A stretch of 64,000 nt of DNA. It comes from Crossiella equi. GTDB taxonomy: Bacteria; Actinomycetota; Actinomycetes; Mycobacteriales; Pseudonocardiaceae. The stretch covers positions 6,123,786 through 6,187,785 of the forward strand of contig NZ_JAGIOO010000001.1 of assembly GCF_017876755.1 (NCBI RefSeq), written 5' to 3'. The position numbers and the translations under genes were made by a program. The notes under the pieces were generated by a model that saw nothing but the letters and a program-made list of their open reading frames with translations, was not told the origin of the DNA and did not search any database. The first letter of the stretch is position 1, and each line of letters opens with the position of its first letter. Shown in pieces: positions 1 through 64,000 of this stretch.

Positions 1-615
1 CCGCGCTGGCGCTCCGGCTCCGGACTGGGCTGGGTCACCGCGGAGTACGCGATGCTCCCCTCGGCCACCCACACCCGCGGCGACCGTGAGTCGATCAAGG
101 GCCGGGTCGGCGGGCGCACCCACGAGATCAGCCGCCTGATCGGGCGGTCGCTGCGCTCCTGCATCGACCTGTCCGCGCTGGGCGAGAACACCATCGTCAT
201 CGACTGCGACGTGATCCAGGCCGACGGCGGCACCCGCACCGCGGCCATCACCGGCGCCTACGTCGCCCTCGCCGACGCCATCACCTGGCTCGGCGCGGCG
301 GGCAAGCTGGCCGACCCGAAGCCGCTGTCCTGCCAGATCGCCGCCGTCAGCGTCGGTGTGGTGGACGGCCGGGTGCGCCTGGACCTGCCGTACGAGGAGG
401 ACTCGCGCGCCGAGGTCGACATGAACGTGGTCGCCACCGACGCGGGCACCCTGGTCGAGGTGCAGGGCACCGGCGAGGGCGCCACCTTCGCCCGCTCCAC
501 CCTGGACAAGATGCTCGACCTGGCGCTGGCCGGGGTCGCCGACCTGTGCCGCATCCAGGCCGAGGCGCTGGCGCAGCCGTACCCGGGCACGCTGCCGGAG
601 GGCAAGAAGGCATGA
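1..615 (+). CDS. rph: Ribonuclease PH, 3' part (gene starts before the window)
   Basis: Phosphorolytic 3'-5' exoribonuclease that trims tRNA 3' ends. The reading frame is open from base 1, and the residues before the first Met ([15 protein letters not shown], then MLPSATHTR) match the conserved RNase PH region, so the N-terminal roughly 50 residues lie upstream of the window. The visible 204 residues include the phosphate-binding loop ([14 protein letters not shown]) and the C-terminal [18 protein letters not shown] and GTGEGATF motifs. The stop overlaps the rdgB start in an ATGA, so the two are translationally coupled. The rph-rdgB pair is a common actinobacterial arrangement. Confidence 0.96.
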
Positions 616-1211
616 GGGTCCTGCTGGCCAGCCGCAACGCCAAGAAGCTGGGCGAGCTGCGGCGCATCGCCGAGGCCGAGCAGCTCACCGGCATCGAGGT
701 CGTCGGGCTCAACGAGGTGCCCGAGTTCCCGGAGGCACCTGAGACCGGGGCCACCTTCGAGGAGAACGCCGTCGCCAAGGCCGTCGACGCGGCCGCGGCC
801 ACCGGGCTGCCGTCCATCGCGGACGACTCCGGCATCGCGGTCGACGCCCTCAACGGCATGCCGGGTGTGCTGTCCGCGCGCTGGGCGGGCGGGCACGGCG
901 ACGACGTGGCCAACCTGGAACTGGTGCTGGCCCAGCTCGGCGACGTGCCGGACGAGCGCCGCGGCGCGGCCTTCGTGTGCGTCACCGCGCTCGTGGTGCC
1001 GGGGCAGGAGCCGGTCGTGGTGCGGGGGGAGTGGCGCGGCACGCTGCTGCGCGCGTCCCGGGGCAGCAACGGCTTCGGCTACGACCCGATCTTCGTGCCC
1101 GAGGGCGAGACCCGCACCTCCGCCGAGATGAGCCCGGCGGAGAAGGACGCGGACTCCCACCGGGGCCGCGCCCTGCGCCTGCTGCTGCCGCACCTGCGTT
1201 CGCTCACCTGA
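612..1211 (+). CDS. rdgB: XTP/dITP pyrophosphatase (RdgB/HAM1 family)
   Basis: House-cleaning nucleotide pyrophosphatase that hydrolyses non-canonical purine nucleotides (dITP, XTP) to monophosphates, keeping them out of DNA and RNA. The 199-residue product has the usual family length. SRNAKK (residues 7-12), [10 protein letters not shown] (48-57), [10 protein letters not shown] (71-80) and [10 protein letters not shown] (152-161) are the HAM1 signatures. The frame is open upstream, but the ATG inside the ATGA overlap with rph is chosen because MRVLLASRN is the usual HAM1 N-terminus. The gene ends only a few bases from the convergent serine hydrolase. Confidence 0.96.
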
Positions 1212-1217
1212 CCCGGC

Positions 1218-2159
1218 TCAGGCGAACAGCTCCGCCAACACCGCCGCGCCCTCGGTCACCGCGCGCATCCCCCTGGGGTAGCCGGTGCCCGAGGTGTGCG
1301 TGGTGAGGATGACGACGATCGTGCCCTCCACCACGCCCGAAGTGTGCAGGTCGGTGCCCGCGCGCCCGCTCGCCCAGCCCTGCTTGATCGCCCAGGAGAC
1401 CTCCGGCAGCCCGTTGGGGATGCCGAAGTGCTGGTTGTAGCCGTCGGCGGCCACCGCGGGCGCGGTGGCCAGGGCCTTCATGATCACATCGCGCTGCCGT
1501 GCGGGCAGCTTGGTCAGGACGAACCTGTAGACCTTGGCCATCTCCCGCGCGGTGACCTTGGTGTCGCCCCAGTGCAGCGGGTCCAGCGGCGGCACCGTGC
1601 GGCTCAGGCCCATGCGCCTGGCCTGCCGCGCCACCATGGCGTTGCCGCCGGTGGCCATCCACAGCTCGCTGGCGATCTGGTCGTGGCTCAGCGCCAGCAT
1701 CTTGCCGATCCGGGAGTCGTCGGCCAGGCCGCTCTGCATGGCGTCCACGGCGATGAGCAGCTTGACCAGCGAGGCGGACCGGAACTGCCGGTCGGCGTCG
1801 TTGACCGCGAACTCGGTGTCCTCCTTGACGTCGGCCACGTAGACGCCGACCGAGGAGGCGCTGCCGCCCTTGCGCACCGCGTCGGCCACGTCCCTGCCGA
1901 GGACGTGTGGAGGGCGCTTTCCCCTCCGCGCCTCGGTGGCCGCGGGCGTGCCGGGATCGCGCGGCCCGTGCTCGGGCGGGGTGGTGCTGTCCTCGGCGGG
2001 TGGACCGGAGGCCGTGGCCAGTGCGGCGGTAGTGAGCTCGGACGGTGCGGAGGTGCCCCCAGGCTCACTCAGCAGATGGATCGAGAGCAGACCGCCGACG
2101 CACACGGCGAACACGCAGGCGGCTGCCACCACTGAGTTCTTCACGCCCGGAGTACGCAC
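1218..2159 (-). CDS. Membrane-anchored serine hydrolase of the beta-lactamase-like fold
   Basis: The 313-residue protein has an N-terminal hydrophobic segment (residues 9-27), a Pro/Thr-rich linker to about residue 85, then an extracytoplasmic class-A beta-lactamase-like domain. S130-L-V-K133 in SASLVK is the SxxK nucleophile motif. A KQG near the C-terminal strand takes the place of KTG. The canonical SDN motif is not clearly kept (SHDQ at about 158), so true beta-lactamase activity is doubtful. The role is inferred as a cell-wall or penicillin-binding-type hydrolase. It is transcribed convergently to rdgB. Confidence 0.8.
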   Translation of the reverse strand: MRTPGVKNSVVAAACVFAVCVGGLLSIHLLSEPGGTSAPSELTTAALATASGPPAEDSTTPPEHGPRDPGTPAATEARRGKRPPHVLGRDVADAVRKGGSASSVGVYVADVKEDTEFAVNDADRQFRSASLVKLLIAVDAMQSGLADDSRIGKMLALSHDQIASELWMATGGNAMVARQARRMGLSRTVPPLDPLHWGDTKVTAREMAKVYRFVLTKLPARQRDVIMKALATAPAVAADGYNQHFGIPNGLPEVSWAIKQGWASGRAGTDLHTSGVVEGTIVVILTTHTSGTGYPRGMRAVTEGAAVLAELFA

Positions 2160-2258
2160 CGACCGGGCACGGAAGTTGGCAGGTCAACCCTGCAACTTTC
2201 CGGCCCGCTCCGGCGTAGCTCCCGTTGCGCCGCAAGGGTTGCACGGCCGGGAGAATCT

Positions 2259-2735
2259 TCAGGCGACGCCCAGGTCCCGGCGCAGCTTGGCCACGTGCCC
2301 GGTGGCGCGCACGTTGTACTGCGCGACGGCGACCTTGCCCTCGGGGTCGACCACGAACGTGGACCGGATGACCCCGGTGACCTGCTTGCCGTACATCATC
2401 TTCTGTCCGAACGCGCCCCAGGCGGTCATGACCTCCCGGTCGGGGTCGGACAGCAGCGGGAAGGTGAGCTCCTGCTCGTCCCGGACCTTGGCCAGCTTGG
2501 CGGTCTTGTCGGGCGAGATGCCCAGCACGGTGTACCCGGCGCCGTTGAGCTCGGCGAGCGAGTCGCGGAAGTCACAGGCCTGCTTGGAGCACCCTGGCGT
2601 ACCGGCCGCCGGGTAGAAGTAGACGATCACGTGCTGCCCGCGGAAGTCGCTGAGGGACACGGACTTCCCGTCGGCGTCGGCCAGGGTGAACTCGGGCGCG
2701 ACGTCACCGGGGGACAGGCGGGGGGCTTCACTCAT
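2259..2735 (-). CDS. bcp: Thioredoxin-dependent peroxiredoxin, Bcp/PrxQ type
   Basis: Cytoplasmic thiol peroxidase reducing hydroperoxides at the expense of thioredoxin. The 158-residue protein has the TPGCSKQAC active site, with peroxidatic Cys49 and resolving Cys54 (C-x4-C), typical of atypical two-Cys Bcp enzymes. The reading frame extends ten residues upstream to 2765. The internal Met (MSEAPRLSPGD) is preferred because it gives the usual family N-terminus. The following ORF on this strand starts beyond a short spacer. Confidence 0.92.
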   Translation of the reverse strand: MSEAPRLSPGDVAPEFTLADADGKSVSLSDFRGQHVIVYFYPAAGTPGCSKQACDFRDSLAELNGAGYTVLGISPDKTAKLAKVRDEQELTFPLLSDPDREVMTAWGAFGQKMMYGKQVTGVIRSTFVVDPEGKVAVAQYNVRATGHVAKLRRDLGVA

Positions 2736-2786
2736 GCCGCTGACGCTAGAGGGTGCCCCCGACACCCCGGCCGGGCCCCCACGGCC

Positions 2787-3206
2787 CTAGACGAGCAGTC
2801 CGACACCGACGGTGACCACCCCGGCGGCCAGGCACACGGCCCCCACCCAGACGAGCGACATGAGCCGGTTGGGCCGCACCCGGTCCTGTCCCATGGAGGA
2901 GAAGAAGAACCCGGCGGGCATGAGCACGGCGGCGAGCGGGACCCCGAGCCGCCCGACCCACCCGGCCGCCCCGCTGAGCTGCGCGGCATCGGCGAACAGC
3001 AGCGTGAGCAGCCCGAGCGTGACCAACGTGGCGGCATGCGCGTGCCCGGCGCGCGCGAACCCCTTCTGGAACTCGGTCAGGGGCACCTTCCCGGTGGCCA
3101 CGCGGGTGAGGAACCAGCCCCCGGACTCGATGGTGACGATGGTCAGCAGCATCACCCCGGCGATGCGCTGCGACTCGGGTGTGAGAGCAAGGACCGACAT
3201 GACCAA
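2787..3206 (-). CDS. Small four-helix membrane protein of unknown function
   Basis: The 139-residue protein has about four hydrophobic segments (roughly residues 14-34, 55-75, 85-105 and 115-139) and no recognised catalytic motif. A GxxFARAGHAHA stretch lies between helices one and two. An alternative start two codons in (MSVLAL) is equally possible. It faces the remains of a TetR-type regulator across a palindrome (3234-3247), so it was probably once the divergent target of that repressor. Function unknown. Confidence 0.72.
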   Translation of the reverse strand: MVMSVLALTPESQRIAGVMLLTIVTIESGGWFLTRVATGKVPLTEFQKGFARAGHAHAATLVTLGLLTLLFADAAQLSGAAGWVGRLGVPLAAVLMPAGFFFSSMGQDRVRPNRLMSLVWVGAVCLAAGVVTVGVGLLV

Positions 3207-3220
3207 CCCGTTTCATGACA

Positions 3221-3253
3221 GCGTTACAAGACACCGTTATAAAACGGCGTTAC
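3221..3253. promoter_or_regulatory. Candidate TetR-type operator in the divergent intergenic region
   Basis: CCGTT-ATAA-AACGG (3234-3247) is a perfect 5-bp inverted repeat about a 4-bp AT centre. It is flanked by two GCGTTAC copies (3221-3227 and 3247-3253) in direct orientation. It sits directly upstream of the small membrane protein and of the TetR relic, the classic place for an autoregulatory TetR operator. The binding role is inferred from position and symmetry. Confidence 0.5.
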
Positions 3254-3260
3254 GGAGTCC

Positions 3261-3600
3261 GTGTCAAGCCCCACCCCGCCGACCCCCAGGCCGCCCCCGC
3301 GCCCGCCAAGCCGTGTTGGACACCGCCCGCCGCCCCGTCGCCGAGGGCTACGACGCCACCTCCCCGCAACGCATCGCCGACGAGATGGGCGGGTGCGAGG
3401 CGCCTCACCGCGATCTCCGAGCGCGACCCGCACCTGCTCTTCGGTCCCGAGCCGACCCCCGACGAACGCGCCGCGTTCTGGATGACCCAGGACCTGGTGC
3501 CGATCAGCCGACGGCCGCGGCACCTGCCCCACGACGAGCCGCGCGGCGTCCTGCCGCGGTACTGCCTGCGCGCTCGCCGTCTGGGCAGGGCCGTTGCCTA
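3261..3600 (+). pseudogene. Remnant of a TetR-family transcriptional regulator (frameshifted)
   Basis: One frame encodes a TetR-like N-terminal helix-turn-helix (GRPRARQAVLDTARRP then VAEGYDATSPQRIADEMG, about 3283-3393). A different frame then continues with a C-terminal-like piece (LTAISERDPHLLFGPEPT then PDERAAFWMTQDLVPIS, about 3405-3510). No single frame spans both parts and there is no good start codon, so the gene appears broken by at least one frameshift and is shorter than a normal TetR protein of about 190-200 residues. It is divergent from the membrane protein at 2787-3206. A sequencing error is the main alternative. Confidence 0.6.
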
Positions 3601-3608
3601 CCGGGCCA

Positions 3609-5522
3609 CTACTTCGGGGCCCCCGGACGCCGGTGCACGTCCTCCTTGGCCGACGCGCCCGGTGCGGAGTCCGCGAGCCAGGCGCCCGGCAGCGAGGGGT
3701 CCAGCACGCCCTCCTCCACCCAGGCGTGCTCGCCCGCCAGCACCCGGCGGGCCAGGGCCGAGTCGGTGTCGTCGGTGTTGGTCCACAGCCGCCCGAACAG
3801 CTCCTCGACCCGGACCCGGGACTGGCGGCAGAAGGCGTCGGCCAGCTCGGTGGCGGCGGCCTTGTCCAGCCACTTGGCCCGCACGCAGCTGGCGCTCATC
3901 GCGAACAGCTCCGCGCCGATGTCCACCACACGGCCCAGGAACGCCTGCTTGCGCTCCATCTTCCCCTGCCAGCGCGACATCGCGTAGAAGGTCTGCCGCG
4001 CCAGCTTGCGGCTGGCCCGCTCCACGTACCGCAGGTGCCCGGCCAGCGGGCCGAACTCGCCGTAACCGCCAGGGACCTGGCCCTTGCCGACCGCCAGCGT
4101 CGGCAGCCACTTCGCGTAGAAGGCGCCCGCCCGTGCCGCCGCCTTGACCTTGCGCCCGGTGTCGGCGTCCGGGTCGATGATGTCCCCGGCCACCGACAGG
4201 TGCGCGTCCACGGCCTCGCGGGCGATCAGCAGGTGCATGATCTCCGTCGAGCCCTCGAAGATCCGGTTGATGCGCAGGTCCCGCAGGATCTGCTCGGCCG
4301 GGATGCCCTTCTCGCCGCGCGCGGCCAGCGACTCGGCCGTCTCGTAGCCCCGGCCGCCCCGGATCTGCACCAGTTCGTCCGCCACCAGCCAGGCCATCTC
4401 CGAGCCGTACAGCTTGGCCAGCGCCGCCTCGATGCGGATGTCGTTGCGCTCCTCGTCGGCCATCTCGCTGGACAGGTCCAGCACCGCCTCCAGCGCGAAC
4501 GCGGTCGCCGCGATGAAAGCGATCTTGGACGACACCGCCTCGTGCTCACCGACCGGACGGCCCCACTGCACGCGCTCGGCCGACCACTCGCGGGCGATCT
4601 TCAGGCACCACTTGGCCGCACCGGCGCACATCGCGGGCAGCGACAGCCGCCCGGTGTTCAGCGTGGTGAGCGCGATCTTGAGGCCCTGGCCCTCCTCGCC
4701 GATGCGGTTCGCGGCGGGCACCCGGACCTGGTGGAACCGCGTCACGCCGTTCTCCAGGCCGCGCAGGCCCATGAACGTGTTGCGGTTCTCCACCGTGATG
4801 CCCGGCGAGTCCGCCTCCACCACGAACGCGGTGATCCCGCCTCGGCGCCCCTCGGACTTGGGCACCCGCGCCATCACCACCAGCAGGTCGGCCACCACGC
4901 CGTTGGTGGTCCACAGCTTCACGCCGTCCAGCACGTAGTCCTCGCCGTCGGGCACCGCGGTGGTGGCCAGCCGGGCCGGGTCGCTGCCCACGTCCGGCTC
5001 GGTGAGCAGGAACGCGCTGATGTCGGTGCTCGCGCAGCGCGGCAGGTACTTCCGCTTCTGCTCCGGCGTGCCGAACTGCTTGAGCGGCTGCGGCACCCCG
5101 ATGGACTGGTGCGCGGACAGCAGCGCGCCGATGGCCGGGCTCACCGAGCCGACCAGCATCAGCGCCTTGTTGTAGTAGACCTGCGACAGCCCGAGGCCGC
5201 CGTACTCCGGGTCGATCTTCATGCCGAGCGCGCCCAGCTCGCGGAGGCCGTCGAAGACCTCGTCCGGGATGCGGGCCTCCCGCTCGATGCGGTGGCCGTC
5301 CACGCTGGTCTCGCAGAAGGCGCGCAGGCGGGCCAGGAACTCCTCGCCGCGACGCCTGGTCAGCTCATCGCCCTGCGGGTGGGGGTCGATGAGGTCGATG
5401 CGTAGTCTGCCCAGGAACAGCTCCTTGCCGAAGCTGGGCTTGCGCCACTGGGTCTCGCGCGCCTGCTCCGCTACCTGGCGGGCCTCGCGCTCACTCGTTC
5501 GGGCTGGATCCACTGCGGTCAT
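3609..5522 (-). CDS. Acyl-CoA dehydrogenase, VLCAD/ACAD9-like with C-terminal extension
   Basis: Flavoenzyme catalysing the first alpha,beta-dehydrogenation of fatty acyl-CoA in beta-oxidation. The 637-residue protein is longer than short-chain ACADs (about 380) and carries the extra C-terminal helical domain of the very-long-chain class. Visible motifs are FLLTEPDVGSDPARL (FAD/acyl-CoA loop), LWTTNG, and RINRIFEGSTEIMHLLIAREA, whose FEG glutamate is the likely catalytic base by VLCAD analogy. It starts at ATG 5522, next to palindromes at 5525-5588 that suggest repressor control. Substrate length is inferred from class only. Confidence 0.9.
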   Translation of the reverse strand: MTAVDPARTSEREARQVAEQARETQWRKPSFGKELFLGRLRIDLIDPHPQGDELTRRRGEEFLARLRAFCETSVDGHRIEREARIPDEVFDGLRELGALGMKIDPEYGGLGLSQVYYNKALMLVGSVSPAIGALLSAHQSIGVPQPLKQFGTPEQKRKYLPRCASTDISAFLLTEPDVGSDPARLATTAVPDGEDYVLDGVKLWTTNGVVADLLVVMARVPKSEGRRGGITAFVVEADSPGITVENRNTFMGLRGLENGVTRFHQVRVPAANRIGEEGQGLKIALTTLNTGRLSLPAMCAGAAKWCLKIAREWSAERVQWGRPVGEHEAVSSKIAFIAATAFALEAVLDLSSEMADEERNDIRIEAALAKLYGSEMAWLVADELVQIRGGRGYETAESLAARGEKGIPAEQILRDLRINRIFEGSTEIMHLLIAREAVDAHLSVAGDIIDPDADTGRKVKAAARAGAFYAKWLPTLAVGKGQVPGGYGEFGPLAGHLRYVERASRKLARQTFYAMSRWQGKMERKQAFLGRVVDIGAELFAMSASCVRAKWLDKAAATELADAFCRQSRVRVEELFGRLWTNTDDTDSALARRVLAGEHAWVEEGVLDPSLPGAWLADSAPGASAKEDVHRRPGAPK

Positions 5523-5524
5523 CG

Positions 5525-5588
5525 CTGACCCCCTGCCGTCGGAATTACCCGACGGTACTACTGGTCGGTAATGCCCGCAGGGGGTCAG
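5525..5588. promoter_or_regulatory. Nested palindromes upstream of the acyl-CoA dehydrogenase
   Basis: An outer perfect 12-bp inverted repeat (CTGACCCCCTGC at 5525-5536, complement at 5577-5588) encloses a 7-bp repeat CCGTCGG/CCGACGG (5536-5542, 5549-5555). It also encloses a TACTGGTCGGTA element (5559-5570), close to a TTACYGRCCRGTAA-like dyad. Placed immediately upstream of the start codon, this looks like an operator for a fatty-acid-responsive TetR repressor, and could equally terminate transcription from the DUF305 gene. The regulatory role is inferred. Confidence 0.45.
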
Positions 5589-5597
5589 CCGGGTGAC

Positions 5598-6410
5598 TCA
5601 GTTGTTCGGCAGGGGCTCCGCGTTGCGCTCGGCCAGCCGCTTGTCCAGCAGGTCCAGCTCCGCGTGCTGGGCCTCCAGGATGTTCTTCGCCAGGTTGCGG
5701 ACCACGTCCAGCTTGGCGTTGTTGCGGCCGTAGGTGGCCATCTCGACGCCGCCGATGTGGTGCCGCCGCATGAGCTGCAGGAAGAACACCTCGAACTCCA
5801 CGCCGGTCAACCGGCGCAGCTTCGACATCTCCTCCTGCGTGGCCATGCCCGGCATGGTGTAGATGCCGGGGGACTCGCCGGGCTTGGGCGGCACGTGGCC
5901 GTGCGCGGCGGGCGCGTCCTTCATCCATTCCATGTACTTGCCGGTCGGCGTCTGCTCCGGGCGGCCCCACAGGCTCAGCCAGCCCTTCATCCGCCCGACC
6001 TGCTCGAGCTGCGTGCTCTCGATGTCGAAGGCCAGCTCGCGGATGAGCTTGTCCTGGCTGCGGTCGCTGGCCATCGCGGACATCTCGACGGCCTGCAGGT
6101 GGTGCACGGACATGTCCTGGGCGAACCCGACGTCCACCGAGTCCGCGGCGGGCGCGGCGTCGGAGGTGCCGCGACCGGGCAGGTCGATGAGCAGGCCGCC
6201 CGCGGCGCCCAGCATGAGCACGGCGAGCACGGCCACCGTGGCGATGACCACGCGCATCGCGGGCGAGGCCGGGCGGTGCTCCGGCTCGGCCTCCTCGTCA
6301 TGGTCCGGCCGAGCCGGTTCGACCACGTCCTCCGGCGTCGCGACGGGGTCCGGCCCGGGGTCCTTCCCGGGCTCGGCGTCCCCGGCCGCGGCGCGCTGGT
6401 CCTCAGCCAC
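5598..6410 (-). CDS. DUF305 family membrane-anchored protein
   Basis: The 270-residue product has an acidic/proline-rich cytoplasmic N-terminus, one transmembrane segment (MRVVIATVAVLAVLMLGAAG) and an external ferritin-like DUF305 domain. The domain's two His-His motifs are visible (DMSVHHLQAVEMS and LMRRHHIGGVEMA). DUF305 proteins are often found near copper and other metal functions, but no activity is established. The GTG start at 6410 overlaps the stop of the DUF3105 gene by 8 bases (GTGGCTGA), indicating coupled translation. The longer frame to 6494 would overlap that gene heavily and is rejected. Confidence 0.85.
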   Translation of the reverse strand: MAEDQRAAAGDAEPGKDPGPDPVATPEDVVEPARPDHDEEAEPEHRPASPAMRVVIATVAVLAVLMLGAAGGLLIDLPGRGTSDAAPAADSVDVGFAQDMSVHHLQAVEMSAMASDRSQDKLIRELAFDIESTQLEQVGRMKGWLSLWGRPEQTPTGKYMEWMKDAPAAHGHVPPKPGESPGIYTMPGMATQEEMSKLRRLTGVEFEVFFLQLMRRHHIGGVEMATYGRNNAKLDVVRNLAKNILEAQHAELDLLDKRLAERNAEPLPNN

Positions 6411-7284
6411 CGGCGGGCGGGTTGGGCTGGCCACCCTGGCCGCCCGGCTGGCCCGAACCCGGCTGGCCGCCCGGCTGACCGGTGCCCTGGCCACCGGGCT
6501 GGCCGCCCGGCTGACCGGTGCCGCCCGGCTGCTCGTCGGTGGCCTGCTTGCCGCCGTCCATCGGCACCGCGTCCGGGCCCGGCTTCTCCGCCACGAACGG
6601 CGGCGCGTTGTCCGGGTCGAAGGCGTTGGTCGCGCAGGTCGCGCCGACCTCGGGGTAGTTGTACTGGTTGCGGCGCAGCGCGGAGACGAACTGGTCGATG
6701 CGCGGGTCGTCGGCGCTGTCCAGCTTCAGCTGGCGGCCCCAGGCCTGCAGCGAGATCGGCTTGTCCAGGCCCGGGTACGGGGACAGCATGGTGAACTGCT
6801 GGCCCTGCGCGCGCACCTTGAGCTTGTCCAGGTCAGCGCCCTTGATCTGGTCCGGGTTGTACGCCAGCCAGACCGCGCCGTGCTCCAGGGAGTGGACCAT
6901 GTTCTCGTTGCGCACGGGGTTCGGGTACACCACGCCGGTGCAGGTGGCCCAGACGCTGTCGTGCGGGCCGCCGATGGGCGGGTAGTGGTCGTAGGCCACG
7001 CGCTGGGTGGCGTCGACGTGCTTGCCCGCGTCGTACTTGCCCTTGATGACGCCCGAGATCTTCTCTGACGGGTCCTTGTTGGTCTCCGACGGCGTGTACT
7101 CGGCCAGGGCCGCCTGCTTCTCCGCCTGTTCGGCGTTCTGGAGGTAGGCCCAGCCGAACACCCCGCCCGCGAAGACGACGACCGCGAGCACGGCGGCGAT
7201 CGTGCCCCACGGCTTGGGCTTGTTGATGGAGACCGGAACACGCGAGCTGGCGCGTGCACCTCTGCTGTTCTTACCGCTGACCAT
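6403..7284 (-). CDS. DUF3105 family membrane protein with GQPGG repeats
   Basis: The 293-residue protein has a basic N-terminus, one transmembrane helix ([20 protein letters not shown]) and an extracytoplasmic DUF3105 domain with conserved [16 protein letters not shown] and [12 protein letters not shown] segments (paired His and Cys residues that could bind metal). A low-complexity GQPGGQPGG tail of about 45 residues follows. The Met at 7284 (MVSGKNSRG) is preferred over the ORF start at 7308. It is the first gene of an operon with the DUF305 gene. Co-occurrence of the two families suggests one envelope complex; the function is unknown. Confidence 0.85.
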
Positions 7285-7460
7285 GCTGCTCCGGCCCCTA
7301 GTCGTCACGCGTACGGGTTACCGCGCGTCAGTTTAGGGTCCCCGTGTCAGGTGAGAGTCAGCTCTTTGGGCGAAGTCTCAGGTAACCAACCGACTACGCA
7401 GCATTACTGTCGAAACCTCAACCCCTTTGATATGGCGTCGGGCCCCCCAGCGAGCACACA

Positions 7461-7473
7461 TAGACTACGCGCC
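7461..7473 (+). promoter_or_regulatory. -10 element giving a probable leaderless argS transcript
   Basis: TAGACT (7461-7466) fits the TAnnnT -10 consensus and ends 7 bases before the GTG start, which would place the transcription start at or next to the start codon. No Shine-Dalgarno sequence precedes the GTG. Leaderless mRNAs are common in actinobacteria. Confidence 0.45.
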
Positions 7474-9144
7474 GTGACTCCTGCTGCATTGGCTGACCTG
7501 GTTCGTTCCGTCGCCCATGACGTGCTTGCCGCGCGCGGGCTGGACACCGCCGTGCTGCCGGCGGCGGTCACCGTCGAACGACCCCGCAACCCCGACCACG
7601 GCGACTACGCCACCAACCTCGCCCTCCAGATCGGCAAGCGGGTGGGCGTGGCCCCCCGCGAGCTGGCCGAGGAGCTGGCCAAGGCCCTGGCCACCCAGCC
7701 CGGCATCGCCGGAACGGAGATCGCCGGACCCGGCTTCGTGAACCTCCGCCTGGCCGCCGACGCCCAAGGTCAGCTGGTCAAGGACGTGCTGGTCGCGGGC
7801 GCGGCCTACGGCCGGGGCGAGAGCCTGGCCGGCAAGAAGATCAACCTCGAGTTCGTCTCGGCGAACCCGACCGGCCCGATCCACCTCGGCGGTGCCCGCT
7901 GGGCCGCCGTCGGTGACGCGCTCGGCCGCGTGCTCTCCGCGAGTGGCGCCGACATCACGCGCGAGTACTACATCAACGACGCGGGCGCCCAGATCGACCG
8001 CTTCGTCGCCTCCCTGGTCGCGGCCGCCACCGGCAAGCCCGCACCGGAGGACGGCTACGCGGGTGAGTACATCGCCGACATCGCCTCCGAGGTCACCAAG
8101 CAGTTCCCGGACGTGCTGGGCCTGCCCGCCGACGAGCGGGACGCCAAGTTCCGCGAGCTGGGCATGGAGCTGATGCTCGCCGAGATCCGGGAGACCCTGC
8201 ACGAGTTCCACACCGACTTCGACGTCTACTTCAGCGAGAAGTCGCTGCACACCTCCGGCGAGGTGCGCTCCGCGCTGGACGCGCTGCAGGCCTCCGGCCA
8301 CCTCTACAAGGAGGCAGGCGCCTGGTGGCTGCGGTCCACCGACTACGGCGACGACAAGGACCGCGTCGTCATGAAGACCAACGGTGACCCGGCCTACATC
8401 GCCGCGGACATCGCCTACTTCCGCAACAAGCGCGACCGCGGTTTCGACCTGTGCATCTACATGCTCGGCGCCGACCACCACGGCTACATCGGCCGCCTCC
8501 GGGCCACCGCCGCCGCCTTTGGGGACGACCCGAACTGCGTCGAGGTGATGATCGGCCAGATGGTCAACCTGGTGCGTGACGGCATCCCGGTCAAGATGAG
8601 CAAGCGCGCGGGCACCATCGTCACCCTGAACGACCTGGTCGACGCGGTCGGCGTGGACTCCGCCCGCTACGCCCTCATCCGCTCCTCGGTCGACTCCACC
8701 TTGGAGATCGACCTGGACCTGTGGACCAAGAACACCAACGAGAACCCGGTGTTCTACGTCCAGTACGCCCACGCCCGCCTGTCCTCGCTGCTGCGCAACG
8801 CCGCCGAGCTGGGCATCGCGGTGCCGGACGCGGCGAGCATCGGCTCCGACCTGCTGGGCCTGCTGGAGCACGACAAGGAAGGCAAGCTGATCCGCACGAT
8901 CGGCGACTTCCCCAAGGTCATCGCCTCCGCCGCGGAGCTGCGCGAACCGCACCGCATCGCGCGTTACCTGGAGGAGCTGGCCAGCGCCTACCACAAGTTC
9001 TACGACAACTGCCGCGTGCTGCCGCAGGGCGACGAGGAAGCCACCCCGCTCACCTCGGCCCGCCTGCTGCTGTGCGCCGCCACGCGCCAGGCCCTGGCCA
9101 ACGGCCTGGACCTGCTGGGCGTGAGCGCTCCCGAGCGCATGTGA
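7474..9144 (+). CDS. argS: Arginyl-tRNA synthetase
   Basis: Class I aminoacyl-tRNA synthetase charging tRNA-Arg in the cytoplasm. The 556-residue protein has the N-terminal additional domain, the HIGH-type motif in [14 protein letters not shown] (residues 129-142), the KMSKS equivalent PVKMSKRAG at about 372-380, and a C-terminal DALR anticodon-binding domain ending [12 protein letters not shown]. The frame is open to 7351, but GTG 7474 gives the family N-terminus and lies just after a -10 box. It is followed by a large hairpin element (9149-9322). Confidence 0.97.
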
Positions 9145-9148
9145 GCTG

Positions 9149-9322
9149 TGACATCGGCGCGCTCCGCGCGCGGGTGTTCTCGCTTCCTGAGTGACCTCGC
9201 CGCGGGCTCGACACGCGCGAAGCAAGCTTCGGCGTGTCGAGCCCGCGGCGAGGTCACGCGAGAACACAAAGGCCAGCCGAGGGGCGGGGGTGTCGCCTCC
9301 GGCGCCACACCACGCCCGGCCT
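9149..9322 (+). repeat. Two-copy hairpin repeat element, copy 1
   Basis: Begins 5 bases after the argS stop. Arms 9174-9183/9258-9267 (10 bp) and 9191-9216/9232-9257 (26 bp, perfect) plus an inner CGAAGC/GCTTCG stem fold into one 94-base hairpin. A second conserved part (9268-9322) contains a smaller GGTGTCGCC/GGCGCCACACC hairpin. The same element recurs at 30404-30564 after the ketosynthase gene. Copy 1 has a 13-base insertion near its left edge. It may act as a terminator or 3'-UTR structure, or as a mobile palindromic unit. No protein is encoded. Confidence 0.85.
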
Positions 9323-9420
9323 CCCGGCCGTCGCACGACCAGGCTCGCCCTCGTTCCACCATGTGAGCTGCGACGACTCGGTCGGACGCCCGTCCGGGGA
9401 GTGTGTGAGGATTGTGCGCT

Positions 9421-10839
9421 GTGAGGGCACATCCCGCCGGTCCCAGGCACGCTGACGTCATCGTTCCCGCCACCGCTGGTCCCCGTCCGTCCACTGCGGA
9501 CGAGCTGTCCCAGCTGCACGACGCGGTCTGGCCCCGGGGTGCGAAACGAGAGGCGGACGGCGCCGTCCGCCTGGCGGGCGTCGACGTGCGCGAGCTGGCG
9601 CAGACCTACGGCACGCCGCTGTTCGTGATGGACGAGGCCGACTTCCGCGCGCGCTGCGCCGAGCACGCCGAGGCCTTCGGCGACCCCACGCTCGTGCACT
9701 ACGCGTCCAAGGCGTTCCTGTCCGTGGAGATCGCGCGCTGGGTGGCCCAGGAGGGCCTGAGCCTGGACATCTGCTCTGGCGGCGAGCTGGCCGTCGCGCT
9801 GCGCGCCGACTTCCCCGCCGAGCGCATCACCTTCCACGGCAACAACAAGTCCGTCGCCGAGCTGCGCGCCGCGGTCAGCGCCCGCGTGGGCACCGTGGTG
9901 GTCGACTCCTTCCACGAGATCGCCCGCCTGGACCAGGTCGCCCGCGAGGCCGGGATCGTCCAGTCCGTGCTGGTCCGCGTCACCGTGGGTGTCGAGGCGC
10001 ACACGCACGAGTTCATCGCCACCGCGCACGAGGACCAGAAGTTCGGCTTCTCCCTGGCCGGGGGCGACGCCGCCGAGGCGGTGCGCCGGGTGCTCAACTG
10101 CGAGGGCCTGCGCCTGGTCGGCCTGCACAGCCACATCGGCTCGCAGATCTTCGAGGCGGACGGTTTCGAGATCGCCGCGCACCGCGTGATCGGCCTGCTC
10201 GCGGACCTGTACTCCGAACACGGCTCGGACGCGCTCGCCTCGCTGTCCACTGTGGACCTCGGTGGCGGCCTCGGCATCGCCTACACCCCGGAGGACAACC
10301 CGCCGCCCCCGGCCAAGCTGGCCGAGGCGCTGCGCGCGATCGTCGCCCGCGAGTGCGAGCTGGCCGGGGTGCCGGTGCCGAAGGTGGCCGTCGAGCCCGG
10401 CCGGGCCATCGTCGGCCCCGGCACGGTGACCCTCTACGAGGTGGGCACCATCAAAGACGTTGCTGTGACCGGTGGATCGCGCCGCCGGTATGTCAGCGTT
10501 GACGGCGGCATGAGCGACAACATCCGCACCGCGCTCTACGACGCGGTCTACGACTGCCGGCTGGTCTCCCGGGAGACCGAGTCGGAGGCAGTGCTGTCCA
10601 GGCTCGTGGGCAAGCACTGCGAGTCCGGCGACGTGGTGGTGCGGGACTGCTGGCTGCCCGAGGACATCGCCCCGGGCGACCTCGTCGCGGTCGCCGCGAC
10701 GGGGGCCTACTGCTACGTGATGGCGAGCAGTTACAACCGGCTGCCCCGGCCCGCGGTGGTCGCCGTGCGCGACGGCGAGCACCGGCTGGTGCTGCGCCGG
10801 GAGACCGAGGACGACCTGCTGCGCCTGGAGGTGCTGTGA
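9421..10839 (+). CDS. lysA: Diaminopimelate decarboxylase
   Basis: PLP enzyme (alanine-racemase fold) that decarboxylates meso-diaminopimelate to L-lysine, the last step of lysine synthesis. HYASKAF carries the PLP lysine (Lys97 counted from GTG 9421). [26 protein letters not shown] and CESGD are the conserved cofactor and active-site segments. GTG 9421 is preferred because GAGG lies 10 bases upstream; TTG 9412 is the alternative. The stop overlaps hom by GTGA, starting a lysA-hom-thrC operon. Confidence 0.96.
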
Positions 10840-12149
10840 CCAACAGCGGAGAGCCGATCAAAGTCGCGCTGCTCGGGTGCGGGACTGTCGGCACGGAGGT
10901 CGTGCGGCTGCTGCGTGAGCAGTCCGCCGACCTGGCCGCCCGCATCGGCGCCCCGGTGGAGCTGGTGGGGATCGCCGTCCGCCGCCCGCACAAGCACACC
11001 GACGTGCCCGCCGAGCTGCTGACCACCGACGCGACCGCGCTGGTGGAGGGTGAGGCGGACGTCATCGTCGAGGTGATCGGCGGCATCGACCCGGTGCGCG
11101 GCCTGCTCACCACGGCGCTGAAGTCCGGCAAGTCCGTGGTCACCGCGAACAAGGCGCTGCTGGCCGAGCACGGCGGGGAGCTGTTCACCGCCGCCGACGC
11201 CTCCGGTGCCGACCTGTACTTCGAGGCCGCGGTGGCCGGGGCGATCCCGCTGCTGCGCCCGCTGCGCGAGTCGCTGGCCGGTGACCGCATCACCCGCGTG
11301 ATGGGCATCGTCAACGGCACCACGAACTACATCCTGTCCGCGATGGACGCCACCGGGTCCGGCTACGGCGAGACCCTGGAGGAGGCCGCGCGGCTGGGCT
11401 ACGCCGAGGCCGACCCGACCGCCGACGTGGACGGCTTCGACGCCGCCGCCAAGGCCGCGATCCTGGCCTCGCTGTCCTTCCACACCCGGGTCACCGCCTC
11501 CGACGTGCACCGCGAGGGCATCGCCGCGGTCACCGCCTCGGACATCGCCGCCGCCCGCCAGCTCGGGCGCGTGGTGAAGCTGCTGGCCATCTGCGAGCGC
11601 GTGACCAGCGAGGACGGCAGCGAGGCCGTCTCCGTGCGCGTGCACCCGGCGATGATCCCCCGCACGCACCAGCTGGCCAGCGTGAACGGCGCGTTCAACG
11701 CGGTGTTCGTGGAGGCCGAGGCGGCCGGTCAGCTCATGTTCTACGGCCCCGGCGCCGGTGGCGCGCCCACCGCGAGCGCGGTCCTCGGCGACCTCGTCGC
11801 GGTGGCCCGGAACAAGGTGCTCGGCGGGCGCGGGCCGCGCGAGTCCGCCTACGCCGACCTGCCGGTGCGGCCCATGGGCGAGACCCAGACGGCCTACCAC
11901 ATCAGCCTCGACGTGGACGACCAGCCGGGTGTGCTCACCCAGGTCGCCGCGATGTTCGCCGAGCACGGCGTCAGCATCGCCGCCGTGCGCCAGGAGGGCC
12001 GCGAGGGCGACGACCGCGCCGCGAGCCTCGTCGTGGTCACCCACATGGCGCCGGACGAGGCGCTGCGGTCGACCGTGGAGAAGATCGCCGGGCTGCCCAT
12101 CGTCCGTGAGGTGGCCGCCGTGATGCGGGTTGAGGGAGAGCAGCTGTGA
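10836..12149 (+). CDS. hom: Homoserine dehydrogenase with C-terminal ACT domain
   Basis: NAD(P)H-dependent reduction of aspartate semialdehyde to homoserine, the branch point to threonine and methionine. The 437-residue protein has an N-terminal Rossmann motif ([13 protein letters not shown]), the SANKALL and [11 protein letters not shown] catalytic-domain segments, and a C-terminal ACT domain ([18 protein letters not shown] onward), which in this family mediates threonine feedback. It is coupled to lysA and thrC by 4-base overlaps. Confidence 0.97.
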
Positions 12150-13228
12150 CCACCTTCGCAGGCTCGTCGGTCCGGCCCGGGTGGCCGGGCATCATCAACG
12201 CCTACCCGGACCGGATCAAGGTGCCCGAGGGCGCCGAGATCATCACCCTGCACGAGGGCGGCACCCCGCTGCTGCCCGCGCCGCACCTGTCCGAGCTCAC
12301 CGGCAGCCAGGTGTACCTCAAGATCGAGGGCGCCAACCCGACCGGCTCGTTCAAGGACCGCGGCATGACCGTGGCCATGACCTACGCCAAGGCCGAGGGC
12401 AGCAAGGCGGTGATCTGCGCCTCCACCGGCAACACTTCGGCCAGCGCCGCCGCCTATGCCGCCCGCGCGGGCCTGACCAGCGCGGTCCTGGTGCCGCAGG
12501 GCAAGATCGCGTTGGGCAAGCTGGCCCAGGCGGTGGCCTACGGCGCGCGCATCCTCCAGGTCGACGGCAACTTCGACGACTGCCTGGAGCTGGCCCGCAA
12601 GACCGCCTCCGAGCACCCGGTCTACCTGGTGAACTCGGTGAACAAGGTGCGCATCGAGGGCCAGAAGTCGGCGTCGTTCGAGATCTGCGACGTGCTGGGC
12701 CGCGCGCCGGACGTGCACTGCCTGCCGGTGGGCAACGCAGGCAACATCACCGGCTACTGGAAGGGCTACCGGGAGTACGCCGCGGACGCGGTCATCCCGG
12801 CCACCCCGCGCATGTTCGGCTTCCAGGCCGAGGGCGCGGCGCCGCTGGTGCTCGGCCACCCGGTGCCCAACCCGGAGACCATCGCCACCGCGATCCGCAT
12901 CGGCAGCCCGGCCTCCTGGACCGAGGCGGTCGAGGCGAAGAACGAGTCGGACGGCCTGTTCCACGCCCTGTCCGACGAGCTGATCCTGGCCGCGTACCGC
13001 CTGCTGGCCACCCGCGAGGGCGTGTTCGTGGAACCGGCCTCGGCCGCCAGCGTGGCGGGCCTGCTGGTCACCGCGCAGGACGGCCGCCTGCCGAAGGGCT
13101 CCGTGGTCGTCTGCACGGTCACCGGCCACGGCCTCAAGGACCCGGACACGGCCCTGCAGGGCGTGACCCAGCCGGAGGCCCTGCCGGTGGACCCGGGCGC
13201 GATCGCGGCCGCACTCGAACTGGGCTGA
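12146..13228 (+). CDS. thrC: Threonine synthase
   Basis: PLP-dependent conversion of O-phosphohomoserine to threonine. The 360-residue fold-type II enzyme has the PLP lysine in [11 protein letters not shown] (Lys70), the phosphate loop [10 protein letters not shown], and the [19 protein letters not shown]-like segment ([16 protein letters not shown]). The start overlaps hom by GTGA. It ends with a strong hairpin at 13234-13270. Its usual partner thrB is separated from it by 3.8 kb of envelope and secretion genes. Confidence 0.97.
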
Positions 13229-13233
13229 TCGGG

Positions 13234-13270
13234 TTCCCGGCCGCCGAGCCCACGGCACGGCGGCCGGGAA
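13234..13270 (+). terminator. Hairpin terminator after thrC
   Basis: A perfect 13-bp stem (13234-13246 with 13258-13270) and an 11-base loop begin 5 bases after the thrC stop. GTTCCT follows but there is no long U-tract. It should end the lysA-hom-thrC transcript. TACTAT at 13276-13281, just after it, could be the -10 box of the next gene. Confidence 0.75.
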
Positions 13271-13312
13271 GTTCCTACTATGGGAAGGGCGCCCAGCCAA
13301 CAGGAGTGCCCG

Positions 13313-13849
13313 ATGGCTCGTCCCAGCGCCCACTTACCCGTGCTCGCCTGCGCCGTGGCCCTCACGGCGTGCACAACGAGCCCCACCACCACCGCGTCCC
13401 CCTCCCCGTTCATCGCGGAGGTCCCGGCCCCGGCCACCCTGCTGAAGGACTGGGCCAGGGTTCCCACCCCGAAGACAGTCGACAAGGGCTTCCGCCTGGC
13501 CCCGTGCGATGCCCTGACCAGCAAGGACCGTCAAGAACTGGACCTGGCGGCCCCACCGGTCCCCTCCGTCCCGGGCGCCCAGCCGGGCTGCACCTGGCGC
13601 AACCGCACCACGGGCGCCGAGGTCACCCTGGAACTCGACCCCCTCTCCCTGGCCCAGCGCTACGACACGCGCCCCCCGAACCTGACCCCCCGCAACGGCT
13701 ACCCCTCCCTCGAGGAACCCTCCGGCCAGGGCTGCCACCTCCGCATCGGCGTCTCCCTCACCGAGGCCCTCTCGGTCACCGCCCGGCCCTGCCACCTCGC
13801 CGCGCAGGTCGCGGAGCGGGTCACCGGGAAGCTGCCCGCCGGAACGTGA
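13313..13849 (+). CDS. DUF3558 family lipoprotein, copy A
   Basis: The 178-residue secreted lipoprotein has signal peptide ARPSAHLPVLACAVALTAC with lipobox LTAC, so the mature protein would be lipid-anchored at its Cys. The DUF3558 domain follows a Thr/Pro-rich linker. It has paired Cys residues (LAPCDALT, PGCTWRN, GCHL, RPCHLA) likely to form disulfides. An AGGAG ribosome site precedes ATG 13313; the upstream Met at 13280 is rejected. It is adjacent to a second DUF3558 gene that looks like a tandem duplicate. DUF3558 lipoproteins are common in mycobacteria and Pseudonocardiales; no function is known. Confidence 0.85.
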   Translation: MARPSAHLPVLACAVALTACTTSPTTTASPSPFIAEVPAPATLLKDWARVPTPKTVDKGFRLAPCDALTSKDRQELDLAAPPVPSVPGAQPGCTWRNRTTGAEVTLELDPLSLAQRYDTRPPNLTPRNGYPSLEEPSGQGCHLRIGVSLTEALSVTARPCHLAAQVAERVTGKLPAGT

Positions 13850-13857
13850 TCGTCCGT

Positions 13858-14472
13858 ATGCTGCCGGTCGTGACGCTGCGACGCTGGCTGTTCGGAACGA
13901 CGTTGATCACCGCTGCCCTCGTGACCACCGCCTGTGGCGGCGGCGCGGAGACCCCGCCCCCCTCGACCCCGACCACCTCGGCCGCCGCGCCGGGTGAGTG
14001 GGCGAAGGTGAAGGTCCAGCCCAAGACGGTGGACATCGGCTTCCGCACCAAGCCCTGCGACTCGCTGACCCAGGCCGAACGCACCGAGCTGAAGCTGCCC
14101 TCGCCGCCAGTCCCGAAGGAATCGCCGGTGGGCTGCACGTTCGCGAACAAGAGCACCAATCCGGCCGAGAAGCTCGAGGTCGAGGTCGTGCTGTCGGAGT
14201 TGACCCTGGTCCAGAAGTTCGGCCCGACCGCCCCGGAGCCGAAGTCCGGTCTGATCGTGGGCAGTGTCTCCGGCTTCCCCGCGATCAGCTCGCTGCTGGA
14301 CAAGGAGCAGCGGGTCTGCATGGTCTTCGTGGCGGTCTCGGCCACCGAGACCCTGCACGCGACGCACTCGGCCTCGTTGACACCCGGCAGCCCGGTGCCG
14401 AACAAGGACGCCTGCGGCTACACCCGGGGACTGCTCGAGAAGGTCATCGCCAAGCTGCCCGCAGGGACCTGA
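13858..14472 (+). CDS. DUF3558 family lipoprotein, copy B
   Basis: The 204-residue lipoprotein has signal peptide and lipobox VTTAC near residue 26, a Pro/Thr/Ser linker, then DUF3558 with the same layout as copy A (VDIGFRTKPCDSLTQAE here, VDKGFRLAPCDALTSKD in copy A; both end KLPAGT). It starts 8 bases after copy A; GTG 13870 is an alternative start. The shared order and sequence show a tandem duplication. Function unknown; its place before an ESX-type module may reflect an envelope role. Confidence 0.85.
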   Translation: MLPVVTLRRWLFGTTLITAALVTTACGGGAETPPPSTPTTSAAAPGEWAKVKVQPKTVDIGFRTKPCDSLTQAERTELKLPSPPVPKESPVGCTFANKSTNPAEKLEVEVVLSELTLVQKFGPTAPEPKSGLIVGSVSGFPAISSLLDKEQRVCMVFVAVSATETLHATHSASLTPGSPVPNKDACGYTRGLLEKVIAKLPAGT

Positions 14473-14511
14473 CCGGCTATATTTGCGTTTGTCATGTGAG
14501 GTGGGTCACGA

Positions 14512-14529
14512 GTTCCCGAACTTGGGAAC
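14512..14529. promoter_or_regulatory. Palindromic operator candidate upstream of the ESX-type module
   Basis: GTTCCC-GAACTT-GGGAAC is a perfect 6-bp dyad about a 6-bp centre, 60 bases upstream of the first gene of the secretion module. It lies in the 117-base gap after the DUF3558 pair. Symmetry and position suggest a repressor or activator site; the regulator is unknown. Confidence 0.4.
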
Positions 14530-14589
14530 CGTCTCTGCCCCTTGTGACATCCTATTTGCTGTCTGGGAGGACATCGCTGGAGGGAACCC

Positions 14590-14904
14590 ATGGCCGGTCG
14601 TGTGATGATCAAGCCGGATCAGGTGCCGGGTTTGATCGCCAAGCTCGAGGCAGAGCTACAACAGGCGAAGGACCTGAAGACCTACACCACGTCGATTGGT
14701 GATCAGGAGCCTCCGGCGACGGACCCTGCGAGTGTCGAACTCGCCAAGCGCCTCGACCAGCCCGCGACTGGTCCCAACGGCTTGGTGCAAGCTGCGGACA
14801 AGCTCATCGCCTCCATCGAAGGCATGATCACCAACCTCCGCAACGGCCTTGCGGACTTCGAGCGGCAGGAGCAGGCGAACCGCTCCACGATGAAGCGGTC
14901 CTGA
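14590..14904 (+). CDS. Small helical protein, first gene of ESX-type module
   Basis: A 104-residue, mostly alpha-helical, soluble protein with no signal peptide and no clear WxG motif. A GGAGGGAACCC ribosome site precedes ATG 14590. Its length and helical content, and its place directly before a PPE-like protein and EspG, suggest the small partner of a type VII (ESX) substrate pair, as in PE/PPE operons. This assignment rests on context; no family was recognised directly. Confidence 0.65.
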   Translation: MAGRVMIKPDQVPGLIAKLEAELQQAKDLKTYTTSIGDQEPPATDPASVELAKRLDQPATGPNGLVQAADKLIASIEGMITNLRNGLADFERQEQANRSTMKRS

Positions 14905-14934
14905 CGAGCGTGCGCACAACTGGGGTGAAGTGAC

Positions 14935-16110
14935 ATGACCAACTGGGACGCTTACAGCCACACTGACATCCACAAGATGATCAATGAAGGCCGCGGGCAC
15001 TACTCGCTCAGCAGCCGGGGGCTGCTCTGGGAGTACCAGGCGAAGCGACTGGACGACATCGGCAACAACGTGCGGAAGGCCTTTGAGGCCGCTGCGGGGG
15101 TTACACAGGGTCGGTCGTTCGACCAGATGCAGGAGCGGGTCTCGCCCGCCTACCAGTGGGCCGAGCAGGCCTCCACGATGGCCGGGCAGGTGCGTTCGGT
15201 CGCCGAGACCAGCACCGGCACTTTCACCGACACCAAGTCGAAGATTGGGCCGCCGGTCCAGGTCACTGAGACCGACAACGCCATCTCCCGTGGCTGGGCC
15301 TGGCTGACTGACGGAATGACCGACAAGCAGGCCCAGCAGGCGCAGGCTGATGATGCGCAGACCAAGGCTCGAGAGACCATGCGCACCTACGAGCGCACGG
15401 TGCTGTCCTCGACCTCCAACTTGCCGGTCTTCACCGCCCCCGACCCGATCGACGTGGGTGTCGGCACCGGTGGTGGCGGCACCACGCAGGTGGGCACCAA
15501 CACCACCACGACCAACACCCGCCAGCACCGTCCCGGCGGCAGTGACAACCAGCGGCCGGGCTTCGCCGACCGCGATGGTGACGGCATCCCGGACGACCGC
15601 GACCCGCGCGACGACCGCAACGTGCCGGACCGCGACGGGGACGGCATCCCCGACGACCGCGACCCGGTCGACAACCGCAACCCCGGCCGCGACCAGGTGG
15701 ACCCGAACCTCGTGGTCACGCCGCCCGTGCAGCCGACCCCGCCGCCGAACCTGGGGATTCCCGTTGGTGGCGGGCCCGGTGTGCCCGGTGGTGGGCCCAT
15801 GAGCGGGCCTGGGTTCGTGGGTGGCATGGGCGGCTTCGGGCCGTCCGGCTCCGGTGCCGCGATGCGGCCCGGGTTCGGGCCCAGCGGTATGGCCGGGGTC
15901 GGCGCCGGTGGGGCCGCCGCGGCCAACGGCGGTGGGTTCGGGCCTGGTGGACGTGGTGGGGCACCCGGCATGGGTGGGCCCATGGGGTCCGGGGCCCGCG
16001 CCGGTGGTGAGGAGGACAAGGAGCACAAGCGGCCTGACTACCTCATCGAGATCGACGACATCTTCGGCGACGGCACCCTGGTCGCCCCGCCCGTGATTGG
16101 TGAGCGTTAG
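14935..16110 (+). CDS. PPE-like ESX substrate with Asp-rich calcium-loop repeats
   Basis: The 391-residue protein has an N-terminal helical domain (about 1-160) typical of Pseudonocardiales PPE-like proteins. A linker follows, then two 20-residue-spaced DRDGDGIPDDRDP units (starting near residues 212 and 232) like thrombospondin type 3 or EF-hand-like calcium loops. Next come a long Gly/Pro/Met-rich segment (about 260-355) and the conserved C-terminal tail IEIDDIFGDGTLVAPPVIGE. It has no signal peptide, as expected for ESX export. It is followed 5 bases later by EspG, the chaperone that binds PPE proteins in mycobacteria. Calcium binding and export are inferred. Confidence 0.75.
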   Translation: MTNWDAYSHTDIHKMINEGRGHYSLSSRGLLWEYQAKRLDDIGNNVRKAFEAAAGVTQGRSFDQMQERVSPAYQWAEQASTMAGQVRSVAETSTGTFTDTKSKIGPPVQVTETDNAISRGWAWLTDGMTDKQAQQAQADDAQTKARETMRTYERTVLSSTSNLPVFTAPDPIDVGVGTGGGGTTQVGTNTTTTNTRQHRPGGSDNQRPGFADRDGDGIPDDRDPRDDRNVPDRDGDGIPDDRDPVDNRNPGRDQVDPNLVVTPPVQPTPPPNLGIPVGGGPGVPGGGPMSGPGFVGGMGGFGPSGSGAAMRPGFGPSGMAGVGAGGAAAANGGGFGPGGRGGAPGMGGPMGSGARAGGEEDKEHKRPDYLIEIDDIFGDGTLVAPPVIGER

Positions 16111-16115
16111 AGCCC

Positions 16116-16910
16116 GTGAGCGTTTCTCTTGACCTCGAGCTCAACTCGTTGGAGTTCGAGGTCCTCTGGGAGCACCTGCAGCTCGGGGACAAGCCGACCG
16201 AGCTGAACACCCTGTCCCACGGGGCCAGTGACGAGGAGCGGGCGCACTTCCGCCGTCGTGCCTGGGACTCCCTGGAGCAGAAGGGGCGTGCCGAGGACGG
16301 CCGGTTGGACGTCGAGCTGGAGGACCTGCTCGGTCTTCTCGCCCGGCCCAACCGGTCGATCGACGTGCGCTTCTCCTGGCGGGTCGGGGAGAACATGGAG
16401 AAGGTCCTGCCCGAGGTCAAGGCGCTGTGCTCGGCCGTCGGCGACACCGGGGTGCTGGCCGTGCACGACGGCGACCGCTACCGCTTCGGCTGGATTCGCA
16501 GCACCGGCCTGGCCCCCGCGGCCGCCGGGCTGCTGCCCCAGGGGCCGCCCGGGCGCATCCCGTCGGTCACCCTGGCCGCCGACGTGCTCGAGGAGGCCGT
16601 CACCCAGGCGGCGGAGCAGGGTCCGCTGTTCCAGCGCATCCTGGTCGGGCGCGGCATCCGGCCCGAGGACGCCAAGCTGCTCTGGGAGATCGGGGACGCC
16701 GACCGCACCCTGTTCGCCCAGTTCGGCGCCACCGCGCGTGACCAGTACGGCCGCAACAACCGGGCCGAGGGCGTGCTCAACGTCTTCGACATCCCGGCGG
16801 GCCGGTGCGCGAGCCGGGAACGCGGCGGCTGGATCAACTTCTTCGGCGCCGACCACCGCAAGGTGGCCGAACAGCTGGACAAGATGCTGCTGGAAGTCGC
16901 GGAACGCTGA
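16116..16910 (+). CDS. ESX secretion-associated chaperone, EspG family
   Basis: Cytosolic chaperone of type VII secretion. In mycobacteria EspG binds the PPE tip of PE-PPE dimers and delivers them to the ESX machine. The 264-residue product begins SLDLELNSLEFEVLWEHL and carries the family's IDVRFSW, VTLAADVLEEAV and DQYGRNN stretches. Its GTG start lies 5 bases after the PPE-like stop. No ESX core genes (eccB-E, mycP) are in the window, so the module must use a machine encoded elsewhere. Confidence 0.85.
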   Translation: MSVSLDLELNSLEFEVLWEHLQLGDKPTELNTLSHGASDEERAHFRRRAWDSLEQKGRAEDGRLDVELEDLLGLLARPNRSIDVRFSWRVGENMEKVLPEVKALCSAVGDTGVLAVHDGDRYRFGWIRSTGLAPAAAGLLPQGPPGRIPSVTLAADVLEEAVTQAAEQGPLFQRILVGRGIRPEDAKLLWEIGDADRTLFAQFGATARDQYGRNNRAEGVLNVFDIPAGRCASRERGGWINFFGADHRKVAEQLDKMLLEVAER

Positions 16911-17004
16911 CCCCGGCCGGGTGAACAGACCCCCGGAACCGGTGAACCCGCACCAGGACCCCTCCTGACCTGGTGCCGGGCTTCACCAATGGGGAACGGC
17001 TATC

Positions 17005-17016
17005 TAGGGTGTTCGC
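17005..17016 (+). promoter_or_regulatory. -10 element for a probably leaderless thrB transcript
   Basis: TAGGGT (17005-17010) ends 6 bases before the thrB GTG, placing a transcription start at or next to the start codon. The upstream gap has no ribosome-binding site. This would let thrB be expressed independently of the secretion genes before it. Confidence 0.4.
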
Positions 17017-17940
17017 GTGCGGATCGGAACTGGAGTGCGGGTCACCGTGCCCGCCTCGACGGCGAACCTCGGGTCGGGGTTCGACTCGCTCGGCCTCGCG
17101 CTGGGCCTCCACGACGTGGTCGAGGTGCGGGTCGCGCCGGAAGGGCAGACCCGCGTGCGGGTGCGGGGCCAGGGTGCCGGGCGGGTGCCCGAGGACGAGC
17201 GGCACCTCGTGGTGCGCGCGGTCCGGGCGGCCCTGACCGAGTGCGGGGTCACCGGGATCGGGCTGGACCTGGTGTGCCACAACGCGATCCCGCACGCCCG
17301 GGGGCTCGGTTCGTCCGCGGCCGCCGCCGTGGCCGGGGTGGCAGCCGGGTTCGCGCTGGCCGGGAGTGAGCTCGACGACCGCGTGCTCCAGCTGGCCGCG
17401 GACTTCGAGGGGCACGCCGACAACGCCGCGGCCAGCGTGTACGGCGGCATCGTCATCGCCTGGCAGGACGGCAAGGAGCACCAGGCGATCCGGCTTGAGC
17501 CGCACGAGGAGCTCGCGCCTGTCGTGTTCGTGCCCGACTTCGAGTCCGAGACGAAGACCACACGGGCACTTCTGCCCGAACGGGTGCCGCTGGCCGACGC
17601 CGCCTTCGCCGCCGGCCGCTCGGCCCTGTGCGTGTACGCCCTGACGACCGATCCCTGGCTGCTGCTGCCCGGCACCGCCGACCGGCTGCACCAGGAGTAC
17701 CGGCGGCCCGCCTACCCGCAGACGATGGCGCTGGTGGACTCGTTGCGGGAACTGGGAGTCCCGGCCATGGTCTCCGGTGCGGGACCCACCGTGATCGCCT
17801 TCCCCAGGGGTGGTCACCTGCCCGAAGAGGCCGACTGCACGGGGTTCACCCCGATGGCCCTGCCGATCGACATGGGCGGGGTCGCGGTCGAACCGATCGG
17901 GGGGACCGGCAACCCGTCCGAGGGAGTGAAGCCGAGGTAG
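17017..17940 (+). CDS. thrB: Homoserine kinase
   Basis: GHMP-family kinase phosphorylating homoserine to O-phosphohomoserine, the substrate of ThrC. The 307-residue protein has N-terminal VTVPASTANLGSGFDSLG, the ATP loop RGLGSSAAAAVAG (95-107), and C-terminal GVPAMVSGAGPTVIAF (motif 3). The family length is normal. It has its own promoter-like -10 box and a terminator hairpin right after the stop. It is separated from hom-thrC by the DUF3558/ESX insertion. Confidence 0.96.
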   Translation: MRIGTGVRVTVPASTANLGSGFDSLGLALGLHDVVEVRVAPEGQTRVRVRGQGAGRVPEDERHLVVRAVRAALTECGVTGIGLDLVCHNAIPHARGLGSSAAAAVAGVAAGFALAGSELDDRVLQLAADFEGHADNAAASVYGGIVIAWQDGKEHQAIRLEPHEELAPVVFVPDFESETKTTRALLPERVPLADAAFAAGRSALCVYALTTDPWLLLPGTADRLHQEYRRPAYPQTMALVDSLRELGVPAMVSGAGPTVIAFPRGGHLPEEADCTGFTPMALPIDMGGVAVEPIGGTGNPSEGVKPR

Positions 17941-17945
17941 CCAAG

Positions 17946-17968
17946 GCCCTTGGCGCCACGCCAAGGGC
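17946..17968 (+). terminator. Hairpin terminator after thrB
   Basis: A perfect 10-bp stem GCCCTTGGCG/CGCCAAGGGC (17946-17955 with 17959-17968) with a 3-base loop, 5 bases after the thrB stop. Confidence 0.75.
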
Positions 17969-18260
17969 TACCCGGTTGTTGCACCGTGCTGACCCGGGGT
18001 CTACCCTCAGAGTCAATCAGTCACCGCGCGCACGGTCGCCGGTGCCGTGCCCAGGCCTGGTTCCTGGGACGCATCCCCGTTGAAGTTGATCTCGATCCGT
18101 CCAGGGCGGGCTCGACGCTGACGGGTTCCACCGAGGTGGTGATTGAGAGTCCCGTACCGAGTCTTCCCACCGGTACTGGACGACCTGCTGTCCCGCGTTC
18201 CGTCGGGCGGCAAGTCCGCTGGTCCACGTAGGAGGCGGGGACCGGTCAGGAAGGACATTC
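17969..18260 (+). other. rho leader and intergenic region
   Basis: About 290 bases without a gene upstream of rho. An AGGAAGG ribosome site (about 18248-18254) precedes GTG 18261. Rho leaders in many bacteria carry autoregulatory termination signals; here I see no clear hairpin beyond the thrB terminator and no convincing short peptide. Confidence 0.5.
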
Positions 18261-20291
18261 GTGAGCGAAACCGAACTACTGGGCGGCGACGCGGTCGACA
18301 CGACCGCAGCCAGCCCTTCGGCCAATGGCACGGCGACCAAGCGTCGTGGTGGCCTTTCCGGGATGGTGCTCGCCGAGCTGCGTCAGCTCGCCGGTGAGCT
18401 GGGCATCGGCAACACCAGCGGGATGCGCAAGGGCGATCTGATCGCCGCCATCAAGGAGCGGCAGGGCGGTTCGGCGCCGCGCGCCGAGGCTGCCAAGCCA
18501 GCCAAGGCCGAGTCCGGCCAGCTGGCGCTGGGCACCGAGAGTGCTCCCGCGCCCAAGGCCGAGAAGGCGGTGGAGAGCGCCCCGTCGGCGCCCGCCGCTG
18601 CCCCCGCCGCGGAGACCTCCGCGGACGCGGGCGACGCCGGTGGCGACAACGCCAGGCGCAACCGCCGCCGTCGGGCGGCCACCCGTCCGGCAGGCAGCCC
18701 GGAGGGCGGCGCGCGCGAGCGCACCGCCGAGCCCGCTGCCGCCGACAAGCCTGCTGAGCAGCAGGCGGAGCAGCCGGTCGCCGCGGCGACCGAGCAGCGC
18801 GAGAGCAAGCCCGCTGAGCAGCGCGAACAGCGCCAGGAGAGGGGCGAGCGGCAGGACCGCGGCGACCGGGGCGAGCGTGGGGAGCGGGGCGGCCGCAACG
18901 ACCGCAACCGCAACCGGAACGACCGCAACGACCGGGGTGACCGGGGCGACCGCGGCCAGAACCAGAACCAGCCGCAGGGCGTCGAGGACGACGAGGACGA
19001 GGACGGCAGGGGCCGTCGCGGCCGCCGCTTCCGCGACCGCCGTCGTGGCCGTGGCCGTGACGGCGACGGTGGCGGCAACGAGCGCGGTGAGCGTGGCGAG
19101 CGCGGCGACCGTGGTGGCCGGGGCGGTGGCGACACCGAGGTCCGCGAGGACGACGTGCTGCTGCCGGTCGCGGGCATCCTCGACGTGCTGGACAACTACG
19201 CGTTCGTCCGCACCTCGGGCTACCTCGCGGGGCCGAACGACGTCTACGTCTCCCTGTCCCTGGTGCGCCGCCACGGCCTGCGCCGCGGTGACGCCATCAC
19301 CGGCGCGGTGCGCCAGCCGAGGGACGGCGAGCAGCAGCGGCAGAAGTTCAACCCGCTGGTGCGCGTGGACTCCATCAACGGCCTGGAGCCGGACGCCGTT
19401 CGCGGACGCCCGGAGTTCACCAAGCTCACCCCGCTGTACCCGAACGAGCGACTGCGCCTCGAGACCGAGCCGCACATCCTCACCACGCGCGTCATCGACC
19501 TGGTGATGCCGATCGGCAAGGGGCAGCGCGCGCTGATCGTCTCCCCGCCCAAGGCGGGCAAGACCTCGGTGCTGCAGGCGATCGCCAACGCGATCACCAC
19601 GAACAACCCGGAGTGCCACCTCATGGTCGTCCTCGTGGACGAGCGCCCTGAGGAGGTCACCGACATGCAGCGTTCGGTGAAGGGTGAGGTCATCGCCTCC
19701 ACCTTCGACCGGCCGCCGGGCGACCACACCACCGTGGCCGAGCTGTCCATCGAGCGCGCCAAGCGCCTGGTGGAGATGGGCCACGACGTGGTCGTGCTGC
19801 TGGACTCGATCACCCGACTGGGCCGCGCCTACAACCTGGCCGCCCCCGCCTCGGGCCGCATCCTGTCCGGTGGTGTCGACTCCACCGCGCTCTACCCGCC
19901 CAAGCGCTTCCTCGGCGCCGCGCGCAACATCGAGGGTGGCGGCTCGCTCACCATCTTCGCCACCGCGCTCGTCGAGACCGGTTCCACCATGGACACGGTC
20001 ATCTTCGAGGAGTTCAAGGGCACCGGCAACGCCGAGCTCAAGCTCGACCGGAAGATCGCGGACAAGCGCACCTTCCCGGCCGTGGACGTGGACGCCTCCG
20101 GCACCCGCAAGGAAGAGCTCCTGCTCTCTCCGGACGAGCTGGCGGTCACCATCAAGCTGCGGCGCGTGCTGGCGGCGCTGGACGACCAGCAGGCCATCGA
20201 CCTGCTGCTCGACCGCCTGCGCAAGACCCGCACGAACATCGAGTTCCTCATGACGGTCTCCAAGACCGCCCCGGGCTCGAACGACGACTGA
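18261..20291 (+). CDS. rho: Transcription termination factor Rho with large R/G/D-rich insert
   Basis: Hexameric RNA-dependent ATPase/translocase that ends transcription. The 676-residue product is much longer than E. coli Rho (419). A Rho_N domain (LSGMVLAELRQLAGELGI, residues 32-70) comes first. An Ala/Pro/Glu then Arg/Asp/Gly-rich disordered insert fills about 75-295. The cold-shock RNA-binding domain (VAGILDVLDNYAFVRTSGYL, from about 300) and the ATPase with Walker A PPKAGKTS near 428 and Walker B VVVLLDSITRL follow. Such inserts are characteristic of actinobacterial Rho and increase RNA binding. A canonical terminator follows. Confidence 0.97.
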   Translation: MSETELLGGDAVDTTAASPSANGTATKRRGGLSGMVLAELRQLAGELGIGNTSGMRKGDLIAAIKERQGGSAPRAEAAKPAKAESGQLALGTESAPAPKAEKAVESAPSAPAAAPAAETSADAGDAGGDNARRNRRRRAATRPAGSPEGGARERTAEPAAADKPAEQQAEQPVAAATEQRESKPAEQREQRQERGERQDRGDRGERGERGGRNDRNRNRNDRNDRGDRGDRGQNQNQPQGVEDDEDEDGRGRRGRRFRDRRRGRGRDGDGGGNERGERGERGDRGGRGGGDTEVREDDVLLPVAGILDVLDNYAFVRTSGYLAGPNDVYVSLSLVRRHGLRRGDAITGAVRQPRDGEQQRQKFNPLVRVDSINGLEPDAVRGRPEFTKLTPLYPNERLRLETEPHILTTRVIDLVMPIGKGQRALIVSPPKAGKTSVLQAIANAITTNNPECHLMVVLVDERPEEVTDMQRSVKGEVIASTFDRPPGDHTTVAELSIERAKRLVEMGHDVVVLLDSITRLGRAYNLAAPASGRILSGGVDSTALYPPKRFLGAARNIEGGGSLTIFATALVETGSTMDTVIFEEFKGTGNAELKLDRKIADKRTFPAVDVDASGTRKEELLLSPDELAVTIKLRRVLAALDDQQAIDLLLDRLRKTRTNIEFLMTVSKTAPGSNDD

Positions 20292-20310
20292 TACTCGTCA
20301 GTAGCAACAC

Positions 20311-20348
20311 GGCGACCCCGGCTGACCGGCCGGGGTCGCCGCTTTTTG
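20311..20348 (+). terminator. Intrinsic terminator after rho
   Basis: A perfect 10-bp GC-rich stem (20311-20320 with 20331-20340), a 10-base loop and a GCTTTTTG tail. One of the few terminators here with a true U-tract. Confidence 0.9.
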
Positions 20349-20653
20349 TCGCCAACGCCTGCCTCGATTGTGACCGGATCGCGCTGTTGCCCCGACACGA
20401 TCCTTTTTGGGAGTCGAAAAGTCCGCCAGGTTAGCCGATCGCCAACAGTGCTGTCCGCAAGTTGACCACTGTCAGGCGAACGGTTCTCCCTGCATGCACT
20501 AGCCCGGTGAGCCGAACAGTTCCGGACCGATTGGAGGCGTTGTCGTGGTGCGTGGACAAAGGCGTTGCGCCGATTAGGTGACGCCGCAGGTCGTTGCTGG
20601 TTGAACGGCGCACGAGCCAGGTATTTACCTACTGGGAGTGGTGGGCGGGAACG
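20349..20653 (+). other. Intergenic region upstream of the lanthipeptide two-component genes
   Basis: About 300 bases with noticeably lower GC than the flanking genes and no credible ORF. TTGACC at 20462-20467 could be a -35 box, but no matching -10 is clear. CGAACGGTTC and CGAACAGTTC are similar short boxes about 35 bases apart and might be regulator sites. This is the left edge of the extra genes between rho and rpmE. Confidence 0.4.
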
Positions 20654-21853
20654 GTGGAACAGACGTCTAGTGGGAGGCGGCTGTCGGTGCGGGCGCGTGA
20701 GGTGTTGCGGCGGCGTGGCCCCGACGTGCTCCTGATCGGGGTGCTGGGGGCCCTCGACCTGATCGCGCAGTTCCTGGTGCCCGCGGCGCCCTGGCGCCTG
20801 GCAGCGGGCGCGCTGGGCGCCTACGGCGTGAACCTGCCGCTGCTGCTGCGCAGGCGCAGGCCGGTCGTGGTCTTCGTGGTGGTCGGCGCGGTGGTGCTGG
20901 CGCGCGGCGCGATCGGTGCCCCGGAGCTGACCGGCGCGATCCCGCTGCTCATCGCCGCGCACGCGCTCGGCCGCTACGGCGCGCGCAGGCACCGGCCGTG
21001 GGTGGTGTGGGTGGTCGCGGGCTGGGGCGGCGCGCACGCGGTGATCGTCAGCCTGATGTACAGCCAGCACGTGCAGCTCGCGGACTGGCTGGTGGTGGCC
21101 CTCGCGGTGGGCCTGGCCTACCTGTTGGGCAGCAACCAGCACCGCTTCGCCGCGCAGGTCGGCTCGCTGCGCCGCAGCGTGCACCGACAGCGCGAGCGCC
21201 GCAGCCGCGAGGTGAGCAGCGCGGTGGACGCCGAGCGCGAGCGCATCGCGCTGGACCTGCACGACGTGGTGGGCAACCACCTGAGCGCCCTGTCCGTGCA
21301 GACCCACGTCTTCGAGGAGCTGCTGGCCCGGCGCGACCCGCAGGCCGTGCTGGCGGCCAACCAGATCCGCGAGTCCAGCCGCCAGGCCATGACCGAGATG
21401 GTGCGGCTGCAGAACCTGCTGCGCGGCATCGCGGCCAGCCCGGAGGGCGTGGACTGCGGCCCGGAGGGCGTGACCAGGCTGGCCTCGGCGGTGCGCAACG
21501 CGGGCAACGACGTGGAGTTCTCGGTGGCCGAGCTGCCCAGCGGGATGAGTCCTGAGGTCGGTGCGGAGGGCTACCTGGTGTTGCAGGAGGCGCTGACCAA
21601 CGTGGTCAAGCACGCCTCGCCGACCCGGGTGAGCATCGAGGTCGGCGTGGACGAGGGCGCGGACCGGCTGCGGCTGCGCGTGGTCAACGAACCGCCGCAC
21701 GCCGCCCGGCTGCCCTCGCCACCGGGCAGCGGGCTGGGCCTGGTCAGCATGCGCGCCCGGGTCACCCGGCTCGGCGGCGAGCTGCACTCCAGCGCGGAAC
21801 CGGACGGCGGATACGTCGTGGACGCCACGATCCCGCTGCGGAGCGTCTCGTGA
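20654..21853 (+). CDS. Two-component sensor histidine kinase, NarL-type (HisKA_3)
   Basis: Membrane sensor kinase of 399 residues if GTG 20654 is the start. GTG 20687, which has a GGGAGG upstream, and TTG 20594 are alternatives. About five hydrophobic segments span the first 155 residues with little extracytoplasmic loop, suggesting an intramembrane-sensing kinase. ERERIALDLHDVVGNHLSAL holds the phospho-acceptor (His203). LQEALTNVVKHA and GSGLGLVSMRARV are the N and G boxes of the ATPase domain. It overlaps the response regulator by 4 bases. Its place before LanKC suggests that it controls lanthipeptide production. Confidence 0.92.
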   Translation: MEQTSSGRRLSVRAREVLRRRGPDVLLIGVLGALDLIAQFLVPAAPWRLAAGALGAYGVNLPLLLRRRRPVVVFVVVGAVVLARGAIGAPELTGAIPLLIAAHALGRYGARRHRPWVVWVVAGWGGAHAVIVSLMYSQHVQLADWLVVALAVGLAYLLGSNQHRFAAQVGSLRRSVHRQRERRSREVSSAVDAERERIALDLHDVVGNHLSALSVQTHVFEELLARRDPQAVLAANQIRESSRQAMTEMVRLQNLLRGIAASPEGVDCGPEGVTRLASAVRNAGNDVEFSVAELPSGMSPEVGAEGYLVLQEALTNVVKHASPTRVSIEVGVDEGADRLRLRVVNEPPHAARLPSPPGSGLGLVSMRARVTRLGGELHSSAEPDGGYVVDATIPLRSVS

Positions 21854-22527
21854 GCATTCGGCTGCTGCTCGTCGACGACGACGCGGTGGTGCGCGCGGGA
21901 CTGTCCACCCTGCTGTCGCTGCGCGAGGACCTGAAGGTGGTGGGCGAGGCCGCCACCGGGCTCCAGGCACTGGCCAAGGCCGCCGAGCTCACCCCGGACG
22001 TGGTGCTGATGGACGTGCGGATGCCCGAGCTGGACGGCATCGCCGCCACCCGCAGGCTGGTGGGGGAGTGGACCGGGCCCGCACCGCGGCCGAGGGTGCT
22101 CATGCTCACCACGTTCGACTCCGACTTCCACGTCTACTCCGCGCTGGCCGCCGGGGCGAGCGGGTTCCTGCGCAAGGACACCTCGCCCGAGGAGCTGGCA
22201 CACGCCGTCCGCGTGGTCTCCCGGGGGGACGCGATGCTGTCCCCGGCGGTGACCCTGCGGTTGATCGAGCACACCGTGCACCGCATGGTGCAGCCCGATC
22301 CGGCGGTGGCGAAGGGAATCGACCTGCTCGGTGAGAAGGAGGTGGACGTGGTGAAGCTCGTGGCGACCGGCTGGTCCAATGCCGCCATTGCGGAAAAACT
22401 GTCCACCACCGAGTCCTCGGTCAAGAGCAGGGTGACCAGGGTGCTGGCCAAGCTCGGCCTGGAAAACCGCGTCCAGCTGGCCATCTTCGCCTACCGGACC
22501 GGGCTGGTCTCGATTTCCCCGCAGTAA
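21850..22527 (+). CDS. LuxR/NarL-family response regulator
   Basis: Cytoplasmic transcription factor of 225 residues. The receiver domain has LLLVDDDAVVRAG (acidic pocket) and phospho-acceptor Asp55 in VVLMDVRMPELDG. The C-terminal LuxR helix-turn-helix (VDVVKLVATGWSNAAIAEKL, about 158-215) has the recognition helix STTESSVKSRVTRVLAKLGL. It is coupled to the kinase by a GTGA overlap. Its likely target is the promoter region of the adjacent lanKC gene, which contains the dyad at 22555-22586. Confidence 0.93.
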   Translation: MSIRLLLVDDDAVVRAGLSTLLSLREDLKVVGEAATGLQALAKAAELTPDVVLMDVRMPELDGIAATRRLVGEWTGPAPRPRVLMLTTFDSDFHVYSALAAGASGFLRKDTSPEELAHAVRVVSRGDAMLSPAVTLRLIEHTVHRMVQPDPAVAKGIDLLGEKEVDVVKLVATGWSNAAIAEKLSTTESSVKSRVTRVLAKLGLENRVQLAIFAYRTGLVSISPQ

Positions 22528-22554
22528 TGCTCGGGGCAACGATTGCCCGCGACT

Positions 22555-22586
22555 AAAGTTGCGGCCCCGGGCGGGGTCGCGACTTT
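22555..22586 (+). promoter_or_regulatory. Near-perfect 15-bp dyad between response regulator and lanKC
   Basis: AAAGTTGCGGCCCCG (22555-22569) pairs with CGGGGTCGCGACTTT (22572-22586) with two G-T wobbles and a very short centre. It lies 28 bases after the response-regulator stop and 113 before lanKC. It could terminate regulator mRNA or be a DNA operator for the regulator. There is no U-tract, which slightly favours an operator. Confidence 0.45.
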
Positions 22587-22698
22587 GGTGGCAGAAAAGG
22601 TAGACCGCGTGGCGTATTGAGAAAAGATGTGCCCCCGGTAGTGTTCTTTTCGGATCGAGGGGACAGTGCGAATGCGATAAACGGGGAGGTGTGCCGAC

Positions 22699-25254
22699 GT
22701 GGTCGAAGTGGAATACGAACTCTATTGTTTCGTCGATCGCTTCTTCTACGACTCGCCGGCGCACCGCACCCAGGCCGTGGAGCGCTACCCGCTGGTGACC
22801 GCCCCGCTCCCACCGCACTGGCGGCGCGCCCAGCGGGACGTCTGGGTCAGCTACCGGCCACTCGGCGCGCCCACGCCCGCCCAGGGCTGGAAGATCCACG
22901 TCTCCGCGACCCCCGACAGCGCGGGCGAGGTCCTGGACCTGGTCGCCGCCGACTGCCTGCTGCACCGCGTGCCGTTCAAGTTCCTGGACAGCCGCGCCGC
23001 GGTGCTCGCCCACAACGCCAAGTACGCGGCCCGGGGCGCCAGCGGCAAGTTCATCACCCTGTACCCGGCCGACGAGCGCGAGCTCGCCCGCGCCCTGCGC
23101 CGCCTGGACGCGGCCCTGGCCGGGCGCCCGGGACCGTACGTGCTCAACGACCTGCGCTACGGCGACGGCCCGCTGTACGTGCGCTACGGCGGTTTCGCCG
23201 AGCGCTACTGCACCGGCCCGGACGGCGGCCAGGTGCCCGCCATCGCCGACGCGGACGGCACGCTGGTCCCGGACCAGCGCGGCCCGAGCTTCACCCCGCC
23301 GCCGTGGGTGGCGCTGCCCGAGGTGCTGCGCCCGCACCTGGCCCGTCGCCGCGCCCAGTCCGGCCTGCCCTACCGCGTGCTGCGCCCGCTGCACTTCTCC
23401 AACGCGGGCGGCGTGTACCTGGCCGAGGACCCGGACACCGGGGCCAAGGTCGTGCTCAAGGAGGCACGCCCGCACGCCGGGCTGGACGCCGACGGGCACG
23501 ACGCGGTCCACCGGCTGACCAACGAGCACGCGATGCTGATGGCCCTGGCCGGGCTGCCCGAGGTGCCCGCGGTGCTCGGCCGCTTCCGCTGCTGGGAGCA
23601 CGAGTTCCTGGTCCTGGAGCACATCGAGGGCACCCCGCTGGCCACCGAGCTGGTGCACCGCTACCCGCTGGCCGGGGCCGAGGCGGACGAGGCCGCGGTC
23701 CGCGCCTACACCGACTGGGCGGTGGACGTGGTGGCCGCGGTGGAGAAGGCGCTGACCGCGCTGCACCGGCGCGGCATCGTCTTCGGCGACCTGCACCCGC
23801 GCAACATCATGCTCACCCCGGGCGGCGGGGTGCGGCTGCTGGACCTGGAGCTGGCCTCGCCGGTGGCCGAGGGCCGCCGCGCCGCGCTCGGCGCCCCCGG
23901 CTACACCGCACCGCCCGGCGTGGGCGGGTTCGCCGTCGACGAGTACGCGCTGGCCGCCCTGCGGCTGGCCCTGTTCCTCCCCCTGAACTCCCTGTGCGCG
24001 CTGGAGCCCGGCAAGGTGGCCTCGCTGTGCGAGGCCGTGCTGGCCCGGTTCCCGCTGCCCGAGGAGTACGTGCGGCCGATCCTGGCCCACCTCTGTGCAG
24101 GCTCCGGGTTCCCGCCACCCAGCACCCGGGACCCGGTGCCGCCGTTGTTCGGCACCACCGCCGCCGAGCTGGCCGTGCTGCGCGACCGGATCGCCACCGC
24201 GATCACCGCCGGGGCCACCCCGGAGCGCGCCGACCGGCTCTTCCCCGGCGACATCGCCCAGTTCAGCGAGAACGGGCTCGGGCTCGCGCACGGCGCGGCC
24301 GGAGTGCTGTACGCGCTGGCGGTCAGCGGCGCCGGGCGCTTCCCGGCGCACGAGGACTGGCTGCTGCGCGCGCTGGCACGCAGCCGGGGCGGCCGTCCGG
24401 GCCTGTTCGCCGGGCGGCACGGCGTCGCGCTCGCGCTGGCCGAGCTCGGCCATCCCGAGCCCGCGCTGGAGCTGGTCGAGCGCACCGCCAAGGACACCGC
24501 GAGCTGGCCGGGCGTGGACCTGTACGAGGGCAGCGCGGGCATCGGTCTGGCCCTGCTGCGCCTGGGCCGCCGCACCGGCCGGGCCTGGCTCACCGAGTGG
24601 GCGCTGGACCTGGCCGAGCAGCTGGCCGCCCGGGTGCTCGCCGGGACCGCGCGGTTCGGCTCCCCCGGGCTGTCCCGGGGCGGGGCGGGCGCGGCGCTGT
24701 TCCTGTGCCAGACCGCCTCGGCGGGTGGGTCCGAGCGGCTGCTCGACGCCGCCCGGCACGCCCTGCACCGCGACCTGGAACGTGTGGAGTTCAGCGCGGA
24801 CGGCGCCGTCCAGGTGCGCCTGGGCCGCAAGCACCTGCCCTACCTGGCGGTCGGCAGCGCGGGCATCGGCCTGGCCACAGCCGAGCTGCTGCGCCGCCGT
24901 GAGGACCCGGCCCTGCTCGGCGTGCTGCCCGGCCTCCGGCGCGCGCTGTCGGCGGAGTTCACCGTGCACAGCGGCCTGTTCACCGGCCGCGCGGGCCTGG
25001 TGTGCGCGCTCGGCGCGTTGCGCGGGCTGCCCGGGGTGGACGGTGCCGGGCTGGACCGCACGCTGCACCGGCACGTGGCCCGGCTGGCCTGGCACGCGGT
25101 GCCGCACGGCGGTGGGCTGGCCTTCCCGGGCGAGGCGCTGCTGCGCCTGTCCCACGACCTCGCCACCGGCTCGGCGGGTGTGCTGCTCGCGCTGCACACC
25201 GCGGCCACCGGGGCGGTGCCCCTGTTCCTCGACGCGCCCGTGGAGGGGAGGTGA
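22699..25254 (+). CDS. lanKC: Class III lanthipeptide synthetase LanKC
   Basis: Trifunctional enzyme that phosphorylates, eliminates and cyclises Ser/Thr and Cys in a ribosomal precursor. The 851-residue product has an N-terminal lyase-like domain (about 1-225), a Ser/Thr-kinase domain (Lys254 in VVLKEARPH, catalytic Asp364 in FGDLHPRN, metal Asp382 in LLDLELA) and a C-terminal LanC-like cyclase domain (about 515-851, HGAAGVLYA, YEGSAGIGLALLRLG). The cyclase lacks the Cys-Cys-His zinc ligands of LanC and LanL, which defines class III over class IV. GGGGAGGT precedes GTG 22699. The precursor gene follows 8 bases later. Confidence 0.94.
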   Translation: MVEVEYELYCFVDRFFYDSPAHRTQAVERYPLVTAPLPPHWRRAQRDVWVSYRPLGAPTPAQGWKIHVSATPDSAGEVLDLVAADCLLHRVPFKFLDSRAAVLAHNAKYAARGASGKFITLYPADERELARALRRLDAALAGRPGPYVLNDLRYGDGPLYVRYGGFAERYCTGPDGGQVPAIADADGTLVPDQRGPSFTPPPWVALPEVLRPHLARRRAQSGLPYRVLRPLHFSNAGGVYLAEDPDTGAKVVLKEARPHAGLDADGHDAVHRLTNEHAMLMALAGLPEVPAVLGRFRCWEHEFLVLEHIEGTPLATELVHRYPLAGAEADEAAVRAYTDWAVDVVAAVEKALTALHRRGIVFGDLHPRNIMLTPGGGVRLLDLELASPVAEGRRAALGAPGYTAPPGVGGFAVDEYALAALRLALFLPLNSLCALEPGKVASLCEAVLARFPLPEEYVRPILAHLCAGSGFPPPSTRDPVPPLFGTTAAELAVLRDRIATAITAGATPERADRLFPGDIAQFSENGLGLAHGAAGVLYALAVSGAGRFPAHEDWLLRALARSRGGRPGLFAGRHGVALALAELGHPEPALELVERTAKDTASWPGVDLYEGSAGIGLALLRLGRRTGRAWLTEWALDLAEQLAARVLAGTARFGSPGLSRGGAGAALFLCQTASAGGSERLLDAARHALHRDLERVEFSADGAVQVRLGRKHLPYLAVGSAGIGLATAELLRRREDPALLGVLPGLRRALSAEFTVHSGLFTGRAGLVCALGALRGLPGVDGAGLDRTLHRHVARLAWHAVPHGGGLAFPGEALLRLSHDLATGSAGVLLALHTAATGAVPLFLDAPVEGR

Positions 25255-25262
25255 CACCACGA

Positions 25263-25373
25263 ATGGACGTCCTTGACCTCCAGGCGATCGAGCCTGAGGA
25301 GGGCGACGGCCCGGCCGGACCCGCGTTCGGCCCGGCCATGATCAGCACGCTCAGCCTGCTGATCTGCTGGTGA
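25263..25373 (+). CDS. lanA: Class III lanthipeptide precursor peptide (single labionin-type motif)
   Basis: A 36-residue peptide whose frame matches the class III pattern. The leader starts MDVLDLQAIE, with the LDLQ motif recognised by LanKC enzymes, followed by an acidic then Gly/Pro/Ala stretch. The core end AMISTLSLLICW contains S-T-L-S-L-L-I-C, an SxxSxxxC motif expected to give one labionin or lanthionine ring. It resembles the second ring motif of SapB (SSLSITTC). A GGGGAGG ribosome site lies 11 bases upstream. A strong terminator follows 28 bases later. The cleavage site is not determinable; the core is strongly hydrophobic. Confidence 0.9.
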   Translation: MDVLDLQAIEPEEGDGPAGPAFGPAMISTLSLLICW

Positions 25374-25400
25374 ACGACCGCACACCTGGTGTGTGCCATC

Positions 25401-25435
25401 GGGGGATGCTCTCGCCGCGACCGGGAGCATCCCCC
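25401..25435 (+). terminator. Terminator closing the lanKC-lanA operon
   Basis: A perfect 11-bp stem GGGGGATGCTC/GAGCATCCCCC (25401-25411 with 25425-25435) with a 13-base loop, followed by GGCCTTTACC. It separates the lanthipeptide operon from the genes downstream. Confidence 0.8.
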
Positions 25436-26490
25436 GGCCTTTACCTCCCCACCCGGGGCCCGGGTGGGTTGAGCCGGACTCCTTCAAGTTCCTGCGTCCG
25501 CTTCGAGCGGCTTGTGCGTTCCGCGCTGCGGTACGCGAACGCACCGGGTGGCCGGTATCGGTTCGCTGATCCACCGCTCGGTACCCGCTCCACTCGTGCG
25601 CGGGATCGTGCCGCACCGCGCCCGGACCGGCTGCGCCGCTGGTGGCGCGCCGCGCGCCAACGATGCTGATCATGGCCGTGTGTCAGCGGTGGTCGCGCTC
25701 CCCGCGCCGACCGGCGGACTGCCAATCCTGCTGTTGTTCCGCCGGGCGCACTTCCGGTATTCACCGTCGCTCTTCGGGTTCCCTTGACGTGCGAATGGCC
25801 GTCCGCCAATTTCGGTCGGCTGTTCGGTAATGCGCTCCGCGACCACTCGTGCGGCCGGGGAAAGGTGTGCGCCACTCGCCGCCGACTCGCTCTGCCGCCC
25901 ACTCCGCGTCCTGTTTCGGTGGGTGCATCCCGCTGTGATGGGCTGTTCGGCGCACTACTCGATGCGCTGTCCGGCGCAGCCACGGGGGTGTCCGGAGTCA
26001 GTCGGCGGTGTGGGTTCTTCCGGCTCTCGCTCGTCCGGGGGAGAGGGTGCGGTGGGCCGAATGGGCAGCTCGGAGGAGGTTCTCAGGAGTGGCCGGTGCC
26101 GCCTCGGCGGCCGTTCGCCCGGGCTCGCGGCCGACGGCGCTGGTCCGGGCGGGGTCCTCCGCGGTGGGCTGACCGAACGGCGGGATCAAGAAGTCTTATC
26201 CAGCCGGAAGAACGTCAGAAAGTTCCCGTTGTCGAAACACGATGCGGCGGAGGTAATTTGAGTGGGTGTTCCGGCCATTGAACGGAAATGGCGGAGCAGA
26301 AGCGATCAGTGGCGGATCGTGAGAACTGCGGACCGGCGGACCGGGGTGGGAACCCAGTGTCAACCGGTCAACACACAGCGTGAGCTACGTGTACTGCATA
26401 GAAACCCCGGAAGGCAATCGCCCGCGTCCCCTCGGGGATGCGACGGTGGCGTTGCCGGGGTGAAACCGGGCGAGGGGTTGGAGACCAGCG
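25436..26490. other. 1.05 kb stretch without a convincing gene
   Basis: Several open frames exist on both strands (for example 25784-26281 plus and 25441-25983 minus), but their products are Arg/Pro/Gly-rich, lack any recognised motif and do not show actinobacterial third-position GC bias. Composition is less GC-biased than the neighbouring genes. It may hold degenerate remnants of former island genes, plus the 5' region of the adenylation gene (GGAG at about 26480). Nothing is recognised here. Confidence 0.5.
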
Positions 26491-29112
26491 GTGGAACCTG
26501 TGGCAGCCAGGTTGGTGACAGCGAACTCCGTGCGATCCGCGACTGACGTCGAGCAGGACGCGGTGCGGGTCGCCGCGGTGCTGCGCGCCCGCGGCCTGTC
26601 TCCGGGCGACCGGGTGGTGCTCAAGGCGGACAACTCGGCCGCCTACGTCACCGTGCTCCTGGCCCTGGTGCACCTGGACACCTCGATCGTGCTGGTGGAC
26701 CACCGGCAGACCCAGGAGGAGACCGACCGCATCACCGGCTTCGCGCACGCGGGCTGGGCGATCGTGCGCCCCGAGGTCAACCAGGCGCTGGCCGCGAGGC
26801 AGGTCGTGGACCTGGACGCGCTGGTCGCCGAGGCCGAGACCCTGCCGGTGGTGGGCGGCTCGCTGTCCTTCGTGGCCTGGTTCTCCCGCTCGGACGCGCT
26901 CATCGCGTGGTCCTCGGGCACGACCGGCGAGCCCAAGGGCATCGTGCGGTCCGGGAAGTCCTTCCTGGGCAACATCGAGCGCACCCAGCAGCGCATGAAC
27001 TACACCGAGCACGACGTGCTGATGCCGCTGCTGCCCTTCTCCCACCAGTACGGGCTCTCACTCGTGCTGCTGTGGTGGGTGGCGCGCTGCTCGCTGCTGG
27101 TCGCGCCGTACACGCGCCTGGACCACGCGGTCGAGCTGGCCGGGCGGTACCGCGCCACGGTCGTGGACGCGACCCCGGCGACCTACCACACCCTGCTCAA
27201 GCTGGTGGAACGCCGACCGGAGGCCGCGGCCGGGCTGCGCGAGGTGCGCATGTGGTGCGTCGGCGGCGCGCCCCTGGACCGCACGCTGGCGGACAAGTTC
27301 ACCACCGCGACCGGCCAGCCGCTGCTGGACGGCTACGGCTCCACCGAGGTCGGCAACATCGCCCTGGCCGCGCCCGGCAACGCGGTCGGCTGCGGCCAGC
27401 CGCTGGACGGCGTGTCCGTGCGCATCCTGGACGAGGACGGCGCGCCCGTGCCGCCGGGCCAGATCGGGGAGATCCTGGTCAACACGCCCGGCCGGTTCAC
27501 CGGCTACCTGGCCGAGGACGGCTCGGTCGCCGAGCACGCCGACGAGGACTACCGGACCAACGACATCGGCTACACCGATGCCGACGGCAACCTCTACGTC
27601 GTGGGCCGCAAGTACGCGGTGCACCGGATGGGCCACACGCTCTACCCGGAAGCCTTGGCGCGCAAGGCCGAGGAGGCCGGGGCACCGGTCAAGGTGGTCG
27701 CCCTGGACGACGAGCGCCGCGGCAGCCAGCTGGTGTTCGTGGTGGCCGACCCCGAGCTGCGCGAGGCCCGGTGGTGGCGGGAGCGCATCTGCGCGCTGCT
27801 GCCCTCCTACGAGCAGCCCAACCAGGTGCTGGTGGTCGCGGAGTTCCCGTTGAACAACAACGGCAAGCCCGACCTGACCCGGCTCACCGACCTGGCCGCG
27901 GTCCCGCACCCGCAGCGCCTGGCAGCCCTGCGCGCGGTGGCCGAGTTCGTGCGCACCGACCCGCAGCCGCTGATCGACGTGCTCTGCGAGATCTCCAACC
28001 ACAAGGCCGTGCTGGACGAGATCGAGGCCGGGCTGGCGGCACTGGACGGCGCGCTGGAGGAGGTCTCCACCTACCGCCCCGGCCGGGTGCCGAAGATGGC
28101 GGTCTTCATGTCCTCCAACGTGCTCTTCTACTCCTACGTGCTCTACAACCTGATCCCGTCGCTCTACACCGACGAGATCGTGTTCCGGCCCTCCGGCCAG
28201 GTCGCGGGCACCACGAAGAAGCTGCACGAGCTGCTCGCGCCGGTGCACGGGCTGGGCTCGGTCGAGCTGACCACGCTGAGCCAGGCCCAGTTCGTCGAGG
28301 TCCCGGTGGCCGAGGCGGACGTGCTGGTGTTCACCGGCGCCTACGCCAACGCCGAGCAGGTGCGCTCGTACCTGCGCGAGGACCAGATGCTGCTGTTCTT
28401 CGGCCAGGGTGTGAACCCGTTCGTGGTGGCCGAGGGCGCGGACATCGACCTCGCGGTCACCGACGCGGTGCGCATCCGCATGCTCAACTCCGGCCAGGAC
28501 TGCTTCGCACCGGACGTGTTCCTGGTGCACGCGGGCGAGGCCGAGGCCTTCGTGGACCAGCTGACCAAGCGCGTGGCCGAGCTGCGCTACGGCGGCTACA
28601 CCGACCCGGCGGCCGACTACGGCCCGCTGTACTACGACTCGGCCATCGAGGCGGCCGCGGACTACCTGCGGCAGCACCGCGAGCACATCGTCGCGGGCGG
28701 GCGCCTGGACTTCCGGTCCCGGCACCTGGAACCGGCCGTGCTGGTGCGGCCGTACAGCAAGCGGATCACCGTCGAGGAGACGTTCGCGCCGATCTTCAAC
28801 GTGGTCGTCTACCAGAACGCCCAGCAGCTGCGGTCGTTCGTGAACCACCCGACGGTGAACGAGCGGGCGATGGGCGCGATGGTCTACGGCGACGCGCCGG
28901 ACGTGGTCGCGGCGCTGGGCAAGCGGCACCACGTGTGCGTGAACCTGACGGTGCTCGACACCGACGACGGCAACAAGCCGTTCGGCGGGCACGGCATCGC
29001 GGCGAACTACGTCGCCTACCAGGGACAGCGGGTGGCCGAGCCCCTGCTGATCTCCAAGGCCGTCGCCGAGCACCTCCCCGCGGCACGGAAGAACCGGATG
29101 GCCAACGCCTGA
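26491..29112 (+). CDS. Adenylation-aldehyde dehydrogenase fusion (putative carboxylic acid reductase-like)
   Basis: 873-residue two-domain protein. Residues 1 to about 480 form an ANL acyl/aryl-AMP ligase with A3 SSGTTGEPKG (141-150), GYGSTEVGN, and the A10 lysine (Lys459) in NNNGKPDL. Residues about 510-873 form an aldehyde dehydrogenase with catalytic Cys671 in NSGQDCFAPD and an EETFAPIFNVVVY segment. The usual ELGG glutamate is absent (FFGQGVNP at 636-643), as in acylating or acyl-reducing ALDHs. No carrier-protein domain is present. Likely role: activating a carboxylate and reducing it to an aldehyde. The substrate is unknown. The ketosynthase follows 28 bases later. Confidence 0.85.
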   Translation: MEPVAARLVTANSVRSATDVEQDAVRVAAVLRARGLSPGDRVVLKADNSAAYVTVLLALVHLDTSIVLVDHRQTQEETDRITGFAHAGWAIVRPEVNQALAARQVVDLDALVAEAETLPVVGGSLSFVAWFSRSDALIAWSSGTTGEPKGIVRSGKSFLGNIERTQQRMNYTEHDVLMPLLPFSHQYGLSLVLLWWVARCSLLVAPYTRLDHAVELAGRYRATVVDATPATYHTLLKLVERRPEAAAGLREVRMWCVGGAPLDRTLADKFTTATGQPLLDGYGSTEVGNIALAAPGNAVGCGQPLDGVSVRILDEDGAPVPPGQIGEILVNTPGRFTGYLAEDGSVAEHADEDYRTNDIGYTDADGNLYVVGRKYAVHRMGHTLYPEALARKAEEAGAPVKVVALDDERRGSQLVFVVADPELREARWWRERICALLPSYEQPNQVLVVAEFPLNNNGKPDLTRLTDLAAVPHPQRLAALRAVAEFVRTDPQPLIDVLCEISNHKAVLDEIEAGLAALDGALEEVSTYRPGRVPKMAVFMSSNVLFYSYVLYNLIPSLYTDEIVFRPSGQVAGTTKKLHELLAPVHGLGSVELTTLSQAQFVEVPVAEADVLVFTGAYANAEQVRSYLREDQMLLFFGQGVNPFVVAEGADIDLAVTDAVRIRMLNSGQDCFAPDVFLVHAGEAEAFVDQLTKRVAELRYGGYTDPAADYGPLYYDSAIEAAADYLRQHREHIVAGGRLDFRSRHLEPAVLVRPYSKRITVEETFAPIFNVVVYQNAQQLRSFVNHPTVNERAMGAMVYGDAPDVVAALGKRHHVCVNLTVLDTDDGNKPFGGHGIAANYVAYQGQRVAEPLLISKAVAEHLPAARKNRMANA

Positions 29113-29140
29113 CCGGTGGACAACGAAGTGAGAGGAAGCC

Positions 29141-30403
29141 ATGTCGTTGGAAGAGTTCAGGAAGCGGCGCCCCCGGGTCGTCGTGACCGGGTGGGGTGTG
29201 GTCAGCCCGGTCGGCCTCACCGCGGAGGACACCTGGGCCGCGTTCATGGCTGGCCGCAGTGGCATCGGCCCGATCACCACGTTCGACACCTCCATGTTCC
29301 CGACCTCCATCGCCGGTGAGGTCAAGGGGTTCAACCCCGACGACTACATGGCGCGCAAGATCAGCCGCCGCATGGACGGCTTCACGCAGTACGCGGTCGC
29401 GGCGGCCCAGCAGGCCATGGAGTCGGCGAAGCTGACCCTGGACTCGGCCACCGCGCCCCGCACCGGCGTGCTCATCGGCACCGGGTACGGCGCGATGAAC
29501 TACACCCAGGGCGCGGTGCTGGCGCTGCGGGACAAGGGGCCGCGCACCGTCGGCCCGTACCAGGCGGTGACCGGCGCGCACGACTCCGCCACCGGCGAGG
29601 TCAGCCTGATGTTCGGCGCGGCGGGCCCCTCCGCCGCGATCAGCTCGGCCTGCGCGACCGGCACGGACGCGATCGGCAACGCGGCCCGCTGGATCCAGTA
29701 CGGCGACGCGGACATCGTCATCGCGGGCGGCGCGGAGCACAGCATCAGCCCGATCGACCTGGCCTCCAGCTCCAACGCCAAGGCCCTGTCCCGCCGCAAC
29801 GACGAGCCGACCCTGGCCTGCCGCCCCTTCGACGAGGACCGGGACGGCTTCGTCATCGCGGCCGGCGCGGGCGTGGTCGTCCTGGAGTCCCTGGACAGCG
29901 CGCTGCGCCGGGGCGCCCCGATCCTGGCCGAGATCGCCGGGTACGGCGCCACCTCCGACGCCTACCACTGGACCGCCCCGCACCCGGAGGCACTGGGCGC
30001 GCGCCGGGCCATCGGCAAGGCGCTCAAGGACGCGGGCATCGACCCCACCCAGATCGACTACGTCAACGCGCACGGCACGAGCACCACGCTCAACGACAAG
30101 ACCGAGACCTTCGCCATCAAGCAGGTCCTGGGCGAGCACGCCACCAAGATCCCGGTGAGCTCCACCAAGTCGATGACCGGCCACATGATCGGCGCCGCCG
30201 GCGCGGTCGAGCTGATCGCCTGCGCGTACGCCATGCGCACCGGCAAGGTCCCGCCCACGATCAACCTGCACAAGCCGCTGGACGAGGAGATGAACTTCGT
30301 CCCGCACACCCCGCAGGACGCGGACGTCACCTACGCCATGAGCAACTCGTTCGGCTTCGGCGGCCACAACGCGGTCCTGGTGGCCAAGCGCTGGGACGAC
30401 TGA
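29141..30403 (+). CDS. Beta-ketoacyl-ACP synthase, FabF/KAS II type
   Basis: Decarboxylating condensing enzyme of fatty-acid or polyketide-like chain extension. The 420-residue protein has Cys171 in SSACATG, His311 in NAHGTST and His348 in KSMTGHMIGAAGA, a complete Cys-His-His triad. The C-terminal NSFGFGGHN is intact. AGAGGAAG precedes ATG 29141. It is probably co-transcribed with the adenylation-reductase gene, and no ACP, FabD or FabH gene lies nearby, so it may be a specialised rather than the housekeeping copy. A stand-alone housekeeping FabF cannot be excluded. Confidence 0.9.
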   Translation: MSLEEFRKRRPRVVVTGWGVVSPVGLTAEDTWAAFMAGRSGIGPITTFDTSMFPTSIAGEVKGFNPDDYMARKISRRMDGFTQYAVAAAQQAMESAKLTLDSATAPRTGVLIGTGYGAMNYTQGAVLALRDKGPRTVGPYQAVTGAHDSATGEVSLMFGAAGPSAAISSACATGTDAIGNAARWIQYGDADIVIAGGAEHSISPIDLASSSNAKALSRRNDEPTLACRPFDEDRDGFVIAAGAGVVVLESLDSALRRGAPILAEIAGYGATSDAYHWTAPHPEALGARRAIGKALKDAGIDPTQIDYVNAHGTSTTLNDKTETFAIKQVLGEHATKIPVSSTKSMTGHMIGAAGAVELIACAYAMRTGKVPPTINLHKPLDEEMNFVPHTPQDADVTYAMSNSFGFGGHNAVLVAKRWDD

Positions 30404-30564
30404 GACATCGGCGGGTGTTTTCGCTTCCTGAGTGACCTCGCCGCGGTCTCGCCACGCGCGACGCAAGCGTCGGACGTGTCGAGACCGCGGCGAGGTCACG
30501 CGAGAACACAACGGCCAGGTGAGAGGGCGGGGGTGTCGCCTGCGGCGCCACACCACGCCCGGCC
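30404..30564 (+). repeat. Two-copy hairpin repeat element, copy 2
   Basis: Begins right at the ketosynthase stop and aligns with 9149-9322 over its whole length. Arms 30415-30424/30500-30509 and 30432-30451/30480-30499 (20 bp, perfect) with an inner CGACGC/GCGTCG stem form the same long hairpin. Compared with copy 1, one G-C pair has become T-A on both arms (GGGCTCG/CGAGCCC versus GGTCTCG/CGAGACC), and the inner stem has exchanged A-T for C-G. The structure is therefore preserved despite sequence change. Confidence 0.85.
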
Positions 30565-30601
30565 GCACGGATGTCAACGCGCCCGGTCGCGCGGATGTGA
30601 A

Positions 30602-30636
30602 GCGGCACCCCTCCGGGCCTGTGGAAGGGGTGCCGC
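30602..30636. terminator. Bidirectional hairpin terminator
   Basis: A perfect 11-bp stem GCGGCACCCCT/AGGGGTGCCGC (30602-30612 with 30626-30636), a 13-base loop, and a CTCTTCTC tail on the plus strand. It lies between the convergent ketosynthase and small membrane-protein genes. Confidence 0.7.
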
Positions 30637-30662
30637 CTCTTCTCATCAGCAGGGGAGCGGGT

Positions 30663-31067
30663 CTAGGTGCTGATCAGGTGGTCCCTGGTCTCCGCCTCGG
30701 GGCAGCCGTCGTCGAGCTGCCGGAGCCGCTTGAGCGTGTACCCGAGCAGCACCACACACGGCACCCCCAGCGCGACCGCGACCAGTGACGGGATCTCCCG
30801 GCCGTCCAGGGCGACCCCGACCACCAGCAGCGCCAGCAGGTAGGGCCAGCGCAGGCCGGTGCGCTGCCACGGGGCGTGCCAGGCGACGTTGCGGCTGAGC
30901 ACCACGCCGATCGCGGCGGCCGCGCCGAAGGTCCAGCTGAACAGCTCGGTGTCGGAGTTGACCGCGAGCAGGCCGAGGCCCCCGATGCCGACCATCGATC
31001 CGACGACCAGCAGCGGGATGCCCATCCACATCAGCACGGGTAGCCGCCAGCTCGCTGCACACAGCAC
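30663..31067 (-). CDS. Small membrane protein of unknown function
   Basis: 134 residues with about four hydrophobic helices (roughly 9-35, 42-57, 72-88 and 90-110) and a charged C-terminal tail (RLRQLDDGCPEAETRDHL). No family was recognised. It is convergent to the ketosynthase and divergent from rpmE across a 220-base gap, so it marks the right end of the genes placed between rho and rpmE. Codon bias and hydrophobic periodicity support coding. Confidence 0.6.
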   Translation of the reverse strand: MLCAASWRLPVLMWMGIPLLVVGSMVGIGGLGLLAVNSDTELFSWTFGAAAAIGVVLSRNVAWHAPWQRTGLRWPYLLALLVVGVALDGREIPSLVAVALGVPCVVLLGYTLKRLRQLDDGCPEAETRDHLIST

Positions 31068-31203
31068 GTGGTCAGTGTGCAGCGCGGCGTAGTGGATAAC
31101 AGCAGTCTCGGCCAGTCATGCGCCCGGTGGCGGTGGCAAAGCGCCGGGCGGGCAGTTTCGGGAGGTGAGCGGTACCACGGACAGGGCCCCGCTGAAGACC
31201 TGG

Positions 31204-31209
31204 CATAAT
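31204..31209 (+). promoter_or_regulatory. Candidate -10 element for rpmE
   Basis: CATAAT at 31204-31209 lies 80 bases upstream of the rpmE start in the divergent gap. No strong -35 box is visible at the right distance. Confidence 0.3.
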
Positions 31210-31288
31210 CACGGGTCGGAATAAGGCTCCGGTTCACCCCGTTGAACGCACCGTGGGGACCCGGCGGCCCCTGAGAAAGGACGAACCA

Positions 31289-31501
31289 GTGAAGAGCGGT
31301 ATCCACCCCGACTACGTGGTCACCCAGGTGAACTGCGGTTGTGGCAACAGCTTCACCACCCACAGCACCAAGAAGAGCGGTCAGATCACGGTTGAGGTCT
31401 GCTCCAACTGCCACCCGTTCTACACGGGCAAGCAGAAGATCCTCGACACCGGTGGCCGCGTGGCGCGGTTCGAGGCGCGCTACGGCAAGCGCAGCAAGTA
31501 G
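31289..31501 (+). CDS. rpmE: 50S ribosomal protein L31, zinc-binding (C+) form
   Basis: 70-residue ribosomal protein of the large subunit. Cys16, Cys18, Cys38 and Cys41 (VNCGCGN and VCSNCHP) give the zinc ribbon of the C+ type, unlike the Zur-regulated C- paralogue induced by zinc starvation. GTG 31289 with GAGAAAGGA upstream is the start; the longer frame to 31253 is not needed. It is followed by a hairpin and prfA, the conserved rpmE-prfA-prmC order. Confidence 0.95.
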
Positions 31502-31510
31502 CCGACTTCA

Positions 31511-31540
31511 CGGCGCCCATCCCGCACGGGGTGGGCGCCG
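31511..31540 (+). terminator. Hairpin terminator after rpmE
   Basis: A stem of 13 pairs with one wobble (31511-31523 with 31528-31540) and loop GCAC, followed by TTGTCGTGTC, 10 bases after the rpmE stop. Confidence 0.75.
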
Positions 31541-31583
31541 TTGTCGTGTCGGCTGGAGAAGCACCTAACCGGAAGAGGTCGCC

Positions 31584-32657
<1,074 letters not shown>

Positions 32658-32696
32658 CCAGGTGTCCGTCAACCGGGTGAACGGCCCCGGGAAGTA

Positions 32697-33575
32697 ATGT
32701 CCCCGCTCGTGAACCGACAGCCGTTGCGCCTCGCGGTGATGGACGCCGAGCGGATCCTGACCGAGGCCGGGGTGGCCAGCCCCCGCGTGGACGCCGAGCT
32801 GCTCGCCGCCCACGTGCTCGGCGTCGACCGCATGAAGCTGGGCCTGGTGCCCCTCGTCGACCCGCCCGTGGTGGAGGCCTTCCACCAGCTCGTGCGGCGG
32901 CGGGCCCTGCGCGTGCCGTTGCAGCACCTCACCGGCTGGACGGTCATGGGCGGGGTCACCCTGTCCGTCGGACCTGGCGTGTTCACGCCGCGACCGGAGA
33001 CCGAGCTGCTGCTGGAGTGGGGCCTCAAGGCCTTGCGCGGTGTGGAGCGGCCGGTCGTGGTCGACCTGTGCACCGGGTCCGGGGCGCTGGCCCTGGCCGT
33101 GGCGCACGAGCGGCCCGACGCCACCGTGCACGCCGTGGAACGCGACCCGGTGGCCCTCACCTGGGCCCGGCGCAACGCCGACCAGCAGGCCTCCGCCGGG
33201 GACCGCGCCATCCGCCTGCACAGCGGGGACGTGGCCGATCCCGGACTGCTCGCCGAGCTGGACGGGACCGTCGACCTGGTGCTGTGCAACCCTCCATATG
33301 TACCCGAGGGCACCCCGGTTCCGCCGGAGGTCGAGGTGCACGACCCGCACGCGGCGGTCTTCGCCGAAGATCAAGGTCTTGCGGTGATCCGCCATGTCGT
33401 GCGTTGTGCCGCACGTCTCCTCCGCCCCGGTGGCGGGCTGGCCGTGGAACATGACGACACGCAGGGCGAGTCGGCGGTCGCCCTGCTGTCGGCGCGGCGC
33501 GTGCTGACCGACGTGGCCGGGCACCTGGACCTCACCGGGCGTCCGCGTTTCGTGACGGCACGTAGAGCCGGATGA
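32697..33575 (+). CDS. prmC: Release factor glutamine methyltransferase (HemK/PrmC)
   Basis: SAM-dependent N5-methylation of the GGQ glutamine in release factors. The 292-residue protein has an N-terminal helical RF-binding domain, the SAM motif VVDLCTGSGALALAVAHE and the catalytic NPPY at 198-201. ATG 32697 or GTG 32709 could start it. Its position directly after prfA matches its substrate. Confidence 0.95.
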   Translation: MSPLVNRQPLRLAVMDAERILTEAGVASPRVDAELLAAHVLGVDRMKLGLVPLVDPPVVEAFHQLVRRRALRVPLQHLTGWTVMGGVTLSVGPGVFTPRPETELLLEWGLKALRGVERPVVVDLCTGSGALALAVAHERPDATVHAVERDPVALTWARRNADQQASAGDRAIRLHSGDVADPGLLAELDGTVDLVLCNPPYVPEGTPVPPEVEVHDPHAAVFAEDQGLAVIRHVVRCAARLLRPGGGLAVEHDDTQGESAVALLSARRVLTDVAGHLDLTGRPRFVTARRAG

Positions 33576-33714
33576 GTGACGATTACTCCGTTTGGCGGGT
33601 AGCTTAGTGCCGTTAAACCGTGATCAATCCCACTTCTCGTCACTTTTCTGCAACGCGGTAGCCCGTTCCGGCAACTTGCTCACCGACGGCACCAAAATTT
33701 CGGGAGCAGGCTAG

Positions 33715-34827
33715 ATGAAGACACTGACCCATGACGCCTACATGGCCCTGCGGCGTTTCGACGGCCTCGACGGCCTCCGTGCGATCGCCGCGCTCATGGT
33801 CGTCGCGTTCCACTACGGCGGGCCGGACCGGCTCCAGGGCTGGATCGGCGTGCAGGTGTTCTTCGTGCTCTCCGGGTACCTGATCACCACGCTCATGCTG
33901 CGCGAGGAGGACAGGTCCGGGAAGGTCTCGCTCAAGGCCTTCTACGTGCGGCGCGTGTTCCGCATCCTGCCGGTGTACTTCGTGGTCCTGGCCATCACCA
34001 CGGTCGCCACGCTGGCCCTGGGCATCTACCAGAGCTCGCACCTGTCCGAGGCGATGCCGCTGTACCTGACGTTCTTCAACGAGTTCGCGGGCGGCAACCC
34101 GTTCGGCCAGTCCTGGTCGCTGGGCATCGAGCAGAAGTTCTACCTGCTCTGGCCGCTGGTCGCCTTCGCCTTCGGCGTGCTGCCGCTGGGCCGCCGCATG
34201 GCCATCACCGGTGGCCTGATCCTCGTCGCGCTGGTGGCCACGCCGTTCACCTTCGGTCCGCAGGCCTCCGGCTGGCCCGCGCACTACGTCTCGATCCTGC
34301 TGGGCTGCGCGATGGCCCTGGTGATGCACAACCGCCGCGCCTACCGCCTGGTGCAGCCGCTGACCAACCCGAAGGTCGCGATCGCCATGACCGCCGGTGT
34401 CGTCGTCCTGCACTACTTCCTCAAGCCGCTCGGCGACGTGCTCAACGGCGTGGCCGGGGTGCCCGGGTTCGTCTGGCTGATGGCCTTCTACCCGCTGGCC
34501 GTCACGCTGCTGCTGCCGTCGATCATCGCGCCCGGCCCGGTGCAGAAGGTGCTGTCCCTGCGCCCGATGGCCTTCATCGGCGAGCGCTCCTACTCGCTGT
34601 ACCTGGTGCAGTCGCTGGCCGCCGCGGTCGTGCTGTTCGCCATCCCGGGCATCAACAACTGGGGCTGGGCCCAGGCGGGCCTGACCATCGGCCTGTCGCT
34701 GCTGTTCGCGATGGTGCTCTACCGCCTGGTCGAGGTGCCCATGATCAACCTGGGCCGGAAGGTGCTGAAGCCGCGCGTCGAGGCCAAGGTGGAGGAGCCG
34801 AAGCAGGTGCTGACGCCGGTCTCGTAG
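33715..34827 (+). CDS. Acyltransferase 3 family membrane protein (OafA/YrhL-like)
   Basis: Integral membrane acyltransferase that transfers acetyl or other acyl groups to surface sugars or natural products. The 370-residue protein has about ten hydrophobic helices. FDGLDGLRAIAALMVVAFHYG holds the conserved R and H of helix one, and GVQVFFVLSGYLITTLML and SWSLGIEQKFYLLWPL are the other family signatures. It ends in a short basic/acidic cytoplasmic tail. It lies between prmC and tsaC, an extra gene relative to the mycobacterial order. The acceptor is unknown. Confidence 0.9.
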   Translation: MKTLTHDAYMALRRFDGLDGLRAIAALMVVAFHYGGPDRLQGWIGVQVFFVLSGYLITTLMLREEDRSGKVSLKAFYVRRVFRILPVYFVVLAITTVATLALGIYQSSHLSEAMPLYLTFFNEFAGGNPFGQSWSLGIEQKFYLLWPLVAFAFGVLPLGRRMAITGGLILVALVATPFTFGPQASGWPAHYVSILLGCAMALVMHNRRAYRLVQPLTNPKVAIAMTAGVVVLHYFLKPLGDVLNGVAGVPGFVWLMAFYPLAVTLLLPSIIAPGPVQKVLSLRPMAFIGERSYSLYLVQSLAAAVVLFAIPGINNWGWAQAGLTIGLSLLFAMVLYRLVEVPMINLGRKVLKPRVEAKVEEPKQVLTPVS

Positions 34828-34838
34828 GCTTGCTCCCC

Positions 34839-35489
34839 GTGAGCACCGTCTACGACTGCGGTCAGCCCGAGTCCCGCGAAGCCGGGCTGGCCGCCGCGGC
34901 GGGCGCCCTCCGCGCCGGCCAGCTGGTGGTCCTGCCGACCGACACGCTGTACGGCATCGGCTGCGACGCCTTCGACGCGAACGCCGTGCAGTCCCTGCTC
35001 GACGCGAAGGGCCGGGGCCGGGACATGCCCGTCCCGGTGCTGGTGGGCAGCTGGTCCACGATCGACGGCCTGGTGCTCTCGGTGCCGCACCAGGCCCGCC
35101 AGCTCGTCGAGGCCTTCTGGCCCGGCGGGCTGTCGATCGTGCTGCCGCACGCCTCCTCGCTGGCCTGGGACCTCGGCGACACCCGGGGCACGGTCATGCT
35201 GCGCATGCCGCTGCACCCGGTGGCCATCGAGCTGCTGCGCGAGGTCGGGCCGATGGCCGTCTCCTCGGCCAACCGCTCGGGCCACCTGCCCGCCACCACG
35301 GTCTACGAGGCCAAGGACCAGCTCGGCGAGCTGGTGCCGATCTACCTGGACGGCGGCCCGGCCGAGAAGGCGGTGGCCTCCACCATCGTCGACCTGACCG
35401 GCTCGGAGCCGCTGGTGCTGCGCGAGGGCGCGGTGAAGCTGGCCGAGCTGACCGAGGTCCTGGGCACCGAGGTCCGGCTGGCGCGGTAG
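34839..35489 (+). CDS. tsaC: Threonylcarbamoyl-AMP synthase (Sua5/YrdC family)
   Basis: Makes threonylcarbamoyl-AMP from Thr, bicarbonate and ATP for the t6A modification of tRNAs reading ANN codons. The 216-residue protein is one YrdC domain with VVLPTDTLYGIGCDAFD, KGRGRDMPVPVLV (KxR-type nucleotide site) and VSSANRSGHLPA. GTG 34839 is the start, 12 bases after the acyltransferase stop. It corresponds to Rv1301 in the conserved prmC-tsaC-wecA order. Confidence 0.93.
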   Translation: MSTVYDCGQPESREAGLAAAAGALRAGQLVVLPTDTLYGIGCDAFDANAVQSLLDAKGRGRDMPVPVLVGSWSTIDGLVLSVPHQARQLVEAFWPGGLSIVLPHASSLAWDLGDTRGTVMLRMPLHPVAIELLREVGPMAVSSANRSGHLPATTVYEAKDQLGELVPIYLDGGPAEKAVASTIVDLTGSEPLVLREGAVKLAELTEVLGTEVRLAR

Positions 35490-35500
35490 CGCCCCGGGGC

Positions 35501-36298
35501 TCAGCCCTCCTGGCGCGAGGTCCCGAACAGCTCGTCCAGGGTCACCGGCTGCAGCCCGCGCTCGGTGATCAGCGCCTGGATCCGCCCGAACTCGTGCACG
35601 GCGGTCGGGTGGTTGGCGTGCGCGAGGATCACCGACCCGGGCTTGAGCCACTTCACCACCTCGCCGTAGAGCACGTCCGGCTCGAGCTTGCCGGAGTCCC
35701 CGAACGACCCGTTCCACAGCACCAGCCGGGTGAACCCGTGCTTGGCCGCCACCTGGTCCACGCGCGGGTCCCGGTTGCCGAACGGCGGCCGCAGCCAGGG
35801 CCGCGACGTGACGCCGAAGGTCTTCTGGATCCAGGCCTCGTTCTTCTCCAGCTCGCGCCCGATCTCCTCGTCGGTGAGCTTGAGCAGGTTGGGGTGCGAG
35901 TAGGTGTGGTTGCACAGCTGCACCACGCCCTTCTCCTCGAGCTTGCGGATGCGCTCGGCGAAGGGCTCCCAGTTGGCGCGGTACTGGCCGTTGGGGCAGA
36001 ACGTCACGTGCAGCCCGCGCTCGGCGAGCTCGACGTACCCGCCGATGGCCTCCCGGCTGGTCCCGTCGTCCACGGTGAGGGCGAACCGGTTCCCGGCCCC
36101 CGCGGGCCCCTTCCGCACGACCTGCGGCTGCCCGGTCTTCGGCCCGGGAATGGGCGGCAACGGCCGCGCGGCCGGGTCTGGCGCGTCGGCGGTCGTCACC
36201 GTGGGCGCGGGCGTCACTGGACCCGGTGAACTGCACGCGGTCAAGGCGGCCAGCACTACACCCAGGGCTACGAAGCTCATCGATCGAAGGTCCCTCAC
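35501..36298 (-). CDS. Secreted polysaccharide deacetylase lipoprotein (CE4 family)
   Basis: NodB-type metal-dependent deacetylase acting on cell-wall or surface polysaccharide. The product is about 265 residues from GTG 36298 (VRDLRSMSF), with Met 36280 as an alternative. The signal peptide ends in lipobox LTAC, so it is lipid-anchored. TVDDG (catalytic Asp and metal Asp), HTYSHPN (metal His pair), RPPFGNRD and ILAHANHP are CE4 motifs 1-5. It is convergent with tsaC with only 11 bases between stops and no terminator. It is an insertion relative to the mycobacterial order. Confidence 0.9.
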   Translation of the reverse strand: MRDLRSMSFVALGVVLAALTACSSPGPVTPAPTVTTADAPDPAARPLPPIPGPKTGQPQVVRKGPAGAGNRFALTVDDGTSREAIGGYVELAERGLHVTFCPNGQYRANWEPFAERIRKLEEKGVVQLCNHTYSHPNLLKLTDEEIGRELEKNEAWIQKTFGVTSRPWLRPPFGNRDPRVDQVAAKHGFTRLVLWNGSFGDSGKLEPDVLYGEVVKWLKPGSVILAHANHPTAVHEFGRIQALITERGLQPVTLDELFGTSRQEG

Positions 36299-36763
36299 AT
36301 AGGCGAAGACGCGCCTCACTCGATGGGGTTGGTGTTGGCCAGGTGTAGTTGCGTTAGCACATTGCGACAAACGGGTCAGTCAAATGCGAGGAGTGACGTA
36401 AAGGTCGCTGGGCGCTGTGGCGCAGATCTCATCGCGACCGCCGTCCCGGATGGGCCATGCCGGTGCGGTCTTCGGAGGCCGCCTGTTCCGGTCCGCTGGA
36501 TGCCCGCACGTGCCAATCGCCGCGCCCGGCTGCTGGCGAGCGGTGGTCACCGCAGGGCGGTGGCCACGGCTTTCCCGTACCCGCCGGACGGAAGCAACCA
36601 CGACCACCCGTCGTGCGTCTCCACTCCAGGTGGTGCTCGCGGTCTCGACATCTCGGGCGAGTAACGTGGGTCCGCAACCAGCCACCCGCAACCCCCTGAT
36701 GCGCGGCTGGGACGATCACCTTCGAAGATCAACTCCTTCCGTGCCCCCCGATCCGCGAGGTTT
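36299..36763. other. 465-base divergent intergenic region
   Basis: It lies between the deacetylase and wecA starts. Short frames occur on both strands but none has a credible ribosome site or recognisable product. It presumably holds both promoters. I see no clear operator, RNA gene or repeat. Confidence 0.45.
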
Positions 36764-37936
36764 GTGTCCGAAGTGGGCCCGACGCCTGCCATCGCCGCTG
36801 GACTCCCCGTCCGGGAGTACCTGCTCGTCTGCCTGGTCACCGCCGCGGTGACCTTCCTGCTCACCGGCCTCGTCCGGCTCCTGGCCCGCAAGGTCGGGGC
36901 GGTCGCTTACCCCCGGCAACGCGACGTGCACGCCAAGCCCATGCCCCGCATGGGCGGTGTCGCGATGTACGGCGGTGTGCTCGCGGGCATGCTGCTCGCG
37001 CTGCACCTGCCCGCGCTGCGCCGTGCCTTCGACTACTCCTCGGACATCATCGGCGTGGTCATCGCCGGTGGTGTCATCGTCCTCGTCGGTGCCCTGGACG
37101 ACCGCTTCGAGCTGGACTCCCTGACCAAGCTCGCGGGCCAGATCACCGCGTCCGGCCTGCTCGTCCTGTTCGGCGTGTCCTGGTACTACTTCTGGATGCC
37201 GGTCGAGTCCAACGGCGGCGGCGTGCTCTCCCTGGGCCCGGACCAGGGCGCCCTGCTCACGGTCTTCCTGTCCGTCACCATGATCAACGCGATGAACTTC
37301 GTCGACGGCCTGGACGGCCTGGCGGCCGGGATCGGCCTCATCGCGGCGGCGGCCACCTGCGCCTTCAGTATCGGCCTGCTGGTCGACCGGGGCGGCGACG
37401 TCCAGGTCTACTCCCCGGCCCTGATCGGCGCGGTGCTGGCGGGCGCCTGCCTGGGCTTCCTGCCGCACAACTTCAACCCCTCGCGCATCTTCATGGGCGA
37501 CTCGGGCTCGATGCTGATCGGCCTCATGCTCGCCGCGGCCAGCACCACGGCCTCGGGCAAGACCGACTACACGGTCTACAAGGCCACCGACATGGTCGCG
37601 GTGCTCTCCCCGCTGGTCGTGGTCGCGGCGGTCCTGTTCGTCCCGGTCCTGGACCTGGTCATGGCCGTCATCCGCCGCACCCGGGCGGGCCGCAGCCCCT
37701 TCTCCGCCGACAAGATGCACCTGCACCACCGCCTGCTGGAGATCGGCCACTCCCACCGCCGAGCCGTCCTGCTCATCTACTTGTGGGCCGCCGTCCTGGC
37801 CTTCGGCGCGGTCTCCCTGAGCTTGTTCGACATCACCACGGTCATCTGGACCGTCGGCGTCGGCCTCCTGGTGGCCCTGCTCGCCTCGGCGGTACCCCGG
37901 CTCCGGGAGCAGGCGCAGGCCCGTCGCACGCAGTGA
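36764..37936 (+). CDS. wecA: Undecaprenyl/decaprenyl-phosphate GlcNAc-1-phosphate transferase
   Basis: Membrane enzyme transferring GlcNAc-1-phosphate (or a similar sugar phosphate) to polyprenyl phosphate, starting arabinogalactan linker or surface polysaccharide synthesis. The 390-residue MraY/WecA-family protein has about eleven helices. Motifs seen are HAKPMPRMGGVAMYGG, VLVGALDDRFELD (metal DD), NAMNFVDGLDGLAAG, FNPSRIFMGDSGSMLIG and the HLHHRLLEIGHSHR loop. GTG 36764 is the start. It is the equivalent of Rv1302 and precedes the ATP synthase genes. Confidence 0.94.
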   Translation: MSEVGPTPAIAAGLPVREYLLVCLVTAAVTFLLTGLVRLLARKVGAVAYPRQRDVHAKPMPRMGGVAMYGGVLAGMLLALHLPALRRAFDYSSDIIGVVIAGGVIVLVGALDDRFELDSLTKLAGQITASGLLVLFGVSWYYFWMPVESNGGGVLSLGPDQGALLTVFLSVTMINAMNFVDGLDGLAAGIGLIAAAATCAFSIGLLVDRGGDVQVYSPALIGAVLAGACLGFLPHNFNPSRIFMGDSGSMLIGLMLAAASTTASGKTDYTVYKATDMVAVLSPLVVVAAVLFVPVLDLVMAVIRRTRAGRSPFSADKMHLHHRLLEIGHSHRRAVLLIYLWAAVLAFGAVSLSLFDITTVIWTVGVGLLVALLASAVPRLREQAQARRTQ

Positions 37937-37943
37937 TCTCCGA

Positions 37944-37979
37944 CCGTAGGCCGTCATCCAACCGGGTGGCGGCCTACGG
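37944..37979 (+). terminator. Hairpin terminator after wecA
   Basis: A perfect 10-bp stem CCGTAGGCCG/CGGCCTACGG (37944-37953 with 37970-37979) with a 16-base loop, 7 bases after the wecA stop. Confidence 0.65.
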
Positions 37980-38062
37980 CTGCACTACGGCGGGGCCGCG
38001 TTGAGGTGGTAGGCAGAGAGCGCGGACCCCGTGGTGGGCGGGGGAACTGTTCGGGGGGAACA

Positions 38063-38848
38063 GTGCGATTCTGTGTTCTTGGACCACTGGAAGTGCGATC
38101 GGCCACCGATGCGATCCGACTCGGCGGCGCCATTCCGGTAAGCCTGCTCGGCCAGCTGCTGGCCCAACCCAATCAGGTGGTGTCCACCGCACGGCTGGCG
38201 GGTGATATCTGGCCCGGGCAGGACACTGATCGGGTCGTCGGATCCCTGTACGCGCATCTGTCCAGACTTCGTCGTGCGCTGGGGGAGAAGGCCCGAATTT
38301 CCGCCGAGTCCGGAGGCTACCGGATTCGGGTGGAACCGGGTGAACTGGACAGTTCGAATTTTTACGCTCGCGTGACCGAAGCCCGTGTGCTGGTCCGAGC
38401 CGGATTGCGGGCCGAGGCGAGCGCCGTGCTGGGGGAGGCTCTGGAGCTCTGGCGCGGTCCGGCGTTCGTGGGCCTGCGCGGTGAGACCCTGGAGCGCGAG
38501 GCGGCCCGGCTGGACGAGCTCCGCCGGGTGGCGGTGCAGGAGCGCGCGGACCTGGAGCTGGCGCTCGGCCGCGGCGCCGACCTCGTGTTTGATCTGCGTG
38601 AACTCGTCGACGAGCGCCCCTTCGACGAGGCGTTGCGGGCGCGGCTGATGTCCGCGCTCTGGCAGGCGGGCCGCTCGGTGGAGGCGCTCACGGCCTTCCG
38701 GGAGGCGCGGACGCGGTTCGTGGCCGAACTCGGCGTGGAACCGGGTCCGAAGCTCCAGGAAGTCCACCGGCGAATTCTTTTGAGTGAATTCGACGGGATT
38801 CTCACCGAAATGGGTGACTACTGCCTGCTGTGCGGCCGTAGGTCCTGA
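38063..38848 (+). CDS. SARP-type transcriptional activator (AfsR/BTAD family)
   Basis: DNA-binding activator of the Streptomyces antibiotic regulatory protein class. The 261-residue protein has an N-terminal OmpR-like winged helix (VRFCVLGPLEVRSATDAIRL, then ARLAGDIWPGQ and VGSLYAHLSRLRRALG). A BTAD domain follows (DSSNFYARVTEARVL to GPKLQEVHRRIL). No NB-ARC or TPR part is present, so it is a small SARP. GTG 38063 follows GGGGGGAA. The extreme C-terminus (DYCLLCGRRS) is not family-typical and has a CxxC. SARPs usually act on linked secondary-metabolite genes; here the only close partner is a small secreted protein. Confidence 0.88.
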   Translation: MRFCVLGPLEVRSATDAIRLGGAIPVSLLGQLLAQPNQVVSTARLAGDIWPGQDTDRVVGSLYAHLSRLRRALGEKARISAESGGYRIRVEPGELDSSNFYARVTEARVLVRAGLRAEASAVLGEALELWRGPAFVGLRGETLEREAARLDELRRVAVQERADLELALGRGADLVFDLRELVDERPFDEALRARLMSALWQAGRSVEALTAFREARTRFVAELGVEPGPKLQEVHRRILLSEFDGILTEMGDYCLLCGRRS

Positions 38849-38928
38849 TCCTTGTCAGGTCCGCGCAAGGTTTGGTCCGTAATGTCGGACTGGTCGGGAT
38901 TTTCGATGAACGAAGGGGAGGGGTAGTC

Positions 38929-39159
38929 ATGGGCGTTGTCGCGAAGACGGTCTGCTCGCTGTCGGCCGCCGCGTTGGTATTCGTCTCGGGAGGAGTGGCG
39001 AATGCGTCGACGGAGTCGGACTGGATTCGGAGCAGTACGAGCTACTGGCCGCTCCAGTCGTGCTGGGCGGCGGGCACGCTGCAATCCCTGATCAACGGCT
39101 GGTCGGAATGGGAATGCCGGGCTGACGGCGAGCGCTGGCGGCTCTGGCACAAGGAATGA
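38929..39159 (+). CDS. Small secreted Trp-rich protein of unknown function
   Basis: The 76-residue precursor has a Sec signal peptide (MGVVAKTVCSLSAAALVFV then SGGVANAS) cut near ANA-S. The roughly 50-residue mature part has six Trp and two Cys (SCWAAGTLQSLINGWSEWEC) that could form a disulfide. GGGGAGGGG sits 8 bases before ATG 38929. It follows the SARP by 80 bases and ends with a strong terminator, so the two may form one unit. No family was recognised. Confidence 0.7.
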   Translation: MGVVAKTVCSLSAAALVFVSGGVANASTESDWIRSSTSYWPLQSCWAAGTLQSLINGWSEWECRADGERWRLWHKE

Positions 39160-39174
39160 GAACCGGCCCGAGAC

Positions 39175-39212
39175 GCGGTCCGGCGGGCGCCGTCACGGCC
39201 CCGCCGGACCGC
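39175..39212 (+). terminator. Hairpin terminator after the small secreted protein
   Basis: A perfect 13-bp stem (39175-39187 with 39200-39212) with a 12-base loop and a T/C-rich tail (TTCACTTCTTCTCC). It insulates the ATP synthase operon from the SARP unit. Confidence 0.85.
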
Positions 39213-39307
39213 TTCACTTCTTCTCCAAGATCAAGACGCACGCGTGCGCGTGCGTGAAGCGAACCCCCGTGTTAGGGCGGGTTAACGTAGCTGACACACT
39301 GATACCC

Positions 39308-39730
39308 GTGAGCGAAGAGGTCCAGGTCAACTGGGTGGAACCCAAGACGGGGCCGACGATCTTGGTCGTCGGGGTCCTCGCCCTTGCGGTTGCCGCGGTC
39401 GGCCTGTTCGTGGCAGGGCCCATCGAGGGGCTGGCGCCCGTTGTCGGCGCCGTCGTCGTGGTCTTGTTCTTCTCTTCCGGCGCGTGGGTGGTCTCCAAGG
39501 TCGCCCGATACATGCCGGAGATGGTGCTCGCCGTTGGCTTGGCTTCTTACATCTTCCGGCTGCTCGCGGTACTCGGGACGCTGTTCCTGCTGCGCGCTGT
39601 CGGGTTGCCGCCCAAGTGGATCGCCGCCGGAGTGGTCGCCGCTGTCATCGGGTGGATGGTCTCCATGACCATCACCGTGGTGCGCATGCGACCCGGTCTC
39701 GGTGGTGTGCGACCTGGCTCCGGTAAGTAA
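39308..39730 (+). CDS. atpI: ATP synthase protein I-like membrane protein
   Basis: The 140-residue protein has four transmembrane helices at the head of the ATP synthase operon, in the position of Rv1303 and of bacterial atpI. AtpI-type proteins help assemble the c-ring or handle magnesium. GTG 39308 (VSEEVQVNWVEPKTGP) is chosen; the frame is open to 39254. The stop overlaps the next start by one base. Family membership is assigned from topology and context. Confidence 0.75.
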   Translation: MSEEVQVNWVEPKTGPTILVVGVLALAVAAVGLFVAGPIEGLAPVVGAVVVVLFFSSGAWVVSKVARYMPEMVLAVGLASYIFRLLAVLGTLFLLRAVGLPPKWIAAGVVAAVIGWMVSMTITVVRMRPGLGGVRPGSGK

Positions 39731-40071
39731 TGAACGCCACGGAAAACCCCCGTCCGGAGGGGACGCAATCGCCTGATATGGTGCCTTCGACCGATGAGGC
39801 AAGATCAGACTCGTCGGGTCAAGGAGGATTCGGCCAGGCGTGGTCCGTGATCTCCCTCCTGATGGCTGGCTTCCTCGTCTGGGGTGCCGCCGGGTGGGGG
39901 CTCGACAAGCTTCTCGGCACGAGGTTCTTGACGCCGGCCGGAGTGCTGCTTGGCTTCGCCGGCTCGATCTACTTGATCATCGTGAAGTACGGCCGCCCGG
40001 GCGACCTTACTGGTTCCCCCAAGGCTGACGTGCCGCCTAGTAGGACCGACGACACGGAGGACAAAGGGTGA
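39730..40071 (+). CDS. AtpZ/AtpI-like two-helix membrane protein
   Basis: The 113-residue protein has a polar N-terminus, two transmembrane helices (AWSVISLLMAGFLVWGAAGW and TPAGVLLGFAGSIYLIIVKY) and an Asp/Pro-rich tail. The GWGLDKLLGTRFLTPAGVLLG linker is typical of AtpZ (F0F1-ATPase subunit) proteins. It is translationally coupled on both sides (TAATG before, GTGA after). It probably assists Fo assembly. Confidence 0.8.
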   Translation: MNATENPRPEGTQSPDMVPSTDEARSDSSGQGGFGQAWSVISLLMAGFLVWGAAGWGLDKLLGTRFLTPAGVLLGFAGSIYLIIVKYGRPGDLTGSPKADVPPSRTDDTEDKG

Positions 40072-40868
40072 GCCAGATGCTGCTGGCCGCAACCGGCACG
40101 GGTGACGAGTACCAGCCGCCGACCGTCGAACACGCCTTCTTCTTCGACAAGATCGGCGACGGGTTCTGGATCACCTCCGTCAAGGCGATGACCCTGCTGG
40201 GCATTGGTGCGGTCATCGTCATCGCCTTCATGCTCTGGACCTCGCGCAACGCGAAGGTCGTCCCGAGCAAGATCCAGTTCATGGGCGAGAGCTTGTACGG
40301 CTTCGTCCGCAACAACATCGCCGTGGACATCATGGGCAAGAAGGACGGCCTCAAGTGGGCGCCGTTCCTCGCCTCCCTCTTCATCTTCATCCTGGTGCTG
40401 AACCTCTTCGGCATCGTGCCGCTCGCGCAGTACCCGGTGACGAGCCACCTGGCGATCCCGGCCGTGCTGTCCGGCCTCGTCTACATCATCTACAACGTCG
40501 TCGGCATCCGTAAGCACGGCTTCGGCGGCTACTTCAAGATGATGACCATCCCGCCGGGCGTCCCGGTGGCGGTGCTGCCCCTGGTCGCGCTGATCGAGTT
40601 CGCGTCGAACTTCATCTTCCGCCCGTTCACCCTGGCGGTTCGACTCTTCGCGAACACCTTCGCGGGTCACCTCATCCTCACGATCTTCGGTACGGCCACG
40701 CTGTACCTGATCGAGCGGGCGAGCGTGATGAGCCTGATCGCCCCGCTCTCGGGCGCGATGCTGATCATCATGACCTTCTTCGAGCTCTTGGTGGCGTGCC
40801 TCCAGGCCTACGTGTTCACGGTCCTGGCCGCCTTCTACATCCAGAGTGCCCTCGCCGACGAGCACTGA
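40068..40868 (+). CDS. atpB: ATP synthase Fo subunit a
   Basis: Proton half-channels of the Fo motor. The 266-residue membrane protein has the essential Arg in LAVRLFANTFAGHLIL within the penultimate helices, and the PVTSHLAIPAVLSG and PLVALIEFASNFIFRPF segments. It starts in a GTGA overlap with the AtpZ-like gene. The family length is normal. Confidence 0.96.
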   Translation: MSQMLLAATGTGDEYQPPTVEHAFFFDKIGDGFWITSVKAMTLLGIGAVIVIAFMLWTSRNAKVVPSKIQFMGESLYGFVRNNIAVDIMGKKDGLKWAPFLASLFIFILVLNLFGIVPLAQYPVTSHLAIPAVLSGLVYIIYNVVGIRKHGFGGYFKMMTIPPGVPVAVLPLVALIEFASNFIFRPFTLAVRLFANTFAGHLILTIFGTATLYLIERASVMSLIAPLSGAMLIIMTFFELLVACLQAYVFTVLAAFYIQSALADEH

Positions 40869-40916
40869 GAGCACTGAACTCCCAGCAAGGTCTTCCGCAC
40901 CAGGTGCGGCAAGTAA

Positions 40917-41171
<255 letters not shown>

Positions 41172-41197
41172 TCTGCACCTGACCCGTAGGAGTCGTG

Positions 41198-41755
41198 ATG
41201 ACTGAGGTTTCGGCAGCCACCGTGCTCGCCGCCGGTGGGGAGACGAGTCCGCTCGGCCTGCCTCTCGGTGAGATCATCCTCGGCCTGATCGCCTTCGGCA
41301 TCGTTCTCTTCGTACTGGTCAAGTTCGCCTTCCCGCAGTTCGAGAAGGCGTACGCGGCCCGTACCGAGGCGATCGAGGGCGGTATTGCCCGTGCCGAGGA
41401 GGCACAGGCCAAGGCGCAGGCCGCGCTGGAGCAGTACAACGCCCAGCTGGCCGACGCCCGCGCCGAGGCGGCGCGGATCCGCGACGACGCGCGTGCCGAG
41501 GGTGCGCAGATCGTTGACGAGATGCGGGCCCGTGCGCAGGCCGAGTCCGACCGCATCGTGGCTCAGGGCCAGGCGCAGCTCGCCGCGCAGCGGGCGCAGA
41601 TCGTCGCGGAGCTCCGCGGGGACCTGGGCCGCATCGCGGTTGACCTGGCCGGTCGGGTTGTGGGCGAGTCCCTCGAGGACGAGTCCCGTCGGCGCGGCAC
41701 TGTCGACCGCTTCCTCGACGAGCTGGACGCCACGTCGGCGCCGGCTGGGAAGTGA
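41198..41755 (+). CDS. atpF: ATP synthase Fo subunit b
   Basis: Peripheral stalk protein of about 185 residues. One N-terminal transmembrane helix ([20 protein letters not shown]) is followed by a long Ala/Glu/Arg-rich coiled coil. A TAGGAG ribosome site favours ATG 41198 over GTG 41195. The stop overlaps the atpH start by GTGA. Confidence 0.95.
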
Positions 41756-42594
41756 GCGGGACGATGACTGCGACGCAGCACGCCGCGAGCCGAGAGGCCT
41801 TCGCCACCGCGCAAGCGCGGCTGTCCCAGGTCACCTCCGACGCGAGCAGCGACCTGCTGGGCACGCTCGCCGACGAGCTGTTCGCCGTCGTCGGCCTGCT
41901 CGGCAAGGAGTCGGGCCTGCGGAGGGCGGTCGCCGACCCGGCGACCGACCCGGCCGCCCGGGAGGGGCTCGTCCGCGGGCTCCTCGGGGGCAAGGTCGCG
42001 GCGGAGACGCTGTCCGTGCTCACCGCCGTGGTCACCGCACGCTGGTCCAGCGCGCGTGAGCTGGTCGACGGCGTCGAGACGCTCGGCCGCACCGCCCTGC
42101 TGGTCCAGGGCGAGCGTGACGGGCGCCTGGACTCGGTGGAGGACGAGCTGTTCCGCCTCGGCCGCATCGTGGCCGCCAACGGCCAGCTCGACCGCCTGCT
42201 GTCCGACCCGACGGGTGACGCGCAGGGCAAGCGCGCTCTGCTGCGCTCCCTGCTCGGCGGCAAGGTCGAGAAGGTCACCATCGCCCTCGTGGAGCAGCTG
42301 GTCACCAGCCTCCGCGGCCGTGGCGCGGTGACCGGGCTCGAGGAGCTCGCCGACGCGGCGGCCCGGCGCCGGGAGCGCTCGGTGGCCCACGTCCGCACCT
42401 CGGTCGAGCTGAGCGAGGCGCAGCAGGACCGGCTCACCGCGACCTTGACGCGGATCTACGCGCGACCGATCGCGCTGCACATCGAGGTCGACACTTCGCT
42501 GTCCGGCGGTCTGGTGATCAAGGTCGGTGACGAGGTCATCGACGGAAGCGCGGCAGGCCGCTTGGAGGCGCTGCGCCGAACCCTGGCCGGCTGA
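41752..42594 (+). CDS. atpH: ATP synthase F1 subunit delta
   Basis: Links the peripheral stalk to the top of F1. The 280-residue product is longer than the E. coli subunit (177), as usual in actinobacteria, and has the conserved C-terminal [26 protein letters not shown] 41752 overlaps atpF; ATG 41764 is an alternative start. Confidence 0.94.
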
Positions 42595-42677
42595 CGCCAG
42601 GGCAAGGGGGCCCGGCCCGGGCCCCCTACGACGAAGCCCCCCATCTTTGAGATAACGAAGCGAGAGCAGGAACGACA

Positions 42678-44324
42678 ATGGCGGAGCTGACGATCTCGTC
42701 GGACGAGATCCGCAGTGCGATCGAGAACTACGTCTCCAGCTACTCCCCGGAGGTCTCCCGGGAAGAGGTCGGGGTCGTCGCCACCACCGGTGACGGCATC
42801 GCCACTGTCGAGGGCCTGCCCTCGGCGATGACCAACGAGCTGCTGGAGTTCTCCGGCGGCGTGCTTGGTGTCGCGCTGAACATGGACCCGCGTGAGATCG
42901 GTGCGGCCATCCTCGGCAACTTCGACGGCATCGAAGAGGGCCAGGAGGTCAAGCGGACCGGCCGGGTGCTCTCCGTGCCCGTCGGCGACGGCTTCCTCGG
43001 CCGCGTGGTGAACCCGCTCGGCCAGCCCATCGACGGGCTCGGCGAGATCGTCGCGGAGGACCAGCGCGCCCTGGAGATCCAGGCGGCCACCGTGGTGCAG
43101 CGGCAGTCCGTCAAGGAGCCGCTCCAGACGGGCATCAAGTCCATCGACGCGCAGACCCCGATCGGCCGCGGCCAGCGCCAGCTGATCATCGGTGACCGCA
43201 AGACCGGCAAGACCGCGGTCTGCGTCGACACCATCCTGAACCAGAAGGCCAACTGGGAGACCGGCGACCCGAAGCAGCAGGTGCGCTGCATCTACGTCGC
43301 GATCGGCCAGAAGGGCTCCACCATCGCCGCGGTGAAGAAGGCGCTGGAGGACCGCGGTGCGATGGAGTACACCACCATCGTCGCGGCCCCCGCCTCCGAC
43401 GCGGCCGGCTTCAAGTGGCTGGCGCCGTACACCGGCTCCGCCATCGGCCAGCACTGGATGTACCAGGGCAAGCACGTCCTGATCGTGTTCGACGACCTCA
43501 CCAAGCAGGCCGAGGCCTACCGCGCGATCTCCCTGCTGCTGCGCCGCCCGCCGGGCCGCGAGGCGTACCCGGGTGACGTCTTCTACCTGCACTCCCGTCT
43601 GCTGGAGCGCTGCGCGAAGCTCTCCGACGAGCTCGGCGGCGGCTCGATGACCGGTCTGCCGATCATCGAGACCAAGGCCAACGACGTGTCGGCCTACATC
43701 CCGACCAACGTCATCTCGATCACCGACGGCCAGTGCTTCCTCGAGTCGGACCTGTTCAACCAGGGTGTCCGGCCCGCGGTCAACACCGGTATCTCGGTCT
43801 CCCGAGTGGGTGGCTCCGCGCAGGTCAAGGCCATGCGCAAGGTCGCCGGTTCGCTCCGCCTCGACCTGTCGCAGTACCGCGAGCTGGAGGCCTTCGCGGC
43901 CTTCGCCTCCGACCTCGACCCGGTCTCCAAGGCCCAGCTGGAGCGCGGTGCCCGCCTGACCGAGCTGCTCAAGCAGTCCCAGTACAGCCCGTTCCCGGTC
44001 GAGGAGCAGGTCGTCTCGATCTACTCCGGCTCCAAGGGCTTCCTCGACTCGGTGCCGGTGGGCGACGTCCGCCGCTTCGAGACCGAGCTGCTGGACAACC
44101 TGCGCCGCAACCACAAGGGCATCCTGGACGAGATCCGCGAGACCAAGGACTTCTCCTCGGACAACGAGGAGCGCCTGGTCGCCGCGATCGAGAAGTTCAA
44201 GAAGGACTTCACGGCCACCGACGGCTCCCGCGTGGTGAACGAGGCCAAGGCCTCCGCGCTCGACGCGGACAAGGTCGGCGCCGAGTCGGTCAAGGTCAAC
44301 CGCCCCGACCCGGCGAAGAAGTGA
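42678..44324 (+). CDS. atpA: ATP synthase F1 subunit alpha
   Basis: Non-catalytic nucleotide-binding subunit of F1. The 548-residue protein has Walker [11 protein letters not shown] near residue 171, [11 protein letters not shown] and the [14 protein letters not shown] signature. The C-terminal 35 residues extend beyond E. coli alpha, as in mycobacteria, where this extension suppresses ATP hydrolysis. ATG 42678 follows GCGAGAGCAGG. Confidence 0.97.
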
Positions 44325-44335
44325 GCTGACGACCC

Positions 44336-46685
<2,350 letters not shown>

Positions 46686-46705
46686 TCGGTAGCTCCTGAA
46701 CAAGA

Positions 46706-46744
46706 CGAAGGCCGGGTCTCCCCCCTGTGGAGGCCCGGCCTTCG
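46706..46744. terminator. Hairpin terminator after atpD
   Basis: A perfect 11-bp stem CGAAGGCCGGG/CCCGGCCTTCG (46706-46716 with 46734-46744) and a 17-base loop between the convergent atpD and the membrane-protein gene. It probably ends the atp transcript before atpC. Confidence 0.8.
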
Positions 46745-46759
46745 TGCTTCCCCCAGCCC

Positions 46760-48112
46760 TCAGCGCAGCGGGAGCGACTGCTCCGCCCTGCCCTTGCCCG
46801 TGAGGACGGCCGCCTGGGTGTCCGGCGGCAGCAGCGCCCAGCCCTCGGTGTCGGTGTCCTGGGCCACGTTCGAGGCCGGTGCGGCCGAGGAGCGCACGGT
46901 GGCGCCCTTCTCGGTGAGTACCAGCCAGCCCTCCTGGTCGGGCAGGCGCAGGTGGGCCGCCGCGTAGCTGCCCGGTTCGACCCAGGCCCAGACGACCGTC
47001 TCGACCGAGGCGTCCCGGTCGAAGACCACGCCCACCACGCGCGCCCGCGCGCCCGGCGTGGACAGCTCGGCGAGGTAGAGCGCCCGGCCGTTCCGCAGGG
47101 CGGTGGTCATCGTCCAGTTCGGTGCCTGCGTGCTGGCCATCGGGTCGTAGTAGGGCCCGTCCCGCAGCGCGCGCTCGCCCAGGGACTCGATGGTCGCGCC
47201 CCGGATGGGAGCCGGGGGCAGCGCCTTGCCGCCGAGGTTGCCCGCCCACCGCTGGTAGTCCCTCGGCGGCAGGCCCGGGTTGCCCGAGGCCTCCGGCGGC
47301 AGGTCCAGGTGCCAGGTGTTGGTGGTGGCCAGCTCCCCGGACAGCCAGGTCGTCATGTTCTGGTTCTGGCCGACCTGGACCTGCTGCGCCGGGGCGGTGG
47401 TGGGCAGCGCGGCGAGCACCACGCCGTCGGTGACCGCCTCGGTCACCGAGCTGCGGGTGAGCTCACCCCGGTCGGCCAGGGTGACGTAGCTCCAGGTCAG
47501 CCTGTCCTCGGCCACACCGAGCAGCTGGCGGTCGTCCTGGCCGAACTGGAAGACCGCGGTGCGGTGGCTCGGCCCGTCCGGCACGTGCACGCCGAGCAGC
47601 CGGGACTGCCCGGTGCGCGCGTCCTTGCCGACCAGGGCGATCAGGGTGGTGTCGCTGCCCCCCTTGGTCGCGCGGTGCAGCAGGACCACGGCCGGGCCCG
47701 CCGGGGTGTCCCCGGCCCAGTACACGTGCGGGGCGCCGGTCAGCTCCACCTGGGGCGTGTCCGACTGCTTCAGCGCGTACCAGGACTTCAGGCGGGACCT
47801 CGGCCAGTCCCGGGTGAACACCGTGCGCGCGTCGGTCTGCAACGCCTCGTCCGCAGCGCGCCCCCCGAGCGCGCTCTGACTGAAGCGGGCATCCGCCGCG
47901 ATCGCGTCCGCTGGCAGGCGGCTGAGGAACTCCCAGGTCAGCGAGCCGAACCCGAGCAGGCCCGCGGTGCTCAGCGCGGCCGCGACGATGGCCAGGCGCC
48001 GCCTGCGGCGACGGCGGCGCCCCCCTTCGCGGACACGGTCCGTGAAGCCGGGGCGGACGTCCACTGTGGACGCCGCGGCGGTGAGTATCTTCGTCAGCTC
48101 ATCGGTGTGCAT
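46760..48112 (-). CDS. Single-pass membrane protein, putative anti-sigma or signalling partner of the adjacent sigma factor
   Basis: The 450-residue protein has a cytoplasmic N-terminus of about 38 residues ending in an Arg run, one transmembrane helix (LAIVAAALSTAGLLGFGSL), and a large extracytoplasmic domain of unrecognised fold with a few Trp-rich segments. The start overlaps the sigma-factor stop by 19 bases, which implies coupled expression and a regulatory link. No zinc anti-sigma (HxxxCxxC) motif is present, so anti-sigma activity is inferred from arrangement only. Confidence 0.7.
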   Translation of the reverse strand: MHTDELTKILTAAASTVDVRPGFTDRVREGGRRRRRRRRLAIVAAALSTAGLLGFGSLTWEFLSRLPADAIAADARFSQSALGGRAADEALQTDARTVFTRDWPRSRLKSWYALKQSDTPQVELTGAPHVYWAGDTPAGPAVVLLHRATKGGSDTTLIALVGKDARTGQSRLLGVHVPDGPSHRTAVFQFGQDDRQLLGVAEDRLTWSYVTLADRGELTRSSVTEAVTDGVVLAALPTTAPAQQVQVGQNQNMTTWLSGELATTNTWHLDLPPEASGNPGLPPRDYQRWAGNLGGKALPPAPIRGATIESLGERALRDGPYYDPMASTQAPNWTMTTALRNGRALYLAELSTPGARARVVGVVFDRDASVETVVWAWVEPGSYAAAHLRLPDQEGWLVLTEKGATVRSSAAPASNVAQDTDTEGWALLPPDTQAAVLTGKGRAEQSLPLR

Positions 48113-48633
48113 GCGTCCTGTGCTCCCGGGATGGTGGTGGGGTCGGGGTCGGCCGCGAGCAGGTCGCGGAGACGGGCCAGGCCGCGGCTGGTCTGGCTCT
48201 TGATGGTGCCGACGCCGCAGCCCAGCGCGTGCGCCGTCTGCGCCTCGGTGAGGTCGTCGAAGTAGCGCAGCACCACCACCGTGCGCATGCGCTGCGGGAG
48301 CTCGGCGAGCGCGCGCAGCAACGCGTCCCGGTCGGCCACGCGCTGTTCGTGACCGGGCTCACTCGGCGGTACCAGCTCGTCCAGCGGTGCCTCGCGCACG
48401 CGGCGGGAGCGGTGGCGCCAGCGGTTGGCCGCGGCGTTGGCCAGTGCGGCGCGCACGTACGCCTCGGGCGCGGTGTTGATCTTCCGCCACTTGCCGTAGG
48501 TGCGTTCCAGCACGTCCTGGAGCAGGTCCTCGGCGGCGCAGCGGTCACCGGCGCACAACAGGTACGCCGTTCTCAGCAAGGCGGTCGAACGGGCTTCGAC
48601 GAACTCGTCGAAGCCCTCATCGGCCTGCCCCAT
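48094..48633 (-). CDS. RNA polymerase sigma-70 factor, SigE (ECF) family
   Basis: The 179-residue ECF sigma factor has region 2 (LLRTAYLLCAGDRCAAEDLL, then YGKWRKI, as in the SigE family of Streptomyces-type factors) and region 4 (LAELPQRMRTVVVLRYFDDL, then TEAQTAHALGCGVGTIKSQT). Met 48633 is chosen over the ORF start at 48693. It is the first gene of a two-gene minus-strand unit placed between atpD and atpC. Its start lies about 115 bases from the divergent atpC. Confidence 0.92.
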   Translation of the reverse strand: MGQADEGFDEFVEARSTALLRTAYLLCAGDRCAAEDLLQDVLERTYGKWRKINTAPEAYVRAALANAAANRWRHRSRRVREAPLDELVPPSEPGHEQRVADRDALLRALAELPQRMRTVVVLRYFDDLTEAQTAHALGCGVGTIKSQTSRGLARLRDLLAADPDPTTIPGAQDACTPMS

Positions 48634-48749
48634 GGGCGACCCCCCTCGGTCAGTCGGTCCCTCACTCCTTCCGACACCGGCCCGGCCCACCAAGTTGCCA
48701 GAGCACCGACTAAACTACGGGCAACGAGCACCAGTTTGAGGAGATGCCC

Positions 48750-49115
48750 GTGGCTGAGATGTCCGTCCAGTTGGTCGCAGTGGAGCGCCGCCTGTGGTCC
48801 GGGACCGCGAAGATGGTGGTCGCCCAGACGACCGAGGGCGAGATCGGCATCCTGCCGAGCCACGAGCCCATGCTGGGTGAGCTGGTCGAAGGCGGTGTGG
48901 TGCGCATCACCACCACCGACGACGAGGTCGTCACCGCGGCCGTGCACGGCGGCTTCCTGTCCGTCACCGCGGACACGGTGAGTGTGCTCGCGGAGAGCGC
49001 CGAGCTGGGCCACGAGATCGACGTGGACAAGGCGCGCGCCGACCTGAGCCACTCGGACGAGGTGGAGAGGGCGCGAGCCGCCACCCGCCTGAAGGCCGCC
49101 GGCGTACCGGCCTGA
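48750..49115 (+). CDS. atpC: ATP synthase F1 subunit epsilon
   Basis: Regulatory subunit of the central stalk. The 121-residue protein has the N-terminal beta-sandwich ([20 protein letters not shown], then [15 protein letters not shown]) and a shortened C-terminal helical part typical of actinobacteria. GTG 48750 is favoured because GAGGAG (48738-48743) is 6 bases upstream; ATG 48744 would abut it. It is detached from atpD by 2.1 kb, so it needs its own promoter in the short divergent gap. Confidence 0.95.
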
Positions 49116-49131
49116 CGCGCGACTAGGGCGG

Positions 49132-49575
49132 GTGGACGCAGCCGTGGGGATCGCCGAAATCATCGGACTGGTCCTGGCTGCGGTGGCCATCGCCATCGCA
49201 CTGCTCGCCTGGCGCCGGCTGCGGCTGCTGCGCCAGGGGGGTATCGACGTCGCGCTCCGCGACCAGCTCGGGGAGCGCGAGCGCGGCTGGCACCTGGGCA
49301 TCGGCAAGTACCGGGGCGACGAGTTCACCTGGTACCGCGTGCTCAGCCTGCGGTCCGGGCCGGACAAGGTGATCAGCCGGGCCGGGCTGGAGATCGAGCA
49401 GCGGCGTGAGCCCACCGGCGCGGAGACCTACGTGGTGCCCGCCGGGTCCACGGTGCTGCGGTGCCGGGGCGAGGACGTGGAGCTGGAGCTGGCCATGCCC
49501 GCCGACGCGCTGACCGGGTTCCTGTCGTGGCTGGAGTCGGCTCCGCCCGGACGCTCGGTGCCCTGGGCGAGTTGA
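49132..49575 (+). CDS. DUF2550 family membrane-anchored protein
   Basis: The 147-residue protein has one N-terminal transmembrane helix (IAEIIGLVLAAVAIAIALLAW) and a small cytoplasmic or external beta-rich domain (GWHLGIGKYRGDEFTWYRVLSL). It is equivalent to Rv1312, which follows atpC in mycobacteria. The function is unknown. GTG 49132 lies 16 bases after atpC. It ends with a very strong hairpin. Confidence 0.85.
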   Translation: MDAAVGIAEIIGLVLAAVAIAIALLAWRRLRLLRQGGIDVALRDQLGERERGWHLGIGKYRGDEFTWYRVLSLRSGPDKVISRAGLEIEQRREPTGAETYVVPAGSTVLRCRGEDVELELAMPADALTGFLSWLESAPPGRSVPWAS

Positions 49576-49586
49576 GGTTGTGCGGA

Positions 49587-49618
49587 GGGGCGTCAGCCGG
49601 TGCGGCTGACGCCCCTTT
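49587..49618. terminator. Bidirectional terminator between DUF2550 and PduO genes
   Basis: A perfect 13-bp stem (49587-49599 with 49603-49615) with a 3-base loop, followed by TTT. It lies between convergent genes. Confidence 0.9.
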
Positions 49619-49624
49619 CGCGTG

Positions 49625-50197
49625 TCAGCCGTTCTTGCCGGGCACCCAGAGCACGTCACCGTCCGGGTTGGCGATGCGGGCCAGGATGAACAGCAGGTCG
49701 GACAGGCGGTTGAGGTACTTGGCCGCGAGCTTGTTGGTGCGCTCCGCGTCCGCCTCCAGCAAGGCCCAGGTGCTGCGCTCGGCGCGGCGGGAGACCGTGC
49801 GCGCCTGGTGCAGCAGGGCCGCGCCCGGCGTGCCGCCGTTGAGGATGAACGAGTTGAGCTTGGGCAGGCGCTCGTTGAAGGCGTCGCACCAGCCCTCCAG
49901 GCGGTCGATGTAGGCCTGGGTGATGCGCAGCTGGGGGTAGGGCGGGTCCGGCGTGATCGGGGCGCACAGGTCCGCACCGACGTCGAAGAGATCGTTCTGG
50001 ATGGCCTGGATGACCGGGGCCACGTCCTCGGCCAGGTTCCCCAGCGCCAGCGCCACGCCCAGGGAGGCGTTGGTCTCGTCGACGTCGGCGTAGGCGGCCA
50101 GCCGGGGGTCGGTCTTGGGCACCCGGGCGCCGTCGCCCAGCGCAGTGGTGCCGTCGTCGCCGACCCGGGTGTAGATACGCGTGAGGTGCACCGACAT
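49625..50197 (-). CDS. Cob(I)yrinic acid a,c-diamide adenosyltransferase, PduO type
   Basis: Transfers the adenosyl group of ATP to cob(I)alamin to make adenosylcobalamin. The 190-residue all-helical protein has the ATP-binding N-terminus TRIYTRVGDDGTTALGDG and the conserved TVSRRAERSTWAL and YLNRLSDLLFILAR segments. Met 50197 is chosen over 50224. It is divergent from murA, as in mycobacteria. It is 1.5 kb from a B12-dependent mutase, its likely client. Confidence 0.93.
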   Translation of the reverse strand: MSVHLTRIYTRVGDDGTTALGDGARVPKTDPRLAAYADVDETNASLGVALALGNLAEDVAPVIQAIQNDLFDVGADLCAPITPDPPYPQLRITQAYIDRLEGWCDAFNERLPKLNSFILNGGTPGAALLHQARTVSRRAERSTWALLEADAERTNKLAAKYLNRLSDLLFILARIANPDGDVLWVPGKNG

Positions 50198-50239
50198 GTC
50201 CTGCACAGTACGGGTTACGGTCACTCTCCGGGTTCTCCG

Positions 50240-50245
50240 TACGAT
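50240..50245 (+). promoter_or_regulatory. -10 element for a probably leaderless murA transcript
   Basis: TACGAT at 50240-50245 lies 8 bases before the murA GTG, in the 56-base divergent gap with the PduO gene. No ribosome-binding site precedes the GTG. Confidence 0.4.
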
Positions 50246-50253
50246 GAGTACTC

Positions 50254-51522
50254 GTGGGTGAGCATTTCCGGGTTACGGGTGGCGCGCGACTGGTCGGCGA
50301 GGTCGAGGTCGTTGGCGCGAAGAACAGTGTGTTGAAGCTCATGGCCGCCGCGTTGCTGGCCGAGGGCACCACGACGATCACGAACTGCCCGGAGATCCTC
50401 GACGTCCCGTTGATGGGCGACGTGCTGCGCGGGCTGGGCTGCGAGGTCGAGATCGAGGGCGACGTCGCCCGCATCACCACCCCCGCCGAGCTGGACCACC
50501 GCGCGGACTTCGCGTCGATGAGCAAGCTGCGCGCGTCGGTGTGCGTGCTGGGCCCGCTGGTGGCGCGCTGCCGCAAGGCCGTGGTGGCCTTGCCGGGCGG
50601 CGACGCGATCGGCTCCCGCCCGCTGGACATGCACCAGGCGGGCCTGCGCAAGCTGGGTGCCACCTCGGGCATCGAGCACGGCTGCGTGGTCGCCGAGGCG
50701 GAGAACCTCAAGGGCGCGCAGATCTGGCTGGACTTCCCCAGCGTGGGCGCCACCGAGAACATCCTGATGGCCGCCGTGCTGGCCGAGGGCACCACGCTGA
50801 TCGACAACGCGGCGCGCGAGCCGGAGATCGTCGACCTGTGCGTGATGCTCCAGCAGATGGGCGCCAAGATCGAGGGCGCGGGCACCTCCACGCTCACCGT
50901 GCACGGCGTGACCAAGCTGGAGCCGACCGAGCACCGCGTGATCGGCGACCGCATCGTGGGCGCCACCTGGGCCCTGGCCGCCGCGGCCACCCGAGGCGAC
51001 ATCCACGTCAAGGGCGTGGACCCGCACCACCTGGACCTGGTCCTGGAGAAGCTGCGCACCGCGGGCGCCGAGGTCACGCTGACCGACGAGGGCTTCCGCG
51101 TGGTGATGGACGGCCGCCCCCAGGCCGTCGACTTCGTGACGCTGCCCTACCCGGGCTTCGCCACCGACAACCAGCCCTTCGCCGTGGTCCTGGCCGCGGT
51201 CTCCGAGGGCACCTCCATGATCACCGAGAACGTGTTCGAGGCGCGGTTCCGCTTCATCGAGGAGATGATGCGGCTGGGTGCCGACGCTCGTACCGACGGG
51301 CACCACGCGGTGGTGCGGGGTGTGGAGAAGCTGTCCAGCGCGCCCGTGTGGGCTTCGGACATCCGGGCCGGGGCCGGGCTTGTGATCGCCGGGTTGTGCG
51401 CCGAGGGGGTCACCGAGGTGTGGGACGTGTTCCACATCGACCGCGGCTACCCGAGGTTCGTGGAGAACATGCAGCGGCTTGGGGCGGACGTGCAGCGGGT
51501 GAACGCCGACCCGGAGCGCTGA
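50254..51522 (+). CDS. murA: UDP-GlcNAc 1-carboxyvinyltransferase (Cys-to-Asp form)
   Basis: First committed step of peptidoglycan synthesis, transferring enolpyruvate from PEP to UDP-GlcNAc. The 422-residue protein has KNS at 23-25 (catalytic Lys), [10 protein letters not shown], and [12 protein letters not shown], where Asp117 stands in place of the E. coli Cys115 that fosfomycin alkylates. M. tuberculosis MurA has the same Asp117 and is fosfomycin resistant, so intrinsic resistance is expected here. It is divergent from the PduO gene. Confidence 0.97.
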
Positions 51523-51728
51523 GCCGGGGAGGACTGGCCGGGAGGGGGCCGGGTCGACTGGCCCCCGGGCGTTCAGCCCGGCCGGGTGTGCCCGGCGCGC
51601 CCCTCCCACCTGGTCTGAATCGACACCCCAACCACCCACCCGGATCACCCGCTGTGAGGAATTGCACGTCGCGGGCTGGTTACTGGCCAGTACGCTGATT
51701 GGCACACACCGGCGTGAGCGAGGTGGCG

Positions 51729-53729
51729 ATGCCGTACCCGACCGACTCCGAGCGCGATCGACCCTGGGTGATGCGGACGTATGCCGGGCATTCGTCCGCG
51801 ACCGCGTCCAACGCGCTCTACCGCCGGAACCTGGAGAAGGGGCAGACCGGGCTGTCCGTGGCCTTCGACCTGCCCACGCAGACCGGGTACGACCCCGATC
51901 ACGAGCTCACCCGCGGGGAGGTGGGCAAGGTCGGGGTGCCGGTCAGCCACCTCGGGGACATGCGGGCGCTGTTCGACGGGATCCCGCTGGACACCGCGAA
52001 CACGTCCATGACGATCAACTCGACCGCCATGTGGCTGCTCGCCCTGTACGTCACGGTGGCCGAGGAGCAGGGGGCGGACCTCGGGGCGCTGTCGGGCACG
52101 ACCCAGAACGACATCATCAAGGAGTACCTGTCGCGCGGGACCTACGTGTTCCCGCCAGGGCCCAGTCTGCGGCTGATCACCGACATGGTCGCCTGGACCG
52201 TGCGGCACGTGCCCAAGTGGAACCCGATCAACATCTGCTCGTACCACCTCCAGGAGGTCGGGGCCACGCCCGTGCAGGAGGTCGCGTACTCGTTGTGCAC
52301 CGCCATCTCGGTGCTGGACGCCGTCCGGGACTCCGGGCAGGTGGCGCCTGAGCGGTTCGGGGACGTGGTCGCCCGGATCTCCTTCTTTGTCAACGCCGGG
52401 GTGCGGTTCGTGGAGGAGATGTGCAAGATGCGCGCCTTCACGCAGCTCTGGGATGAGATCACCGAGCAGCGGTACGGCATCACCGATGCCCGGCAGCGGC
52501 GGTTCCGGTACGGCGTGCAGGTCAACTCCCTGGGCCTGACCGAGGCGCAGCCGGAGAACAACGTGCAGCGCATCGTGCTGGAGATGCTCGCGGTCTCCCT
52601 GTCCCGCAACGCCCGCGCCCGCGCGATCCAGCTGCCCGCGTGGAACGAGGCGCTCGGCCTGCCCCGGCCCTGGGACCAGCAGTGGGCGCTGCGCATGCAG
52701 CAGGTGCTGGCCTACGAGACCGACCTGCTGGAGTACGAGGACCTCTTCGACGGCTCGCCCGTGGTGCGGGCCAAGGTGGACGAGATCGTCAACGGGGCCC
52801 GCGCGGAGATCGACCGCGTGCAGGCCATGGGCGGCGCGGTCACCGCGGTGGAGTCCGGGTACATGAAGTCCGCGCTGGTCAGCTCGCTGGTGGAACGCCG
52901 CCGCCGGGTCGAGTCCGGGGAGGACGTGGTGGTCGGGGTGAACAAGTTCACCTCCACCGAACCGAGCCCGCTCCAGGCCGAGGGTGCCAAGGCCATCGAG
53001 AGCATCGACCCCGCCGTCGAGCGGCACGCCGCCGAGGCGGTGCGGGCCTGGCGCGCGGACCGGGACCAGTCCACTGTGGACAGCGCGTTGGACGGTCTGC
53101 GCGACGCCGCCAAGACCGAGGCGAACCTGGTGGCCGCGACCATCACCTGCGTCAAGGCGGGCGTGACCACCGGGGAGTGGGCGGCCGCGCTGCGCGAGGT
53201 CTTCGGCGAGTACCGCGCGCCCACCGGGGTCGCCGCCGCCTCGGCGGCCGGTCCGGCCGGGGCCGCGCTGGCTAAGGTGCGCGAGCGCGTCCGGCAGGCG
53301 GGCGAGGACATCGGGGAACGCCTGCGCATCCTGGTCGGCAAGCCCGGCCTGGACGGGCACTCCAACGGCGCCGAGCAGGTCGCCGTGCGGGCCCGCGACG
53401 TCGGCTTCGAGGTGGTCTACCAGGGCATCCGGCTTACCCCGGCGCAGATCGTGGCCGCCGCGGTGCAGGAGGGCGTGCACGTGGTCGGCCTGTCCGTGCT
53501 CTCCGGCTCGCACCTGGAGGTCGTGCCCGCGGTGGTCGAGGGCCTGCGCGCGGCCGGTGCCGAGGACGTACCGGTGATCCTGGGCGGCATCATCCCGCCC
53601 GAGGACGCCGAGGTCCTGCTCGCCCGGGGCGTGGCCAGGGTGTTCACGCCCAAGGACTACGAGCTGACCGACATCATGGACGAGATCGTCACCGTGGTGC
53701 GCGAGGCACACGGCCTGCCCGGCCGGTAG
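51729..53729 (+). CDS. meaA: Adenosylcobalamin-dependent acyl-CoA mutase, MeaA/ethylmalonyl-CoA mutase type
   Basis: Carbon-skeleton mutase of the methylmalonyl-CoA mutase family, most like MeaA, which converts ethylmalonyl-CoA to methylsuccinyl-CoA in acetate assimilation. The product is about 666 residues from ATG 51729 (GTG 51714 possible). The catalytic barrel starts RPWVMRTYAGHSSATASNAL and LSVAFDLPTQTGYDPD. The C-terminal B12 domain has LDGHSNG (His544 cobalt ligand), SVLSGSHLEVVP and LGGIIP. It is a single chain, unlike two-subunit MCM. Cofactor would come from the nearby PduO. Distinction from MCM paralogues rests on overall likeness. Confidence 0.88.
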   Translation: MPYPTDSERDRPWVMRTYAGHSSATASNALYRRNLEKGQTGLSVAFDLPTQTGYDPDHELTRGEVGKVGVPVSHLGDMRALFDGIPLDTANTSMTINSTAMWLLALYVTVAEEQGADLGALSGTTQNDIIKEYLSRGTYVFPPGPSLRLITDMVAWTVRHVPKWNPINICSYHLQEVGATPVQEVAYSLCTAISVLDAVRDSGQVAPERFGDVVARISFFVNAGVRFVEEMCKMRAFTQLWDEITEQRYGITDARQRRFRYGVQVNSLGLTEAQPENNVQRIVLEMLAVSLSRNARARAIQLPAWNEALGLPRPWDQQWALRMQQVLAYETDLLEYEDLFDGSPVVRAKVDEIVNGARAEIDRVQAMGGAVTAVESGYMKSALVSSLVERRRRVESGEDVVVGVNKFTSTEPSPLQAEGAKAIESIDPAVERHAAEAVRAWRADRDQSTVDSALDGLRDAAKTEANLVAATITCVKAGVTTGEWAAALREVFGEYRAPTGVAAASAAGPAGAALAKVRERVRQAGEDIGERLRILVGKPGLDGHSNGAEQVAVRARDVGFEVVYQGIRLTPAQIVAAAVQEGVHVVGLSVLSGSHLEVVPAVVEGLRAAGAEDVPVILGGIIPPEDAEVLLARGVARVFTPKDYELTDIMDEIVTVVREAHGLPGR

Positions 53730-53800
53730 CCATCCCAGTTCCGCGGCGATTGCGCTGATTCGCGCCCGCGTCCCCTGCACCTTGGCGCATGCTGGCGGGC

Positions 53801-55288
53801 ATGAGCCTTCCCGTGATCGTGGTCGGCGCGGGCCCGACCGGCCTGATGCTGGCGTGTGAACTGACCGTGCACGGTGCCGAAGTCCTGGTGCTGGAACGCC
53901 TCACCGAGCCGAGTCGGGGGATCAAGGCGGGCGGGATCAACACCCGCACCCTGGACACGCTGGCCCGGCACGGCCTGGCCGCCGAGGTGCGCGGGCGGGT
54001 GCACGCCAACGTCGACCGCTACCTGGCCACCCTGCGGGAGCAGAACCCCGGGCTGGCGCCGGACTACCGCCCGCCCGCGTTCGGCGGCCACTTCGCCGGG
54101 CTGGCCGTCCTGGACGCCTCCCGGCTGGACCACACCGACCCGGACCTCACGCCGAGCTCGGCCGAGGGCATGCAGATGCTGATGCAGCAAGAGGTCGAGG
54201 AGATCCTGGGCGACTGGGCGGCCCGGCTGGGCGTGCGGATCCGGCGGGGCGTGGAGCTGACCGGGCTGGACCAGGACTCCGGCGGCGTGACCGCGACGCT
54301 GGCCGACGGCACCGAGGTGCGCGGCTCGTACCTGGTGGGCTGCGACGGCGGCCGGAGCCTGGTGCGCAAGAAGTCCGGCTTCGCCTTCCCCGGCACCGGG
54401 CCGACCACCACCGCCTACCAGGCCATCGTCGACCTGGACCGCCCGGGAGAGCTTTCCCTGAGCTGGCAACACCTCCCGGGCGGCACGCTGGTGTACGGAC
54501 CGGCCCCGGGCCGGGTGCTCACCGTGGAGTACGACGGCCCGCCCGCCGACCGGGACGCGCCGGTCACCGCCGAGGAGCTGACGCGGGCGCTGCGCCGGGT
54601 CAGCGGCACCGAGGTCACCGTGACGAAGGTGCACTCCGCGACCCGGTTCACCGACAACGCGCGGGTGGTCCCGGACTACCGCACGGGCCGGGTGCTGCTG
54701 GCGGGCGACGCGGCGCACGTGCACGCGCCCTTCGGCGGCCAGGGGCTGAACCTGGGCGTGCAGGACGCGGCGAACCTGGGCTGGAAGCTGGCCGCGGTGG
54801 CGCGCGGGCAGGCCCCGGAGTCGTTGCTGGAGACCTACACCGCCGAACGCCGCCCGGCCGCGGAGCTGGTGCTGCGCATGACCAGGGCGCAGGTCGCGGC
54901 CATGCGGCCCGACCCGCACGCGGCGGCGCTGCGCGAGACGCTGACCGAGGTGATGGCCACCGCGGACGGCAACCAGTACTTCACCAAGTTCTGCGCGGGC
55001 CAGCTCGTCCGCTACGAGCAGGGTGACGGGCACCGGCTGGTGGGCCGGTTCGCGCAGCCGCTGGGCCTGCCGGCGCACGCGGGCTGGACGCTGGCCGAGC
55101 TGGTCCCCGACACCGCGCGGGCCGCGCTGGTGGGCGAACGGGTGCGGGTGTTCCCGGCGGTGCAGGAGGACGACCCGGAGCTGGCCGCGGTGCTCATCCG
55201 CCCGGACGGCTACGTGGCCTGGGCCGCCGACCGGTCCGATCCGGACCACTCGGGCTTGGCGGCTGCCCTGGGCAGGTGGGCGGTCTAG
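53801..55288 (+). CDS. FAD-dependent aromatic monooxygenase (PHBH/PheA-TfdB family)
   Basis: NAD(P)H-using flavin hydroxylase of 495 residues. VIVVGAGPTGLMLACEL is the FAD Rossmann motif, LVGCDGGRSLVRKKSG the DG motif, and VLLAGDAAHVHAPFGGQGLN the GD motif. A C-terminal thioredoxin-like domain (about 390-495) lacks catalytic Cys, as in resistance and polyketide hydroxylases. ATG 53801 is chosen over 53789. The substrate is unknown; relatives hydroxylate phenols, polyketides or rifampicin-type antibiotics. A crotonase gene follows 10 bases later. Confidence 0.88.
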   Translation: MSLPVIVVGAGPTGLMLACELTVHGAEVLVLERLTEPSRGIKAGGINTRTLDTLARHGLAAEVRGRVHANVDRYLATLREQNPGLAPDYRPPAFGGHFAGLAVLDASRLDHTDPDLTPSSAEGMQMLMQQEVEEILGDWAARLGVRIRRGVELTGLDQDSGGVTATLADGTEVRGSYLVGCDGGRSLVRKKSGFAFPGTGPTTTAYQAIVDLDRPGELSLSWQHLPGGTLVYGPAPGRVLTVEYDGPPADRDAPVTAEELTRALRRVSGTEVTVTKVHSATRFTDNARVVPDYRTGRVLLAGDAAHVHAPFGGQGLNLGVQDAANLGWKLAAVARGQAPESLLETYTAERRPAAELVLRMTRAQVAAMRPDPHAAALRETLTEVMATADGNQYFTKFCAGQLVRYEQGDGHRLVGRFAQPLGLPAHAGWTLAELVPDTARAALVGERVRVFPAVQEDDPELAAVLIRPDGYVAWAADRSDPDHSGLAAALGRWAV

Positions 55289-55298
55289 GTTCGAAGGC

Positions 55299-56072
55299 AT
55301 GTCGGACTACCGCAACGTGCTCGTCTCCGTCGACGGGGACATCGCGCGGATCACCATGAACCGCCCGGAACGCCGCAACGCCCTCTCCGGCGAGCACCTG
55401 GCCGAGCTGCAGCACGCGTTCGTCTCGGTGGCCGACACCGCCGCCACCGGCATCGTCCTGGCGGGCAACGGACCCGTGTTCTCCGCGGGGCACGACTTCG
55501 CCGACATCGTGGACCGCGAGCTGCTCGGCGTGCGGGAGCTGTTGCAGCTGTGCACGCGGCTGATGCACACCATGCAGTCCATCCCGCAGGTGGTGATCGC
55601 CAGCGTGCACGGCCTGGCCACCGCGGCGGGCTGCCAGCTGGTGGCCAGCTGCGACCTGGCGATCGCGGCGGAGTCGGCCGGGTTCGCGTTGCCCGGCGGC
55701 AAGGGCGGCTGGTTCTGCCACACCCCGGCGGTGCCGGTGGCGCGGGCGGTGGGGCGCAAGCGCCTGATGGAGCTGGCCCTCACCGGCGACGTGGTGGACG
55801 CGCGCACCGCCGAGTCCTGGGGCCTGGTCAACCGCGTGGTGCCGGAGGCCGATCTGGACGCGGCCGTGCTGGACCTGCTGGGCCGGGCCACGCGCGGCAG
55901 CCGGGCGAGCAAGGCCCTGGGCAAGCAGACCCTGTACGCCCAGCTGGACCGCCCGGAGGCCGACGCCTACGCCATCGCGCTGGAGGTGATGGCCGCGGCC
56001 TCGCAGACCGAGGGGGCGCGGGAGGGGATGGCGGCGTTCCTGGGCAAGCGCGCGCCGGTGTGGCCGGACTAG
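55299..56072 (+). CDS. Enoyl-CoA hydratase/isomerase-like protein (ECHDC3 type, catalytic Glu residues missing)
   Basis: The 257-residue crotonase-fold protein has oxyanion-hole elements FSAGHDFADI and VHGLATAAGCQLVASCDLAI. The two glutamates of classical hydratases are absent: the first position reads Gln in AAGCQLVA and the second reads Gly in ALPGGKGG. This pattern matches ECHDC3-like proteins, whose activity is unclear. ATG 55299 starts 10 bases after the monooxygenase stop, so the two are probably one operon. Confidence 0.85.
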   Translation: MSDYRNVLVSVDGDIARITMNRPERRNALSGEHLAELQHAFVSVADTAATGIVLAGNGPVFSAGHDFADIVDRELLGVRELLQLCTRLMHTMQSIPQVVIASVHGLATAAGCQLVASCDLAIAAESAGFALPGGKGGWFCHTPAVPVARAVGRKRLMELALTGDVVDARTAESWGLVNRVVPEADLDAAVLDLLGRATRGSRASKALGKQTLYAQLDRPEADAYAIALEVMAAASQTEGAREGMAAFLGKRAPVWPD

Positions 56073-56133
56073 GCCGTGTTTTGAGGATCTCCGGGGGGCC
56101 TGCCGGCCTGGCGGGCCCCACCGCGAGAACCGG

Positions 56134-56667
56134 TCAGCTGCGGTGCTCGTGCAGCAGCAGCAACGTGTACGCGGCGATCGACTGCGCGTCGGTCACCAGC
56201 CCGGCGGCGATCATCTCCTCGAACTCCGCCCTCGGGAACCACGCGGTGCGCATGTCCTGCTCCTCGTGCTCCCGCTCGGCCTCGCCCGCCGTGAGCTCCG
56301 TGGCCAGGAAGACCCGGCCCCGCTGGCTGGACATGCCGGGCGCGCAGTCCAGCAGGCCCAGGTCGGTCATCCGGCCCGCGCGCAGGCCGGTCTCCTCACG
56401 CAGCTCCCGGGCGGCCAGCTCGGCCGCGTCGAGGTCGGCGCGGTCGGGGGCGGTGCCCTGCGGGAACTCCCAGCGGCGCAGGCCCAGCGGGTAGCGGTAC
56501 TGCTCCACCAGGTGCAGGCGCTCCCCGTCCAGCGGGATGACCAGGGCGTAGTCGGGCTTGTCCACCACGCCGTAGATCCCCTGGGAACCGTCGGCGCGCC
56601 GGATGTCGTCCTCCCGGACGGTCATCCAGGCGTTGGCGTAGACCTCGCGGGTGTCGAGCTTCTCCAC
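56134..56667 (-). CDS. Nudix hydrolase, ADP-ribose pyrophosphatase-like
   Basis: Hydrolyses nucleoside diphosphates linked to another moiety, probably ADP-ribose. The 177-residue protein has VEQYRYPLGLRRWEFPQG before the Nudix helix AELAARELREETGL; the REL-EETG core is intact, although the loop before it is a few residues long. GTG 56667 lies 5 bases after the permease stop, so the two genes form an operon. The longer upstream frame is out of register with any start. Confidence 0.88.
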   Translation of the reverse strand: MEKLDTREVYANAWMTVREDDIRRADGSQGIYGVVDKPDYALVIPLDGERLHLVEQYRYPLGLRRWEFPQGTAPDRADLDAAELAARELREETGLRAGRMTDLGLLDCAPGMSSQRGRVFLATELTAGEAEREHEEQDMRTAWFPRAEFEEMIAAGLVTDAQSIAAYTLLLLHEHRS

Positions 56668-56672
56668 ACGCC

Positions 56673-58091
56673 TCAGCCTACGTTCAGGCGCGAGCGGCGC
56701 CTGCCGTAGGCGAAGTAGACCACCAGGCCGACCGCGGTCCAGATCAGGAACGCGACCCAGGTGGAGGCGCCCAGGCCCGCGATCAGGATCAGGCACAGGC
56801 CCAGGCCCAGCAGCGGGACCAGCGGCATCAGCGGGGTGCGGAAGGAGCGCGGCAGGTCCGGCTTGGTGCGCCGCAGCACCAGCACGCCCACGTTCACCAG
56901 GCCGAAGGCCACCAGCGTGCCGATGCTGGTCGCGTTGGTCAGCTCGCCCAGCGGCACCAGCGCCGCGAGGATCGCCACCAGCACACCCACCACCACGATG
57001 TTCGTGGTCGGCACCGCGCGGATGCCCACCTTGGAGAACACCGGCGGCACCAGGCCGTCGCGGGACATCGAGACCAGCACGCGGGTCTGGCCGTACAGCA
57101 CGGTCAGCACCACCGAGGCGATCGCGATCACCGCGCCGATGGCCAGCACGGTCGAGGCCCAGGACGAACCGGTCACCTCGGCCATCACCGTGGACAGCGA
57201 GGCGCCCTCCGAGGACAGCCGGTCCACGCCGACCGCGCCGATCGCGGTCACCGCCACCAGCACGTACACCAGGGTCACGACGCCGAGCGAGATCATGATC
57301 GCCCTCGGCAGGTCGCGCTGCGGGTTGCGCGCCTCCTCACCGGCGGTGGAGGCGGCGTCGAAACCGATGAAGGAGAAGAACACCGCCGAGGCGCCGCCCG
57401 CGATGCCCACCATGCCCTCAGGGGCGAACGGGGTGAGGTTGTCGGAGTTGAACGCGGTGACCGCGACCGCCACGAAGAAGACCAGCACGCCGACCTTGAT
57501 CATGGTGGTGATCGTGGTGGCCCGCGCGCTCTCCCGGACGCCCGCCAGCAGCACCACCGTGGCCAGCAGCACCACCACGGCGGCCGGGATGTTCACCACA
57601 CCGCCGTCCCCGGGCGGGGCCGCGAAGGCCTCCGGGATGCGCACGCCGATCGTGGACTCCAGGAACACGTTGAGGTAGCCGCCCCAGCCGACCGCCACCG
57701 CGGCCACCGAGACGCCGTACTCCAGCAGCAGGCACCAGCCGCACACCCAGGCGACGATCTCGCCCAGGGTGGCGTAGGTGTAGGAGTAGGCCGAACCGGA
57801 CACCGGCACCGCGCCGGCCAGCTCGGCGTAGGACAGCGCGGAGAACAGCGCCGCCAGGGCCGCCAGCACGAACGAGACGATCACCGCGGGCCCGGCCTTG
57901 GGCGCGGCCTCGCCGAGCACGACGAAGATCCCGGTGCCGAGCGTGGCGCCCACCGACAGCGAGACCAGGGAGATCAGCCCCATGCTGCGCTTCAGGCCGC
58001 TGTGCGCGCCCTCGCTGGTCAGCTGCTCGACGGGCTTCGTCCGCAGCAGGCCGGTCGGGCCGTGCTGCACACGCTCTGTGTTTGCTGGCAC
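56673..58091 (-). CDS. APC-family amino acid permease
   Basis: Secondary transporter for amino acids, closest to YfnA/CAT-type permeases. The product is 472 residues with about twelve to thirteen helices. [24 protein letters not shown] is the helix-one substrate loop, [20 protein letters not shown] and [20 protein letters not shown] are family signatures. GTG 58091 is chosen; the frame is open further upstream. It is divergent from nucS with about 95 bases between starts. Confidence 0.9.
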
Positions 58092-58185
58092 GAGGCGGCA
58101 ACCTACCGGCAATCTTCGAGCCCCCGCCGCCCGGTATGAGTACTCGAATGCACCGCGGTGCCAGGCGGTCACTAACCTGTCGCGG

Positions 58186-58845
58186 GTGCGCCTCGTCATC
58201 GCCCGCTGTCAGGTCAACTACGTCGGACGGCTCACCGCCCACCTGCCCATGGCCAACCGGCTGCTGCTGATCAAGGGCGACGGTTCGGTGTCCATCCACT
58301 CGGATGACCGCGCCTACAAGCCCCTGAACTGGATGAGCCCGCCGTGCTGGCTGATCCAGGACCCCGGTGTGTGGACCGTGCAGAACAAGGCGGGCGAGAA
58401 GCTCGTGATCACCCTCGAGGAGATCATGCACGACTCCGCGCACGAGCTGGGCCCGGAGCCGGGCCTGGTCAAGGACGGGGTGGAGGCGCACCTGCAGGAG
58501 CTGCTGGCCGCGCACATCGGCACCCTCGGCGAGGGCTACACGCTCGTCCGCCGCGAGTACCCGACCGCGATCGGGCCGGTGGACATCATGGCCCGCGACG
58601 CCGGTGGCGCCTCGGTGGCCGTGGAGATCAAGCGCCGCGGCGAGATCGACGGCGTCGAGCAGCTGACCCGGTACCTGGAGCTGCTCAACCGCGACCCGCT
58701 GCTCGCGCCCGTGCGGGGGGTGTTCGCCGCGCAGGTCATCAAGCCCCAGGCGCGGGTGCTGGCCGAGGACCGGGGCATTCGCTGCGTCACGCTGGACTAC
58801 GACGCGCTGCGCGGCATCGAACCGGACGAGTTCCGGCTGTTCTGA
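58186..58845 (+). CDS. nucS: Mismatch-specific endonuclease NucS/EndoMS
   Basis: Cuts both strands at G-T, G-G and T-T mismatches and provides mismatch repair in actinobacteria lacking MutS/MutL. The 219-residue protein has an N-terminal DNA-binding domain and a RecB-like nuclease domain with Asp133 in GPVDIMARD and Glu147-x-Lys149 in [10 protein letters not shown]. It ends in DEFRLF, the beta-clamp-binding tail. GTG 58186 is the start. It ends in a near-perfect palindrome. Confidence 0.95.
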
Positions 58846-58853
58846 GCCGCGAC

Positions 58854-58885
58854 CCGTCCTGCCCGCCGCCCGGCGGGCAGGACGG
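58854..58885. terminator. Bidirectional terminator after nucS
   Basis: A 15-bp perfect palindrome (58854-58868 with 58871-58885) with almost no loop, between convergent nucS and the acetyltransferase gene. There is no U-tract. Confidence 0.75.
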
Positions 58886-58894
58886 ATCCCGTGC

Positions 58895-59632
58895 TCAGTC
58901 CTCCAGCAGACCCGCCGCGCGCGCGGCCGCGGCCAGCTCCTTGGGCGTGCCCGCCTGGATCAGGCGCGCGTGCCGGGTGACCTGCTCCACCGGCCAGTCC
59001 CACCAGGCCAGGCGCTGGAGCAGTGCGATGTCCTCGTCGTTGAAGCGCTGGCGGATCGGCTTGGCCGGGTTGCCGCCGACGATCGTGTAAGCCGGGACGT
59101 CCTTGGTGACCACCGAGTTGGCCGCGATGATCGCGCCGTCGCCCACCGTCACCCCGGGCATGATCTTGGCGTCGCCGCCGATCCACACGTCGTTGCCGAT
59201 GACCGTGTCACCGCGGCTGGGGATGGTCAGCCAGTCCTCGAGGGTCTGCTCGCGCCAGTCCGCGTCGAACATGGTGAACGGGTAGGTGGACACCCCGATC
59301 ATGGGGTGGTTGGCCTGCGGCATGGGGAACCGCACCCCGGAGGCGATCTGGCAGTACCGGCCGATCCGCAGCTTCTCCGGCCCGAAGTTGTACAGGACGT
59401 TCCTGGTCTCGAATTCGTACGGGTGGTGCTCGTCGTGGTAGTAGGTGAATTCCCCGACCTCGATGAACTCCGACTGCACCAGCGCCTTCAGGAAGACGAC
59501 CGTGCGCAGGTCCTCAGGGCGGGTGCTCGGCACCATCTGGTAGGGATCGGGTACCCGGGTGGGATCGACCGGGATGTCAGACGCCCGCTCCGACCCGGTA
59601 AGACTCCTCTGGAAAGGCTCGATGGCGGTCAA
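58895..59632 (-). CDS. Hexapeptide-repeat xenobiotic acetyltransferase (Vat/CatB-like)
   Basis: Left-handed beta-helix acetyltransferase of 245 residues. [13 protein letters not shown] carries the catalytic His of the XAT class, followed by hexapeptide coils ([40 protein letters not shown]) and the [14 protein letters not shown] acetyl-CoA region. Relatives acetylate streptogramin A or chloramphenicol, or sugar residues. It has an N-terminal extension of about 45 residues not seen in Vat proteins, so resistance is only one possibility. Confidence 0.82.
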
Positions 59633-59790
59633 GTGGTTCTCCTTCGCCGGGCGCCGCCTGCCCCGCGGCGCTCGGGTAACCGTAAGAGCGGGTAAATGGC
59701 CGCTTCAGGCGATATCAAGGACTTTGACGCGCCCGGCGGGAACTGAATCCCCGTAGACTGTTCCCGTGATCGGGGGGTTACGGGGGGTTG

Positions 59791-61206
59791 ATGTTTCGCA
59801 TGCGCACCACAACTTTGCTTATCCTCGCTGCTGGACTGCTCGCGAGCCTGGTGACACCGGCCGTGGCGAGTGAGCGCGAGTCGCTGACCTGGACCGATTG
59901 TCTGTCCATAGAGGACGTTGTGTTCCAGTGTGCGGACCTGGTGGTACCGCTGGACCACAGCCGTCCGGGTGGCGGGAACCTGACGCTGAAAGTTCTGCGC
60001 AGGCCCGCGCTGACCGGTCCGGGCACGGAGGTGCTGGTGAAGCAGCCGGGCGGGCCGGGGCAGTCCGGCCGCAACGCGTTGCTGCACCAGCCGAAGGCGC
60101 AGCCGGACCTGACTCTGGTGGCCTTCGACCCTCGCGGTGTGGCGGCCAGCGAGGGCGTGCGGTGCTTCCGGAGCCCGGAGGAGGAGGCCGCGTTCTGGGG
60201 CGGGCGGACCTGGGTGTTCCCGATGGCGGCCGCGCAGGAGCCGGAGTTCGCGGCCAAGCGCGCCGAGTTCGTCCGGCACTGCCGGGCCAACGGCGGTGCG
60301 AAGCTGCGGCACCTGTCCACGGTGAACGTGGCCCGGGACCTGGACCTGCTGCGCGCCGCACTCGGCCAGCGCACGCTGCGGTTCTGGGGCTCCTCCTACG
60401 CCACCTACCTCGGTGTGGTCTACGCCAACCTGTTCCCGCACCGCGTGCGCACCATGGCGCTGACCGCCGTGGTCGACCCGGAGCAGTGGGCGCGCTGGCC
60501 GCAGGGCGCGAGCTCGGCCGGTACCAGCGCGACCTGGGAGGAGTTCCTCCGCGCCTGTGCGGCCGCCGGGGACCGGTGCGCGCTCGCCGCGGGCGGCGCC
60601 GACCCGAAGCGGGTGGCCGAGGACCGGCTGACCGCGTTGCGTGCCAACCCCGACCGCTACGCGCTGACCGTGGCCACGATCTCCAACCAGCTCTACGACC
60701 GGGAGAACTGGTCCGGGCTGGCGAAGCTGCTGGTGGGCCAGCCCGTGGGCTCAGCACGGGGCGGGGCCGCCCAGCTGCCCGAGGGCACCTCGGAGCAGTT
60801 CCTCGCGGTGGCCTGCACGGACGGGGCCATCCCGCGCCAGCCCGGCCTGTGGCCACGCCTGGCCGCCGCCGCGGACCGGCGCGGTGAGCTGTTCGGGCGG
60901 ATGTGGCTGCACCTGGTGGACGCGTGCGCGCACTGGCCGACCGCGGCGGACCGGTACGCCGGACCGTGGGGCCGCCCGACCGCGCCGATCCTGTTGCTGA
61001 ACAACCGCAACGACCCCACCACACCGCTCGCCGGGGCCCGCAACGCCGAGCGCCTGCTGGCCAACGCGTGGCTGGCCGTGGTGGACGGCGCGGGGCACAG
61101 CCCGGGCAGCTCGGCGGCAATCCACTCGATCGAGAACTACCTGCGTACGGGCGATCTGCCCCCGCGTGGCACGGTGTTCCCGGTGGACAAGCCGCCTTTC
61201 TCCTGA
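59791..61206 (+). CDS. Secreted alpha/beta hydrolase, TAP-like tripeptidyl aminopeptidase
   Basis: The 471-residue protein has a Sec signal peptide (MFRMRTTTLLILAAGLLASL, cut after AVA-S), an alpha/beta hydrolase domain and a TAP-like C-terminal domain. Ser202 in WGSSYATYLG is the nucleophile, Asp in LLNNRNDPTTP and His in DGAGHSPGSS complete the triad, and KQPGGPGQSG is the oxyanion loop. Four or more Cys suggest disulfides. Relatives are Streptomyces SlpD/E-type proteases. ATG 59791 follows ACGGGGGG. It is convergent with the kinase gene across the repeat region. Confidence 0.9.
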   Translation: MFRMRTTTLLILAAGLLASLVTPAVASERESLTWTDCLSIEDVVFQCADLVVPLDHSRPGGGNLTLKVLRRPALTGPGTEVLVKQPGGPGQSGRNALLHQPKAQPDLTLVAFDPRGVAASEGVRCFRSPEEEAAFWGGRTWVFPMAAAQEPEFAAKRAEFVRHCRANGGAKLRHLSTVNVARDLDLLRAALGQRTLRFWGSSYATYLGVVYANLFPHRVRTMALTAVVDPEQWARWPQGASSAGTSATWEEFLRACAAAGDRCALAAGGADPKRVAEDRLTALRANPDRYALTVATISNQLYDRENWSGLAKLLVGQPVGSARGGAAQLPEGTSEQFLAVACTDGAIPRQPGLWPRLAAAADRRGELFGRMWLHLVDACAHWPTAADRYAGPWGRPTAPILLLNNRNDPTTPLAGARNAERLLANAWLAVVDGAGHSPGSSAAIHSIENYLRTGDLPPRGTVFPVDKPPFS

Positions 61207-62039
61207 GTGGGCCCGCCGCGACCAGCGCACTCCGCACGCGGGTCGAGGGGGCAGGTGGCGGACGGCCAGAGGGTTTTCGCCGTGGGTGCTCCTTGTCGAT
61301 CGGCCGCTCCCGGACTGTTGGCTTTCGAGCGGCCTTTCCGGGTGCACTGGACGGTTCGTGCGGCCTGACCGGCAAACCCGCCTGCTCGTGCGGCCTGACC
61401 AGGCAACCCCACTGCTCGTGCGGCCTGACTAGGCGTGTTGGCCGGGCCGGTACCTCGTGTTGGCACGGAGGGGACGGCCCTTCCCCGAGGCCGAAGGCCG
61501 CAGGGGCGGCCCTCCCTGGAGGGCCAACACGAGGTACCGGACCGGCCAACACGCCCGGCTGGTGGGCGAGACGGCGCAGCCGTGAGCCCGGGGCAACGCC
61601 CCCCGGGGTGTAGGACTGATGGGTTGCTCCGGGCTTACGGCTGCGCCGTTCCGCCCCCGGGCCGGGCGTGTTGGCCGTGTGGGTACCTCGTGTTGGCCCT
61701 GCGTGGAGGCCGCCCCCGCGGCCCTTCGGGCCTGGGGGAACCGGCCGTCCTCTCCGTGCCAACACGAGGTACCCACACGGCCAACACGCCTAGTGAGGCC
61801 GCACGAGCCGTGGGGTTTCTGGTTTGGCCGCACGAGTCGTGGGGTTGCTTGGTCTGGCCGTCCGAGTCGTGGGTTTCCTGGTCTGGTCGCGCGAGCTGCG
61901 GCGTTTCCTGGTCTGGCCGCGCGAACCCTGAGGGCTACCGGGGCAGGCCGCACGGACCGTCAGGCCACGAGGGCCGTCCGAGCCGTTCGTATCCGAGGCA
62001 ACGCCGTCCGGAGGGCTCAACACCCGCGGCGAGAACTCT
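61207..62039. repeat. Complex nested inverted-repeat region between convergent genes
   Basis: No gene is found in these 833 bases. Two 33-bp hairpins (61432-61464/61523-61555 with one mismatch; 61665-61697/61758-61790 perfect) flank a central 27-bp hairpin (61571-61597/61623-61649, two mismatches). Outside them lie direct repeats of about 30 bases: three on the left (starting 61356, 61386, 61416, core TCGTGCGGCCTGACC) and about five on the right in the opposite orientation (starting 61798, 61826, 61856, 61885, 61915, core GGCCGCACGAG). Left and right halves are therefore inverted copies around about 61610. Origin and function are unknown. Confidence 0.85.
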
Positions 62040-62678
62040 CTAGCCCGGCTGGCTGAGCCCGGAACGAACCCAGGCCACGACCTCGTGCACCGTTTCCTCC
62101 AGGGAGCGCGAGGTCGTGTCCAGCAGGCGCATCGGCGGTGCCATGGTGTGCGCGGTGGCCCGTACCCATTCGTTGAACTCCAGCATCTCCGCGATGCGGT
62201 CCTCGTCGTCCCACTCCCGCCAGGCCGGGCGGGCCCGCAGGCGCTTGGCCAGCAGGTCGGGCTCGCAGGTCAGGGCGAGGTAGTGGATGTCGCCGAGCAG
62301 CGCGCGCTCGGGCAGCCGCTCGAACTGCACCGGCACCACCGTGCCGCACAGCACCACCGGGCGGCCGCTCTGGTTGACCATGGCCACCATGCGCAGCCAG
62401 GTCGCGCGGAAGACGCGATAGTCGTCGGCCGGGTCCTGCAGCCCGGCCGACCACAGCACGTCCTGCTCCATCACCACCACGGCGTCGCCGAGCTCGGCGG
62501 CCAGGCACTTGCCCACCGTCGACTTGCCGGTGCCGCTGGGGCCGGTGAGCGCGAACATCGGCAGCCGCGTGAACGGCTGCCGATGTCCGCACACCGCGCA
62601 GAACAGGACCGGGTCACCGGGCAGGACCACCGGGACCTCGGCCTTGTCGCCGCAGCTGACGCAGATCTTGAGGTCCAC
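62040..62678 (-). CDS. P-loop kinase/ATPase with N-terminal zinc ribbon
   Basis: The 212-residue protein has a zinc ribbon at residues 6-32 (CVSCGDK and FCAVCGHRQ, two CxxC pairs). An AAA/nucleoside-kinase domain follows with Walker A ALTGPSGTGKST, VVMEQDVLW and the lid-like LAKRLRARPAW. The pattern resembles adenylate- or gluconate-kinase-type small-molecule kinases. The substrate is unknown. GTG 62678 is chosen; the long N-terminal frame upstream is Pro/Arg-rich and overlaps the zf-TFIIB gene. It forms an operon with that gene, 11 bases after its stop. Confidence 0.82.
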   Translation of the reverse strand: MDLKICVSCGDKAEVPVVLPGDPVLFCAVCGHRQPFTRLPMFALTGPSGTGKSTVGKCLAAELGDAVVVMEQDVLWSAGLQDPADDYRVFRATWLRMVAMVNQSGRPVVLCGTVVPVQFERLPERALLGDIHYLALTCEPDLLAKRLRARPAWREWDDEDRIAEMLEFNEWVRATAHTMAPPMRLLDTTSRSLEETVHEVVAWVRSGLSQPG

Positions 62679-62689
62679 CGGGGCGGGTC

Positions 62690-63040
62690 TCAGTCGAACA
62701 GCCCTTCCAGGAAGCTCTTCTTGCGCTTGTGCCCGTACCCGTGGCCGCCGTAGGGGGGCGGCGAGTCGCGGTAGCCCGGCCGGTGGCCGTACGGCGGGGG
62801 CGAGTCGCGGTGGTGGCCGGGGCCGCGGTGCCCGTACGGCGGCGGCGAGTCGTGCCGGTAGCCGGGCATGGGCGGCGGCGGGGGCGGCGGGGCCGCGGCG
62901 TAGTAGCTGCGCTCCGCGCCCGCGATCTGCTCGAGCTCGCCCCGGTCGAGGAAGATACCCCGACAGCCCTGGCACTGCTCGATGTGGATCCCGCCGCGGT
63001 CGACCGTCTGCATGACGTTCTGGCACTTCGGACAAATCAC
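62690..63040 (-). CDS. zf-TFIIB domain protein with PPPYG repeats
   Basis: The 116-residue protein has a zf-TFIIB zinc finger (CPKC and CQGCRGIFLDRGELEQI, residues 3-40). A poly-Pro run, three HRDSPPPYGHR-like repeats (about 63-97) and a basic tail KRKKSFLEGLFD follow. zf-TFIIB proteins are small, widespread and poorly understood. Its operon with a zinc-ribbon kinase suggests a joint nucleic-acid or metal-linked role. Function unknown. Confidence 0.82.
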   Translation of the reverse strand: MICPKCQNVMQTVDRGGIHIEQCQGCRGIFLDRGELEQIAGAERSYYAAAPPPPPPPMPGYRHDSPPPYGHRGPGHHRDSPPPYGHRPGYRDSPPPYGGHGYGHKRKKSFLEGLFD

Positions 63041-63134
63041 ATATGCGAGAGTACGCAGCTTTGCGTGTCCAGCGTGGGATCCGAGATCGGGCCGCGTTGT
63101 TATCCAGACCTGGCTGGAATATGCCAGGGCGATG

Positions 63135-63169
63135 AGAACGCTCTCACCTGCATCGATGTAGAACGCTCT
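63135..63169 (+). promoter_or_regulatory. Direct repeat upstream of the symporter gene
   Basis: Two copies of AGAACGCTCT (63135-63144 and 63160-63169), 25 bases apart and each followed by [CG]ACC, lie about 90-120 bases before the symporter start. The spacing is near two and a half helical turns. A regulator site is possible; the protein is unknown. Confidence 0.35.
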
Positions 63170-63257
63170 GACCTCTGTGTAGCTGGCGTCAAGCGGAGGG
63201 TTTAACGTACCGCCGTCCGTCGGATGGACCGCGCTGACCTTTGGAGGTGGAGCCCGG

Positions 63258-64000
63258 GTGGAAGCGCTCGCCGCTTCGAGCCTGCGTCTTGACGCAAGCC
63301 TGCTCGACTACGCACTGCTCGCGGTGTACTTCGTTCTGGTGCTGGGCATCGGGTATCTGGCCCGCCGCTCGGTGTCCTCGAGTCTGGACTTCCTGCTCTC
63401 CGGCAGGTCCCTGCCCGCGTGGGTCACCGGCCTGGCCTTCATCTCGGCCAACCTCGGTGCCCTCGAGCTCATGGGCATGACGGCCAACGGTGCCCAGTAC
63501 GGCATGGCCACCGTGCACTACTACTGGATCGGCGCGATCCCGGCCATGGTGTTCCTCGGCCTGGTGATGATGCCGTTCTACTACGGCTCCAAGGTCCGCA
63601 GCGTGCCGGAGTTCATGCGGCGCCGCTTCGGCAAGCCCGCGCACCTGGTGAACGCGCTCAGCTTCGCCATCGCGCAGGTGCTCATCGCGGGCATCAACCT
63701 GTTCGCCCTGTCGGTGATCATCAACGTGCTGCTCGGCTGGCCGATCTGGCTGTCCATCGTGATCGCCGCGGTCGTGGTCCTCGCCTACACCACCATGGGC
63801 GGTCTGTCCGCCGCGATCTACAACGAGGTGCTGCAGTTCTTCGTCATCGTCGCCGCGCTGGCGCCGATCACGATCATCGCGCTGCACAAGATCGGCGGCT
63901 GGCAGGGCATGGTCGAGAAGGTCACCGCCTCGGTGGGCGGTACGACCAATCTCGAGACCTGGCCCGCGAGCAACCTGACCGGCATCGCCGACGGCACGCT
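63258..64000 (+). CDS. Sodium:solute symporter (SSS family), 5' part, cut by window end
   Basis: Na+-coupled membrane transporter for sugars, organic acids or similar solutes. GTG 63258 (VEALAASSLRLDASLLDYALL) follows a GGAGGTGGAG ribosome site. The frame stays open to base 64000 with no stop, giving 247 residues so far. Visible SSS features are FVLVLGIGYLARRS, LDFLLSGRSLPAWVTGLAF, SANLGALELMGM and AYTTMGGLSAAIYNEVLQFF, with about six helices. The substrate cannot be read from this part; sugar-type (SGLT-like) symporters carry the LELMGM/TMGGLSA pattern. Confidence 0.9.
   Translation, partial: MEALAASSLRLDASLLDYALLAVYFVLVLGIGYLARRSVSSSLDFLLSGRSLPAWVTGLAFISANLGALELMGMTANGAQYGMATVHYYWIGAIPAMVFLGLVMMPFYYGSKVRSVPEFMRRRFGKPAHLVNALSFAIAQVLIAGINLFALSVIINVLLGWPIWLSIVIAAVVVLAYTTMGGLSAAIYNEVLQFFVIVAALAPITIIALHKIGGWQGMVEKVTASVGGTTNLETWPASNLTGIADGT

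Follow-up and report, generated by a model that had tools for sequence, protein, structure and literature searches.

SapB-type peptides, which carry two rings, drive aerial growth in Streptomyces, and ramR is not known to be paired with a sensor kinase. In the lipolanthines, formation of avionin involves a LanD-like flavoprotein. PMC13380574 names ramCSAB/ramR and amfTSAB/amfR as the SapB and AmfS loci of Streptomyces, and treats two ring motifs in the precursor as common in the subgroup that it covers. For Crossiella itself, PMC9415966 reports clusters found solely in two cave strains, one of them a predicted class III lanthipeptide cluster in which one core gene has 50.2% similarity to a synthetase of Streptomyces curacoi. 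That cluster is probably different from the locus described here, because the latter lies between rho and rpmE in all five Crossiella genomes compared. Among the papers listed in searches of open-licence literature, none concerned the rho-rpmE lanthipeptide locus. The analysis below indicates that it is a real, conserved SapB-type lanthipeptide locus with ordinary chemistry and an unusual layout, the oddities being mainly one ring motif rather than two, a sensor-regulator pair of its own, and no usual export pump.

A lanthipeptide locus between rho and rpmE

The window, that is, the whole 64-kb stretch of DNA that was analysed, lies in a one-contig genome of 9.44 Mb. The earlier note had read in it a class III lanthipeptide locus between rho and rpmE, with a kinase-regulator pair, a LanKC synthetase, and a 36-residue precursor encoded on one strand. 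Gene calls and family models bear this out (Table 1). The kinase and regulator genes overlap (regulator start at 21850, kinase stop at 21853), and the hydrophobic N-terminal part of the kinase suggests that it would be located in the membrane.

Table 1. Features of the rho-rpmE region, in window positions
Feature	Position	Strand	Basis or remark
rho	18261-20291		5' flank of the insertion
Terminator-like hairpin	20310-20341		downstream of rho; terminator scan
Sensor histidine kinase	20654-21853	+	HisKA_3 and HATPase_c
NarL/LuxR-type response regulator	21850-22527	+	Response_reg, GerE
Tandem operator-like sites	22549-22562, 22579-22592	+	upstream of lanKC; conserved in 5/5 Crossiella
LanKC class III lanthipeptide synthetase (lyase, kinase, cyclase-like domains)	22699-25254	+	NF038151, RamC_N, Pkinase, LANC_like
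SapB/AmfS-type precursor (lanA), 36 aa	25263-25373	+	PF19402, NF033212
47-nt invariant block	25390-25436	+	contains long hairpin 25400-25436, loop included
Acyl-AMP ligase fused to aldehyde dehydrogenase-like domain	26491-29112	+	PF00501, PF00171
FabF-like beta-ketoacyl-ACP synthase II	29141-30403	+	TIGR03150, 548 bits (cut-off 493.75)
Small gene	30663-31067	-	no match in Pfam scan
L31 leader RNA	31223-31269		precedes rpmE
rpmE	31289-31501		3' flank of the insertion
prfA	31584-32657		after rpmE

Four other Crossiella genomes keep the whole gene order, from rho through kinase, regulator, LanKC, precursor, ligase-dehydrogenase, FabF-like gene, and small gene to rpmE and prfA. The regulator is 93-94% identical in these relatives, and all four have a LanKC orthologue, with 74-75% identity to the window protein in Crossiella sp. 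SN42 and S99.2. Many genomes of the family have a class III synthetase: 157 of 297 score over the curated cut-off and 176 match at E up to 1e-60. Matches to the kinase at E up to 1e-50 occur in five of the 297, namely the five Crossiella. Outside Crossiella, rho was matched in 41 genomes, and the site was compared in 20 of them, each from another genus (19 of the same family and one of the same order). At none of these 20 loci was the kinase, the regulator, LanKC, the ligase, or the FabF-like gene matched between rho and rpmE (E up to 1e-5, at least 35% identity); the rho-rpmE gap measures 131-2057 bases in 19 of them and 7723 in one, and the small minus-strand gene is matched at nine. Since the gene set is absent from the site in all 20 other genera, the insertion is assigned to Crossiella and runs from about 20292 to 30650, larger than the 4.8 kb first noted. 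The description of the locus as compact is therefore doubtful, because the ligase-dehydrogenase and FabF-like genes share the insertion. Gene order kept in four other Crossiella and synonymous-only changes at the end of the precursor indicate that the locus is more than chance, with the reservation that five genomes of one genus are compared and that their conservation partly reflects shared ancestry.

The precursor and its single ring motif

The precursor, MDVLDLQAIEPEEGDGPAGPAFGPAMISTLSLLICW, has 36 residues and the leader MDVLDLQ. It matches PF19402 (RamS) at 32.1 bits (cut-off 24.3) and NF033212 (SapB/AmfS) at 28.2 bits (cut-off 25), scores that lie just 3 to 8 bits over the cut-offs. Across the Crossiella set the leader and core are conserved and the middle is variable. 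The last ten residues, ISTLSLLICW, are kept in all five genomes, where the base changes are synonymous only; the small open reading frame thus has the conservation in related genomes that the earlier note had made a check of its proposal. Where a standard SapB precursor has two tandem SxxSxxxC motifs, each of the five carries a single one, STLSLLIC followed by W (core STLSLLICW), and so represents a one-ring variant.

The counts of precursors, exporters, and kinases among relatives come from loci that were the best rows of a LanKC search together with ligase matches; they are not a random sample, some are of one genus, and neighbours may be missed where a stretch of less than 19.5 kb ends with its contig. 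The surroundings of LanKC were scanned for precursors at 51 loci; L057-L060, L168, and L176 had none listed. The majority of the SapB-like precursors at the sampled loci carry two motifs, and one-motif precursors also occur at L063, L066, and L090. A one-motif precursor is uncommon, then, and not unique to Crossiella.

The LanKC synthetase

LanKC is a single polypeptide made up of a lyase, a kinase, and a LanC-like domain. It scores 986 bits against NF038151 (cut-off 575) and 260 bits against RamC_N, and also matches Pkinase and LANC_like; the class IV synthetase model gives 395.9 bits, below its cut-off of 650. Lyase residues and their roles were mapped from ThurKC as described in PMC10604976. 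K65, H67, K94, K117, D151, and R162 are identical in all 50 other aligned LanKCs, K108 and R194 are identical in 49 of 50, and the kinase residues K254, D364, N369, and D382 are kept. An inactive kinase or lyase, which the earlier note had named as grounds for giving up its proposal, can thus be rejected, the catalytic residues of both being intact in the sequence alignment.

The claim that LanKC has no cyclase zinc ligands also holds: the zinc positions (ThurKC S726, F770, and D771) read A717, F761, and T762, with no Cys or His. However, this does not make the locus unusual, because PMC10604976 presents missing zinc ligands as a trait of LanKCs in general. The same paper implicates ThurKC R610 and D667 in labionin formation. 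The corresponding residues here are Y609 and R660; the two are not kept, and their columns vary among the aligned LanKCs. An Sx2Sx3C motif is described in PMC7268733 as yielding either lanthionine or labionin.

For the LanKC tree, 53 sequences were collected and 51 kept (L168 and L176 were too short, and L128 and L129 are the same gene). It is a quick tree with SH-aLRT as its sole support measure, a midpoint root, and long branches for L058, L077, and L061. One fork, with 13 rows and SH-aLRT 100, unites the Crossiella rho LanKCs with L058, L061, L063, L077, L083, L084, L088, and L092. At the next fork out (28 rows, support 90), the group is linked to the ligase-adjacent, lipid-type LanKCs and not to the remaining two-ring loci, which would count against a neat SapB placement of the enzyme.

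Candidate control elements

Inspection of the alignment by eye revealed two operator-like sites upstream of lanKC, GCGACTAAAGTTGC and, 30 bp away, GCGACTTTGGTGGC. Their pattern, GCGACTNNNGTNGC or GCGACT-NNN-GT-N-GC, occurs as a pair before lanKC in all five Crossiella. In the 9.44-Mb genome there are 19 exact sites, and the sole close pair precedes lanKC. A reversed control pattern occurs 54 times as against these 19, so single sites are not enriched and the conserved pair alone is notable. We infer that the regulator would bind this candidate operator pair. A search for a shared regulator site ahead of the ligase gene, covering exact copies of the pattern on both strands of the window, found them solely before lanKC.

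Of 52 loci with LanKC, solely the four Crossiella relatives of the rho locus have a match to the kinase or the regulator less than 1 kb away from it, at a tblastn threshold of more than 60 bits that misses distant relatives. Further away, L067, L069, and L090 have kinase and regulator matches that both lie 4-7 kb from LanKC. A regulator near LanKC is ordinary, because L088 and L092 have a regulator match less than 4 kb away, at L084 a LuxR-type regulator lies at a distance of about 3.7 kb, and at L049 (Actinomadura chibensis, outside the 52) the C-terminal part of a regulator matches just upstream of LanKC. The adjacent sensor kinase is what stands out.

Downstream of the precursor, where a terminator had been proposed, positions 25374-25460 fold at -45.9 kcal/mol (z -3.94). 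The hairpin is thus real, but it has no clear T run and is absent from the terminator scan list. The 47-nt block around it is identical in five of five Crossiella, loop included, and sits between poorly conserved flanks. Its 37-nt hairpin occurs once, with no mismatches, in each of the five Crossiella genomes, and is absent from 21 other genomes at up to three mismatches. A repeated element as the origin of the hairpin was rejected, given its single copy per Crossiella genome. The invariant loop, seen in five close genomes, may hint at more than a terminator would need.

Export and leader removal

No tblastn match to RamA, RamB, or prolyl oligopeptidase from sister loci was obtained in the whole window (E up to 1e-8), in agreement with the earlier note that export genes are absent near the locus. 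Elsewhere than at the Crossiella rho site, 28 loci have a SapB-like precursor, and 24 of these gave strong matches to both the RamA and the RamB query from L084, the misses being L061, L077, L086, and L090. None of the five Crossiella rho loci gave such matches. An exporter encoded elsewhere in the genome was also sought, and distant ABC matches alone appeared. Because the 12 genome-wide matches to the sister-clade (L084) RamA at E up to 1e-20 are just 29-36% identical, no dedicated RamA orthologue is evident from these comparisons.

Similarly, no peptidase was found among the Pfam matches of the tested neighbouring genes in the window. This is no oddity, because actinobacterial class III clusters are described in PMC7268733 as usually lacking a protease; PMC10885120 reports M1-type proteases whose genes lie outside the cluster. 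The genome has six M1 peptidase matches, five of them over the cut-off. Of the unusual minimal layout that had been proposed, the zinc-less cyclase and the missing peptidase therefore turn out to be ordinary, but the absence of RamA/RamB and the adjacent sensor kinase are unusual in the sample.

The acyl genes and alternative readings

The ligase-dehydrogenase and FabF-like genes accompany the lanthipeptide genes in all five Crossiella, on the same strand and in the same insertion. On one reading, their enzymes would synthesize a fatty acyl or alkyl group, or pass it on, for attachment to the one-ring peptide, giving a lipidated, lipolanthine-like product. Membership of the lipolanthines was pursued since ligase and FabF-like genes recur beside LanKC. 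Ligase matches at E up to 1e-90 occur in 56 of 297 family genomes, and the ligase tree contains 64 loci away from the rho site. At 11 of these (L129, L132-L136, L143, L145, L168, L171, and L176), as well as at a second Crossiella locus (L073-L076), the homologous ligase adjoins a LanKC. These 15 loci are spread over seven genera, and a FabF-like gene is present at 12 of them (eight of the 11 and L073-L076; not in the L134, L145, and L171 stretches). The support of 90 for the fork that places the Crossiella rho LanKCs next to the ligase-adjacent group points the same way, but the window LanKC is not inside that group. In the ligase tree (69 rows, the window plus 68 loci, from which loci with a best ligase piece below 250 bits or a short one were dropped, among them L073-L076), the window ligase is sister, with support 100, to that of a Crossiella cassette (L139, L140, and L189-L191) in which the ligase is accompanied by a dehydrogenase and a TPP enzyme but by no LanKC. 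Additionally, each of the 15 loci that combine ligase and LanKC away from the rho site has a GNAT-like match, whereas neither GNAT nor ACP was matched at the Crossiella rho loci L053-L056 or seen among the scanned window genes, and three PF02441 queries for a LanD-like flavoprotein, taken from other LanKC loci, found nothing in the window. The core motif, SxxSxxxC, differs from the SxxSxxC in which the precursors listed at ligase-adjacent LanKC loci end. Finally, lanA and the ligase gene are separated by the strong hairpin and a 1.1-kb gap, whose three open frames have no Pfam match, and the operator pair occurs solely before lanKC. Lipidation is therefore unlikely, because it is opposed by the ligase tree and by the lack of GNAT and flavoprotein matches, and the LanKC tree places the window outside, though adjacent to, the lipid-type group. 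The LanKC tree is not decisive on this point, and a lipid tail is possible but not supported. In a bolder version, which we regard as improbable, the peptide would be half of SapB with the lost half replaced by a fatty chain from the adjacent acyl enzymes; the two-component system would control this lipid-tailed morphogen, and its export would not depend on RamA/RamB.

We lean instead towards two unrelated cassettes at a common insertion site. One would be the one-ring, ram-like lanthipeptide locus; the other, a duplicated pair for fatty acid activation and elongation, would yield a separate product. In favour of this, the genome has a paralogue of the ligase at another place (L139), accompanied by a TPP enzyme and a FabF-like gene, and the gap, the hairpin, and the operator placement suggest separate control. 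On the other side, both cassettes stay together in five genomes, and similar genes accompany LanKC elsewhere. On balance we think that the lanthipeptide and acyl cassettes came together independently, which is compatible with a SapB-type locus. A further alternative is that a ram cluster is decaying, having lost one ring and its exporters, so that an exported peptide is no longer made. The missing RamA/RamB and the single ring motif would fit such decay, but the genes are open and full-length with intact lyase and kinase residues, core changes are synonymous only, and invariant elements persist in five of five genomes although the LanKCs differ by about 25% from that of the window. At L063 and L066, too, the precursor has one motif, and there RamA/RamB are present. 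Decay is thus quite improbable. The preferred reading, which we hold with good though not full confidence, is that Crossiella carries, between rho and rpmE, a class III lanthipeptide locus of the SapB/AmfS (ram-like) type, with a one-ring product formed as proposed below.

Proposed pathway

In the proposed pathway, the sensor kinase would phosphorylate the NarL-type regulator, which would then bind the tandem sites and switch on lanKC-lanA. By analogy with its family, LanKC would bind the MDVLDLQ leader, phosphorylate S28, S31, and possibly T29, sites assigned from the core sequence, eliminate the phosphate, and form a single ring with C35 at the C-terminus, either lanthionine or labionin. The hairpin may end or protect the lanA message. 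A protease encoded elsewhere, perhaps one of the M1 metallopeptidases of the genome, would cut off the leader, and the hydrophobic one-ring peptide would leave through an exporter other than RamA/RamB or act at the membrane. A surface-active, morphogen-like role is likely by analogy with SapB. Such a peptide, occurring naturally with one ring and under a dedicated sensor kinase, would help to show which part of SapB is needed and would provide a case for tracing the signal that turns on a SapB-type peptide. Likewise, the missing exporter makes the route of such peptides out of the cell testable.

Comparison with known systems

The lipolanthines and lipoavitides, which are lanthipeptide-lipid hybrids, resemble the Crossiella locus in having a LanKC with fatty-acid type genes nearby. 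In contrast to them, the Crossiella locus has no GNAT or LanD-like flavoprotein match and no SxxSxxC core, and its ligase falls in another tree group than the ligases of the lipid-type LanKC loci. As in the Streptomyces ram and amf loci, LanKC adjoins a RamS-type precursor with an LDLQ leader and an SxxSxxxC core, and a NarL-type regulator is present. Unlike those loci, that of Crossiella has one ring motif instead of two and no RamA/RamB exporters, and its regulator is paired with a sensor kinase. Also similar are the two-ring, SapB-like Pseudonocardiaceae loci L084, L088, and L092, whose LanKCs belong to the same group and at which rho was not seen. They differ in possessing RamA/RamB and a first ring, and yet their precursors end in SGLSLLICH, so that their second ring, S-G-L-S-L-L-I-C, is close to the S-T-L-S-L-L-I-C of Crossiella. 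The Crossiella core thus resembles the second ring of its two-ring relatives, and loss of the first ring would be the simplest story suggested by these sequences.

Genes and non-coding stretches around the LanKC locus of the window

Two protein-coding genes upstream of thrB and rho encode a PPE-like protein and, after it, an EspG-family protein: the first matches PF00823 (26.9 bits against a cut-off of 26) and the second PF14011 (182.7 bits). Together they make up a type VII secretion-like pair. Downstream of the precursor gene, a 47-nt block that bears a hairpin is invariant across the five Crossiella genomes, including its loop, and it may be more than a terminator. A run of 31 bases 5' of the kinase start is likewise invariant across the five genomes.

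Features of the window
Feature	Position	Location
PPE-like protein, then EspG-family protein	14935-16910	upstream of thrB and rho
Invariant 31 bases	20616-20646	5' of the kinase start
Hairpin-bearing block	25390-25436	

Related loci

Among the fetched loci, L139, L140, and L189-L191 carry a paralogous acyl ligase-aldehyde dehydrogenase cassette together with a TPP enzyme and without LanKC; that of L139 additionally has a FabF-like gene. Related cassettes at L130, L131, and L137 are accompanied by an aminotransferase-class (oxoamine synthase-like) gene. The window's own genome has two more LanKC loci (L057 and L058), and in L057 a PF02441 flavoprotein gene and a GNAT-family gene lie directly 5' of LanKC.

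LanKC, GNAT, the acyl ligase-aldehyde dehydrogenase, and short precursors recur together at L132, L133, L135, and L136 (genus g25), L134 and L145 (g33), L171 (g19), and L073-L076 (a second Crossiella locus). An R2-like di-iron protein is also present at all of these except L171, where no match was found. Each locus has at least two short precursor candidates with a C-terminal SxxSxxC (e.g., PGSTVSNNC), and no LanD-like flavoprotein was matched within the fetched stretches. This recurring cluster looks like a family of lipid-tailed class III lanthipeptides without avionin.
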